A stretch of 64,000 nt of DNA from Dictyophora rubrovolvata (lineage: Eukaryota; Basidiomycota; Agaricomycetes; Phallales; Phallaceae): the NCBI GenBank assembly GCA_029959195.1, contig CP114124.1, positions 1,674,001 through 1,738,000 on the forward strand, given 5' to 3'. The notes beneath the pieces are model-generated. The model was given only the letters and a program-made list of their open reading frames with translations, was not told the DNA's origin and did no database searches. The position numbers and the translations under genes are program-made. This document shows, piece by piece, positions 1 to 64,000 of the stretch. Positions within the stretch are counted from its first letter, which is position 1. Each line of letters begins with the position of its first letter.

Positions 1-259
1 TAATCACTGCATCAATCTTATTTCTCTGAAGATATTGCTAGCTTTTATACAGCAGAGGATGAATCAGTCGATATTGACGAGGCTGAGTACAGCTTCAAGC
101 TTCCGCCTGTCCTTTAAACTTTACAAGGTGTTTACATCTCCTGTAGTCGCATTCGTAACTAGTTTGGATCTATCTCTATCGGGCGTTTTCCTCACGCTTG
201 AGGCTGTAATATCTTATCCTTTCTGTTTATCTAAATACATGTATGTTTTATCTTATCAA

Positions 260-667
260 TTACATCGTTGGTGGCTCCACCGTCGCCGTGAACGTTAATC
301 CTTGCATAGACTCGAAGCCTGCTAGTTGGCTCACATTATGATTATTGTCAGTCAAGTATGGGGTCACCGTCGGCCCACTCAATTTGCCAATTCTGTTTGG
401 GGCGGGATCCGATTGGTAACTGTGGTAGGTATAAGAAGTCACCGCCTCCCGCGTTCTGAAGCTCGGACAGCTGAGTTCTGCCTTGTCTCGCGCCAGTTTC
501 ATCGTAGCAGGTGACGTTAATATCTGGGAAAGTGGCTTTGACTGTAGCTGGAAGCCATCGGAAGGCATACATGCATATGTGATAGGGTTGAAGTCTGGTT
601 CGTTATAAGCTCCTACGGCACAAATATTGATGCCTTGTAGCGAATGTACTACACGATGCATTCTCAA
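260..667 (-). CDS. doubtful small protein, unrecognised
   Basis: A stop-free frame of about 135 codons runs on the minus strand. A second, overlapping frame (348-572) is also open for 74 codons, so the true frame is unclear and splicing may be involved. The first frame has an ATG a few codons in and reads as ordinary protein of mixed composition with a few Cys. I see no domain, no transmembrane segment and no convincing signal peptide. It may be a fragment of a gene whose other exons I cannot place, or chance. No function is proposed. Confidence 0.2.
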   Translation of the reverse strand: MRMHRVVHSLQGINICAVGAYNEPDFNPITYACMPSDGFQLQSKPLSQILTSPATMKLARDKAELSCPSFRTREAVTSYTYHSYQSDPAPNRIGKLSGPTVTPYLTDNNHNVSQLAGFESMQGLTFTATVEPPTM

Positions 668-1002
668 GTACTTTTGCGAGCAATTGAAGGCAGTTGACCG
701 GTGTTGGGCCGGTGCAAATCCAACATGTACGTAGGTTTACAAACAGGATTCAGGTAATACTTCTCCATGTAGAGATGTTTCGCGCGAGGAACTGATCTTC
801 ACAAGTTGCCCGGAATAGTTATCATGAAAAACACCTATGACCAACACGAGCGGATTACGTTTTGGTTCTGGAAAACGCGGCTTCGAACTTCTACTTGCAT
901 GTGTCTGTCCCAACTTCTTTTGTGTCAACGTTTCGCAATGAAAGTAGGACAACAATGCATTCTCTCTTCGACCTCATGCCAGTGCCTAATAGGAGACAAC
1001 AT

Positions 1003-1020
1003 ACATATATATATATATGT
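1003..1020. repeat. short AT dinucleotide repeat
   Basis: A self-complementary run of alternating A and T, flanked by AC and GT, about 18 bp long. It is an ordinary microsatellite in non-coding sequence. Confidence 0.8.
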
Positions 1021-1231
1021 CCGTGTCGCGACTCATTCAAGACACAACACTTTCACCACACCATCAAATTTCTTCAACAATACTTACGATATGATCCCCG
1101 TCATCACCAATAAACGCGTTGGCAGCTCATAGTACGTAGCATGACTGTCGCCTCTCATTCAAAGAGGGATTAAGATATACTCACGGAACCTACTGCTACT
1201 AAGTATTCAAATAGCAGGTGCGGTTTAGTTC

Positions 1232-1264
1232 TGACGTCGAAACATGACTCACTACAGTGACTCC
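1232..1264. promoter_or_regulatory. three TGAC bZIP-like motifs, 13 bp apart
   Basis: TGACGTC (1232), TGACTCA (1245) and TGACTCC (1258) start exactly 13 bp apart on the plus strand. TGACGTC is a CRE/ATF core and TGACTCA a perfect AP-1/Gcn4 core. Regular spacing of three related sites suggests a bZIP-responsive element. No gene is identified nearby, so the target is unknown and the match could be chance. Confidence 0.3.
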
Positions 1265-2313
1265 TTGGCACAGGCATTCAGATATTTTATCCTAAAGACA
1301 TAAATTTTCCGACCAAAATCGATATTCTCCTCAATAACAAACTATTCAAAGCAAAATATGACAAACATAGATCAGAGCCGGGAGCGGCTTGGTGGACGGT
1401 CAATTCAACCGAGTAAATCTCTCAATTACTTAAAATGCGTCTCACCATGTAATTCGTTCATTTGATAGGAATTTATTGGAAGTGGCTGAGCTAGTAATCC
1501 TGCCGCTTGTATGCCGTCCCCCGTCTTGCTTTTCGAAACTCAAACACCTATTTGACACCCGAGCGCGACATATTGAAACTCCCCTGGTTTTACGGACGCC
1601 AATCCTACTTGCGGCAGACAGTCTCAAAGACAAGTTTTCGGATTTTCCAGTGGGCGATACCCATTTCACGATTCAGTGTGCGCAATATACTTGAATTTTA
1701 AGTTCATGGGTGCTAACATTTGGAATTCGCAGTACTAAACGTCGACGGGATCGCCATCCTGCTTCATGCATGGTACGGTAACATACAAAACATCCTTTTG
1801 ACCCTCAACCGGGAAAAATTAGGAGGGAAATGAACCATCTGTATGTTGCTAGAGCTTCAAATATATCATATAAGCGGTTTTGCTGTCGAAACTTCAGCTG
1901 TATCGGGAGAATTTGTAAGAAAAAATGTATAACGAGACAAAATTATTACAAAGCGACCAATAAAGAGGTGATACAGGGCAGAGTTATTAAAATACACCAT
2001 TTATTATAGCACAACTAACCACCGAATGAACCAAAAGAAAAACCTTCGCCGTCGCTCAGTCGACTGTCCAACCCGGTGGAAACAACACACCACATGTGAA
2101 TTACCAATTCTAGTGGGAGTCAGTATCGTTTGATCGACAGGAGCACCCCGGAGATAAGGATAAAGGTGGTCCGTAACGAATGAGAGAACGTGGTTGGGCA
2201 ATGTAGGATCCTGAGTCATCACCGCTAACGTAGGGTACGATCTCGCGGTGTCATTAAACGTTACCGTCTCTCAACCCTCCATCCAAACAGACAGTGGAAA
2301 ACAACCTTTGGTA

Positions 2314-5300
2314 TCAGCTTTCAACCCCAATGGGTTCAGGGGCGGCAACAGGAACAATCTTTGATGGACTCCTAGACCTCGACCTCGACGAACGGGCGTG
2401 CGGTTTAGTATCGTCCAGTTTTGACTCTCGACTCTCGAACGCGATCTCAACATCGCCTTCGATATCAACCCTCAGTCCACCATCCTCATTCCCATTCTCA
2501 TTCTCACCAGCTGCAGCCTCAGCACCTTCCGAAACGTCTAGTCTCCGTTTTTTCTTAAGCGGTCTGTCCGATTTTGAAGAACGAACGATCTCAGATTCAA
2601 ACTTGAACCTAGAGATGGTAGACAATACACGAGACACGACGAAATGAGGAACGTGTATACTCGGAAAGACTGGCAAACTCACCTCGGTCCACCTTTTTTC
2701 GCATCCCAGACAACGGCCCTTCGTCTGATCATTCCAACTTCCTCTTCTTCATCCGAATCCAATTCAACGTCCACAGCCTCCTCTTCCGCAATCGGTTCCA
2801 AAATATGTTTATTGGGGTAATCTTTGTTACGAAAAATTGCAGAGTCAATATCAGGCTCCGACGTGTATGCAAGGCCATATCCACGATGAGGGAATGGAAG
2901 AGTCCGTAGAAGAGAACGTGGTAGATAGGAAGTACGCCGTCGTTTCAGACCGCGTCGCTGAATAGACTCTATTGTTCATGACAAGTCAACAGCATTCAAT
3001 CAAAATGATATAAAATAGCACTACCTTCATCATACGCGTTCATAATCTCACAGCGTCGTTGGATGTACTCTGCCAGACGCGCGTATCGATTCGGACGATG
3101 AAGGGAGTGGGCAGTGCGAGCCTAACGCAAAGATTACGTCAGTCAGAAATATTACATAAGCGGCTGAACTATCGAGTGTAACTCACCTCAGCCCATTTTG
3201 CCTCAACAACCTCAATCCCACTTCCGTCATGAGCCCAGCTCCACGAGTGACTTACAAGCTTCATTCCCTCATCATAACCCACAGAAGCTCTGTCTTTATC
3301 CCCCCCCAACCCGCGTTCCTTCGTTCTCCTGCTTTTTTTTGAAGAAGTTGTAGTAGTAGTCACTCCATTATCGTTTCCAAGCGTTGAAGTCATCTTCAAA
3401 GAGATAGAATCTTGCTTCAAATCATAGTTGAATCCTACACCAGCCTCGGCAGCATCTTCCCAGGCTTTACTGGGTCCACCCAGCCACAAGCCTCCATCGC
3501 CTGCACCACAATTCCAAATTCTAAACCGAAGTAGAAGATCCTTTCTCGAATTTATCCTTGTTTGAGAATGTGTGTTGATGCTCGAATTCATTGGAGGAAC
3601 AGGTGTCGGCTGGCGACTTTCTGCATTCTGAATTTCTCGTTCGGTCCCCGACTCTTGGTCCTTTTCTTTCGCGCCCAAATTCCCATTCTTAAGATTTCGC
3701 TTCGGCTGTTGGTTCTGAGTCCCGTTAATCTCTTCTGATCTTCCGTTGCGAGCACAGAGGACCTCATTCCAAGTAATGAACCCAGAGTGAATGGCACAAA
3801 ATACGACATGTGAATCATCCGTATAAATGCGCCTCTTAGCAGTAAGAGTATACGAAACTCGAGATGTAGGCGAAATCGAATTGGGGTTTGAATTAGGATG
3901 AGGTCCGTTCACGTTGACATTGGGTCCCATGTCGTTCACAGATCCGGGAGCCGAAGCTGAACTAGGATAAACGGTAATAGGTCCCAGTCCACCGCCCCAT
4001 AGTGGAAGAGGTGATGGAACAGCAGAAGGAAGGTGCGTATGCGGAATAAGAATGGTCACATAAACAGGTCGTGTAGGTTTTGGAGTTGAAATGAGCGGAG
4101 TTGTATCATCCTTTCTAACAGAATTAACATCGCCATCAATCTCTATTCTATCATCCGTTGCTTCCTTCGTCCCTTTTTCCCTTGAATTCAGAGGCTCAGC
4201 AACATCAACCTCGCTTGCATCCTTCCATACAAACGGGAACGGCAAGTTGGGAAACACAAACGTTCCAATTTCGAACGGGGGATCTAAGGATGGAGGGGTA
4301 GGCGATCGTGGTGGAAGAGGGAGCGCGAGATGATCGAGTGCAGTTGCAAGTCCCGGAATGGGCGGAACAGTTGTCAGTGTCGGAGTAGGTGAGATACCAG
4401 AAAGTGTATGAGTGCGACTATGAACGTGATATAAGCCATGATGAACAGGGTGGTGAACATGAGGGTGAGGGTGTGTATGATGACCATTATACAAAGGTGG
4501 TGAGCCGAAAGGCCCGACAGGTAATACAATTTGAAATTGCGCGATAGGAGGTTGTTGTTGTTGTTGTTGTTGTTGCTGTTGCTGTAGAATATGCTGAGCT
4601 TGCAACTGCGAATGTTGTTGGGGTTGCGACAGTGGACGAGAAGGCGGATGGATGTCAGCCCTATCTCTGTCCCTCTCCCGGTCTTTGTCTCGCTCTTTCT
4701 CCCTGTCTCTGATACCACTACTGTCCCGCTCCCTTTCACGTTGTCGCTCACGTTCACGCTCGTTATTGACCGGCATATATCCAGGAGGCGTCGGTAAAGA
4801 AGGCATTTCTGACTGATATTGGACGTGCATCGGATGCACCACAGAAGGCGGAGGCGGCCCCTGCATTTGCTGCGACTGCTGCTGCTGTTGTTGGAACTGA
4901 TGCGGGTGGATGGGCGGAGGAAGATGAACATGCGCGTGCGCATGTGGTGGTGGTGGTGGGAGCGATTGCGGGTGGGAATGTGGTAGCGGCGGAGGTGGTG
5001 GGAGGATCGCTCCTCCTATAGTTGATGACACCATGCCTGGACCAGGAGACAATCGTCGGCGAGGGAACATGCTCGAAGACATCGCATGACCATGTGAGTG
5101 AGTATGACGATCACCACGCTCTCGATCTCGATCTCGTTCTTTCTCCCTCTCCCTCTCAATGCCGGGTGCAATTCCAATTCCGTTCCCCGAAGTTGTCGAA
5201 CCTGGTGCCATGCCCGAAACCAACATAGGAGATGAAAGTCCCATGGAACGAGAGGAAGGTCGAGACGGCGGCGGAATACCCGATCCAGGTCCGGTACCTA

Positions 5301-7866
5301 CACCACCTGGAGCGGATATAATATGATGTCCATGACTATGAGTAGTCATTGGAAGAACGGGCGAAGAAAATGCGTGAGAGTGTTGAAGTTGGTGGTGAGA
5401 GACGTGTGTGTGCGTAATCTGCGGACCAGTAGTCGTCGGAGTATGTGGATGGGAGAATGAAGGATGATGTTGATGTTGAGATTGAGGTTGCATACCACCG
5501 CTCTGAGGTGGATGTGAATACAACGGGAACGCATGATGTAGCTAATAAGCCAAGGCAAATCAGCAAAAAAAAAAAGTCAGCTATTTAGAATAGCTAAAAA
5601 AAACATACCTTATCCCGTTCTTTATCTCTTTCTCTGTCACGATCCCGTTCTCGCTCACGTTCGCGTTCTCTATACAGCGGCGACGTCCTCCCGGACGGTG
5701 GGGTCGAATGCATTGGTAAAGACGGTGACATGCGCGAATGATCAAAAACACGTGAAGAATGAGAATGAGGCGGCAAGTCCCTTTCCACATCCCGTTCTCT
5801 TTCTCTGTCTCTGTCTCCACGAATCGGACTTCCACCACCACTTGCCGGTCCAACTCCAGGTCCATTAAGTGACATATTATTCATACCATACTTCCCAGAC
5901 AAAGGCGGAAGAGTGTTTAGCATCATAGGAGAAAGTTGTTGGTGACTTGACAAGGGAGGTGGAGGCGGAGGCACACCAATGCCACCGTTGGTTCCCCCTC
6001 CAGTGGTCGAACCAGGATGTTTAGGCGATTCGCTGAGTCTGTGGTCTCTTTCTCTATCCCTCTCACGACGACCAAGAGGAGGAGGGCTACGAACCCTGGG
6101 CTGAGCGACGAGAACCGAGACTGGAATGTGAGACTGGTAGGGAGACGGAAGAGGAGGAGGCATAGAGCCCATCCCGCCAGATCCAGCAGAATGTGGCGGC
6201 GACAACATGTCAGGGCTTCGACTGCTGACATTCGATATTGGCATTGGGCCAGGACCACCGGGTCCTGCGAGAGGAAAAGTACGCATATGAGGAGGCGCTG
6301 ATGTACCAGAGGAAGAAGACGTTGGTGGAGGGGCACGCGAGATCGATAAAGCAGGTGTAGAAGGCGCTCGAGACTCGCGTTCATGTTCCATAGCAAGCGA
6401 GTCGTCGCCCAAAGACATGTGTCTAGCGTGCATGTTTCTCCCGCTCCCGCTCGCATTACCGCCGCCGCCAGATCCGGCTCCAATTCCGGCTCCGGGTGTA
6501 TTATTATTGGAAATCCCGCGCTCACGTTTGCGATCTCTTTCCTTTTTAGGTTCTGATGGACCTGAACCGCCATTAGGACCCGTTCCGGCATTCGAAGTAT
6601 TATTATTGGTGGCAGGGAGAGAAGGTGCGACGTCCCGCTCCCGCGTGCGAGAATCTTTCAACGAATTGCGCCGTCTTTCTCTTTCCCTGTCTCTTTCCCG
6701 GTCTCGGTCGCGATCAAGATCGGCAAGAACAGACGTAAAAGCCGAGTCAATGGGTGGACCTGATTCAGCCTCACGACCGCCTGACTCTCGTCGTCGACCG
6801 GAGGAGGTCTGAGGAACATGGGGTGAATCGGCCGTGGGCGATGACGACAAGATAGGGGGAGGAAGGGATGATGACTGAGTTGCTGGAATGGGAGCATAAT
6901 GTGTATGATGAGGCGGTGCTGAATGCATAGTTTGCGGCGGCGGTAGATGGTGATGATAGTAAGGTGGAGTGTCCTCCCGCTCTCTGTCTCTTTCTCGTTC
7001 GCGCTCTCGCTCCCTGTCCTTATCTCTGTCTACATCGCGTAATGAAGCCATTACCGGCTCACGAAAATTTTCCCTCTCTCTTTCCCTTTCTCTTTCCCTG
7101 TCACGCTCCCATGGCATGGGAGGTGAACGGGGACGAGCGGAATATCGTTCTCTGTCTCTGTCTCTGTCTCTGTCCATGTGCTTGACAGGGGGATAATCGG
7201 CGTAAGCATGAGGAGGAAGGGGTGGGGGTGGGAGTATATGAGGAGGGGGCATGGAAGTATAGTGAAGAGGCGGGGGATGAGAAGGATGAGAATACAGATG
7301 AGGATTCATGTGCGGAGGGGGTGGAAGGATACGATCGCGGTCGCGGTCCCTTTCTCTTTCTCTTTCGCGTTCACGCTCTCTATCTCGCACGTTTGGCCTG
7401 TCTCTATCACGTTCTCTGTCTCTGTCTCTTTCTCTGTCCCGATCCCTGTCCCTGTCTCTTTCCCTCTCACGCTCTCTATCACGTTCGCGGTGGTCATAGC
7501 CCTCCATAAAAGAAGACGGACTGGGAAGGTGAGGGTGATACGGTGTTGTTATGGGATGCGGATGAGCAAAGGCGTGCACTGATGATGATGATGATGATGA
7601 TGATGATGCTGGTGCATGGGGGAGCGATGATCCCGGCCGGGGTGGTGGAGGTCCTTGACCCTGCCCCGGCTGCAGTAATTGTTGTGAGTTTGATGCTGGC
7701 ACCAGAGATGGTGGCGGACCGCCTTGAGAGGACTGATGAGAGGGCTGTTAAGGTATAAAATTCATATGAGCATGTGATAGGTGAGGGAGTCCGTACTTAC
7801 CGGCTGGTGCTGTTGATCTGGATGGCGGCGTCGTTCGTCATCGTGAATTAAAGCTGAGACATTCAT
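2314..7866 (-). CDS. RXT3: Rxt3-domain histone deacetylase complex subunit, giant disordered form
   Basis: Six exons join cleanly: 7866-7801, 7744-5609, 5541-3187, 3121-3025, 2968-2683 and 2608-2314, giving about 1,744 residues. The C-terminal third carries the Rxt3-like region: FPFVWKD near residue 1,165, then RRIYTDDSHVVFCAIHSGF near 1,303, SWSWAHDGSG near 1,504, and a helical block with YARLAEYIQRRCEIMNAY. Rxt3 is a subunit of the fungal Rpd3L histone deacetylase complex and acts in the nucleus. The N-terminal two thirds are low complexity: long Arg/Glu/Asp alternations, His- and Pro-rich stretches, a poly-Gln and a poly-Ser tract. The tail is basic/Ser-Arg-rich with a probable nuclear signal (KKKRR). 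Yeast Rxt3 is only about 300 residues, so this form is several times larger. The start is the ATG of exon 1, whose 66 nt are in frame. The family call rests on the C-terminal motifs; the role of the repeats is inference. Confidence 0.75.
4551..4584. repeat. coding trinucleotide repeat (poly-Gln)
   Basis: Imperfect TTG/CTG repeat on the plus strand, read from the minus strand as CAA/CAG. It encodes an uninterrupted glutamine tract in the Rxt3-domain protein. Such tracts are prone to length change. Confidence 0.85.
6960..7500. repeat. coding low-complexity Arg-Asp/Arg-Glu repeats
   Basis: Many short, imperfect repeats of the type TCTCTGTCTC and TCTCGTTCGC on the plus strand encode alternating Arg-Asp and Arg-Glu on the minus strand. 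Similar blocks recur near 4.65-4.75, 5.62-5.67 and 6.66-6.72 kb. Because of the repeats the other frames stay open too, which creates false Leu/Ser-rich frames on the plus strand. Confidence 0.8.
7580..7608. repeat. coding TGA/TCA repeat (poly-Ser)
   Basis: A perfect 29-nt TGA repeat on the plus strand, read as TCA on the minus strand, encodes a run of about nine serines in exon 2 of the Rxt3-domain gene. Confidence 0.9.
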
Positions 7867-8487
7867 CTTGTTCTCAAAACGACAAAAACGTGGTGCAGAT
7901 AAGCTAGAAACGAATAGTAGTCGGGTCGATATAGTCTTATTTTTGTATGCTCCTGGTTGGACCTCAAGAAAGTCTCTCTCTTCTTTCCCGCACTCTTTTT
8001 TCTCGATTCGCGTGCCAGTCGGTGGACAGCGCACAGGTGCTGCAGCAGAGTGAGAGAGAGGAAGAGAAGAGTGCGGACGGGAAGGGAACGACGCACACGA
8101 AGCAGTGAGACGAAGAAGACGAAGGACGAGGAACAGGAAAAAAGGAGGAATGGGATCAAAAAGGAACTTGAATGGAGCAACACCGAAAGCTGCAGTCAGG
8201 GTCGCTTATGTCAGCGCTAGCGGTGGTTTTCATTCAGGGAAGCGCAGAAGAAGCCGCGTATGTAAGCAACTCAGCGTTGTATGAACGGCTAATCTCGGCG
8301 AACTGTATCAGACTGCATCACTAGATCTCACTCCGGATCCGAGCGTGGGGGTATGTAAGAATGTATTGCGCACTTGTAACAACGCTACTGGAGAAACGCA
8401 ATATCATCAAACAAAGATCGCTAGTGTTGTATTTCAATTCCCTAATCGCTATAAATACCATCATCTGCCACAAATCATCCTTTCATC
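7867..8487. promoter_or_regulatory. divergent promoter between Rxt3 and Zn2Cys6 genes
   Basis: About 620 bp separate the two start codons. The Rxt3-proximal part (about 8040-8165) is strongly purine-rich on the plus strand, that is pyrimidine-rich in the direction of the Rxt3 transcript, as is common in fungal 5' leaders. A TATA-like box, TATAAATA, lies at 8450-8457, 30 bp before the ATG of the plus-strand gene. The short frames in this stretch look like shadows and encode nothing recognisable. Confidence 0.5.
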
Positions 8488-11400
8488 ATGACTTCTACTA
8501 ATAATAAGAAACAACTATTACACTCTAACATTCATCCCAAACATCCATTCGCACGACAAGGCCAATCCGTCTTCAGACTTGACAACATCACCCCAGGCTC
8601 TGGATTCAAGTCTCGCATTAGCACTTCCTGCGCCGAGTGTAAACGGTGTGCTTTTCGTCTTTCGCCATTGGGCCATCTTTCCTTGTACTGATCTCGTTGT
8701 ATTAGACTGAAGATCAAATGCCTCAAAATTGACTCCGCTATCCAACTAAATTCGGCATCACGGACTTCAACGTCCGAGGTACCCCAAGCTACCTCATTCC
8801 CTTGTCTCACTTGTATCAAGCGCGTCATTCTGTTCAAAGTCTTCGGGTTACAAAAAACTAACTTTCACAACTATAATTCACAGACGGGGATGCGAGGCTA
8901 TTTGTCCACAAGGTGAGGCCACCAAGTTCCTGTTCCTATTCTCGAGCAAGCTTAAACTTGACTTGTTATTTCTCTAGGTGTCCTAGTAGCATCTGATGCG
9001 TCCAAAACCTACCGGCAAGTTATCGAGTCTGAACCTCAACTACTTCATCATTATCTCATCTAGTAGCCGCCCTCCAGTCCGAGTGAACGCAACTTGCGCC
9101 CACCAACCATACCTCAATCTCAAATCCAGCTAAAAATCCTTGAACACCAAAACTCTATCACGACTCTGAAGCGGCGTGTCCATGAACTAGAAAACGCCCT
9201 TCAAGATGCACATGCCAAAGTTTCGGACGACACACATCCATTACTGCAGTTGGGTGACGTGGATGGTTATAGTACCGGATTAGGAGACATAAATATGCCC
9301 ATGTTTTCATCTTACGGCAGACATACTGCGAGTCGAGCCAGGCAAGATCATAGTTCAAGATCAAGACGGCATTCTAAACCCAGTGAACTGGGGTCACAAT
9401 TGAACGACGATCAAACCGTGGATGACGGGCAAAGCCTAGCTCGGTCTTTGATGGACACAACCCAGAACGCAAGTGAACGCCGGGACAAGTCACCTAGACG
9501 TGAGGAGGAACCCGACATTCTCACTCGAGCGCTTGGGTTGCTTTCTATCAAGGAAGACGGGCGGTCCACCTATCATGCCCAGAATGCGGGTGCTTGGGTA
9601 AGTAACATGTAATCTCTATCATTCGGCGTACTATGCTTGCTATGATGAGGATGTTTCTTTCGCGTGTCGTCTATCCGCTGCGTGTTTTGTGATGAAGCAC
9701 ATCACTTTTTTTCGTGTCTGTACCCTGCATCTTTCCCCAGATTCACTTTTTCTATTTGGCCCTGCATTTGGTTGAATTCGCCAATCCTCTCGATTTGGGA
9801 CTCCGCCTTATCTTATCTTATCTTTTCTTTGACTATGCGACTGATCGACATTTTTTTTAAATAGTATTACCTCCAAGTTGTACGTCTCCTACCTCTTGGT
9901 TCTGAAAACCCACTGATTTATTTTCTTCTGCACGAAAGAGCGAGGATATTAAACCTGATTCTATACCGAACAAAAATCAAACGCAGTATACGGATGCTAG
10001 CACTAATTTCGTTTCCCCAAACACAGATATGAAGGCACTGAGCCTGTCAGCCTTTCTCACACCGGACATTCTCTATGCAAGTCGGATGTTTCCAACGGGA
10101 GGCATAGATGACGCGGATATCAGCTCTGAAATCTTAATGAGGATTCGAGGCTATGTACCCGATTGCGACGAAGCAATGAGATTGGTTGACAATTAGTAGG
10201 TTGTCGCATTTGTACCTCTGACAAAATTAATGGTCACCATTTACACTTGAAAAGCTATGCCCACTCAAGCTGGTTATACGACCCGATCTCTCGCCCTCAT
10301 TTCATGGCTGTTATATTCAACATCGTATATCCTTTTTCAAGTTCAACTAGCTCTTCACCTAAATCACATCCTCACCCCCCGTCTTACTCTTTAACGCTAG
10401 CAACCTTCTTTGTAGTTCTCGCTATCGGAACACACCTCGATTTAGATCAACCCTGTGGCTCTCCCGGTACGAACGTGTACTATCACCTTGCGAGAGCTGC
10501 TGTCGCGTCCGATCGGGCTGGTAATACTGGTAATCAGTCTACTAATTCAGCATTTAATACAGAAGTTGGAACGGGGTCTGGAACTGAGACGGGTATGCCG
10601 GCGTGTTTATTGGACCCTGGTTTGGATGTGGTCCGTATTTTAGTAAGCTTGGTTGAGACTTTGTCTACTTCTCAAAGTTTGAGCGCATGTTGTATTATAG
10701 CTCTTGATGAGTTATTATCTTCACATGAGTGATGCTCGAACGGGGTATGGTGCATCTTGGGCTCTCATGGGCCTTGCCACTAAACTGGCTACTGGGGTAC
10801 GTTATTATGTGCCGACTACATTATGATAGTATAACGAATCTTTTCTTTTTAAAGATTGGTTTGCGTGAGTTTAACCTCTTTTTCAGACTGTAAACATTAT
10901 TCTCACAGGAATATAGACCGTGATCCTACAAAGTGGAATCTCGGTCCCCCGGAAACGAGGCTCAGGCAAGAATTGTTCTGGGAGTTGTACACCTATGATT
11001 CATGGCTGGTAAACAATAAGATTGACTTTATGAGCTTTCCTGTGACTCATGAGAGTATAGAGCATGCCAAGTGGACGACCTCCCTCCTTTCTACGTATTG
11101 CAATTGATCTCAAAAGGCCTTATGAGCCACTTTTGGAAAAGTATTCCGCTTCGACCAATCTCGATCCTGCTAAGATAGATCGAGACGAAATATTAGATGT
11201 CTGTGAGTACTAGGTTTTTTGCCGTTAATAAGTTTTTTCATGCATCTACTGTAACTTCTATGGCCTATTTTAGACAAAGCTTGGAAACACCAATTTTGCT
11301 TTGTGAAATTGGTTCCAACTGTCGAACAAGCCTGGGGTGCTCAAAAACCGAGTTATTATACTGTTTTAGTACTTGACAGAGTTCTTAGAGAACAGTTGGA

Positions 11401-13348
11401 GAATATCCCGGTTTTGCTGCGATTACCGCTGAAGTCTGCCAACGAAATACCGGTGTCCAAATCCGATTCGCATTCGCTGAACACGTTTGGTCCTGAATTG
11501 CAGTCAAAATCGTATATTCCACTGGAGCAATATGGACTGGACTGGAGAACAAGGACTTGCCTGACAATGCAGCGGTATACTGCATTTTTCCTTTCCCACG
11601 TTGGTATGTTACCAAACGCCTTTAGAATCCCTGTTCTTTTTCAAAAATTGTTTAGCTCTCCTTCTTCTGCATCGTCCTTATTTCGTGCACGCCTTGAACA
11701 CTTCCGATCAACCGCTTATAACCAAGTTTGCTGCTAGTGTGCTGGCGGTATATCGGTCTTCATGTTCACTTATTGCTCGCGCAGTGGAGTTGTATGCTCT
11801 TGAGCCACGACTGTCACCTCGAATATGGTCTTTTTGGTAGACATATTAAGCGGTTTAACTAAAGTGACCGTTTGCTGATTTTTTTTCGTAGGGCACAAGT
11901 CTTTTCAGCCGTCGTATGTCCCTTTTATTATTAACTTCGTGGCGTTGAAATCCTTTCCATCTTTTGTTCTTTTAGACATGCCTCGGTGGTCTTGTCGTCC
12001 GTTCTCCAAATCTTAGTATTGCGTCGTCCGCATTGGCTAATATAGAAATGGCTTGCGATTTATTCGAGCAAATCAAAGACTCAAATAGAACTGTCAGGGC
12101 TCTTGTACGTGGCCTTCTTGTCGTCATCACTATAGAGGCTTCTCCAATATCACACATTATTAGCCAACGATGCTAAAACTTCGAGGCAGAGCCCGATTGG
12201 TTTATAACGCTTATCAAGCTCAATTAGCACGTCGGTCTAAAAATCGGGACGCGAGGGGAACAGATGCTAGACAATCACGATCTCTGAATGAAGGACATCG
12301 CATTGGGGAACGGTTCGGAGATTCCGGTCCCGTCGAAATCCCCATTCCTGTGTTAAAAGAAGAAGAAGAGGATGAGATTTCCGCATTAGTTGGAGAGACG
12401 AGGCTTGTTGATCAAAGGGCTGGAAAGTCTCATATGTATTCTAGCTCACGCTCGAGCACCCATGTACAGTCCCAACCCTCTCTCTCACAAAGGTCTTCAC
12501 CTCCCAGGATGTCACTTGCTGCTTCAACATCCGCATCTTCGACTTCTCTTGCCGTGTCCGGACCTGCTTTCTATCCCTACCTTGACCTTGCTTCGAATGG
12601 AACTTTCGAGTCCACGTCCGATTCTTGGTTTCAGCCCAATCGTGAATTTGGGACACGGGCGACGCCTGAGATCACTGAAGATTCAAAATTGGGAACTCAT
12701 GATCAAACGATGTCGTCCTCTTCTCAACATACATTGCATGACTCGCAGCCCTTTGACCCGTTTTCTTTATTCCGGGAATTAGGACTAAATATCGCCACCC
12801 CGGGTGCTAGTGGGGAGGCTGTGGCTGATATAAGTCCTTACACGGATTTATCACAACTCCACCCTGAACTTGATCCTAATCCTGTTCAATTTCAGTTGTC
12901 AAATGAGAACTGGATTGAAAATCTTATCAATTCTGGACAAGGCCAACAATTACCCTCCTTAAATGCCGATATGAACATTAACATCGACCAATCCCAGGAT
13001 ACGGACGCCGCGCTCGAAAATTTTATTGCTCATGTGATGAGAGGATACACGTCCGGGACCGGGTTTGTTGACATCAATTCTAATAAAACAGCGGATGGAC
13101 AGGCTGACAGTACAAACATGGGATTTACGTCCGACCAAGTTTTAGATCAAAATTCTAAAGCCGGCTGGTCCTCCGACCTGGTTGGAACCAACGACGGTCC
13201 ATCGAATTGTCTCACGTCCAGGCTCGGGTTCCTTGATACCTTCCAGTCCGATCCACGATTCAATGCAGACATGGCTTGGACGTCGACCAATGTCGCCGGC
13301 TGGCAGTTTCTTGATACCACGAGCGCTTCCTCGCAAGATAATCGATAA
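8488..13348 (+). CDS. Zn(II)2Cys6 fungal-specific transcription factor
   Basis: A sequence-specific nuclear regulator; targets cannot be told from sequence. The N-terminal binuclear zinc cluster is spread over the first exons: CAECKRLKIKC, then FPCLTCIKR, then GCEAICPQG. It is followed by a short coiled-coil (KRRVHELENAL, about 9170) and by the fungal-specific transcription factor domain: YYAHSSWLYDPI (10.25 kb), LATFFVVLAIGTHLDLD, LLMSYYLHMSDARTGYGASW, RQELFWELYTYDSWL and ALLLLHRPYFVHAL (11.66 kb). The last exon (to 13348) is Ser/Asn/Asp-rich and probably the activation region. Two oddities: the spacer between Cys3 and Cys4 is about 27 residues instead of the usual 5-16, and two joins (near 8826/8884 and 10865/10909) keep frame only with an off-consensus splice or a very short 22-nt intron. 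It may be diverged, mis-sequenced or decaying. The family call is firm, the exon model is not. Confidence 0.8.
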
Positions 13349-13989
13349 TTCACTGGGTATTGCCAAGTTGTATGTGGCAGCTTGATGCATTTCGTCTAGG
13401 GGTGAATTATACCAAAATATTAACTATGTATGTAGCCAATTTTTTTTGCATAAATTTGTTTGCAGTCAAGACAATAAGAGTCAGCCTCATATAATTATTG
13501 CTTGGTTTCACGAGTAAGAGGCGATTCCTACTAGCACGGACACCATTGAGTCGATAGATGTTTGGTGGCCGCCCTATTAATAACCACTAAGTAATCTATT
13601 TCGAGTTATTGTTCGTTGGGCCTGTTGGTGGCCCATTTTGCGCACCTTATGACGAATTTCGGCATCATTTCGATGATCGTGTACACATTATGTTTTGTGA
13701 TTTTCAGAATGCCACTTCGCGTCGTTGGCTGCCAGCAGCGGGTCTGTTATAAAGGCTGTTGCCAAGCAGAAGCCGCACATCAGTGCCATCTGCCTTCCGA
13801 AGTGATGGGCAGAGTGCTTGATGACTGAGTTTGAAATTGCCGCGAAACCGACGGTTTCATAATCGAGTTCAAGGCGTCCGAGATTGACGTTGGGCAACCT
13901 CACCGACCACCTCTTGAACCATATACCGAACTCGCTCGGGAAGTATACCCTTTTTGTTGCTTAAAAGGCGGTAAACGGTTTGAAAAAAA
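13349..13989. other. intergenic, Zn2Cys6 end to Rho GEF start
   Basis: About 640 bp between two plus-strand genes. It holds the 3' end of the transcription factor gene and the promoter of the Rho GEF. I see short shadow frames on both strands but no domain, RNA gene or clear regulatory motif. Confidence 0.5.
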
Positions 13990-16900
13990 ATGTCTTCGGG
14001 ATCCCGCCCATCCCAGACTCCCACAGACGACGGCTTCTCCCAGCTCTACGACGACGTTCTGAAAAGTTTTGTCGAAGACGATGTGACCATATCGTCTAAT
14101 ATGCACGAGGCTGGTCTGTCTCCATCGTCAAACGGGCAAGTTGAAGAGTCTCCCCAAGAATACTACGACGGTGACGATATGCGACATCCCTATTCCTCAG
14201 CACATAGTCCAAGACTCCAATCAGGTATGTTTTTTTGTTCGCTTTTCACCTGGCTTTTCTATACTTTTCCTATTCATTCAAAGCAGACGACTTTCCTCCT
14301 CGATCACCACCGTTACCTCAGATCCGTCAGCAGCCTGCTCCCCAATCACCGCGTCAACAGCAACGCCGGCCGCTTCCCAAACCACCTGTCAGCGATCCCT
14401 CGTCAGCGACATCGTCTTACTTTCCAATGGATAGAAAGCAGCCTCTAGTTACCTCTCCAGTGTCTGATAGTTATTCCTACGGAGATTTAAATGCTACCAG
14501 CCCTCACGTAACTCGTGCGACTTCGCTATCTCCTCCTCATCTTCATTCTCCACATTTGTTGACACGGCATGGTACCTATGCTGTCGGGGCCGATCCCAAA
14601 CATACCAATTCCGCTCCTCATTTCTCTCGCCCTCCAGGAGCAGCCATTCCTACCCCACCCGGTACCGGGTACTTTTCGAATGGCAACGGTCTGCACAGCT
14701 ATTCCGACGGCCTGCTGAATACTTCCAGAACCTCTCTCAATGCTCCACATGTAGACCGACACACAAGTTTTGGAAGCGCGTCAGTTTCCAGTGGACAGTA
14801 CTCTATTGATAGCCCTACTCCTCACTCAATCCATCGCGTCCAACGTGCAATAACTGATTCCGGCAGCGTTTATGAGAGGGACAGTTTTTATGGTCCCGCG
14901 TACAATGACTATTCAAGCTTCAACGATAATGATAACACCACTATTGGCCCCAGAACGACAATCACTCCTCCCACAAGCGTTTCTCGCGGGAATTCAGTTG
15001 TCATGTCTAACAATTCCCATTCGCCTGTAATGGAGTCTCCAACAGCTCCAGTAAAGTCGCCTCCCATTTCTCCTCAGGCCACACCGATTGCTCCTCGTCA
15101 ACAACATGATAGCATACGACACGCTGAGTCGTCTCGTATGGCTCGTCATCAGGAAGAGTTGCAGCGCACCATTGCAAGCATTAAAGGTGCTATGCCAGTA
15201 CCAGAGGATGACGAAGTTTTTGATGATGAAAGCATTGACGAAGACCCCGATCGTTTCGTTATGCTATCTCTTCTGAGTCATTTAGCCGTCAGACTTCGTG
15301 ATAAGGTACCAAGGGGCACACATGTTAAAGGCGGTATTCCGTACCATCGTGCTTTTACCGGAAAAGATATTGTTGTGGGTTGCCTGTTCTTTTTCGAAGT
15401 GGAAGCACGTCTTGATGTGCTTTTTTGTTTGCTTCTAGTCGACAATACAGTCTCAAATTCAAAGGGAATTGCTCATTAATATGGGCATCTCAACAAATGA
15501 TCGCCGAATTGCATTAGGCGTGGCTCGAAGCTTGCAGAGCCAGTTATTTTTCTATGAAGTAGAGTGGGGTGGTCGACAACTTACCGATAGCGTCGAGGAC
15601 GTGTACATGTTTCTCGATGATCAGGAAGGCGTGTCAAACGAGGCTCAACCTCAGGAAGAACTTCCAACAGCTGTCATTACAATTCTGACGAAGTGCTATT
15701 CCCTTAGTTGTTCAGAAGGTCTTCCATGTTACTCTCCCCGCTGTCCAAGAAGAGCGGCTGTGTGTATCTTCTTTTTTTCAGTGTCCTCTCTTAATAACTT
15801 TAACTCTGATAGAGCCTTCCAAAATCTTTGGAGCTACCTGTAGAAGCCCCAGACAGACCTGTAAGTTGCATTCCAACCCTCGCTTCGTTGTTATGTCAAT
15901 AAACACGTGGTTTCAGGGTGTTGATCGATGGTCTGAATCTGTTGACCCTCAAATTCTGGGAACCTTACCTGACACTGAAGTCCAGAGACAAACGTATGTC
16001 CGTGTTTACAAGAGAAAAGAAATATTGTCTGAAGCATTCCGATTCCAGAGTCATTCGTAAAGTCGTCGAAAAAGAAGAGCAGTATGTTCAGGATTTAGAT
16101 ACAATTGAATCGGTGCGGTTTTGTCTCGCTGTCTCTGGTCTACCGTCGCTTATTGGTTTTAGCTCTTCATAAAACCACTCCGTTTAAATGATCCCCAAAT
16201 AATTCCTCCGGGAGAATTGGATAATTTCATTGACACTGTATTTGGAAACGTTCTGGATCTGCGAGAATGTAATCGTCGCTTGTTGGAAACGATGTATGTG
16301 AGACAAAGAGAGCAGGCACCCATCATTCAAAGAATCGGGGATATTTTTCTTACCGCTGCTGCTGAATTCCGTTTGCCTTATCCGGACTACATTGGTCATT
16401 TACCAATAGCAGAAAAGCGAATGAAAGACGAGCTGGAAAATAATCAAGAATTTCGGAGGTTTCATGAGGTATGTTTGGTCTACTAGACAATGCATGCACA
16501 GGGAACTTTTGAACTTTCGTTTCTAAATACAATTTCATTTCTAGACATGCTTACGCCATCCTAATACCCGTCGTTTTGATCTTCGACACCTCATTACCCG
16601 ACCGTCAGAACATCTTCAACGATATCCCATCCTATTGGAAGCCATATTCAAAGATACGGCTGAGGGCAATCCGGACGCTGACTTTTTGCAAGAGGCGATC
16701 CACTCTATTCGTAAACTATCTGAAGTGGCTCATCTCCGGACGTTTCAAACTGCTATGTTGCGAGGTCCTACTTCCAAATTAGAATGGCATGATCTGGTGT
16801 CTTCCGAGATTCGAGAAACTATGACAAAACAAGAAGTAACTCGGCAGTCGTGGGTTTCCTTTCCCTTTTCATGTGGGCGTTTATCTTACACGTAGGATAG

Positions 16901-19900
16901 ACAAATATTTGAACTGATCAAGGGTGAAATGGAGTATGTCAAAGATTTAGACAACCTCGACACGGTTTGTGTTATTCTATTACGCAAGCGGTCTGTTGTC
17001 TGATATGACTTAAAAACTTAGATCTTTATTCAACCGTTAAGAAAATCAGCTGAAACAATCCAGCCTGTCATCCCGCGTGATAGGCTACCGCAGTTTATTG
17101 AAGATGTGTTTTATAATTTCGCCGAAATACTTAAACATCACAAGCGAATGCTTGAGAAATTGCATGAGATTCAGCTCGAAGAGCATCCGATGATACATAG
17201 TATTACGGCGACGATATTTGATGCTGCTCTTAATTGGCGCGACGCTTACATGGACTTCATTCCTCATTATCCTATTGCTGCCTATCGTATAGATGAAGAG
17301 CTCGCCAATAATCCTGCTTTCAAGACGTTTGTAGAGGTAAGTAGTTTTGTGCTATCAATCGTATTGCTCAAGTTTTTAACGAGCCACCCAGCAATGTACA
17401 AGGCATTCGGAGTCTCGCAAGCTAGATATCAAGGCGTTCGTATATCGACCAATCCCCCGATTGTTAAGATATGATCTACTATTGAAGGGCATCATATCTG
17501 CCTCACCTGCTGATCATGAGGACAAAGAAGCGATAACGCAGGTTCTCGACGTTATCAAGGCTCTGGGAAGGGACTCGGAACCTGGTGTAGTTAGCTCGAA
17601 GCAAAAGGTCGAATTATGGAAATATAACGCCAATCTTGTCTTCAAACCTGGTGAAGCCGTGGTATGTATTTTCTGCCTTTATTTTGTCCTAGACTCCATT
17701 GAAATGCATTTGAAAGGACATGGATCTGCTCGATGAGTCTAGAGTCCTAATCCATGCGGGTAAACTTCTTCGTCAAGCTGATGCTGGGTTCGAATGGAAT
17801 GGGTGGAGCGAACTTTTCGTTCTACTGTTCGATAATTATAGTATGTTTGCTCTCTTTTTTTAAAAGTCATACCATTTTAAAGTATCTCTCAAGTGGTAAT
17901 GACCAAACCTAAGGATAAGGACGGCGTAATGAAATATCAAGTGAACCGTCACGTAAGCTTTTCTTTTTCTCTTCTTGACTGGACGTATATTGTTTATTTA
18001 TTTATTTTTTGAAAGCCAATACCCATTGATTTACTTAATCTTGTTAACTTTACGGATCCTCCGCAAACCCGCGGCACCGGATTGCTTCGAGGCTTACGAG
18101 GTGGTGAAAGAGGAGGACGAGGTGGTGGCGTTGGGACAATAGATGATAGCTCTAGTATCCTCGGCGCCGATATGGTGACAGATTCCCGGACGGTTTACCC
18201 ATGTACCATTCATCATAACGGACGAATCGGTGGTTTGTATACTCTATATGCCGAGTCTGCTCAAAGTCGAGCAGAGTGGAAAGCCAAGCTTGAAGAGGCA
18301 TCGGTGTTGCGAAAGACTGTGACGGAGAATAATAAGGTAAACCGGTAATCACTCTCCGAATTAATCTATTAATCACTAGTTTTTTAGGCCTTTGAGCTCG
18401 AGACTTTGAGCGCCGATACGTTCCTTGTTCCTTCACTCCAAAATCAGTCGAATGCAGCTTGGAATCAAGAACAAGTTCTAACTGGGAAGGTCACCTGCTC
18501 TGTTCCATTCTGTAGGTTCACAGTGGTTATTGGTATCGGTTTTGCTAACAACCAAGAATAGCTACCGCCGATGGTATGCGACTGGTGGCTGTCGGTTGTG
18601 CGGAGGGTGTATGGATCGGTTTGCGGCACGATTCTAAATGTGCGTATAAGGATCCTTAATAAGTTACTATGCGACTGCTTAACGCCAATTTAGCCATGCG
18701 ACGTGTTCTGCATTTGAAAGCTGTAACCCAATGTGCCATGTTGGAAGACTTTGGTATATTTCTGGTGTTGGCAGACAAGGTATGAACTATGTATACTCCT
18801 GCTGTCGTCAGCGGTCAACCCTGGTTCAGAGTCTCTGGGCATATCATATCGAGGCACTTGTTCCGTCTGGCCCTCCACGACATAATTTGAACAGGACGCC
18901 ACAGAAGCTGAACAATCACAAAGATGTTCAATTCTTTTCAGTGGGGACGATGAATAGCCGGACACTGCTAATTTATATGAAAAAGAAAGGGGTGCGTCGA
19001 ACTGAACAATTTCCCCAAAGGCATTTTGTTTACTTTGTGATTAGACCGAAAGCATATTTCATGTTCTGGAACCTGTCGGCGGAAAGATTGCTGACAAGCC
19101 TAAGGCACCTGCGGCGTTTGGTCGGAATTTGTTTGGTTCACAGCGATCCGACTGGTTCCGACATTATCGTGTATGTACACACATCATTGACTCTGGTCTA
19201 GTCATGGTGAATAACGAGTTTTTTCACAGGAATTCTTTTTACCAACCGAAGCCTCCGATGTCATTTTCCTAAAAAACCGAATAGCCGTTCTTTGTACCAG
19301 AGGTTTTGAAATAATGGAACTCAGCGAGTTCGTTCCTGTCCCCTTTCAGATGAGATTACGTCCTGATACTGATGTTGCTCTGTTCAGCTATACCAGTGTC
19401 AGCATTCCGCAACGGGAAGAGCCTCGTTTGGCAGCCTTAGCGAAACGTTGCGAATCCAGCCGCCCACTAGGAATGTGTCGCACAGGTGACAATGAATTCC
19501 TTCTTTGCTATGACGGTGGGGCATTTTCCATTGTGTTGCTAGAATATCTCTTAACGTTTACATTAGAATTTGGCGTATACGTTGACCGGTTCGGAGATCC
19601 ATGTCGTTCGAGTATCATGATCGAATGGGAAGGAACTGCTGAACGCGTTGCTTTCCATCCACCGCATGTTTGTTTGTTCGATCCCCGCTTCATTGAGATT
19701 CGCAGTATTGATACTGGAAGACTGGTCCAAATTATCCACGGAACGGAAATCCGATGTATCTGGGATGGTCGTGGAACGAATGTACCTCAATTGGGCACCG
19801 CGCCTGCAACCAATGAATGGCAAAATGGGTCAAGTCAAGAGCCCCGAATCCATGCTGTAATGAGAGCTCCCGAAGTGCCACGTGCACCGGGTGCGAGAGC

Positions 19901-20063
19901 ACCTGCCGTACTCATTCAAGAAGTTGTAGAACTAGTCCCAACTATCCCGCTTTATTTACCTGGATCCTTATCCTCCCCGCCGCCCTCGACAACGACATTT
20001 TTCGGGCATCATTCTTCCTCTCCGCCTAATTCTCCTCGTCCTTCAACGACACGGTGGCGATAG
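13990..20063 (+). CDS. Rho1 guanine-nucleotide exchange factor, DEP-DH-DH-PH-CNH (Rom2-like)
   Basis: Exchanges GDP for GTP on Rho1-type GTPases at the plasma membrane, driving the cell-wall integrity pathway. The order is: a Ser/Pro-rich disordered N-terminus (to about residue 420); a DEP domain (RFVMLSLLSHLAVRLRDKV ... LFFYEVEWGGR, about 425-540); a first DH domain (EKEEQYVQDLD to LQRYPILLEAI, about 590-800); a second DH domain (GEMEYVKDLDNLD to LLRYDLLLKGI, about 820-1010); a PH domain (FEWNGWSELFVLLFDNY to AEWKAKLEEA); and a C-terminal CNH domain (GMRLVAVGCAEGVWIGL to RCIWDG). The usual Rom2/Rgf layout has one DH; the second one here, joined to the PH, is the canonical copy by likeness. 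Exons include 13990-14224, 14287-15374, 15439-15759, 16049-16112, 16163-16468, 16545-16849, 16901-16964 and 17023-17336. A 51-nt stop-free intron lies near 19516-19566. The start ATG gives a clean first exon. Confidence 0.88.
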
Positions 20064-20825
20064 TCTTCCCGTTACACTGGTTTTTTACTGAGATGATAAA
20101 CAACATGTATACCTTCATTTATTTATTTTTTTCATTTACTTTATACATATGCCATATATGTACCTAGCGTCGGAAAATTTTAGCCATGAATGGAGTTGAA
20201 GTCAGACTAGTATACTTTGCTATACCTAATAAACAACACCTATGCATTTGCTACCGTCGTATACGGTGGTATTGACTTTAAGGGACAGTTTCCTTCAAAA
20301 TTCTACGCGTGAAAAAAGTATTATATTTCGAGAAAGTGATAACGAGTTAGTGATTTCCTGAGCTCGAATAACGGTGAAGAAGCGGAAAACAACGTATATT
20401 ATATTATATTTGACATGCCATAACAAGAACAAAAAGTGAAATAATGTGTGAATCAAAAACCACGACAAACAGAAACGCCTCAGATGCTTATCATAGTCCG
20501 TTTCTTTAGACGTAACAAGGTAAGTGTGGCCAAACGGACGATGTCAACGTCGACCTCTCTGCAGAACAGAGTGCCAACCTCGTCTCACTGCCACAGGAGT
20601 TTCTTCATAGGCGTTTTGATCGTGGAAGAATCAAGGAAAAAGTAGTCAAAGGCGTTTGAGATCTTTTATATCCCGCCACTTGAGTTTCAAACTCCGATTT
20701 GAACGCATACGATAAACGGTCGCTACAAGCATTTGACACAAATTTGACAAAGATTTTTGAAATTGTTATTTAATATATGATACAATACAATTACTGTGGT
20801 AATAAAAATACAGGCAAACTGTTCT
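20064..20825. other. intergenic between convergent genes
   Basis: About 760 bp of AT-rich sequence between the stop of the Rho GEF (+) and the stop of PAF1 (-), so it should hold both 3' untranslated regions. No coding frame, RNA gene or repeat family is recognisable. Confidence 0.5.
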
Positions 20826-22479
20826 TTAAGAAACTTCGTGACCGACCTCTACTAAAGGCGAACGAGCCTGGCCGTTCGTTGCATTTCCGCGGAAATCATC
20901 ATGATCCACTGCTTCATGTTCAACATCAACTTCGCCATCACCATCTGCCTCTCCGTCTCCATCCTGTCCTCCCTCAATACGAGAGAATAAGAACATGGGA
21001 TCAGTAACCTCAGCTTGAGCCTCTTTACGCTCCTCGGCCTCTTCTACGCCTAATGGTGCATGGGACAAATGAATTACGTCCCACTTGTCAGTATATGCCA
21101 CGGCTTCATTTATCTATGTATGTTGTTTTAATATCTGGATCGGGTGTATCTTTCAACGGAAGAACCCACATTAACCCGTCGTTTTTTGAGTGTGATCTTG
21201 CGTTCAATATTTTTGTAATAGGCTCCTTTCGTTCGTCGTTCTAAAGAACCGTCTTCAGTCCTTCGGAGTGGAGGTAGATCACCATCGTCTAAAACCAATA
21301 AAAATTCATTCGGTACGTCTTGCTCGATTTTGACCGTCTCATAATCTCGTATCCAATTGAACGACGTGACCTTTACAACACGAAACAACGGTTTTCAGGT
21401 TTCGGATTGAAATACATTTAAATAAACACACACCGGATTTTTAGAGTCATCGAGATGTCGACACTCCCTGAATAGCTCTGCTGGTGCGTCGTCTTTGGTG
21501 AGATAATAAGCTAAGAAATGATCGCCATCAGATTCCATAGGTCGAAGAATCGCACAGTCCAGTCGCGGATCCTCAGTCTAAAGGAACTTAGATGCTAGGG
21601 AAAAGGAAGGGAGAAAATGCATGCCTCGATGTTTCTTTCTCCAGGACGCTCGGAGAACTTGAACAAATCATATGCGTTGGGCCATATCTCTGCATCAGGC
21701 AGTATATCATATGAAGCAACGGCCGTTATACTAGGTTTATTGGGATGTTTGAGTTCTTCCAGATCAAACCAATCATTAGCAGCCGAAAAAGTAGTTTCAA
21801 TATCGCGAATTTGGGCCGCCCGAGATATGTCAATTGCGAGTTCTTCGACTGGCTTACTGGAGATGAAAATTAGTTGGACGGGAAACGAGATGAACAAAAT
21901 AATTAACTAACATATCTTGAAACGACGATGTCCGTTGAAAGGTTTCACGAGTGATATACTCAGTTTTTCGTAACCATGAGACATGTACCGGTGTGGCTGG
22001 TACGGCCGAGCCGTTTGGCATACCATTAAGCAGCTGGCCTGGCATGGAGTAGGCATCCGATACTAGAAATTGATCCTCTGGGTCCAATTCAGGCTTATTA
22101 ATTGCGCTAGGATTCAACGCTGAAACACAACGTTTAGTGCCGAAAAGCAGCAAAGAAGCCGACAAAGCACTAACTTGACTTGTCAGCGTTCTCCTCCCAT
22201 AGGCACTCCCATTTGCCAAGATCTAAGGGCATTCCACATTCTGCATCAACAACCATAGGCAGCGGTGCTTCATAAGCTAACTCTGTAGTGAACTCTGGAC
22301 GAGCATAACGAGATGTGTCGGTGGCGATTTTGACGAGTTTCGGAGGAAACGGGGGTGGCGGTATTGGATTGTTATATCGTACACGGACTAATAAGTCCAA
22401 TTTACTGATTTACAGCTGTTCAAAACAGCGTTAGAAAAACAGACGTAAAAATGGCATACCTTTTGGTGAAGGCGCTCAT
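20826..22479 (-). CDS. PAF1: Paf1, RNA polymerase II-associated factor
   Basis: Core subunit of the Paf1 complex, which rides with elongating RNA polymerase II and promotes histone H2B ubiquitination and H3K4/K36 methylation. The N-terminus is diagnostic: after a 20-nt first exon (MSAFTK) comes SKLDLLVRVRYNNPIPPPPF, then PPKLVKIATDTSRY. Next come ECGMPLDLGKWECLWEEN, LDPEDQFLVSDAY, WLRKTEYITRETFQ, a block with AINKPE, then IWPNAYDLFKFSERPG, DPRLDCAILRPMESDGDHFLAYY split by introns, and FNWIRDYETVKIEQD. The C-terminus is acidic with many Asp/Gly, as usual in the family. Start 22479 is chosen because exon 1 joins in phase 2 to the conserved block. At least six short introns are present. The gene is convergent with the Rho GEF and in tandem with the histidine kinase upstream of it. 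Confidence 0.92.
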
Positions 22480-22801
22480 GGCGACTGGAAACAGACAGTA
22501 TCGGCGCTAATTGACTGACCTACTCAGCTTTCTCTACTACTAATACTACTACTACTAGTAAGGACTTGGACGGGCTTTCGAAACCTCTCGTGTTTGTCAA
22601 GTTTCTCTCAAGGTACAAGTCGGGGAATAATATATAGTTTTCCTGATATCCATAGAACCCTATCTGATGTATGGCGGCAGCCGCGCAAGCGGTTACCTAT
22701 ACTAATATGTGAAAGTAATAAAGTAATAAAGTATGTTATTTGTGTGGATTAAAGTTTATGAATGAATGGAGATAAAGATAAAGCAATGATACCGACAGAC
22801 A
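22480..22801. other. intergenic, PAF1 start to histidine kinase end
   Basis: About 320 bp between two minus-strand genes, holding the PAF1 promoter. A short CTA/CTACTA repeat lies at about 22536-22560. Nothing else is recognisable. Confidence 0.5.
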
Positions 22802-25800
22802 CTATCGCTCGATAATTTTGAAACTATCAGCGACTTCGAGTGAATCCAATCCGAGTTCTGATTTTGGCGTTAAGGGTTGCCTTCGAAGAATGTCGGCAGA
22901 ATTCAATGCCGTTCTCAGATTACGTTCGTGAACTGGTTTCGTGAGCACCCTGCTCAGAGGAAAGCCAAAGTCAAGTCAGTCACCACTCAAGGGTATATCT
23001 AAATCAGGTCGTACCTATTAACGCCAGCTTCTAGATATTCTTCTTGATCTGAAAGAAGGGCATTTCCAGTGACACCTAAATTTCAGTTGAGTTTAGATAC
23101 TGATATAACAAAGAGACTCTTTACACACCAACTACGAAATCCGTTCGTCCGAGACTTCGAAGTTTTTGTATGACTTCGAGTCCAGTCATTACGGGCTGGA
23201 AAAAAAAAAAACCCTCAGAAGAATTGCTGAACAATAAATGGTCTCTTACCATTTGATTATCGAGGAAAATTATGTCGAATCTGTTATCTGCATGGGCAAG
23301 CGGTTCAGGAGAACTGCTACCGCGTATTGATGGCTGCTTATCCGACCTCGATGGCGGATTCGCACCCAAGATTAGATCTAATGCGACAGCCCCATTTTCA
23401 GCACATGTGACTGCAACTCCTAAGCGAGCAAGTAGACGGGCCATCAGCTGTCTGGTTATAGCGTCATCATCCACCACAAGTCCGTGTAAAGGTGTGTCCA
23501 GATGCAATGAGGGATGCGGAGACGATGACGTGGTATTTGGTCGGGCTGAATATGGAGGAGAAGGCGGTTTCACCGGCGTCGGAAGGGCGTTTGGTGCATG
23601 TATCGTTTCACGCTCTGGTAAGGCAATGAATGTCGGACGATTTGTACTCGATTTGGCCGTTGACATGAGATCCAGCTCGACTGCCGTGGTCTCTGAGGAG
23701 CTGGGCGTTTCTGTGTCTGCTCTTGTCAACGGTAGTCGGTGTCCTGTAGACCTCAAGGACCTTCTCGGCATAAGTTCAACGAGTCCGCCTAGGAGAGCAC
23801 AACATATTCTTATCAACCTGATTATCTGCGGTACAGGCTAGACTCTCACCTTGATCCATGATAGATTTCAAGGCTGATGTCCGACTCGTCATAGGGAGAG
23901 CACCTTTAAACCGTCTCGCGGCGTGATTCATTGTGGACGTATCGAACATTACGTTTTTTTGGAGATCTGAATAAAGATGCGATTCTGCCATGATATCGGA
24001 GCCGGCTGCGCTCCCATGCTTGCTTAGAGCTTTTTTGCCGACTCCTAATCGCAGTTCAACCCAAAAGGTACTTCCAACTCCAAGTTGGCTACGAACACTG
24101 CAAAACGCAATGGGTTAAAAACACACCACACTGTCATTAATTTGATAATAATACCCGAGACGACCACCAGACAGCTGAACGATATGACGAACTAGAGCTA
24201 AACCAAGACCCGTTCCCTTACCACCTAAAATCCCGGGCAGGCTTCAGTAAGAAATAAACCAAGTCCGTACGTGACGAAAGAATTACCTTGTCTTCGACCA
24301 ATCTAGTCAATGTTCAGCTAAATGACAAAAAGGAAAGAAGGGGAAAAAAATGAAATATGTACCTCCGTTTGAACATAGGGACTGAACAGCTTCTTATCTA
24401 CTAAATCTCGAGCTCTTGGAATGTAAAATCAATTGAAATTACCTGGATACATACCATGGAACTACTTACCGGATGCCAACCCCCGTATCCTCAATTTCGA
24501 TTCGAACGACGATAGTATCCGAATGCGGGGAATGAAGTGCATCGTGCTGGCTAAGTCGGAAGGCCGAAAGACTGGGATTTAAGGACTTCACCGAAGGTTC
24601 TAGGTCTTCCGCCGACTTTAGTACAGGATATAACAATTTAGTCCGTACAGTGATTTTACCGCCTGTTGACGTGAATTTACAGGCATTGCTACATATAATC
24701 AGCGAATTAGAAATGTGGTTCCCGAGAAAATAAAACGGGTCTGAACCTTGTTAGATTTGTGATAATCTGCCGAAGACGCATTTCATCTCCAACAACGATC
24801 CCTTCTTCGTTCGGGTGTTCACGGAGCTTTTGTTCGATCCTTTCAGGTAGTTCGTCCAGAGCACGATACCAAGCTCTTCGAGCTGTCTAGGTCCCCAATT
24901 GGCAATTGCACGAGATACAACAGATATGACTGACCTCGTCTAAGCGTTTGTCCATATCAGTGCACAACTCCAGACCGCGGACATCGGCGGCTAGTTGCAA
25001 TGGAACGAGCATTGAACGGAGAGCTGTATGAAAGGTATATGGGCGGTTGACAGATTCAAATCGGCCAGAATCCATGCGGTTGAAATCCAGGACGTCATTG
25101 AGGACTAGTGTATATTATTGAAATGAGAAATTCAGCGTAAATTGAAGATGCGCATACATACCCTTGGACATCATACTCAAACTACCTTCCAATGCGGCAA
25201 ACTCAATATCTTGTCCTTTTGGAACTGAGTCGTTGGCTTCCATGTTTTGGACAGCTAGCACTGAATAATGAAGATTGTCAGAGCGACGCTACTGCCTTGT
25301 TCATTATAATGTACTGACGGGCAGTGTTTAAGGGTACTCGAACCTATAGTCCATCAGAAAAACCATTAGGACCCCATTTTCCTTTCACAGATAAACGCTT
25401 ACCTCATGGAAGATGTATGACGTCAATCGGCGTTTGCTGTCAGCTTCAGGAAATACAAATGAGGGACAATCACAGCTGAACCTCATATATAGAAACATAC
25501 CAGCCTGACGTTCATTGATTTGTGCCTTTTGAGTCGCCCGAAACTATTTTAATTAAGGGGTCAGGGGGGAAGACATACATATATAAGGTATATACGAACT
25601 TGAATTTTGAGTTGTTCGCGTAAGGAATATAATCGTCGATCGGCCTATAAATAATACAATTAGGGTAACATGGTGCGCATATTACCAAAGCAGTAGAACC
25701 CACATTTTCCCGTAAATAATGCAACCATAAAAGAAACACCTTGATAGGGTATGGGTTTGAGATATGAATGGATGGCACGAAAAACTCTGATACCTGAAAT

Positions 25801-27223
25801 ACAAATACATTCAAAACACCTAAACAAGCGTTTCGTATCAACTGTGCTAAGCGCAAAGCCTGGTAAACTTACTTCTAGCCCACGTACGACGGAAAGGAAC
25901 GATCCAAACAGACATTACAACAACGACAGCAATCGCAGGAAGTAGAACAAAAAGACGCTGTTGACCCAAAGCGAAAAGAGATATTGCTGGTAGTGCGGAA
26001 GCATAACTTGAGGGCAAATTATTTCAATTCGAGTAGAGGAGGTGGTTTAGAAATGAAAACACACTAGAGTAAACCGAGGAAATCCCTGCCACTACATGAA
26101 AAATACATTTTTTGACCCGGATAGAAACCACAAAGAATGAGACTGAGAGTCAAATCAGCAAAGAAAGATCCGACGGGAATCAGCAGTAGCACCATACAAA
26201 AGACATTGATATAAAACCCTGAAAGTGCGTTATGAATACTTGAGATGAGACAGAAAAAAAAAACTTTTGAGGGTCATACCAAGACCAAGTACCGCAAGCC
26301 AAGTAAATTTGATAAAAAAGGTTATGACGTCGACGAAAATCGAATGCGACAAAAAAGACAAGAGGTAAGGTTAGGACCGGCGCAATCTACGATCAGGTTG
26401 GTTATAACTTTAGATTCGCACCAACACTTTTTGAAAGGCGCTCACACCCCAGTAATAAATTCGTTCCATCAAGGGATGGGGAGCAGGCTGCAGGACGCAG
26501 CCAATGATCCAATTCAGAACGTAAAACAAACTGGGTGGGTATTGAATTAAACAAAGAGTAGTGATTAAAATGGAAATGGAAGGTATACCTTGCCCATAAA
26601 GCTAGTTGTTTGGTAGTGAACCATGCCTCGCGAGAAAACTGAGCTTCCATAGCCTCGTCCTGAAATTGCAAGAAGAAAAATCTTTGGATAGCGGGATAAA
26701 ACCTCCAGCGAAGAGCGGTCCAAACTGAATGGATCCAAGCAAATTCTGAGGTGGAGAGACTGGCATCGTTCTCTGTTACGGCGGTTCCTGGACGACTTTC
26801 ATGGGATGGAACAGGCTTTTCGGGACTGCCACCAGTGCTATTCACCAGAAGGTCTGTCGGGGTGCGATGGGTGGTTTCATCCGAAGACATTAGATTGTCA
26901 ACGACAACTTCGTCAATTGGACCTTCATCTTCATCGGCAGGGGTGCTGTTCTCGTTGGCGGTCAAGGCAGGCACTGGTGTGAAAGCAGGATTGATTTTCT
27001 CAAGATCAAGATCGCCGCTCTCGAGTAAAAGAGACTCGCTGAGTGCGCTGCCGGAGCCCAGTCGCTCCTTGAACGCAGCCCAGAAGGAGGCCCATGTTAT
27101 TTTATTGAAACTAACCGATTTCTTCTTTTGACCGGGACGGGCGTCACTTGTGCCAATGGCGGATACTGGCAAGACCTGGTCCGGTTCCTGTCTTTCTCTC
27201 TTGTCAAACCATGAAAATGGCAT
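22802..27223 (-). CDS. membrane-bound hybrid histidine kinase
   Basis: A two-component sensor that autophosphorylates on His and passes phosphate to its own receiver Asp, then presumably to an Ypd1-type carrier. The N-terminal exon (27223-26402) is a Ser/Thr/Pro-rich cytosolic region of about 230 residues. It is followed by several hydrophobic segments encoded between about 26.6 and 25.5 kb (for example LNWIIGCVLQP), so the sensor part is membrane-embedded. The kinase core follows: H-box RRLTSYIFHEVRVPLNTALL (about 25.4 kb, with an intron after HE), N-box RQIITNLTSNACKFT (about 24.76 kb), G1 box EIEDTGVGI, F-box KKLFSPYVQTE and G2 box GKGTGLGLALVR. A receiver domain ends the protein: VVDDDAITRQLMARLLARLG, phospho-acceptor Asp in IIFLDNQMPVMTGLE, and the conserved Lys in LTKPV, with stop at 22802. 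There is no PAS or HAMP domain I can see. The ligand is unknown. It is divergent from CDC48. Confidence 0.87.
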
Positions 27224-27872
27224 GGAATAGCCCAGTAGTTAAACGGGGAAGGTATAAACTGGCCCCCAAAAATTCGGATCGGCGTCAGCGACGGGGGGGA
27301 TAGCTGCAAGGAGAGTCGAAGCGGCCGGAGAATTGACGCAGAGAACCCACAGCTCAGCTTTTAAATACGCTTCACACGCTATGTCATCATCGTATTTTTT
27401 TTCATTTTTCAAAGAGTACACTCTGTCAAAGCTGTCAGGTTGCTGTTGTTGCATACTGCTTGAGAATCTAGACTCCAGGAGAACGCCGCCCGAAGCGCAG
27501 ACAACTTACTACTTCATCTGACCAGTCGCACGCCAGGGCCCGCTACGATAGAAAAACCACTGAAAAACTATGCAATTTTAAGTAGCGGCCACAGTGGAAG
27601 AAGAGTCGGAGGGGCATCTCGGGACCCTAATTCATAAAGCGTTTCCCTAATAACAATAATGTATTAATATATATAATAGTATATATTATCTCAGAATATA
27701 CTCGAATATACTCGATCTTTGAGCGTGCTCGCTTGGGCACACTCAAATATTCGTGGGAAAGCGCAGAGGCCGCGTCACCTAACCATCCCCTAGAACACCG
27801 TGCTGCTGTAACCTGCTGTAACGTCTCTTTCTTTTCACCACAACAAACCAAATTTCTTCTGTGCTACATATC
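27224..27872. promoter_or_regulatory. divergent promoter, histidine kinase / CDC48
   Basis: About 650 bp between two start codons. It holds an AT-rich stretch (27655-27715) with a tandem GAATATACTC pair at 27694-27713, and a CT/CA-rich leader just before the CDC48 ATG. No TATA box at a convincing distance and no RNA gene are seen. Confidence 0.45.
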
Positions 27873-30985
<3,113 letters not shown>

Positions 30986-31573
30986 TAATATCGTGTTTCT
31001 CTTTATAATTTTCTCTTTTTTTTCTTTCTTTAGTTACGAAATACAGATTTGCTTCATAGACCATTGACCAACTAGCATCGAGCTTTAGTAATTTTGCAAC
31101 GTTCACTCCTAGTTGAACGTTTCTGAGTGGATACTCGCCTAATAACTTGAGCCAATTATGTTCTCCTTTGAAAAAGAATTCTTGTTTCCAAATCCCACAT
31201 TATACACTGGCATTTCTCATCCAATTACATACTTAGCACCAAAAGTGTGAAATAATCGAATAGGCGCGTTCCCAAGCGAAGCCCGGTTCCTAGTCTTACC
31301 GGTATGCATATACATGACTCTCAGGCTGACAGCGGACCCGAAACATTTCCGCTGTGCTGGGTCAGTATTGCCAAATGTATGACTTTGTTCACAACAGAAT
31401 CATATTGGGGGCTGACGCTTATTCGAATTTCAATGAAAAGCCTGTTCTGGTTTTGGTCAGCATATTTTCAAAACACGTATTTGGACCTACCGTCGCGACG
31501 AGTAACTCGGAAGCGAAATCACTGACCAGATTGTTTTTCGACCAATGCAATGTTATCGGTTTCTGAACACGTC

Positions 31574-31582
31574 ATGAGTCAT
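31574..31582. promoter_or_regulatory. perfect Gcn4/AP-1-type site before GST gene
   Basis: ATGAGTCAT, the reverse complement of the Gcn4/AP-1 consensus ATGACTCAT, sits about 100 bp before the glutathione transferase ATG and 27 bp before a TATA box. Fungal AP-1 factors commonly control detoxification genes, so the placement makes sense. Use by a specific factor is inference. Confidence 0.45.
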
Positions 31583-31608
31583 TTGAATTGGAATTTCGAA
31601 TTTCGATG

Positions 31609-31616
31609 TATATAAA
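31609..31616 (+). promoter_or_regulatory. TATA box of GST gene
   Basis: TATATAAA, 67 bp upstream of the ATG at 31683, at a normal distance for a fungal TATA element. Confidence 0.5.
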
Positions 31617-31682
31617 TCTTCCAGTTGATTTCATTGGCGGTTGCCTTACCAAAGTCTGCTCAATCATTATTATCATTCTATT

Positions 31683-33004
31683 ATGTCTGAATCTGCAATA
31701 CTCACCTTGTACACTTTTTCTTCCCCACACGGTATCAACGATATCCCTGCTGTAAAGAAGTTCTAGTTGATATAAACAACCCTTTTCAGGTCAATCGGTT
31801 TCGGTAGCTCTGGAAGAACTCGGTATTGCTTGTGAGTACACTGATTTAGCAAATACTATGTATATCTTTCAAGCTCAGGACCAACCTCGTCCGGATAGAC
31901 AACATTAAAGAGTTAAATTTTCGAGAAAAAGAGCAGAAGAGCGAGTGGTATTTGAAGATCAATCCCAACGGCATGTCTTTCAGCGTAGTTTACTTGTATT
32001 GAAAGCTTTCTGAAAATCAAGACTCCAGGTCGTTCCCCCGCGATTGTTGATCATAGCAATAACGATTTCGCCGTCTTCGAGTCATCAGCTATATTACTGT
32101 GTAGGTCTACTATCTGATACAAGAGGTGTATTCACCTAATATCTTTCGTATTTAGACCTTGCACAACGTTTTGATACAGATCATAAAATATCTTTTGATC
32201 TTATCAAAGAGCCTAACTTATACAGTGAAGACCTTCAATGGCTATTTTTTGCCCACGGTGGAATAGGGCCAATGTTTGTTTATTTATTTTTCGCCCGCTT
32301 GGCCCATGACTTAATTGATCGTATGATGACATCCTAGGCAAGGACAGGCGTAAGGACAATTTTTACCTGAGTCGTGCTTCAGCTGTGTTTGATTATTTAA
32401 TTCAAATTTCTAGGAGCCACTTTATCAAATTCGCTCCAGAAGAGATTCCCTACGCAAAGTGCCGTTACATTGTGGGTCATTTCCTGAAACAAACTGGATT
32501 TATTGTATTTACCTGCTGTTGATAGGACGAGGTGAAACGACTCTACTCGGTAGTTGAACAGCGACTTGAAGGGCGGGAATGGCTTGTTGGACATCACTAT
32601 GGACTGGCTGATATAAAGACCTTGTATGTTAATTTTCTTTTTCTTTTTGGCATTTATTGAATACTGCATAAGCACATGGTAAAGTAATACAACATAGCGA
32701 TGCGCGAAATACTCACTTATTCAGGCTGATGAACGGACCTTTCATAGAGGTCGCACTTGAACCGTACACGAATGTCCAAGCGTGGCTGAACCGTATTCAA
32801 GACCGTCCAAAAACCAATAAAGGCTTAGGGGTACCTTTGCGGGCAACGTTGGAAGAGTAAGAATCGTTTATGCTCTTGACCATCCACGTTTACTAAGATG
32901 TTCAATTTAGGAAAATGGCAGTTGATCCGGAAGTGTACCGAACCATAGGAAGAGAATTCTTCGGCTTCGAGAGGTATACTAACACTAGCACTTCGCATAT
33001 TTGA
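31683..33004 (+). CDS. glutathione S-transferase, Ure2p/GstA-like
   Basis: Conjugates glutathione to electrophiles in the cytosol; some fungal members also have peroxidase activity. The thioredoxin-like N-domain reads [20 protein letters not shown], then [28 protein letters not shown] and [18 protein letters not shown], the last holding the conserved glutathione-binding Glu-Ser pair. The helical C-domain has [40 protein letters not shown] and [13 protein letters not shown]. At least seven short introns are present. One donor (GA|GTAC, near 31834) is weak but restores the expected family reading. The 3' end is uncertain: the frame stops at 33002-33004, while a GTATAC near 32972 could start another intron and move the stop downstream. 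Exact substrate unknown. Confidence 0.85.
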
Positions 33005-33343
33005 TCGGTTGGAGAAATTACGGTATTTCTGTTTAGTTAGTGTGTTTAATTGAGGAAAAGAGTCTTGTTGTGCGGTCTAGATGAAAAGAAAAGCCGTTTT
33101 GACAAAGCGTCGTTGACAGCGGTCTCCGGGGCTTAGCCATCTTTTCTTTACGAGAAATTCGTTTCCGGTTCCATATCCTAAATAATAAGATAGAATTAGG
33201 AATACTTGGAGAGACAACACTTTTGAACGTATTCGCGGCGCACTTCCGAGCTTCCGAAGAAACCAAACACCGGGTACCAAGTTCTAACCTTGGTCACGGG
33301 CGGCATTTGCCGTAGTTGTCTTGCCAGCCAGCAAGTACGACGC
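33005..33343. other. intergenic, GST end to EXPERA gene start
   Basis: About 340 bp between two plus-strand genes. A 67-codon minus-strand frame covers much of it but resembles no family and has no neighbouring exon, so I treat it as chance. No other feature is seen. Confidence 0.45.
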
Positions 33344-34072
33344 CATGCCTGCTAGACGTCCTCTGTCTTCTCGCCCTTTGGATCTTCTTTATTTCTGTTT
33401 TTTTATAGTACGTCATGCGCTCCACAATTTATTTAAATCGTAGACTCGGTTGATCATTAGGTTCACATAATTGCTTTCGTGTTCATGGATGTGCAACCTC
33501 TTGTACCATCATCACTGAGACCAAAATTTATTGTGGAAACCATTGATTGGTATTTAACGTTCTCAGGCGACCCTTTGATTCGAGGTGCATTGGGTACGGA
33601 TCTGTCGTCTGCTTGGTTCCGCTCCCTTCTGTGGATTGAATTGTAAAAACCTTCTTTCGTCTACGACAAATTTTCGGGGAGTTGATTCCTTTTTTTTAGG
33701 CTATTTCAATTTCCAACCTATCTTGTTGCCGTATACAGTCTGTGGCTAGGTGATTTTTTCCCCCTGGAATCGTGGTTTATAAAAATCCGTTGACATTGTT
33801 CAATTGCAGACTTACGCCAGAGCTATCTACTTCTGTTGGTCTACGGAACCGTCACAACAGTCGCCACATTTCCCTGTGTGTGGTTAGTCCTCGAACTACC
33901 CTCAGTCCATCCAAAAATTTCACCCGGTGGCGTTACCGATCTTCAACGTGCAGTCCTTTTAGCCAGCTATGTGCCTTTTCTGTTGATTCCCTTCGTCATG
34001 ACCATCGACATGTGGAGAAGGGTCTCGTCCATGATCAATATCACTGGTGTCCCACACAAGAAAATAAACTAA
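33344..34072 (+). CDS. EXPERA-domain membrane protein, TMEM97/sigma-2 receptor-like
   Basis: A small four-helix ER membrane protein of the family that includes TMEM97, EBP and related sterol-binding or sterol-isomerising proteins. The first exon (33344-33406) encodes RRPLDLLYFCFFI and joins in phase 0 to exon 2 at 33461, VHIIAFVFMDVQPLVPSS. Together these give the family's typical helix-1 and loop pattern (PLD, His, D-Q, P). Next come SSAWFRSLLWIEL, LFQFPTYLVAVYSLWL, LLLLVYGTVTTVATFPCVW and VLLASYVPFLLIPFVMTIDM. The C-terminus ends in HKKIN, a Lys-rich tail compatible with ER retrieval. The ATG at 33485 looks like a start but lies inside the helix-1 reading, so the upstream start is preferred. 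In mammals TMEM97 handles cholesterol and binds NPC1; the fungal role is not known to me. Confidence 0.82.
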
Positions 34073-34184
34073 AAAATCAACATCATAGTTCTACATACTA
34101 ATAACATAATGTTACTAAAACAAGGGGCGAATTGTACAGCCCCTATCTCTCGAACTCCGAATAGCACGTAATTCGTTAAAGACA

Positions 34185-35571
34185 TCAAGCCCACCTCCCG
34201 AGTAAAGCCATTATACCTGCGCCAAAAAGCATGGTGGTCAGTGCGAATAACAGTTTCTTGTTCGACATTTTTGGCATGGCGGGATTGAACAAAAATTCGT
34301 GAGCGAGTAACTACAGGTATTTTCCCCCCGTTAATGGAGTTCTTTCATGTAAAAAAAAATGATGCCAAGACGTACCTCGACAAGACCAGTGTACAACAAA
34401 ATTCCGGAACTGATGGAATCAAGGACACCACTGACAATCGAGGCAGTGGTACTGTTTGGATTGTACGTCGTCCTCACCCCGAGGCCGGCAGCGATACCAA
34501 TGGGTGTTGTACATCCGTAAAGGAGGGCGCCGACATAAGGAGCCCATCGATAACCTTCTGGTAAGTCGAGATAAGCAAGACGGGCACCAAGACCGAGACC
34601 TTCGAACATTTCTGCATGACATTAACGATGGTGAGAACGTTTTGTGAACAAACGGAAAAGAAAAGAGAGGAAAAATCAGTAAACTTACGGTGGAAGACGA
34701 TTACGACGAATAAAACTTTGAAGTCTGGGTCGACAGCCAAAGTCAAACCGATAAGAACACTGTGGAAAAGAACACCAAACTCCAAGATGGCAACGCCGAT
34801 GACTTGAGCAAGTCCCGAGTCTAAAGGATTGTCTGTTAATGCGATTGCCGACTCCTCATCTTGACTGGACGCCTTTTCGTTAATGACCATCTGTTCTGGC
34901 CCATGAGCACTATGAGTGGTCCCTAAACCATGGCCGTGAGCATCTGGGGGCGATACGTCAATTAACTGAGGCGTCAAGAGAACTGGAATACAAACCGTAA
35001 GACTTCTTTCCTATCTTGGCTAGCTTCGCGGTTCCCCAACGGAAGGCAAATAATTCCAAAAAGAAGATACCAAGGACGCTGGCCATTGAAATAGCCAAGG
35101 GATATGGCTGTGTTTATGGGATCAGTACCCACGGTTGGTGACTATGTCCATGGGCAATGGCGAAAACAAGAAACATACATATATCTGCCATGCTGGGCCC
35201 AGACATGGTGCTGTTAATTCCGAAATTGCAGGAGACAATAAATGTATGAAAGCTGTCGCTATCTGAGGGAACATTTGAGGCGGGTAAAAATTTCATGCGG
35301 GGAAAAGGGACTCACAATGACTCCAGAACCAAAGTACTTGGCGAATCTAAGTTTTCGACGAATTTAAATGAAATACGGATCGAGTGAGTATCAGGGGTAT
35401 AACATACTCGAAGACGATCTCAGGAACTGCTACGATTTTCGATTTGCGAGTGAGGACGGGAAAGAAAGCCCCCGTCATTGAAGTAACAAGGATAACGAAC
35501 ACAGAGGCCACTCGGACGCCAAAGAGGCTGACTTCATTGTTGACATCGCCGCATTGAACCTGGTCGGACAT
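34185..35571 (-). CDS. ZIP-family zinc transporter (Zrt-like)
   Basis: Imports Zn2+ (or a related divalent metal) across the plasma membrane. The N-terminus is short and holds VRVASVFVILVTSMTGAFFP (TM1). Then come KYFGSGVI and IATAFIHLLSPAISEL (TM2-TM3), and YPLAISMASVLGIFFLELFA. The variable cytosolic loop is His-rich (DAHGHGLGTTHSAHG) as in metal-sensing ZIP loops. TM4 has LFHSVLIGLTLAVD and TM5 FHQMFEGLGLGARLA, the metal-site helices. The end carries DSISSGILLYTGLVELLAHE and a last hydrophobic helix, with stop at 34185. Several introns interrupt the gene. It is convergent with the EXPERA gene (112 bp apart) and divergent from xylulokinase. I saw no obvious Zap1-type element in its upstream region. 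Metal specificity is inferred from family. Confidence 0.92.
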
Positions 35572-36599
35572 TTCGAAGAAAACAGAGTTAAAGCGGGAAG
35601 GAACCTTGGGAAAAGGGGAGGGGGGAATACGGAAAGGTGTGTTTTTCGAGTGGGTAATATATGTGCGTTATGTAATCATCGGGTACCACACCAGTGGGTA
35701 CCGCAACAGTCAGATAGTATGAAGACAGGGCATTTGCTGGTTATCGGATCGCTTTCACACATGATGAATTGAGAAAATCAGAAACAATGGAGTCAGGAAC
35801 TTTTTTCTTCCGGATATTTTTGACAGGCAAGTTCAGCCAAAAGATCCGAGTCAACCATACAAATCGATGCTTGAAGAGGACGAGGACCGTTATGGCAGCC
35901 GCAGCATGTGCTCGGTACGTCAGATTGCGTGTTGAGCTTCTCCGATACGAGGGGGATAATAAAATCTTATATAGATCGTTATTTAAAAGTTTCGTCTTTG
36001 AAGACTATTGGTCGCTTCCAACTGATACCGACACATCGAGTCAAGAATAGGCCATTTAATTATGCCAGACAGAACTTCTCCTTAGTCAAACTGGAACCTT
36101 TTTCCTCGCATAATTCGAATTTGGGAATTGTAGAAGATTATTATTTTTTTTTAAAAAAAAGAGTCATCAATAATAGAGTTTACAGCACAGCCTGAGGCTC
36201 CATTACAATCGTGATTTGAATAAACTCCTGCGACCCGCGTATCATTTATGCTCCTCCATCTTAGGGATAGTCCCCGTTGTTAATAAATAAATCTATATTT
36301 TCATACGTAGACAGGGACGGATACAATAACAAAAAAGAGAAGTATGTGTTCATTACCCTTCAAATCGGCGGCCAGCCTGAGAACAAAGCGAGACATTATC
36401 AGTTATCAGCAGCTGGGAAATGAATAAAGTGGTATTTCTTCACTTTTAAAATATTCCACCCTTGAAAAGTATCGTGGTGAGAGGACTCACTGTCCGAAGT
36501 TGTTCAGATCGTACGCAAAAGGCGATTGCCGACCGGTCCGGATATCTCCGAGCCATTTCCCTCCAATCCTTGGCCAAGGTGAATTCATATACTCTAGCG
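35572..36599. promoter_or_regulatory. divergent region, ZIP transporter / xylulokinase
   Basis: About 1 kb between two start codons. It contains a near-repeat of GGGTACC (about 35678 and 35697) and a T9A8 tract near 36144-36160. Short frames here have no family likeness or codon pattern that would support a gene. It probably holds both promoters. Confidence 0.45.
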
Positions 36600-38428
36600 A
36601 TGACCGCAGAGCCAACTTTCCTTGGACTTGATCTTTCCACCCAAAGTCTCAAGGCGATTATCATTACGTCTGGCTGTGAGATCCTTCACGAACACTCCGT
36701 GTCATTCGAAAATGATCTTCCTCGTTATAACACTATCGGAGGCACTTTGCAAGGTTCAGACGGGCAAGTGACGAGTCCCGTCGAAATGTGGCTGGAAGCT
36801 TTTGATTTATTATTTGATCGTATGCAAGCTGCACATGTGGATTTTAGCAAAATCGTTGCCATCTCAGGCGCCGGACAGGTAATCACAGATGCGTGAACTA
36901 CAGTTCATCTGAGTCATTTTCTCAAACATAATATAGCAACATGGTTCCGTTTACTGGTCAGCAAGTGCCTTAGATATTCTATCATCATTGGATCCTGCGC
37001 AAAAACTTCACACCCAACTCTCCCCTCGAGCATTCACGCTGCAAGTCGCACCGATCTGGCAAGATTCTTCTACTACTGCACAATGCGCCGCACTTCATGA
37101 CGCAGTAGGAGGTCCAGTCCGTCTAGCTGAGATTTCCGGCAGTCGAGCATACGAGCGGTTTACTGGACCACAAATATCTAAAGTGAGCTATCCCCGCACT
37201 ATATAAATATATTGTATGCGTTTTTGATATGATATCACTCGTAACAATCTGCAACAGATTCGAACAAACCAGCCTGAGATATATGCTGCTACCGCACGTA
37301 TCTCGTTGGTTTCTTCGTGGATCGCGAGTATCCTTTTAGGAAAGTTCGCTCCCATCGAGATCTCAGACGCCAGTGGCATGAATCTGCTAAACGTTTCGAG
37401 TTTGAAATGGGAAAATGAATTGCTGGAAGCTTGTGGGGGCCCAGAGCTGAGAAGTAAATTGGGAGAGGAGCCCGTTCCTGGTGGGACTATTCTGGGACAA
37501 ATTGGTCCCTGGTGGGTAACCCGTTGGGGGTTTAGTCAAGGTAAGTGAATATCTTTACCTTTTATTGTGTTCACATGTTCATTGCAAATTACAAGAGTGT
37601 ATCGTAACTCCTTTTACCGGGGACAATCCTGCCTCGGTAGCAGGACTCTCGACTACAGGGGATGCTATTTTATCCTTGGGAACTTCGACTACGTTTTTAC
37701 TATCCATCCCTCCTGCCAGCGAGCCTCCTAAACGATTCACAACATCGCATCTGTTGACCCACCCAACCCAAACCAACCCTCCGGGTTATATCGCCATGCT
37801 TTGCTATAAGAATGGTGCTTTGGCTCGTGAACAAATACGCAACCGTTACTCTTCTTCATCGTGGGATGTTTATAGTGCGCAGTTGAACGGAACACCAGCT
37901 GGAAATAATGGATTTATCGGAATCTATTACCCCTTGCCCGAGATTATTCCGCCGAACATCCAAGGAGAATTCTTTTTTAAGGATGGCAGTCCTGTGGATG
38001 TCATACCCGACTCACACCATGCCCGCGCTATTATAGAGTCGCAATTGCTGTCTATTAAGCAGAGAATCATTGCTATGCTTCCGGAAAATGCTCCTCCGCT
38101 AAAGAGATTGATTATCGCGGGTGGCTCATCAACAAACAAGTCCATCAGACAACTCTGCGCGGATCTTTTTGGCATGGACGTGTATATCGCGGAAACCAAA
38201 GAGGCAGCCGGAATTGGTGGTGCACTTTTGGCTCAATTTGCTTGGTGGAGACACAACGAAGCTTCTAATGGCACATTCGAGGAATTGAAGTCAAAAGAGG
38301 GAGAAAAGCTGACGATCGTCGCAAGGCCGGACCCCGAGCAGGTAGAGTTATACGGAAGATTGGTTGATACGTATGCAAAGTGCGAAGACTACATAGTGCT
38401 GAACGGTCAGACAGCAAGCGATGTATGA
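36600..38428 (+). CDS. D-xylulose kinase (FGGY family)
   Basis: Phosphorylates D-xylulose to D-xylulose 5-phosphate with ATP, the last step of fungal xylose and arabinose catabolism before the pentose phosphate pathway. The N-terminal FGGY domain starts with the ATP-binding FLGLDLSTQSLKAII, then VAISGAGQQHGSVYW, which marks xylulokinases, and the Trp-Gln-Asp of APIWQDSST. Then come TNQPEIYAATARISLVSSWI and DASGMNLLNV. The C-terminal domain has the catalytic-Asp region VTPFTGDNPASVAGL, SLGTSTTFLLS, the adenosine-site LIIAGGSSTNKSI and TKEAAGIGGALLAQFAWW. Introns lie near 36880, 37180 and 37540. An open frame extends upstream of 36600, but the ATG at 36600 puts the ATP motif at residue 7, as in relatives. 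ACC1 starts 290 bp downstream. Confidence 0.94.
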
Positions 38429-38718
38429 CATATAATATCGTGCCCCTTTGCCCCAACATGTTTTATCATAGCTTCTTTGATGGACAGTATTGCAAATTCA
38501 AGGACTTTTCACAACTACTAGTAGTGCAGTCGGGTTATGATGACGACGTCTAACTTGGCTGCTTAAGCGCTGGTTGGCCCCAGTGTTACTTCGGGCGTCA
38601 AAGAATTTCTAGCACTACAGTCCCGATTCAAAAGTCCAAAAGGACACCATTCTTCGTCTTTCACTTCCCTATTCCTCGTCATATTACGTTTTTTTAAGAC
38701 ATTTTAGTTGTCTCCCCA

Positions 38719-41700
38719 ATGACCTATGATCACTCCAGAGTCGCACAGTTTATTGGTATGAAGAGCACCGTGTCTTCACGGATACTTTACAGAGCTAACG
38801 CAACTTTGTTCAGGAGGAAACTCGTTAGAAAACGCTGGACCCGGACCAGTTCACAACTTCGTCAAAGAACATGGCGGACATACAGTCATTACTAAAGTGT
38901 GTTATATCTTTTTTTTCCGCTTTTCTTTCTTGCAGTCTGACGACGACGGTCTCAGGTATTAATAGCTAATAATGGTACTTTTGCCTTTGCTCTCATTCAT
39001 GTTACAAAATTCATTGAACTCGTGGATCAGGGATAGCAGCGGTGAAAGAAATTCGCTCTATCAGGCAATGGTGTTATGATACCTTTGGCACTGACAGGGC
39101 GGTCGAGTTCACAGTCATGGCAACACCCGAGGATCTCAAAGTGAATGCGGACTACATTCGGATGGCAGATCGTTATGTCGAAGTTCCCGGCGGGACAAAT
39201 AACAACAACTATGCAAATGTCGACTTCATAGTTGATGTCGCGGAACGAGCAGGTGTTCATGCTGTATGGGCCGGATGGGGACATGCATCAGAAAATCCGC
39301 GTTTACCCGAAACTCTCGCTGCAAGCAAACATAAAATCGTATTTATTGGGCCTCCAGGAAGCGCAATGCGCAGCCTGGGCGATAAGATATCCAGTACGAT
39401 CGTTGCCCAAAGTGCGAATGTTCCTACCATGCCTTGGAGTGGTACAGGAATCAGTGATACCGTATTGAGCGAAAGAGGATTTGTCACCGTTCCCGACAAC
39501 GCATATAAAGATGCCTGTGTAACCACTGTTGAGGAAGGGCTCGAAAGGGCCGAAAAGATAGGATGGCCTGTTATGATTAAGGCTAGCGAAGGTGGAGGCG
39601 GGAAGGGCATTCGCAAGGTGGAGACCCCAGAAGCCTTCAAGAACGCGTATAATGCAGTAGTCGGAGAAGTTCCAGGTATACTGTTTGTCTGGGGCCCTTT
39701 ACCATCACGTCTAACCTACCTTTTTTCTTTCTTTCAGGCTCTCCCATTTTCATTATGAAATTAGCCGGGTCGGCTCGTCATTTAGAAGTCCAGTTACTGG
39801 CGGATCAATATGGGAATGCAATATCTCTGTTCGGCCGTGATTGTTCGGTTCAACGTAGACACCAGAAGATCATTGAAGAAGCACCAGTGACTATTGCTAA
39901 ACGAGAAAAGTTTGAGGAGATGGAGCGCGCTGCCGTCAGGCTTGCAAAGCTCGTTGGATATGTCAGTGCCGGGACGGTGGAGTGTAAGTATATTTGAACT
40001 TTGAACTCCAACACAATTATACGCATGAATGACACCACTTACAGACTTGTATAATCATGCGGAGGACGACTTCTATTTCCTTGAACTGAATCCGCGTTTA
40101 CAAGTCGAACATCCAACAACCGAGATGGTTACAGGTGTCAATCTCCCTGCTGCCCAATTACAAATTGCTATGGGTATCCCACTTCACCGCATTCGTGACA
40201 TTCGACAACTTTATGGCGCTCCGAGTGGCGCTTCAGAGATTGACTTCGACATGGTTAAACCGGAAAGTGAGCGGGTGCACCGCAGACCTCGACCTAAAGG
40301 ACACGTCGTTGCAGTCCGTATTACGGCTGAGAATCCCGACGCTGGTTTCAAACCTTCTAGCGGCACCCTTCAAGAACTCAATTTCCGAAGTAACACGAAT
40401 GTATGGGGATACTTCTCCGTTGGCTCTGCCGGTGGTCTGCACGAGTATGCCGACTCTCAATTCGGACATATTTTTGCTTATGGTGCGGACCGGACGGAGA
40501 GTCGAAAGAACATGGTCGTTGCTCTCAAGGAACTCAGCATCCGTGGCGATTTCAGGACGACAGTTGAATACCTTATCAAGCTATTGGAGACCCAGGCCTT
40601 CACTGAAAACACGTTTACCACTGGCTGGCTCGATACTCTCATTAGCAATAACCTCACTGCAGAACGTCCAGATGCTACTCTAGCTGTAATATGCGGTGCC
40701 ATCACGAAAGCTCATGTTGCATCTGAAGAGTGCTGGTCGGACTTCCGCAGAATTCTCGACAAGGGTCAGGTTCCTCCCAAGGACACTCTTAAAACCGTTT
40801 TCAGTATCGACTTTATCTATGAGGGCATCCGGTATAATTTCACTGCCGCTAGGTCGTCTCCCAGTACTTGGACATTATACTTAAATGGTGGCCGCACACT
40901 CGTCGGTGCCCGGCCATTGGCGGATGGCGGACTTCTAGTTTTGCTTGACGGGAAGAGTCATTCAGTCTATTGGCGAGACGAAGTTGGGGCAGTCCGTTTG
41001 ATGGTCGATGCGAAAACTTGTTTGATCGAACAGGAGAATGATCCTACTCAATTGCGTAGCCCTACCCCGGGAAAACTGATTCGGTTTTTGGTTGATAGCG
41101 GAGATCACATTAAGGCTGGGGAAGCTTACGCCGAGATAGAGGTAACACTTTATTTGATATCTTGTTTATGCTTGATATCCATAACTAAAATCTATTGTAG
41201 GTTATGAAGATGTATATGCCTTTGGTTGCTGCTGAAGATGGCATTGCGATGTTTGTCAAACAACCCGGTGTCAGCTTAGAGCCTGGCGAACTCTTGGGTA
41301 TTTTGTCACTCGACGACCCTGCTCGGGTAAAGCATGCAAGGCCATTTGAAGGCCAACTTCCCGCTATGGGGCCACCCTATGTCGTAGGTTCTAAACCTCA
41401 GCAGCGGTTTGACCAATATCGAGAAGTGTTAAACAATATTCTGGATGGTTATGACAATCAGTGGGTCATGGCCTCGACGTTAAAGGAGTTGATCGAAGTC
41501 CTGCGTGATCCCGAGCTGCCATTCTCCGAAATGTCAATTGTCCTTTCGACGTTCTCCGGTCGTATGCCTGCTAAGTTGGAGGATAACATCCGCAATGTCT
41601 TGGACAGCGTTAAAGCTAAATCTACCCGCGACTTCCCCGGGGCTCGAGTCAAGAAATTGTTGGATAACTACTTAAATGAACAAGTCAGACCTCAGGACCG

Positions 41701-44700
41701 TGCTATGTTCCGCTCGCAGTTTTCCAAGTTATTTGTCATAGTAGAAAGCTACCGAAATGGCTTGAAGATGCGCGAATGGGACATGATCGCTACATTCCTT
41801 CGGAAATACGAGTCTACCGAGAAATTATTTGGTGGAAGCATCGAATCGCGAGTCTTGGCCCTTCGTGATCAGCATAAAAATGACCCCGATACTGTTGCCG
41901 CCTATGTATTAAGTCATACCAAAGCCCAAAGCAAGAACAAACTCGTGATGTCCCTCTTGGATTTGATTAAAGCCGGGGGCTCGGCTTCACTGCTCACGTC
42001 AGAAAACCAGATGGGGGAGGTTTTAAAGGATTTAACAGCATTGGAAGGACGGTTAGGCATATATTTTTCTCCTATGATTTTAGTTCTCAAACTTCCATCT
42101 TAGATCTGCGGCCGCCGTCGCATTGAAAGCCCGGGAAGTTCTCATTGCTACTCAGCTTCCCTCTTACAACGAGCGAGCTCATCAAATGGAACAAATTCTC
42201 AAATCGTCCGTTGTTATGAGTGTTTATGGCGAACGAGGGTTGGGTCATAGGTATGATGAACTCGGCGTTTTTTTTTTTTCACAAGGAGAATTGTTCACAT
42301 TGAATAGAGCACCTGAAGCGGATGTTTTGGGAGAATTGAGCGACTCTCGGTGGGGCGTATATGATGTCCTTCCAACATTCTTCACTCATGAGGATAATTG
42401 GGTTGCGTTAGGTAAATTATATCACATCATAACTTCATTAAGCTTTATATTTACATTGGATATAATGTAGCTGCACTCGAAGTGTACGCTCGACGAGCTT
42501 ATCGCGCTTACAACTTACTCTCTGTCGACTACGAAGAGGGAGACGGTTTAGATGATGGCGATTCACCTAACGTAGTAACGTGGCGTTTCAAATTAGGTCA
42601 ATCTCATTCGCCACCAATGACCCCGCAACTGGGTGCAAGGTTGGCTGTTTTTCGTCTTTTGCGTGTGGCTTTAATTTACTGATCTGAAAACAAAAAGCCC
42701 GCAGCGACAAGGCTCCGTCAGCGATCTTACATTCTTAATAGACAGGAACCGTTCAGAACCTATACGATGGGGTGCTATTGCTTCCTTCCCTAATCTCACT
42801 GCTTTGCAACGCGGTTTTGACAAAGTTGCAACGCGAATCCCTCCTTGGGATTTGGAGGATCATTTCCGCCGCCATGCCAGCCGTGAACGACCTAACGTTC
42901 TGAATGTCGCTTTGCGAATCTTTGAAGAAGAAGACGACAAGTCTGAAGCGGAATGGCGTACACATTTTATCGAGTTAATCAATGGCCGACGTGAACTTCT
43001 CGTACAACACGGCATTCGCAGAGCTACATTAATGCTTTGTCGTAAAGGCCAGTATCCTTATTTCGTTACCGTTCGCCAAATGAATGGTGCATGGGCTGAA
43101 GAAGAAGCTATTCGTAACATCGAACCCGCTTTAGCGTATCAACTAGAGCTTGGCCGCTTATCGAACTATAAACTGACTCCTTGCTTTGTCGAAAATCGGC
43201 AAATACACATCTACCATGCTGTCGCCCGAGACAATCCATTGGACAACCGCTTTTTCATCCGAGCCCTCATGCGTCCAGGTCGCCTGAATAGTTCCTTAAC
43301 ACTAGCCGAATATTTAATTTCGGAGACTGATAGACTCATGAGTAGCATTCTTGATGCTCTTGAAGTCGTCAATGCTCAACACAGGGGCGCTGATTGCAAT
43401 CATATCGGCGTTAACTTCATTTATAACCTAACAGTAACCTTCGATGAAGTATTAGAAGCCATCGCGGGCTTCCTGGAACGACATGGCAAGCGACTATGGA
43501 GGCTGCATGTCACGGGAGCCGAAATTCGGTGCTCTCTCGAAGACAGCGATGGGAATGTCACGGCTATACGTGTTGTTATTGAAAACGTATCGGGTTTCAT
43601 TGTGCACTTCCACGCTTATCAAGAAACAGCTAGTGAAAAGGGTACCACTATTTTAGAATCCATCGGCGACAAGGGGCCTCTCCATGGTCGACCAGTTCAT
43701 CAAGCTTTCGCTGTCAAAGGCTCCCTCCAACCCAAACGTTACCAAGCCCATCTCGTAGGCACCACCTACGTCTACGATTTCCCTGATCTTTTCAACAAGG
43801 CTCTTCACAATCTGTGGCAAAAGGCTCGGGATACTAGTCAATTGACGCTTCCCAAACAATTTTTAACATGCAAGGAGCTCGTCTTGGACGAAACAAAGGA
43901 ACTAGTAGAAGTCGACCGCGCTCCCGGAAACAATTCGTGTGGTATGGTCGCTTGGATATTCACCTTGTACACCCCAGAATACCCCGATGGGCGCCGTATT
44001 GTTGTGGTCGCCAACGATATCACTTTCAAGATCGGTTCTTTTGGTCCTCAAGAAGACGAATTTTTCTATCTTGTTTCTCAGTATGCTCGTAAACATGGCC
44101 TTCCTCGAATCTATCTTTCCGCCAACTCTGGAGCACGTATCGGAATCGCTGAAGAGCTTTTCCCTCTCTTCTCATGCGCCTGGAATGACCCTGAACATCC
44201 CGAAAAGGGCGTTGATTATATTTATCTTACGCACGAAAACTATCTCAAATTGCGAGAACGTGGAAAAAGTGCTATAACCACCGAAATCGAAGTTGATGGT
44301 GAACGAAGACATAAAATCACCGATATAATCGGTATTCAGGATGGCCTGGGTGTGGAATCCCTAAGGGGTTCAGGATTGATCGCTGGAGAGACGTCTCGGG
44401 CTTATGATGATATCTTCACAATCACATTGGTTACTGCCCGGTCAGTCGGTATAGGTGCTTACTTGGTTCGTTTGGGACAACGTGCCGTTCAAGTTGAAGG
44501 ACAGCCCATTATTTTGACTGGTGCACCAGCCCTCAATAAAGTCCTCGGTCGAGAGGTGTACACTTCGAATCTGCAACTCGGTGGTACACAAATCATGCAC
44601 AAAAACGGTGTGTCTCACCTTACTGCCGGTAGCGATCTGGAAGGAGCAACGCATATCTTGGAATGGTTGTCTTATGTCGCTGAGCGTAAAGGTGCCCCCC

Positions 44701-46380
44701 TCCCCGTTCGCATAACCAAAGATGACTGGGATCGTGAGATCAGGTACATCCCACCAAAAGGACCTTATGATCCCAGATGGTTGATTGAAGGAAAGCTGGA
44801 TGAGGTGACTTCGGAGTGGTTACCCGGGTTTTTCGATCGCGGCTCTTTTCAAGAAACCTTGAGTGGCTGGGCTCAAACTGTCGTGAGTATTGTTTAGTTT
44901 TAGATGGTTTGAATCCTTTTTCATCTTATCCTTCAGGTCGTCGGTCGCGCCAGGTTAGGTGGCCTGCCAATGGGTGTTATCGTTGTTGAAAGTAAGCTGA
45001 GTCATTTATCTATTGCAAGTTCTACACAATTCACCACGAAATATCATAGCCCGAACAATTGAACGTATCATTCCTGCTGATCCTGCCAATCCAACGTCCT
45101 TTGAACAACGGATAATGGAAGCGGGACAAGTATGGTATCCCAATTCGGCCTACAAAACAGCTCAGGCTATCTTTGATTTCAACCGTGAAGGATTGCCGCT
45201 GATCATATTTGCCAACTGGCGTGGTTTCTCAGGGGGACAGCAAGATATGGTAAGCCAACGTTGTCTAAAGTGCGAAGCAAAACATTAACAGCCATGTTAG
45301 TATGATGAGGTTCTTAAGCAAGGATCGAAGGTATGATAAGCTCATACCATTTTTGTCCGTCTTACTCATGCTATCTTTAGATTGTCGATGGCTTGTCAAG
45401 TTACAAACAGCCTGTTTTCGTATATATTGTTCCCAATGGTGAATTGGTAGGTGATTGTGATCAAAGTAGTCGTGCTGCTAGTCTAAACTTTCGCAGCGTG
45501 GTGGTGCCTGGGTGGTATTGGATCCATCTATCAACAAACAACATATGGAAATGTATGCTGATGTGGACGCAAGAGCGGGTGTGCTAGGTCGGTATTAATC
45601 ATTCATAACTTCAGCAGCCAACATGTTAATTTTTATGAATAGAGCCTGAAGGTGTTGTCGAAATTAAACGTATGCTACTCGACTTGTCAAAAGATTCAGT
45701 TCCTGATCCTCTTTTATAGTTCGTCGAGAGAAGCTTCTTGCTTTAATGGAACGTCTTGATTCACAATATGCTACTCTCAAAAAGGACAGTCAAGACAGCG
45801 CAAAATCTGCACAAGAACGCTCTACGGCGGCCGAACAGATGTCTGCTCGAGAGGCTTTCTTACAGTCGACCTATAAACAACTGGCACTACTCTACGCCGA
45901 CCTTCACGAGTAAGTGGTATGCAGAATAACCGTGACCCTTTTACTATGTTTAAATTTAGTCGTACCGGACGAATGGAAGCCAAAGGTTGTGCCAAACCAA
46001 TGGTTTGGAAGAACGCTCGTAGACATTTCTACTGGGCGCTCCGTGCACGCCTGGCTCGATCAGGAGCAGTAGAACGCATTCGACGTGCGGCACCTGAGTC
46101 GAGCGTTGACTACTGCACACGGCTCCTTGATTCACTCATTCCGGACGTTGATTTGTCTCATGAGCAGCAGGCAGCACTCGCTTTAGAAAACGTGAATCTT
46201 GAACCAACGCTCGAACAACTGGAGAAAGATTCTGTTGCGGCGAAACTACTTACCCTTGTTCAAAAAGATCGGAAGGCTGTTATCGAAGGTGTTTTGAGAT
46301 TGGCAGATGCTCTGTCGGATGATGAAAAAGCAGCATTGATTGCTAGCTTGCAAGCGAACCGTAATGGTAGGCAATTATGA
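38719..46380 (+). CDS. ACC1: acetyl-CoA carboxylase, multidomain
   Basis: Makes malonyl-CoA from acetyl-CoA in the cytosol, the committed step of fatty-acid synthesis. The order is: biotin carboxylase ([38 protein letters not shown] loop [34 protein letters not shown]); biotin carrier with the biotinyl-Lys in [10 protein letters not shown] (about 41.2 kb, an intron just before it); the long ACC central domain; and the carboxyltransferase N and C halves ([38 protein letters not shown], then [14 protein letters not shown]). The central domain keeps the Snf1/AMPK-type site RQGSVSDL (42705-42728), equivalent to that in yeast Acc1. The first exon is [13 protein letters not shown], short and in phase. 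Introns are numerous near both ends, while 42804-44897 is one long exon. A GTTAGG donor near 42055 is off-consensus but gives the expected reading. Length is about the usual 2,200 residues. Confidence 0.96.
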
Positions 46381-46614
46381 AATCAACACTAACAATATGG
46401 CTTATTTCGCGACGACAGCACCCCCATCGTACTCTAATGGCACCTCAAATTAAAATAGACACTACATGTATTTATTTGATGTTTATATTTCATAATTTAC
46501 TAAATTTTGATAATTAATTTTTCAACTTGGGTTATACATATAACGCGTACGTTGCAAAGTGCCAGAAGGTTGTCGGTGGAGGTATAAATGACGGAATGCG
46601 GGCGAAAAAATAGC

Positions 46615-46704
46615 TGACAAGAGTGAGGTTCGAACTCACGCCCCGGAGGACCAGATTTCGGTGAAACCTAAGTCTGGCGCCTTAGACCACTCGGCCATCT
46701 TGCC
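46615..46704 (-). tRNA. tRNA-Leu (anticodon UAG) with short intron
   Basis: Read on the minus strand. The acceptor stem GGCAAGA pairs with TCTTGTC (one G-U), with discriminator A. The D arm has the Leu-type A box TGGCCGAGTGG. The anticodon stem is CCAGA/TCTGG with loop CTTAGG, giving anticodon TAG. About 10 nt (TTTCACCGAA) are inserted after position 37, the normal site for eukaryotic tRNA introns. A long variable arm, as in all tRNA-Leu, and a T arm with GAGTTCGAACCTC follow. No CCA is encoded. Confidence 0.9.
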
Positions 46705-46995
46705 ATGTCGAAAGAGCAAACTTTGCACAATATGACAAGATCAAACTACGACACATTGCAGTGGCCATTGAAGCACTTCACCGTTTAAAAAAAATAAGCT
46801 CATTATTAGTCCTCTTTTAAGTAGCTAATCTGATAGTCAAGTTACTTTTTTTTTATGTTCGAACTCTGCTGTCAGTCTCGGCGTACTATAACTGAATTGT
46901 TCTTACTAGTACGCGCGGCTTTTTCTTTCTTTAAAGCCTTTAGCGAAGCCTCAAGCTGTCATTTTATGATCGATTGATTTTATCTTTGTCCCATC
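46705..46995. promoter_or_regulatory. region between tRNA-Leu and ARG1
   Basis: About 290 bp with poly-A/T runs and a CT-rich stretch shortly before the ARG1 ATG. I looked for Gcn4-type TGACTC sites, expected for arginine biosynthesis, and found none in this stretch. Confidence 0.4.
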
Positions 46996-48768
46996 ATGTC
47001 AACATCTTCTAAACAATCAAAAGGGCGTGTTCTGCTTGCATATTCTGGTGGACTTGGTATGTATATGACTCATTGGGGCTATCTGGCACCTAACTCTGAC
47101 ATCCTTAAGACACCTCGTGTATCCTTGCCTGGCTAATTGAGCAGAATTATGAGGTATATGCATTTATGGCAGACGTTGGCCAGGAGGAAGTGAGTCCATG
47201 CTTTCTTTCTTTCTTCTTTTTCTTTGAAAACTTTGGTTTGACGACTGCTATAGGATTTTGAGGCTGCCCGCAAGAAGGCTCTGAATGTTGGTGCTAAGAA
47301 GTTCTTCCTTCAGGTCAACTTGTCCCTTTCAGAGCAATGATATTTACCCCGATCTCACTCGTGCCTCCAGGACCTTAAGCGCGAATTTGTTACGCAACTG
47401 ATCTACCCTGCTATTCAAGCCAATTGTATTTACGAGGTTGGTCGAAGAAATCTTACATTACTGAAACTGACTTGTTCTGTAAGGATGTCTATCTCCTTGG
47501 CACGTCATTGGCTCGACCCGTTATTGCTCGTGGAATGATGGAAACAGCTGCTAGAGAAGGCTGCGAGTTCGTAAGATACTGGTTCCTTGCATACAGCTTC
47601 CTGATTCATCTCCTTAGCTTTGTTGCTCACGGATGCACCGGAAAAGGGAACGACCAAGTTCGATTCGAACTCGCATTCTATGGCCTAAAACCTGACATTA
47701 AAGTTCTGGCCCCGTGGCGAATTCCTGGTGTGTGTTTATCATTTCTGAACATTTACAAATCGTGAAGAATTACAGAATTCTATAACCGTTTTGCTGGTCG
47801 GTCTGCCTTACTGGCTTATGCCGCTGAGAAGAAAATTCCTGTTCAACAAACAACTGCCAAACCTTGGTCAACTGGTGCGTCTGGATTTGAATGAAATACC
47901 CGTCGTTCTAACAGAACCTCGAAGACGAGAATTTGCATCATATCTCCTACGAGGCAGGCATTCTTGAGAACCCTAATACTACCCCGCCTGCTGATATGTG
48001 GAAATTGACTGTTGCCCCCGAAAAAGCTCCCGACACCCCTGAGACTCTCAGCATCGAGTTTAGAGCAGGCTTACCGGTGAAGGTGGTCATCGGAAACAAA
48101 ACGTATACTGATGCTGTGGAAATATTCGATTCTCTCAACGCAATTGCCCGAAAACATGGTGTGGGAAGAATCGATATTGTAGAAAATAGATACATTGGTG
48201 TCAAATCTCGAGGGTGCTACGAATCTCCGGGAGCCACCATATTGCGAAGCGCACATGTCGATATCGAAGGACTTACTTTAGACCGTGCTGTCAGACAACT
48301 TCGTGACCAGTTTATTACGCCAACTCTCAGCCGAATTCTCTACGATGGATACTTTTTCAGCCCAGAACGAGAATTTGTCACCAGTGCAATACCAGGTAGC
48401 CAACGCACAGTGAACGGAACGGTCAGAATAAAGCTCTATAAGGGCAATGTTATCATTGAAGGCCGTTACTCGGACGAGGTAAGCTTTTTTATTTCGTTGA
48501 GGCTCGTCAACTCTCAACATGCGTTTTGTCGTTCAGCGTTTGTACGACGAGCATGAATCTTCAATGGATGAATTGGGCGGATTCCAGCCGACTGATACTA
48601 CAGGGTTCATCGCAATTAACTCCATTCGGATTAAAAAGTAATGATTGTTTGCTAGTTATTACAACTGTGATTTGACAATTAACAAATCATTACAGGTGGG
48701 GTCAAGCCAATGCAATGCGTGGCCAAGGTGGCGTTGGACCCGAAGACGTTTATGGAATCCGTATCTAA
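46996..48768 (+). CDS. ARG1: argininosuccinate synthase
   Basis: Joins citrulline and aspartate with ATP to make argininosuccinate in the cytosol, the step before argininosuccinate lyase in arginine synthesis. The ATP-binding P-loop [20 protein letters not shown] is split by an intron near 47057. Next come [36 protein letters not shown] and the citrulline/aspartate-binding [19 protein letters not shown]. Further on are [31 protein letters not shown], the tetramer-forming C-terminal part with [31 protein letters not shown], and the end [16 protein letters not shown]. About nine short introns crowd the 5' half. Length is close to the usual 410-420 residues. Start 46996 is the only ATG compatible with the P-loop exon. 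Confidence 0.96.
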
Positions 48769-49046
48769 AAATAATAGAATTTGGTTCAACATCTTGGTAG
48801 ATTATCGAAAAAAAAAAACGTACTTTTGTCCTCTTGATTTTATTTTGAAAGTTGTTGTCGTGTGACAGGCTCAGACAGAGCGTCTAAATCTATTTCCTCC
48901 ATCCCCCCAATATCAAAGCAAGGCTTTTGCCCTAGCTTCCCATTCTCTGAACCTGCATATTCATCGACATTGCCCATCATTTTCCAGGCCAAAAATTCTT
49001 GAGGACTCAAGTTCCAGTAGATGCAACAAGAGCAAGGCCAGTTATT

Positions 49047-52000
49047 ATGAGTGACGTTTTGACCATCTAAGGACTGATGCCGTCATTCTCCAACAGATAC
49101 TTGTAGAATATGTAGTGGCCCCGGCGAACCTGATCAGCCATTATTCTACCCTTGTAAATGTTCAGGAACAATTCGATATATCCACCAAGACTGGTTAGTA
49201 TACCGACCCTCTTTATAAATGTTCTGATTGTTAACGCGTGTAATCGCGTATTCAAGCCTCAAGACATGGCTTGACCACAGCAAGAAGACGACCTGCGATG
49301 TGTGCAAACACCCGTATGCGTTTACGAAAGGTAAATCAATTATTCCACCCCATCATGTGTTTATTAATGTGTCAACGAGAACCATAGTTTATGCCGCCGA
49401 CATGCCTGATAAAGTGCCATTACACATCTTAATCCGGAAATTTATAGAGCAAATAGTCACTGCTATCCTCTTTGTGCTGCGCACACTCCTTGTTGCCTTT
49501 GTTTGGCTAATACTACTACCATACGGAACCTTGTTGACATGGCGGGTGTATTTCAGAATAGGGAACATTCTGTAGGTGTTCGCTTTCTCACGATTGGAGA
49601 AATCTGACTATCGATCTCAAGTGCATGGTCGATAAGTCTTCATCCGCATCCAAATGGATCGCTCATCACGCCACCTGAATACCACCCCCGATCCGCGCAT
49701 GAGTTGCCTACTTTCCGAAAGCATTTTGTGGAGCCTTTCCTAGACTCCCTCCCTAGTGACATTTTTTCCGGTCAAATCATAGCATCACTAATTGTCCTGG
49801 CTTTTCTTGCAATTTTTCTGCTACGTGAATGGATCCAACAAAACGCTCGACCTGGGATCTTTGATGATGTCCAACCAGATCCTGTACCTCAGTTGGAAGA
49901 TCTGCCAGCTCTAGCTCCAGCCGCACCTGAACCAGGTCCTGCTCAGGTTGCTGATCCACCTGTGCCTGTTGCCCATGAACGAGATGTAGGAAACGCTCAC
50001 CCACGAGTTGATCCGGCCATGGAAACAGATGAAGACGATATTCCGCCACGTCCCTTACGAGACGTATCAGAAGATGTTCGTGCCACCGACCCTTCATCCT
50101 CGTCCTCCTCAGACACAGAACGACCGGCGCGAGGATATCATACGATTGATTCTCCTCGAAAAGAAGCCGATAGGCTCCGTCGAGCCAAAGCGGGTGCCAT
50201 TATAAATGCTCGCCGGTATCCCAAACCCACGCGACGTCGCGAGAGAGAAGATGAAGACGAATATGAAGTAAAGAGACGTCAGAAACGACGTTTTGAGTCA
50301 TTCGAAGCCCCTGTTCTGCCCATCGCCAGCTCATCCAACCTTGCTACCTCCCTTCCAAAGAAAATACATCTCTCGGAGGCCCCCCCAACACCCGGAAATT
50401 CCAATGATGATATTGTTATTCCTGCATCAAAGGGGAAGGGTAAAGCGGTCGACGTAGGAGAAATCGTGGATGATACCCGTTCGGCGTCTGACGCCACAGA
50501 AAGAGAGTCATTCTCACCTTCTTCTGATTTTGAATTTACCTTCAGTGCGCCGCAGCGGGCGTTTCCGGCTGAGAGTGTGAATTCTAGAACGTCATCCCCA
50601 GAAGTAGGGTCCTTGTTAGATTCAGAGGTTACGCCATCTGGTTCGGTTTACTTTGGATCCAAAATTCTGCGACCCAGTTTCGACTATCCGTTACCCGATC
50701 AAACTAAGCGTAATACATCTTCCCCGTCTTCCCCGTTAACGGATTCACCGCTCAATGATGACCCGTCAGCTTCCAGTTCTCCAGCTCAGACTCTTCGAAG
50801 ACCTCCACTTGCGTCGACGTCTTTTTCGCTCCCCGATACTTTTGATGGAGACGGTTCAATCTCTAAACCTCCCTCTTTAGTATCACCGGGTTTGGTTACT
50901 TATAGACCACCAGAAGACTTGAGAGACGATGATGATGCGGATTATTTTATCCACTCCGCAGAGGCAAACACCAGTCACCATTCCGAGCTGGCTGATGCGG
51001 ACGATGAGGATGAAATCGAAGAAGCTCGATCAATTGACGAGCTTACTAATAAACATGACGAGGGGCCCCGATTGCTACCTGACACGGATGAGGAAGACGA
51101 GGAAGAACCTCGCAATGATCAAAGAGAGTTAGCGATACAAGTCGAATTTAGACAACCGCTCAATCCGCCGGTTAGGGAAGGGGCTGCTCAGCCAGCGGAG
51201 GCGGACGAGGAAGATCGTGAGCAAAATTTTGACGAAGATTTAGATGGTGCTCTAGAAGGTATGATTACTACTGAAGAAGCTTCAGGAGCATTGATGTACA
51301 TTTGCTACAGCGGTTGGATTACGTGGTCCTGTTGTGGCCGTGTTCCAGAACGTATGACCGCACGATTGTTTTGCGTTACGTTGCTAAACCACCTTTTTTG
51401 ATAGGCAGCCCTTATGTTTTTTATACTAAACATAAGTATTGGTGGTGGTATCTGGATGCCATTTACGGTAGGGAAAACTGTAGCGCTGTTAACGGTATGT
51501 TTCAAATGCCCTGGAGTACCCAGTGTCATCATTAACTGTCATGACGTTGCAGCTTGAGCCCCGACAGGCATTATATCTCCTCCATTTACCCATTCGCACA
51601 GTACGGATACTCACGGATCCATGGGTGGATGGCGGTTTATATTTCTTCAAACATTTGTCACATACCGCCGCAGAAGCTACTGGGAAGATTTGGACACTGT
51701 CAATTTTGAGACCTTCATCCGGTCAGAATCAAACTCCTTTACTAAATCATGTTTCCGCAAAGCAATGGCTTGATTTCATTCCATCTGACCGTATCTTCGA
51801 ACTTTCATCCAAAATGCAGCCATCAGTGCTATGGGATCGATTCGTTGATTTGGATATTAGCAAGGCCTTTCAGAGTCGTACCTCACATGGCTACTCAACA
51901 TTAACAGCAGCAACGGGAGAAGGCCTACTTCAACTTGCGGAGGACTACTTCGCAAGTCTAGGAAGATACGTTCGCCTAGGATACACGGCGCTTTCGGATG

Positions 52001-54250
52001 AATGGGTTCAATTGACCGAAGGCGATGGCACTGCTGAAAGGGTCATGGCCATATTGTTAGGTTATACAATAGCTGCTTTGTTAGCGGCATTATATTTGAA
52101 CACAATAACCGCCAGTAATGTTAGATCTGTTGGAAGGGCAATTCGATATGCAGTGAGACAGCAGATGATTGTGTTTAAGGTTGGCTATCATCAACCCCCG
52201 TATGTTGGATCTTGACATATTTGATTAGGTTGCCCTGTTCATTATTGTGGAACTTGTGATGTTTCCTTTTGGATGCGGAGTCATGCTCGATTTTAGTACC
52301 CTCCCCTTATTTCCGGATACTACTGTTGCGATACGGTTGGCATTTGCACAACGAGCACCGGTTACAGCTGCATTTTACCACTGGCTAATAGGTGAAGATA
52401 TGATTTGATTAGCATCACTTCTACTAACCGTTTATCCTTCAGGTACTATGTTCATGTATCAATTTGCGATTATGTTGGCGACCTGCCGTGAGATTTTACG
52501 ACCGGGTTGCATGTGGTTTATCAAAGATCCGCAAGATCCAACGTTTCATCCTATTCGAGATATTTTGGACCGTCCGACACTGGCCCAGCTACGAAAATTA
52601 TCATTGAGTGCAATAATGTATGCAATTGTTGTGACCGTTGGAGTGGGTGGTGTCATCCGGTTCCTTAAAGTTGTTGCGCCAGCTATGCTTCCTCTGAGGT
52701 GGAAAATGAGGTATGACATACGACGTTTATTTGTTATATACATTATTCATGCCATCGTAGAGAACCAATATCGGATATTCCCGTTGACTTATTATTCGTT
52801 CATCTGATTCTCCCTCCAACTTTACACTATTTCAGACCAAGGAAGCCCGTAAGACGACTGATGACCTTGTGGTGGCAATGGACTGCAAACCAATTGCGTC
52901 TGACTTCCTTCATGTTCGGTGAGCGTCGACCGAATGAAGAGTTTACTTCCCCTTGGTCATGGAAAAGGATATTCGGTCTGAATAAAGGTGACGCGGTAGT
53001 CGTTCCCAGCCGGGATGGTGGTTTCCGCCGTGCTCCTGCAGGGGACAACATTGCATTCTTGAGAGATAAACCTGCTCTGGTTCCTGTTGATGAAGAAGGC
53101 AAACCTTTGGATGAAACAAGTAGGGAGATTATTGCAGCTCAAGATGCGGAAGCCAGACGAAGCGGACGAAGTCCTGCTCAGGACTATACGATCGTTTACG
53201 TCCCGTCTGACTTTCACAAACGCGTCATTCTTTTCATCATTTTCTTTTGGCTCTGCGGGTCATTTCTTCTGGTATCTGCTATCGCAATTCCTATCATCGG
53301 CGGCCGCGCCATCTTCGGGCTCTTTACACCTCGTGTTTTGCACGACGGTTATTCTTTCATTATAGGCTTTTATCTTGTATGGTGGTCATACCTTGTCGGA
53401 AGTTTGTTCGCTAAGATACGGATTCGACGCCAAAGACATTTTCTCGGGCGACAATTTGAGCAAGGCGAGGGGCGTATCAGAGCTAATTGGCTTTTGTTCA
53501 TCTTCAAGCGCGTCACTGTTTACTTCTCAAAGATTGCATGGCTAGGAATCTGGATGGGATTTATAATGCCTACTCTGGTATCCATTGCAGTCGAATTATA
53601 CCTCGTTATACCATTGCGGTATGCAGTAAACCCAAATCTCACTCCGACTATTCATATCTTTGAATCATGGGCGAAAGGGTTGATTTTATCTAAAATTATT
53701 ATACGTACGCAACGAGGTCGCCAGGGTGATGGTCTGTTCGGCGCATTAGATACCGTAAGCAATTACCTTGCATTAACCGCCTAGAATAATTGACTGACTC
53801 TTTGGCATTGGTAGATTCGACGAAATGGTTGGCGTCGACCAGACCCCTGGGCAGCCACACGTGATTTCATAATTCCTGCGACGGTTGGGTTGGCGGGGGC
53901 CATTATATTACCGCCCTTGGTTGTATTAGCATCTTCAAAGTGGATATCACATCCTTGGAAGATGGAAGATTTACGTATGTGCGCTTCCTTGCTTATACAT
54001 GTATACGTTTTCTAAGACAATGATTCTATTAGATCGGCTTATTTATCCCATTATTTTCGCAATCGTAGCCACGATTCAGTTTGGGTCGAGCATGTCTGGG
54101 GTGTACAAGAAATGGACCCAAACCATTCGCGATAAGGAGTTCCTTGTTGAGATGCGATTGCGCAACTTGGAGTCACCTTCACATGATAAACATAATAAAA
54201 ATGATGACACTATAGACTCCGAAGATAAACAAGAAGGGCTTATAGATTGA
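49047..54250 (+). CDS. SSM4: Doa10/Ssm4 (MARCH6-type) ER ubiquitin ligase
   Basis: A multi-spanning E3 ligase of the ER and inner nuclear membrane that marks misfolded and short-lived proteins for Cdc48 and the proteasome. The N-terminal RING-CH (C4HC3) finger is clear: [19 protein letters not shown], then [12 protein letters not shown], and after an intron [20 protein letters not shown]. Then come transmembrane helices ([32 protein letters not shown]), and a long acidic Ser-rich cytosolic loop (49.86-51.25 kb). Next is the conserved [13 protein letters not shown] region with further helices, and a C-terminal block ([20 protein letters not shown]) with stop at 54250. Exons are short at the 5' end and about 1.6 kb in the loop. 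The start is uncertain: ATG 49047 lies just before a likely intron, but its simple join to the RING exon is off by one base, so the true first exon may differ. Confidence 0.9.
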
Positions 54251-54338
54251 AGAATTTTGCTATTTTTAACGAAAAACTTATACACACTGTATCATTTAAT
54301 CAGTAAATACAACCAAGTGTTTGTGGGATATTGTCCTT

Positions 54339-56935
54339 CTACTTTCTTTGCATCAAAAATGGTTGAATTGCTTCTCCAAGGGATCTCGTTTTCTCAAGGA
54401 TCTGTAAGTCGTCTGGATCTTGCCCATCTCCGTGCAGCCAGAGAGATTTTGTATCGGATTCCGGTGGAGGGAAAAGCCTTTCACTTGTAGGACAGACCAA
54501 ACCATCAGCGGGTAATTCTCCATCAAGCCAATATCCTCTTATGACTTTCCCAGTACACAAGGATGCCATGGCACTAGAACAGTGCTGCGAAAGAAAGCTA
54601 AATAAGATCTTTTGTCAGATGAACGTTGAAAAGGATGACACTTGCGCCAGAACCGTCTTGAATTAGAAGGCGAGAGCTACCCCCCAGCAAATCATTGACC
54701 CGTCTAGCATTTATACCAGGTGTAATTGGCTAAAGGACGCACTTCAGCTGCTTTGTCTTTTGAGGTATACAGGTTACGTACATCAGCCTAGATAGATGAT
54801 TATCTCAGCATCGTTGGATGAAAAGGAAGTACATACCGTATTTCCGATAACAAGGATAGGATTAGAGAGTGTCGAATTGAAAGGACCTAGAGAATTTCGA
54901 TGTAAACTCCGCGCAACAATGAAACGACCTTGACTGCTTACCCGTGAAACGCTCAACTTCTCTGGGAGACCAATGATGACAAAGGTCCAAATCTACAGCG
55001 GCAAATCTCTTCGTAGTCTTCTCGTAGGCCAAAATTACTTCTTCTATATATTGTGTAAGATAGACGGACTTGTCAATGGCATCCGAATAGGCTGGGGTAT
55101 CTACGCAAGTTACGGCTGTAATAGCTTGTGCCGTCTGAGGTTTAACAGTGGTATTTAATTCGATATTGCTGAGGATATCGTTCATGAAGGCAGCTCCATT
55201 GCCTTTCATAGCCTGAGCGAACTTTTCGGCTAAGGACGGCCAGTTGCGAGGTGCATACATCCCACCGAAGGTGGCGCCTAAGGATTTCTCGTTGTAGAGT
55301 GACATTGAAGGTAGAATTTAAATTGGAAATACCTTTCACCATACCCGACGTGAGTATTCCAGGTCTATTGGCACTGGTGACAGGTAGAGGGTAGTCATAT
55401 AAGCTGTCCAAGAAGTTGTCGATTGCTTGACCAATCGAACGAGCAGTTAGTTTTCCGTCCGCCAGAGCACAACGTCCTGGACCAGCCTAATTGAATCTTC
55501 AGATTTACAATCATAACGGATACAAAAAAGAATAGTACAGATTCGCAAGCGATCAAGAAATTTTCAAACGCTTTATCAGTGTCGACGAAATCATCTAAAT
55601 TAGCCGGTCAACATAGACTTTGATTTTTTGAAGGATAAAAGGCATCCTACATACACTTATACCATCCACTTGAATAGGTATTCGACCACAGTTCTGGGTC
55701 CTATTGAAAAATGTCGACAGGGACTAAATTATAATTTGACAATGGGGGACCCACCACGACTCCGTCAATTATAACTCGACCTACTTGCTGGGGGAACCTG
55801 GAACCGATGGGTAAAACGACACACAAGTGAAGTGTATATAAACACTTACATATTAACAAGATAACTCCCAATTACTGTACCGTAAGAGAATCCCCAAAAA
55901 TTGATTGGCTGATCTTCACCCTGGATTGCATTACTCATGAATTGTATATCTCGAACGACCGTTGCTGTTCCGACGTGTCGAAGTATGTCACCAGATTTCT
56001 CAAGGCATAACTTAGCAAGAGCAGCGTTATTTGCGTCGCTTTGTCGAACGTTCTTCACGAAAACCTCTCGATCAATGGTATCAGAAAGGTTGCGCCATTC
56101 TAACTGCATCTCCTGTTGAGTATGAGAATAAAATACGTCTTGTGCCGTCTGGGAGTTGAAACATTCTACGCGTGGTCTAAGATTTATATGAGCACATTTT
56201 GTAGGAACAATCAGAGCGGCTTCATTCACAGAGTTTGGTTGATTCCACGAGGATCCCAGCTAACCTACACACCGGAGAATGAGATTCCGAAAAGCCATCA
56301 CAGCTATGGAGAAACCTCACGATATCGTATCGATTATCCACTGCGTCCGACAATCGTTTGCCAGCACGGTAAATGTAATTTAATCCACTTGTTTTAGACG
56401 CGTCATAAATTGACACAAATTAACCAGTATGTAGAGTGCACCCACCTGCCACCGGGGCCTCCAGGGTTAGCAAAAATGGTACCTAGGTAGCCAGTTTTGT
56501 TTGTAGCAACATAGCGTGCTAACGCAAGATTGGCATGTCCTGCGCTAGAATTATGATAATCTAAGGGTACACTTGGAAAAGAAATTGTCAATAATCAGAC
56601 GAGGAACAGTACGACGGTACACTGGGACATACATGATATGCCCACACTCGATGTTATCACCACACGGTTCCCAACGAACTCCAGGCGTAGGTGATCCTCC
56701 GAAATTATGGTCTGCTTCATAATAAAGACAGGACGTAGTGTAAAACGCGTCAGTACTCACTCGACACGAATAATTCTCTGCGGCGGTATAAACAAAAAAT
56801 GACTTGGGATAAAGCAAGTAAGTAGAGCCAATACAAGCGACGACGTTGGATTGATCTTTGACTCTTCAAAGTATTCGAGGTATCTGTTGTGACGGGCAAG
56901 CTCAGCTCAGAAACTGAAACCTTCTCCGAGGCCAT
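54339..56935 (-). CDS. membrane-anchored alpha/beta hydrolase with TAP-like C-terminus
   Basis: Resembles tripeptidyl-aminopeptidase-like serine hydrolases. After a short polar N-terminus, RRLYWLYLLALSQVIFCLYR is a single membrane anchor (about residues 32-50), giving a type II topology. The catalytic domain starts near PTPGVRWEPCGDN, and has VPLDYHNSSAGHANLALARY and the oxyanion-loop GTIFANPGGPGG. The nucleophile elbow is WGFSYGTVIGSYL (Ser in GFSYG). The next strand is VGRVIIDGVV, and the C-terminal TAP-like part has NPILVIGNTAD and a Cys-containing end with GYWLDGELPADGLVC. Multiple short introns are present. A phase-1 join at about 56762/56720 links the anchor exon to the enzyme domain. 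Substrate unknown. Convergent with Doa10 (88 bp apart). Confidence 0.82.
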
Positions 56936-57375
56936 GTTTGAGGGGAATTGTCGACCGTAGATTTCTCACGCGCTCTTTGGAAATCACATCTATGGTTACC
57001 AGTAGATCTAGCTAAGAGCCAAAAGAACAGGTTGAGAATTGCAGATTAATTTATGATAATTTTAACCTATTGATAAAACATATAAAAACTAAAATGGCTA
57101 GGCTTGAGAATTCACAAATTGCAAAAGTCTCAAAAGATACGATCTTAGTCTGCATCCGGTGCAAAATGTACTCCGGTAAGCGACGCAGCTGTTTTGAGGG
57201 TGTTAGATCTGGAGTTCAATGAACCTCCGAGAATCAGAATTCCGTGAATAACCTATATTCATTGTCTGTCTACGTCCAAAAATCAGCTCCCCGGACGGAA
57301 CAAGGACTTTGGCGGAAAAAAGAGTAATGCTATAAAAGGTGATGCAAGCGGGGGTGGTGAATTGCTTAATCATGG
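56936..57375. other. intergenic between two minus-strand genes
   Basis: About 440 bp of AT-rich sequence with no coding frame of note. It holds the hydrolase promoter and the 3' region of the next gene. Confidence 0.5.
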
Positions 57376-59989
57376 CTATAGACCTTCGAAGAAAGACAAG
57401 TCCTGAGCTGACAGCCCAGACTTGTTGATTGTAGATGCAGAGTCTGGTCTTGGTGTTGATCCCCTCGGCGATGGTGCTTTGGTAGCTGAAAAAACGTTGA
57501 ATGCTTGTAGTGGTTGTACCGGCGGCGATCGTGGAAGAGGTTTTGAGGTTTGTTGTGATAGTGGTGTGAGGGGTCGAGAATTTCCCATCTGAAAAAGATG
57601 GGGCGAGCTCTCGGTCCCGAGAGCTTCATCTAATTCAAGACGGCTAGCTGTAAATTTTGGCGGAGGCCGCAAAATCGGTATATTCACGGACGATGTCGTC
57701 CGCTGATCTACACTCTTCACATAGCTTTTAGGCCGAGAAAGAAGATCGCGTTCGGAGAGCGTATGATGCGAGAATTGAGAGGTAGACACGAAATCACCAA
57801 AGTCGCCCATGGTATAACTGTCGTCATCGTTATTCTTGATAGGGAGTGATGGGCCACTGGATACGAAGTCATCAAAATCATTAAAGTCCGAGGAAGAGTC
57901 GAGTTTAGAGCCAGATGAGGACGGCGTTGATAGGCCGAATTGCGATGTGGGAGGCGGTGAAAGAATCGTTGGGATACTAGATTGCAAGACACGAGGCTGA
58001 GTTTCTGGCGAGAGAGATGCGTTTGAACGAGAAGATGAAGCTGAGAACAGATCAAGGGACGTTGGTGGTTGCTGCCGAAAGAGGGTTGATGACTTATCCT
58101 TGAACGAGTTAGCTTGTTCCGGATATGGTCTCTGATCTACGGAGGACGAGCCGACATGATCATTACTCAAGAGATCAACAACGTCCGAATGTTTGATGGC
58201 ATAAGTAGTACGCGACGAGGAAGGTGGTGGAGGTGGCAAAAAAGACCTAAACAACTGTTCTCTATTGAATGAGTTCGATGAGTTCGATGGTGTCTTTGCG
58301 TTAAAAGAGTTTGTTGTAATCAAAGAATCGTGAGTCAGGAGATCTGAGGTGACTGTGGGTTTAATCTCCATGTCGGACAGAAACGCCAGGTCATCCGCGG
58401 ACAATGCAACTTGGGACGGTGAAGGCTGTTCCGCCACTTCAACTATTATGGATGATGGCCGACGGGAAAGGCGGTTCAAAAAACGGGAAACAACAGAGGG
58501 CTGTACCTGCTGCGACTCAGAATCAGATGTCCGACTTTCGGTGGAGGAAACGACAGTATCGGACTCCAGGGCAGCTTTCGACGGTAAGAGGGTCAAGGGT
58601 GGATTTTCAAGACTAGAACGCAATGATAGTGTCGGCGTAGAGGGTTGAGTTTGCGTCTGCATCTGCTCCTTCTCCTTCCTCTCTGTTTGGGGGGCCTCAT
58701 GCTGAACGTCAGATGCAGCAGCATCCGGGGTAGGAGCGGCAGCAGTCGTACTTTCTGAAGGAGTCCGACGTTTCCAAAATGACAAAAAGCCGCTTTTTCT
58801 CTCAGGTCCCTTTACTGGCTCCTGAGGGTCCGAGAATTCTTCCTTACCCTGCTTCAAATCCCAACCCCACTCATCTTTGGCAGCCGAGCCTTGCATCTTT
58901 ACCAAATCCTCCCATTGGGACGAACCTTTTAACGCGTAGAAATGGCCCATGGGGCTCGACTGTGACAACGGACAAGAGCGGGTTAGCCGCAAGGCGTTTT
59001 TGACAGCTTTGGCAATTTCCGACTGAGGGAACGGGGTGGGTAGCGTAAAATAAGTGGAAGGAATGAGATTATCGACACGTTCCGGCCTATAGTTCGAAAG
59101 AATAGTGTCGTAAAAGCATAATAATGGGCAATCATAACTTACAATCCTACAACGTTGTCAAGACCTTTGCGCCACGAATAGTCCTGCCCTTCTGGCATCT
59201 TATAATTCGAATAGTGCTGATGAGCAATTTTTTCCCACTGAGAGATAATTGACTGCAAACGCTCTTGAGGCTGGAGTGTTTTTTTTTAAATAAGTTATAC
59301 GACAGAAGTTATAACTTAAGACTTACTATCTTGTCGTTAAATCTTCTTTGAGCTTCCTGTGCAGCTTCCCAATCATCTTTTGGCCTCGACGTTGTTGGAG
59401 AAGGGTCATTAACTGGTGAATCCCAACTAGATTTCCATGGTTCATCAAGTGAATTCCCTGTTCCGAATGTGAGGTCTGTTGGCCAAGATAAATCATTCCT
59501 CGTAGAAACAATGACAGGTGTCTCCTGAGCAGATTCAAATGAGCCAAAAGGATCCGGTGTCTCCACTGCTTCCAAAGGTTCTGCAACACTGTCCTCAACA
59601 ACTTTCGAGTCTTTCAAAGGCAGTGAAACTGAAGTGGTAGGTGGAGACGAGGGAGGTGTGGGTAAAGCAGGTCGAACCGCAGTTTCCACTTCCGGAGACT
59701 TGGCATTTGGCTCGACGAGTTGAGAGGGGAGACTAATTGTTTCAGCTTTCCAATTTTTATTCCAAGATGGCTCACCGCTCGCATTGTCATCGACACTCGT
59801 CCAGGCGTCGTTTCCTGCGTCCCAAACAGAATCGGAAGCGACGGACCAGGGCGGGAGGTCAACAATGGGGGCACTTGTAGATTTGTCATTGTCCTCCGAA
59901 GGCACCTTCCACTTGGGAGCCAGCTGATATTGATTCGGAATTTCTTCATTCTCGTCTGTTGACCATGCATTAGTACTCCAGGGATCCAT
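57376..59989 (-). CDS. disordered protein with DPF/DPW and DFGDF motifs, possible clathrin-adaptor accessory protein
   Basis: No enzyme domain is recognised. The first exon (59989 to about 59328) starts MDPWSTNAWSTDENEE and carries DPFGSF, DEPWKSSWD and DPSPTTS. Two small exons give PQERLQSIISQWEKIAHQHY and SWRKGLDNVVGLPERVDNLI, then TLPTPFPQSEIAKAVKNALR, the only part that looks folded or conserved. The long last exon (to 57376) has GSSQWEDLV and WGWDLKQG, followed by Ser/Pro-rich sequence with NDFDDFVSSG and MGDFGDFVSTS, and ends QDLSFFEGL. DPF/DPW motifs bind the AP-2 alpha ear, and acidic-Phe (DFGDF) motifs bind gamma-ear domains of AP-1/GGA in known accessory proteins, so a trafficking role is a reasonable inference. 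An upstream in-frame ATG (60064) exists; MDPW is preferred as the tighter start. Confidence 0.7.
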
Positions 59990-60250
59990 CGCTTGTGACG
60001 AGCGCAGCGACAAGATCACTCGATTACTAATAATGGCAAAGCCCAAGCAGGGCCTTCGAGTCATTGACGGTCCAACTATCCTACGGAAGAGACCGGTCTT
60101 TGCATCTCTCCTTTTCTTTTTGAGAAATATATACCTTCATAGTAGCAACATGTTAAGATAACAAAAAAATAATGAAGTACAACAGCCTAGGCGCATGCGT
60201 CTTTTTATGTAGACACCTAGAGAGACAAAAGAAGACAAAAAGACGCGTTG

Positions 60251-61423
60251 CTAATCAACTTCTCGCCATCGAAGATTCGCCTCATAGAATTGAATTAGCT
60301 ATCGAGATACCACGTCGTCAGCAAATTTGACCAAAGGTAGTAGTAACGAAACTCGCACCTTCTGGGGGAAGCGTTCCTTGCAGTCACGCGAGCTTGCAAA
60401 GACCTTGTCGCCATTATTCCTTTCAAAGAATCAGAATTGAAACCCGAGCAAGGAACTATCCACTGTGAACTTACAGTGTAAAGAAAACTTTCAGTTCTCC
60501 GTCTAAGTTTTCGATAGTGTCGACATTCTTAACAATTTTCTCCCAGGACTTTTTGATTGCAAGTTCCTCGTCTGCTGGACGATAATCTGCAACAGGACGG
60601 TCATCTTCGGCTTCTGGAGAGTCTTGTCTAGAGAACTCTGAAGCGCCATTCCCAGCACCAGCGTTCTTAGCGGAGGAGATTCTCGATGATGTCTTTTTTC
60701 TTTTCGCAGGCTTCGGTGGCTCGTCTATCTCCTCGATCTCATCGTCCTCCATTTTCCCAGCTCCTTCACCATCATCGTCGCTTCCTCTTGGGCCGGCCCT
60801 TTTGCGTGCAGGCGTAATTATACTATCGCTTTTCTTCCGCTTTTGCCCAGAGGACGCCTTCTCATCTGATTTGCGAGGACGCCCCCGTGAAGATTTCGCG
60901 CTCTGAAGAAATTCTCGGGGCGTTTTCTTCTGTTTACGCCAATACTGAGTGATAAGCTCTCCGGCGTTTCTAAAGGAGTAAGTTTTGAAAATGTGAAGTT
61001 TAAAGCAAATTGAACATGACACAAACTCTGCATCGGATTCTGTCACCCATGAATCGTGTTCAGAACCGTAACCTTTCCATCTTACTAGATAGCCCAATTT
61101 ACCCTATAATTTCATGCGCATCAGTTGATATTTAAGTTATCGAGAGTAAAACGTACCCCCTCAAACACGCCAGCTTGGGCTTTGATGATAGCTTCAATCT
61201 CGTACTCTTCACCTTCACCTTCACCTCCTTCGTCCCCTCCATCTTCGTCTAGTTCAGCTTCTTTCTCGTCTTCGTTTTCGTTGCTGTTGTTATCCTCTCT
61301 CGTTTTTTCTTCTTCCTCTACGTCCCCTCGAGAACCTCGCGTCTTGTTTTTGGATTTGCGGTTAGTTTTGACTTGTTCTTCTTCACTATCTTCTACAATC
61401 TCTTTGGACGATGACTTGGGCAT
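60251..61423 (-). CDS. heterochromatin protein 1 (Swi6/HP1), chromo and chromo-shadow domains
   Basis: Binds H3K9-methylated nucleosomes and dimerises to form heterochromatin. The N-terminus is acidic with Glu/Asp runs, followed by the chromodomain: EEYEIEAIIKAQAGVFEG, GKLGYLVRWKGYGSEHDSWV, then NAGELITQYWRK. The hinge is Lys/Arg-rich (GRPRKSDEKASSGQKRKK). The chromo-shadow domain begins KSWEKIVKNVDTIENLDGEL and continues KVFFTL, DKVFASSRDCKERFPQK, and after a 60-nt intron (60299-60358) KLIQFYEANLRWREVD, which completes the shadow fold. Stop is at 60251. If that intron is kept, the frame instead adds about 18 unrelated residues and stops at the intron's own acceptor, losing the last helix. 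Start 61423 (MPKSSSKE) is preferred to an upstream in-frame ATG at 61477. Confidence 0.92.
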
Positions 61424-61748
61424 CAAAATGACAGGATGGTGTTTACAAAAGAACGCGTTGATATTGCGTTTATACAAAGCGAGTAAGTAAACGGCGCGTG
61501 AAACAGTCGCCTTACATAAGCCATGGAATTGGGCAAGAAATGAATCAAATGATAGACGAAATAGTCAAGTCAATGATGTTTGGTCGATAATGTATATATA
61601 TATACTCATTAATGTAAAGCTTGATGACAACAATAAAAACAGCTACAAAGGCAGGTGAACAGTGTGTAAGATGTAGAATAGGAATTATGAACAGATGTCC
61701 CCTCGCTATTTTTGACTCTTGAGATATATACAATTCAAGTCTCAATTT
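61424..61748. other. intergenic, Y14 end to HP1 start
   Basis: About 325 bp between two minus-strand genes, AT-rich with a TATATATATA run near 61590-61602. No gene is recognised. Confidence 0.5.
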
Positions 61749-62487
61749 TTATCTTCTTCCAGCTCCAGGGCTTGCACTGCGATTACGACCTTGTCTGTTA
61801 CCACGACCTTTGGGACCCGAAGGAGGCGGTCTCATAAACGCGAAATCGCATTGTAATTCCTGTTCTAACAGGGTGGTTCCAGAAGTCTTCTCAATCGCGT
61901 TTTTCGCCTCATCGTGTGTCTCGTATTCAACAAGTGCGTAACCCTGAAAAGAAGTATAGAATATTGAATGGAAAATACAAAGAAAGAGATTCAAAAAAAA
62001 ACTCGGCTTACTTTGACATAGCCTGTACGTCGGTCTAGATTGAGATGCAAATTTTTTATTTCACCAAATTCGGCAAATCGATCCTGTAGATCTTCTTCTG
62101 TAGCTTCTTCGTGTACTCCAGTAACAATGACGATCCATCCTTCAACGGCTGTAAACATACCACGTAAGGTATTGAGGGGAGGAGGATAAATAGTTGCTTA
62201 CATCTTGCGGCTTTTCCAGTATCTCCCGCATTAACGGACTCGAGTCTCTCAAATGTCGGCTCTGTAACTTCCATGGTATCATTTCCACCTTTTTAAAAAA
62301 TGAAAGCAACTGAGCGTGAATCATGGTTAAGATTGAGATGGTTGCGAACCATTGTTTCGAAATCCTCTTCCCCTGCGACGAACGGCACCATTCCCTAGTC
62401 ATTGAGTAAAAGCCCATCATCAGATGCGTTGCATACGTATATGTATAACTTACCCTCGTCAATATTCATTTCATCGTTGTCAGACAT
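61749..62487 (-). CDS. RBM8A: RNA-binding protein 8A (Y14), exon junction complex
   Basis: Core exon-junction-complex subunit that pairs with Mago and marks spliced mRNAs in the nucleus. Exons encode [20 protein letters not shown], then [20 protein letters not shown], then the single [23 protein letters not shown], the Mago-contacting [20 protein letters not shown] and [20 protein letters not shown]. The C-terminus is Arg/Gly/Pro-rich ([18 protein letters not shown]) with [10 protein letters not shown] at the end, matching the RS tail of animal Y14. Length, about 170 residues, is normal. The ATG at 62487 starts a clean first exon with a GTAAGT donor. Its presence with many introns fits an organism that uses EJC-dependent mRNA control. 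Confidence 0.96.
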
Positions 62488-63379
62488 AATGGATGAACAC
62501 GCTGGCCGAAAGGTAAGTTTTGTTCACTTCGGAGTGTGGCGTTGTTGACGACTGTGTGTCCCCCCGAGAGCAAGCGCCCTCCCCGTTTATCTACTACAAC
62601 ACTGCACTTCTTGCCAACACTCCTCGAGTTTCAACTACGTATTTAAAACATAAATACGCTTTTCTCAAACTGCTCAAATAGTGTAACACAATTCGCAGGC
62701 CAGCGAAGCAAGTCATTAATTACCAAAATTCAGATATTTTTGCTGTTACCGATTACGGTCATTAATGCACCCCACCCACCTACAGCACGGGGTTACAGGT
62801 TCGGCCTACGATGTCCGCCAGGCTACCCACTGTGTAATCGCCAGTATTAATCCCTGTCCTCGTCATGCATGAAATAATTAGTTGAAACGAGGACAGGGAT
62901 TCAATTTAAAATTTCAGGATTTTTCGACAAAAGCTCGCAAGTGCTGGGAGCTTGAAGGAAATACGGCATGAACAATTGCCAAGACCCGATGCTCACAACG
63001 TTTATTATTAGTTTATTATTAGCTTTGGTCGACTAACGAAAATTTTCACTCTCCTTCATAGCAGTGAGCTAACTTTCTTCTCAATCAATTCACCAAATCT
63101 GATAAAAAATTTGAAAAAAAAAAAATACTTGGAGTTGGCCGAATCCTAACGGTAGTTCAGAAGACTTCTCCGATCGCCTGGATTGACTATACCCACGGTA
63201 CGTAGAATGTGGACAATCAAGGAGATCGGACTTATTGCTGTGCGTTAGGAGCTCGGCCCTACGAGGAACCTATAATAAACTTCACGTGCATTAGTTTGAC
63301 TGCACCACGGTGTTGATTCGTTGGTCTTTGGATCAGGTATATAACATCCTTTAGTTTACTCCCATTGCCTTTACTTCTA
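62488..63379. promoter_or_regulatory. divergent promoter region, Y14 / MYND gene
   Basis: About 890 bp between two start codons. It includes a perfect 15-bp-arm inverted repeat (listed separately), and an A-run near 63114-63125. The rest is unremarkable and has no gene-like frame. Confidence 0.45.
62849..62901. repeat. perfect inverted repeat, 15-bp arms, 23-nt loop
   Basis: The left arm AATCCCTGTCCTCGT (62849-62863) and right arm ACGAGGACAGGGATT (62887-62901) are exact reverse complements separated by 23 nt. Neither arm extends further by pairing. It could form a stable hairpin or cruciform, be a palindromic operator, or be the remnant of a tiny MITE. The flanks show TTAA-like sequence on both sides but no clear target duplication. 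Confidence 0.85.
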
Positions 63380-64000
63380 ATGCCCTCAACAATCGACACT
63401 CCTCGCTGCGCCGTTTGCTACGAACCCACCTCATATTGGTGTAGTCGCTGCCAGCAAGTATGGTACTGCAGCGCCGAACACTTGCAAAGCGTAAGTGAAT
63501 TCACCTTCATATATCTGCATGTTCTTAAAACATGTTGTTCAGGACTGGGCCGTACACAAAAGAGCTTGTAGACCTGCTGTTGCTCAAAATCCTCATCAGT
63601 TTGCCGTCACTGCCAATCCTAATCAAACCATCTCGGTCACCGCAATTTATTTCCCAGTAAACGAGGAAAAACCCCGCCTTATCTCGATTGAATGTATACC
63701 GCCAGCAGATTTATCAGTAGGACCGTGTCCTAGCCCCATTATTGAAGGATGGTTTCCCCATGGTCGGCCCTCCAGTCTTACTTTGACTCAAGGACTCAAT
63801 CAAGAATCACTACGTTTCCCTCTTCAGGTTTACTACGATGCCGAAGCACTATCACGGTCGCATCCCATTAATCGTTCTGTCTACAGAATAACATCGGGCC
63901 AAGCCCCGCGGCCGTGGCACGGGGCAGTTGTCGTTCTCAAATACTCTGGGACCCGTCGACAATGCTACGCAGATGCCTCCCTTAATGATTTACCAGCGTT
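63380..64000 (+). CDS. MYND zinc-finger protein, 3' part outside window
   Basis: The N-terminus is a MYND finger: CAVCYEPTSYWCSRCQQVWY, then CSAEHLQS, and after an intron (63492 to about 63541) DWAVHKRACRP, giving the C-x2-C, C-x2-C, C-x3-C/H pattern that binds two zincs. The following region (ISVTAIYFPVNEEKPRLISI, then WFPHGRPSSLTLTQGLNQ) is common in basidiomycete MYND proteins of unknown role but I cannot name it. MYND fingers mediate protein-protein contacts. The start is ATG 63380; an upstream frame extension begins with TTG and is not needed. The coding part runs past 64000. Confidence 0.8.

Follow-up and report, generated by a model that had tools for sequence, protein, structure and literature searches.

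Two tandem DH domains, the first probably a pseudo-DH, in a predicted Rom2/Rgf-type Rho GEF of Dictyophora rubrovolvata

In fungi, Rho1 GEFs of the Rom2/Rgf kind govern polarity and the synthesis of the cell wall. Rom2, Rgf1 and Rgf2 have the domain order DEP, DH, PH, CNH with a single DH, and the accessible text of a review (PMC9697909) describes Rho1 GEFs as held autoinhibited by N- and C-terminal domains, inhibition by flanking domains being the current thinking and the role of CNH being termed unknown. In the window analyzed here, a stretch of 64,000 nucleotides from Dictyophora rubrovolvata (contig CP114124.1, positions 1,674,001 to 1,738,000), a gene with this domain order contains two DH domains, DH1 and DH2.

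Results

Gene structure and domain order

The complete gene was predicted by hand at 13990-20063 of the forward strand, on which all features given below also lie. It consisted of 21 exons separated by 20 GT..AG introns and encoded 1651 amino acids, with no internal stop and a single, terminal stop codon. In this one predicted protein, a long N-terminus was followed, according to Pfam, by a DEP-like region, DH1, DH2, PH, and CNH. The DEP-like region (residues 419-499), which is interrupted by an intron, and the following Cys motif (CYSLSCSEGLPCYSPRCPRR) were encoded at 15306-15759. The region scored 21 bits with Pfam DEP, below the cut-off of 32.7, and resembled the DEP region of the Rom2-like locus L029 with an E value of 7e-15 in a tblastn search of two loci. 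The PH domain (PH_5; residues 1042-1186; 47 bits, cut-off 30) was encoded by three exons at 17717-18336, and the CNH domain (residues 1247-1551; 200.7 bits) and the C-terminus by seven exons at 18388-20063. The Rom2-type layout with two DHs proposed in the preliminary description was thus borne out, and architecture and homology identify the predicted product as a Rho GEF of the Rom2/Rgf type that carries an additional N-terminal DH. The DEP, DH, PH, CNH order is that of Rom2, Rgf1, and Rgf2, whereas the product differs from them in having two RhoGEF stretches instead of one and a DEP match that falls short of the Pfam cut-off. An arrangement as two separate genes was ruled out, since DEP precedes DH1, PH and CNH follow DH2, and exons 8 and 9 are parted by only a 51-nt intron.

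Each DH gave a near full-length match to Pfam RhoGEF when searched alone (cut-off 27.6): DH1 scored 123.2 bits over profile positions 1-176 of 180, and DH2 scored 118.2 bits over positions 2-175. Because nearly the whole profile was matched, the fold of DH1 is probably kept. In BLASTP, 71 of 207 residues (34%) were identical between the two, with an E value of 5e-42 for this single comparison; with protein copies just 34% identical, an assembly duplicate was ruled out. An NCBIfam search with DH1 gave no match. The Pfam match of DH1 ran to residue 772, and residue 794 was the first of the DH2 N-flank, so that a PH cannot fit into the gap of about 21 residues; the claim of two complete DHs without a PH between them therefore held. 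Trio and kalirin also carry two DHs per chain, but in both proteins every DH is followed by a PH of its own, which DH1 lacks.

The DH1 N-flank (W...TEVQRQ, 21 residues) was encoded at 15929-15993 in exon 5, up to a phase-2 intron. It was followed by the 64-nt opening exon with CR1 (16049-16112), a second exon of 306 nt (16163-16468), and the DH part of the third exon with CR3 (RPSEHLQRYPILLE; 16545-16784). The end of exon 8 (16785-16849) encoded a second N-flank (W...KQEVTRQ), and the duplication seam was placed immediately upstream of it. DH2 continued with its own 64-nt opening exon with CR1 (16901-16964), a second exon of 315 nt (17022-17336), and a third exon (17392-17661) encoding CR3 (RPIPRLLRYDLLL) and a linker ending in GEAV, where there was a phase-0 intron that is also found in the Rom2-like gene; both second exons were assigned from the gene model and Pfam. 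The 64-nt length of both opening exons, the intron phases of 2, 0, and 0, and the motifs reported earlier agreed with the full gene model. The exon coordinates within the span first given for the tandem, 16049-17470, also agreed, but its end truncates DH2, whose exons reach 17661.

Origin of the two DH domains

The preliminary description read the tandem as an old exon-block duplication, with matching introns as evidence. Among the DHs modelled in this genome, only DH1 and DH2 had all three intron sites together. However, three other DHs (C2:1.22 Mb, C4:1.24 Mb, C1:0.49 Mb) had site 2, and site 3 recurred at C1:0.49 Mb and in the C8:2.12 Mb Rom2-like gene; C1:0.49 Mb also had a phase-0 intron lying 1 nt from site 1. 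Sites 2 and 3 being common to other DH genes, the matching introns could not be retained as evidence specific to the pair. The similarity between DH1 and DH2 began in exon 5, upstream of the phase-2 intron. The two 21-residue N-flanks, cut by hand from W to RQ after inspection, shared 8 of 21 residues, a score equaled in 1 of 100000 shuffles, and the BLASTP alignment began at the same W. The breakpoints of the duplicated unit thus seem to fall within exons 5 and 8, where the similarity starts and the second flank is located, respectively, and there is no clean intron-to-intron block. An old duplication was supported, while the intron-bounded block was not.

In two trees, DH2 joined the DH of the single-DH gene at C2:1.22 Mb (support 95/92 and 96/94), and DH1 joined this pair from outside (98/98 and 97/98). 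A sister relationship of DH1 and DH2 alone is not favored by these trees, although it was not formally rejected (p-AU 0.071 and 0.057). The terminal branches were 1.10 and 1.19 for DH1 and 0.77 and 0.73 for DH2. Two DHs with partial or unstable models, C3:2.18 Mb and C1:1.21 Mb, were omitted from both the trees and the contact table described below. The second tree was also made without three long rows; ARHGEF11, which has Glu at the CR1 position, was in the first tree and outside the contact table. The C2:1.22 Mb gene has an Rgf3-like layout, and its DH was the closest to DH2 (38%), as was its N-flank (11/21), with intron site 2 in common; in contrast to the window gene, a single DH and no DEP were found at that locus. 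Over PH-CNH, identity with the window gene was 35.6% (175/492) for the C8:2.12 Mb gene, which has one DH, and 32.1% (158/492) for the C2:1.22 Mb gene.

GTPase-contact residues

The GTPase-contacting residues of CR1 and CR3 were compared with those of 11 other aligned DHs. In the alignment control, all 15 residues named in the AKAP-Lbc paper fell on the correct letters of the AKAP13 row, and in CR1 the alignment ran from RQ to YV without a gap; four rows of the contact table lacked the last helix. At the position of AKAP-Lbc Glu2005 in CR1, which binds Val38, Thr37, and Tyr34 of RhoA (PMC4232260), all 11 had Glu and DH1 had Lys (codon 16059-16061). By our own mapping, the same residue would be Glu1047 of Tiam1, which hydrogen-bonds switch I of Rac1 according to the available part of a simulation study (PMC7884829). 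At the neighboring position of Thr2009, Thr, Gly, or Ser stood in 11/11 and a second Lys in DH1 (16071-16073), and the Arg of the CR3 'QR', likewise present in 11/11, was His in DH1 (16611-16613). Both Lys codons were AAA, one base from GAA, in a sequence from one assembly. When positions were not selected in advance, four columns were invariant in all other rows, and DH1 altered two of them, the CR1 Glu and the CR3 Arg; in the same check DH2 altered 0 of 2, and the Rom2-like DH altered 2 of 4, mildly (L to M and Y to F).

DH2 retained the CR1 Glu (codon 16911-16913), Gly at the small-residue place, a basic residue before Tyr, the QR Arg, and the CR3 Leu-Leu. Its deviations were Pro at the CR3 Gln, and Glu in the last helix versus Asp in AKAP13 and Asn in the Rom2-like DH. 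The question of whether DH1 keeps its contact residues had a divided answer: the CR1 Glu, the small residue, and the QR Arg were lost, while the CR3 Arg before Tyr, at the lysine place, and the hydrophobic residues after it were kept. Outside the 11 rows, Glu was also found in Tiam1, ARHGEF4, Dbs, and the looser model at C3:2.18 Mb, and the C1:1.21 Mb model stopped short of this place. The CR1 Glu is not universal, because PIX (PDB 1by1), also outside the 11 rows, has Asn there. As far as the source is available, PMC5727386 names the CR1 glutamate and the CR3 lysine as important for catalysis and terms the DH of Bcr a pseudo-GEF, with six others without key residues. DH1, but not DH2, has lost key GTPase-contacting residues. 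Because Lys replaces the switch-I Glu, with a second Lys close by and His at the QR Arg, DH1 is probably a pseudo-DH, as was suggested among the options for it in the preliminary description.

Discussion

We consider it fairly probable that DH2 and the PH behind it form the catalytic unit, acting most likely on Rho1, and that DH1 is a non-catalytic regulatory pseudo-DH, most likely autoinhibitory. DH1 would have retained the DH fold and lost the chemistry, with Lys in place of the glutamate through which CR1 holds switch I and a second Lys one turn on. It is placed between DEP and the catalytic DH2-PH, and would most likely pack on DH2-PH and hold it off until a signal frees it. Autoinhibitory elements are often carried by other Dbl proteins in a position comparable to that of DH1. 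We infer the loss of exchange activity from the residue changes; autoinhibition is inferred more weakly, from position and by analogy. In the portion of PMC2892021 available, Vav1, Asef, and intersectin are restrained by elements N-terminal to the DH, the difference being that the restrainer proposed here is itself a DH. Bcr and obscurin resemble DH1 in having altered GTPase-contact or catalytic residues, and no exchange was detected for either, according to the accessible parts of PMC5727386 and PMC10118190. FARP1/2 are named as possible pseudo-GEFs in the accessible part of PMC6041286, and for obscurin, too, this is only suggested. The DHs of these proteins have a PH behind them, whereas DH1 lacks one and is coupled in tandem to an active-looking DH.

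An alternative that we regard as having a modest chance is that DH1 is a non-catalytic GTPase-binding, dimerization, or scaffold module, for example keeping Rho near DH2 or linking two GEF chains. The portions of the sources at hand report very weak Rho GTPase binding without exchange by Bcr DH-PH (PMC5727386) and a recruitment or scaffolding role suggested by the obscurin authors for a pseudo-GEF (PMC10118190). However, two of the altered DH1 residues sit at switch-I contact positions, so a GTPase should bind less well through the usual face. It is unlikely that both DHs are active, with DH1 as a second catalytic site for another GTPase through an altered CR1. In favor of this, DH1 matches the DH profile with a high score over almost its full length and retains the CR3 Arg-Tyr and hydrophobic contacts, and PIX indicates that the CR1 Glu is replaceable. 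Against it, no PH stands behind DH1. In addition, the switch-I Glu is replaced by a residue of opposite charge, the contact patch around it has gained another Lys, and the QR Arg is gone, a combination that occurred in 0/11 other aligned DHs.

The longer terminal branch of DH1 would suit a functionless, decaying remnant, but we give this reading hardly any credence: stops, frameshifts, and broken splice sites were all absent from DH1 in the gene model, its Pfam score was slightly above that of DH2, and at 34% identity an unconstrained copy should long since be out of frame. Because the phases match, exons 6-8 form a 675-nt cassette, and omission of exons 6-8, 7-9, or 8-10 would preserve the frame and leave one whole or hybrid DH. 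That the DH blocks are alternative cassettes, with splicing selecting a tandem-DH or a single-DH protein, nevertheless seems very unlikely, since the shared intron sites already account for the matching frames, with no need for a splicing choice. The broader proposal of a Rho1 GEF family in which an in-chain pseudo-DH silences its active twin, with phase-matched cassette splicing to a constitutively open single-DH form, is a speculative one to which we attach a slim chance.

If the autoinhibitory reading of DH1 is true, the live DH would have, fused to it in the same chain, a disarmed DH as its natural and testable regulator; the pseudo-GEFs named in the available parts of PMC10118190, PMC5727386, and PMC6041286 are animal proteins. 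No fungal GEF with two DHs was found among the matches listed in the open-access literature. No relatives of the DH alignment or of the DH2-PH fragment were found in a viral contig collection, and none of DH1 in a collection of prokaryotic genome contigs. In the accessible texts, GxcDD, a candidate for a tandem DH, has one DH, and an expansion of RhoGEFs is reported for Wolfiporia cocos, the tandem layout not being found there. The RhoGEF row in the table of a fungal domain survey (PMC4102429, available in part) places PH C-terminal to RhoGEF domains.

Gene model and DH domains of the genome

The Rom2/Rgf-type Rho GEF gene was modelled from sequence at 13990–20063 on the forward strand, with 21 exons encoding 1651 amino acids and a single terminal stop; all 20 introns of this predicted model were GT..AG and 50–76 nt long. 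RhoGEF (two stretches, DH1 and DH2), PH_5 and CNH exceeded the Pfam cut-offs. The DEP match fell below its cut-off, and in a tblastn search of two loci the DEP region nevertheless resembled its counterpart in the Rom2-like C8:2.12 Mb gene (E 7e-15). DH1 and DH2, each taken singly, scored approximately 120 bits against Pfam RhoGEF (cut-off 27.6), and showed 34% identity over 207 aligned residues. The coordinates, 64-nt exons, intron phases and motifs of the preliminary description were reproduced by the gene model, except that DH2 runs on to 17661.

A profile search of the same assembly (28.2 Mb, 11 contigs) gave 16 RhoGEF match rows, which by hand count represented at least nine gene places, one below the cut-off; among these, only the tandem gene had the profile covered twice. 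At C3:2.18 Mb, two RhoGEF rows overlapped at profile positions 44–97, and the gene model was unstable. CNH matches flagged three DH-bearing genes, namely the tandem gene, C8:2.12 Mb and C2:1.22 Mb, and a fourth CNH place was at C1:1.42 Mb. The C8:2.12 Mb gene had the canonical layout (DEP, one DH, PH, CNH), and the C2:1.22 Mb gene had one DH, PH and CNH, with no DEP found when sought at that locus; in the excerpted text of PMC9697909, these are the layouts of Rgf1/Rgf2 and Rgf3, respectively. The DEP-less paralogue (L030, minus strand) was strongly diverged: its DH carried a 14-residue insert after CR3, its DH model requires one GC..AG intron, and it may be fast-evolving or decaying. The DH at C1:487750–488121 (L036) was intersectin-like (E 2e-27 to PDB 1ki1).

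GTPase-contact residues of DH1

RhoA-binding residues of AKAP-Lbc, taken from PMC4232260, served as reference contacts, and 15 of the 15 residues used fell on the correct letters of the AKAP13 row. At the Glu2005 position DH1 had Lys, and all 11 other aligned DHs had Glu; at the Thr2009 position DH1 again had Lys, and the other 11 had T, G or S. The preliminary description had called for a comparison of CR1 and CR3; it revealed these CR1 changes and an altered CR3 QR Arg, the CR3 lysine place being still basic (Arg). In a position-blind check of columns with at least nine rows filled and identical in every row except the tested one, DH1 was altered in 2 of 4 otherwise invariant columns, one being the Glu of CR1 and the other the QR Arg of CR3, and DH2 in 0 of 2. 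The Rom2-like DH carried mild substitutions (L to M and Y to F) in 2 of 4; the C2:1.22 DH was altered in 1 of 3 (Y to L), the C2:1.63 DH in 1 of 3 (R to Q), and the remaining seven rows in none. A counter-case is PIX, with Asn at the CR1 Glu position; Glu is found there in Tiam1, ARHGEF4 and Dbs from the same output.

Possible role of DH1

DH1 rather probably persists as a domain without catalytic activity, alongside a DH2 that has it. The exchange unit would then be DH2-PH, with DH1 folded yet disarmed; besides the observed architecture and residue changes, we infer that exchange activity was lost in DH1 and, more weakly, the direction of its regulatory effect. The place of DH1 is that of the N-terminal inhibitory elements found in other Dbl proteins, according to the excerpted text of PMC2892021, and Rho1 GEFs are held to be autoinhibited by flanking domains in that of PMC9697909; because of these two points, regulation of DH2 by DH1 is the preferred reading. 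Autoinhibition would rank first, as a tentative suggestion, and a scaffold or dimer role second. Two-DH proteins and pseudo-GEFs are already known; among the matches listed from the open-access literature, no Rom2-type GEF combined a disarmed PH-less DH in tandem with an intact DH.

Origin of the tandem domains

Four DHs are each preceded by a flank of 21 residues that runs from W to RQ: DH1 (its flank closing exon 5), DH2 (closing exon 8), and the Rom2-like and C2:1.22 DHs. Identities per 21 residues, with shuffles of 100000 scoring as high, were 8 (1) for DH1-DH2, 7 (0) for DH1-Rom2-like, 6 (54) for DH2-Rom2-like, 11 (0) for DH2-C2:1.22 and 9 (0) for DH1-C2:1.22. Exon 8 thus seems to consist of the end of DH1 fused to a duplicate of the exon-5 tail; the seam would lie inside this exon, just before 16785. 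The copied unit would then not coincide with the exon block proposed earlier.

Matching introns had also been taken as a sign of duplication. Site 2 (phase 0, ahead of the F..PL motif) was common to DH1, DH2, C2:1.22, C4:1.24 and C1:0.49 Mb, without a counterpart in the Rom2-like DH; site 3 (phase 0) was common to DH1, DH2, the Rom2-like gene and C1:0.49 Mb, and missing in C2:1.22 and C4:1.24. Site 1 (phase 2) was found in DH1 and DH2, and in C1:0.49 Mb an intron of phase 0 lay 1 nt downstream. The three sites are old, as the presence of sites 2 and 3 in the intersectin-like DH suggests for these two, and sharing them is therefore no proof of DH-to-DH copying, although no modelled DH other than DH1 and DH2 had the full set.

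In both trees, DH1, DH2 and the C2:1.22 DH formed one group (support 98/98 and 97/98), within which DH2 paired with the C2:1.22 DH (95/92 and 96/94). The p-AU values were 0.071 and 0.057 for DH1+DH2 alone, 0.068 for DH1+C2:1.22, and 0.019 and 0.034 for the Rom2-like DH with DH2 and DH1, respectively. As three key rows carry the result and p is close to 0.06, these trees lean towards, rather than prove, a duplication that would predate the DH2/C2:1.22 split and a C2:1.22 gene that would descend from a DH2-PH-CNH half.

Together, exons 6–8 measure 675 nt and are flanked by phase-2 introns on both sides. In the predicted gene model, the frame was preserved on skipping exons 6–8, 7–9, 8–10 or 7 alone, and lost on skipping exons 9–11, 6 alone or 8 alone; a single-DH isoform through exon skipping is possible, the frame match itself being no evidence for it.

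Directly upstream of the GEF gene, 12164–13348 (forward strand) held a 394-aa open stretch with no Pfam match at E 0.01, and an open frame at 23124–23837 (minus strand) gave a partial response-regulator receiver match of 25.4 bits, below the 30.2 cut-off.
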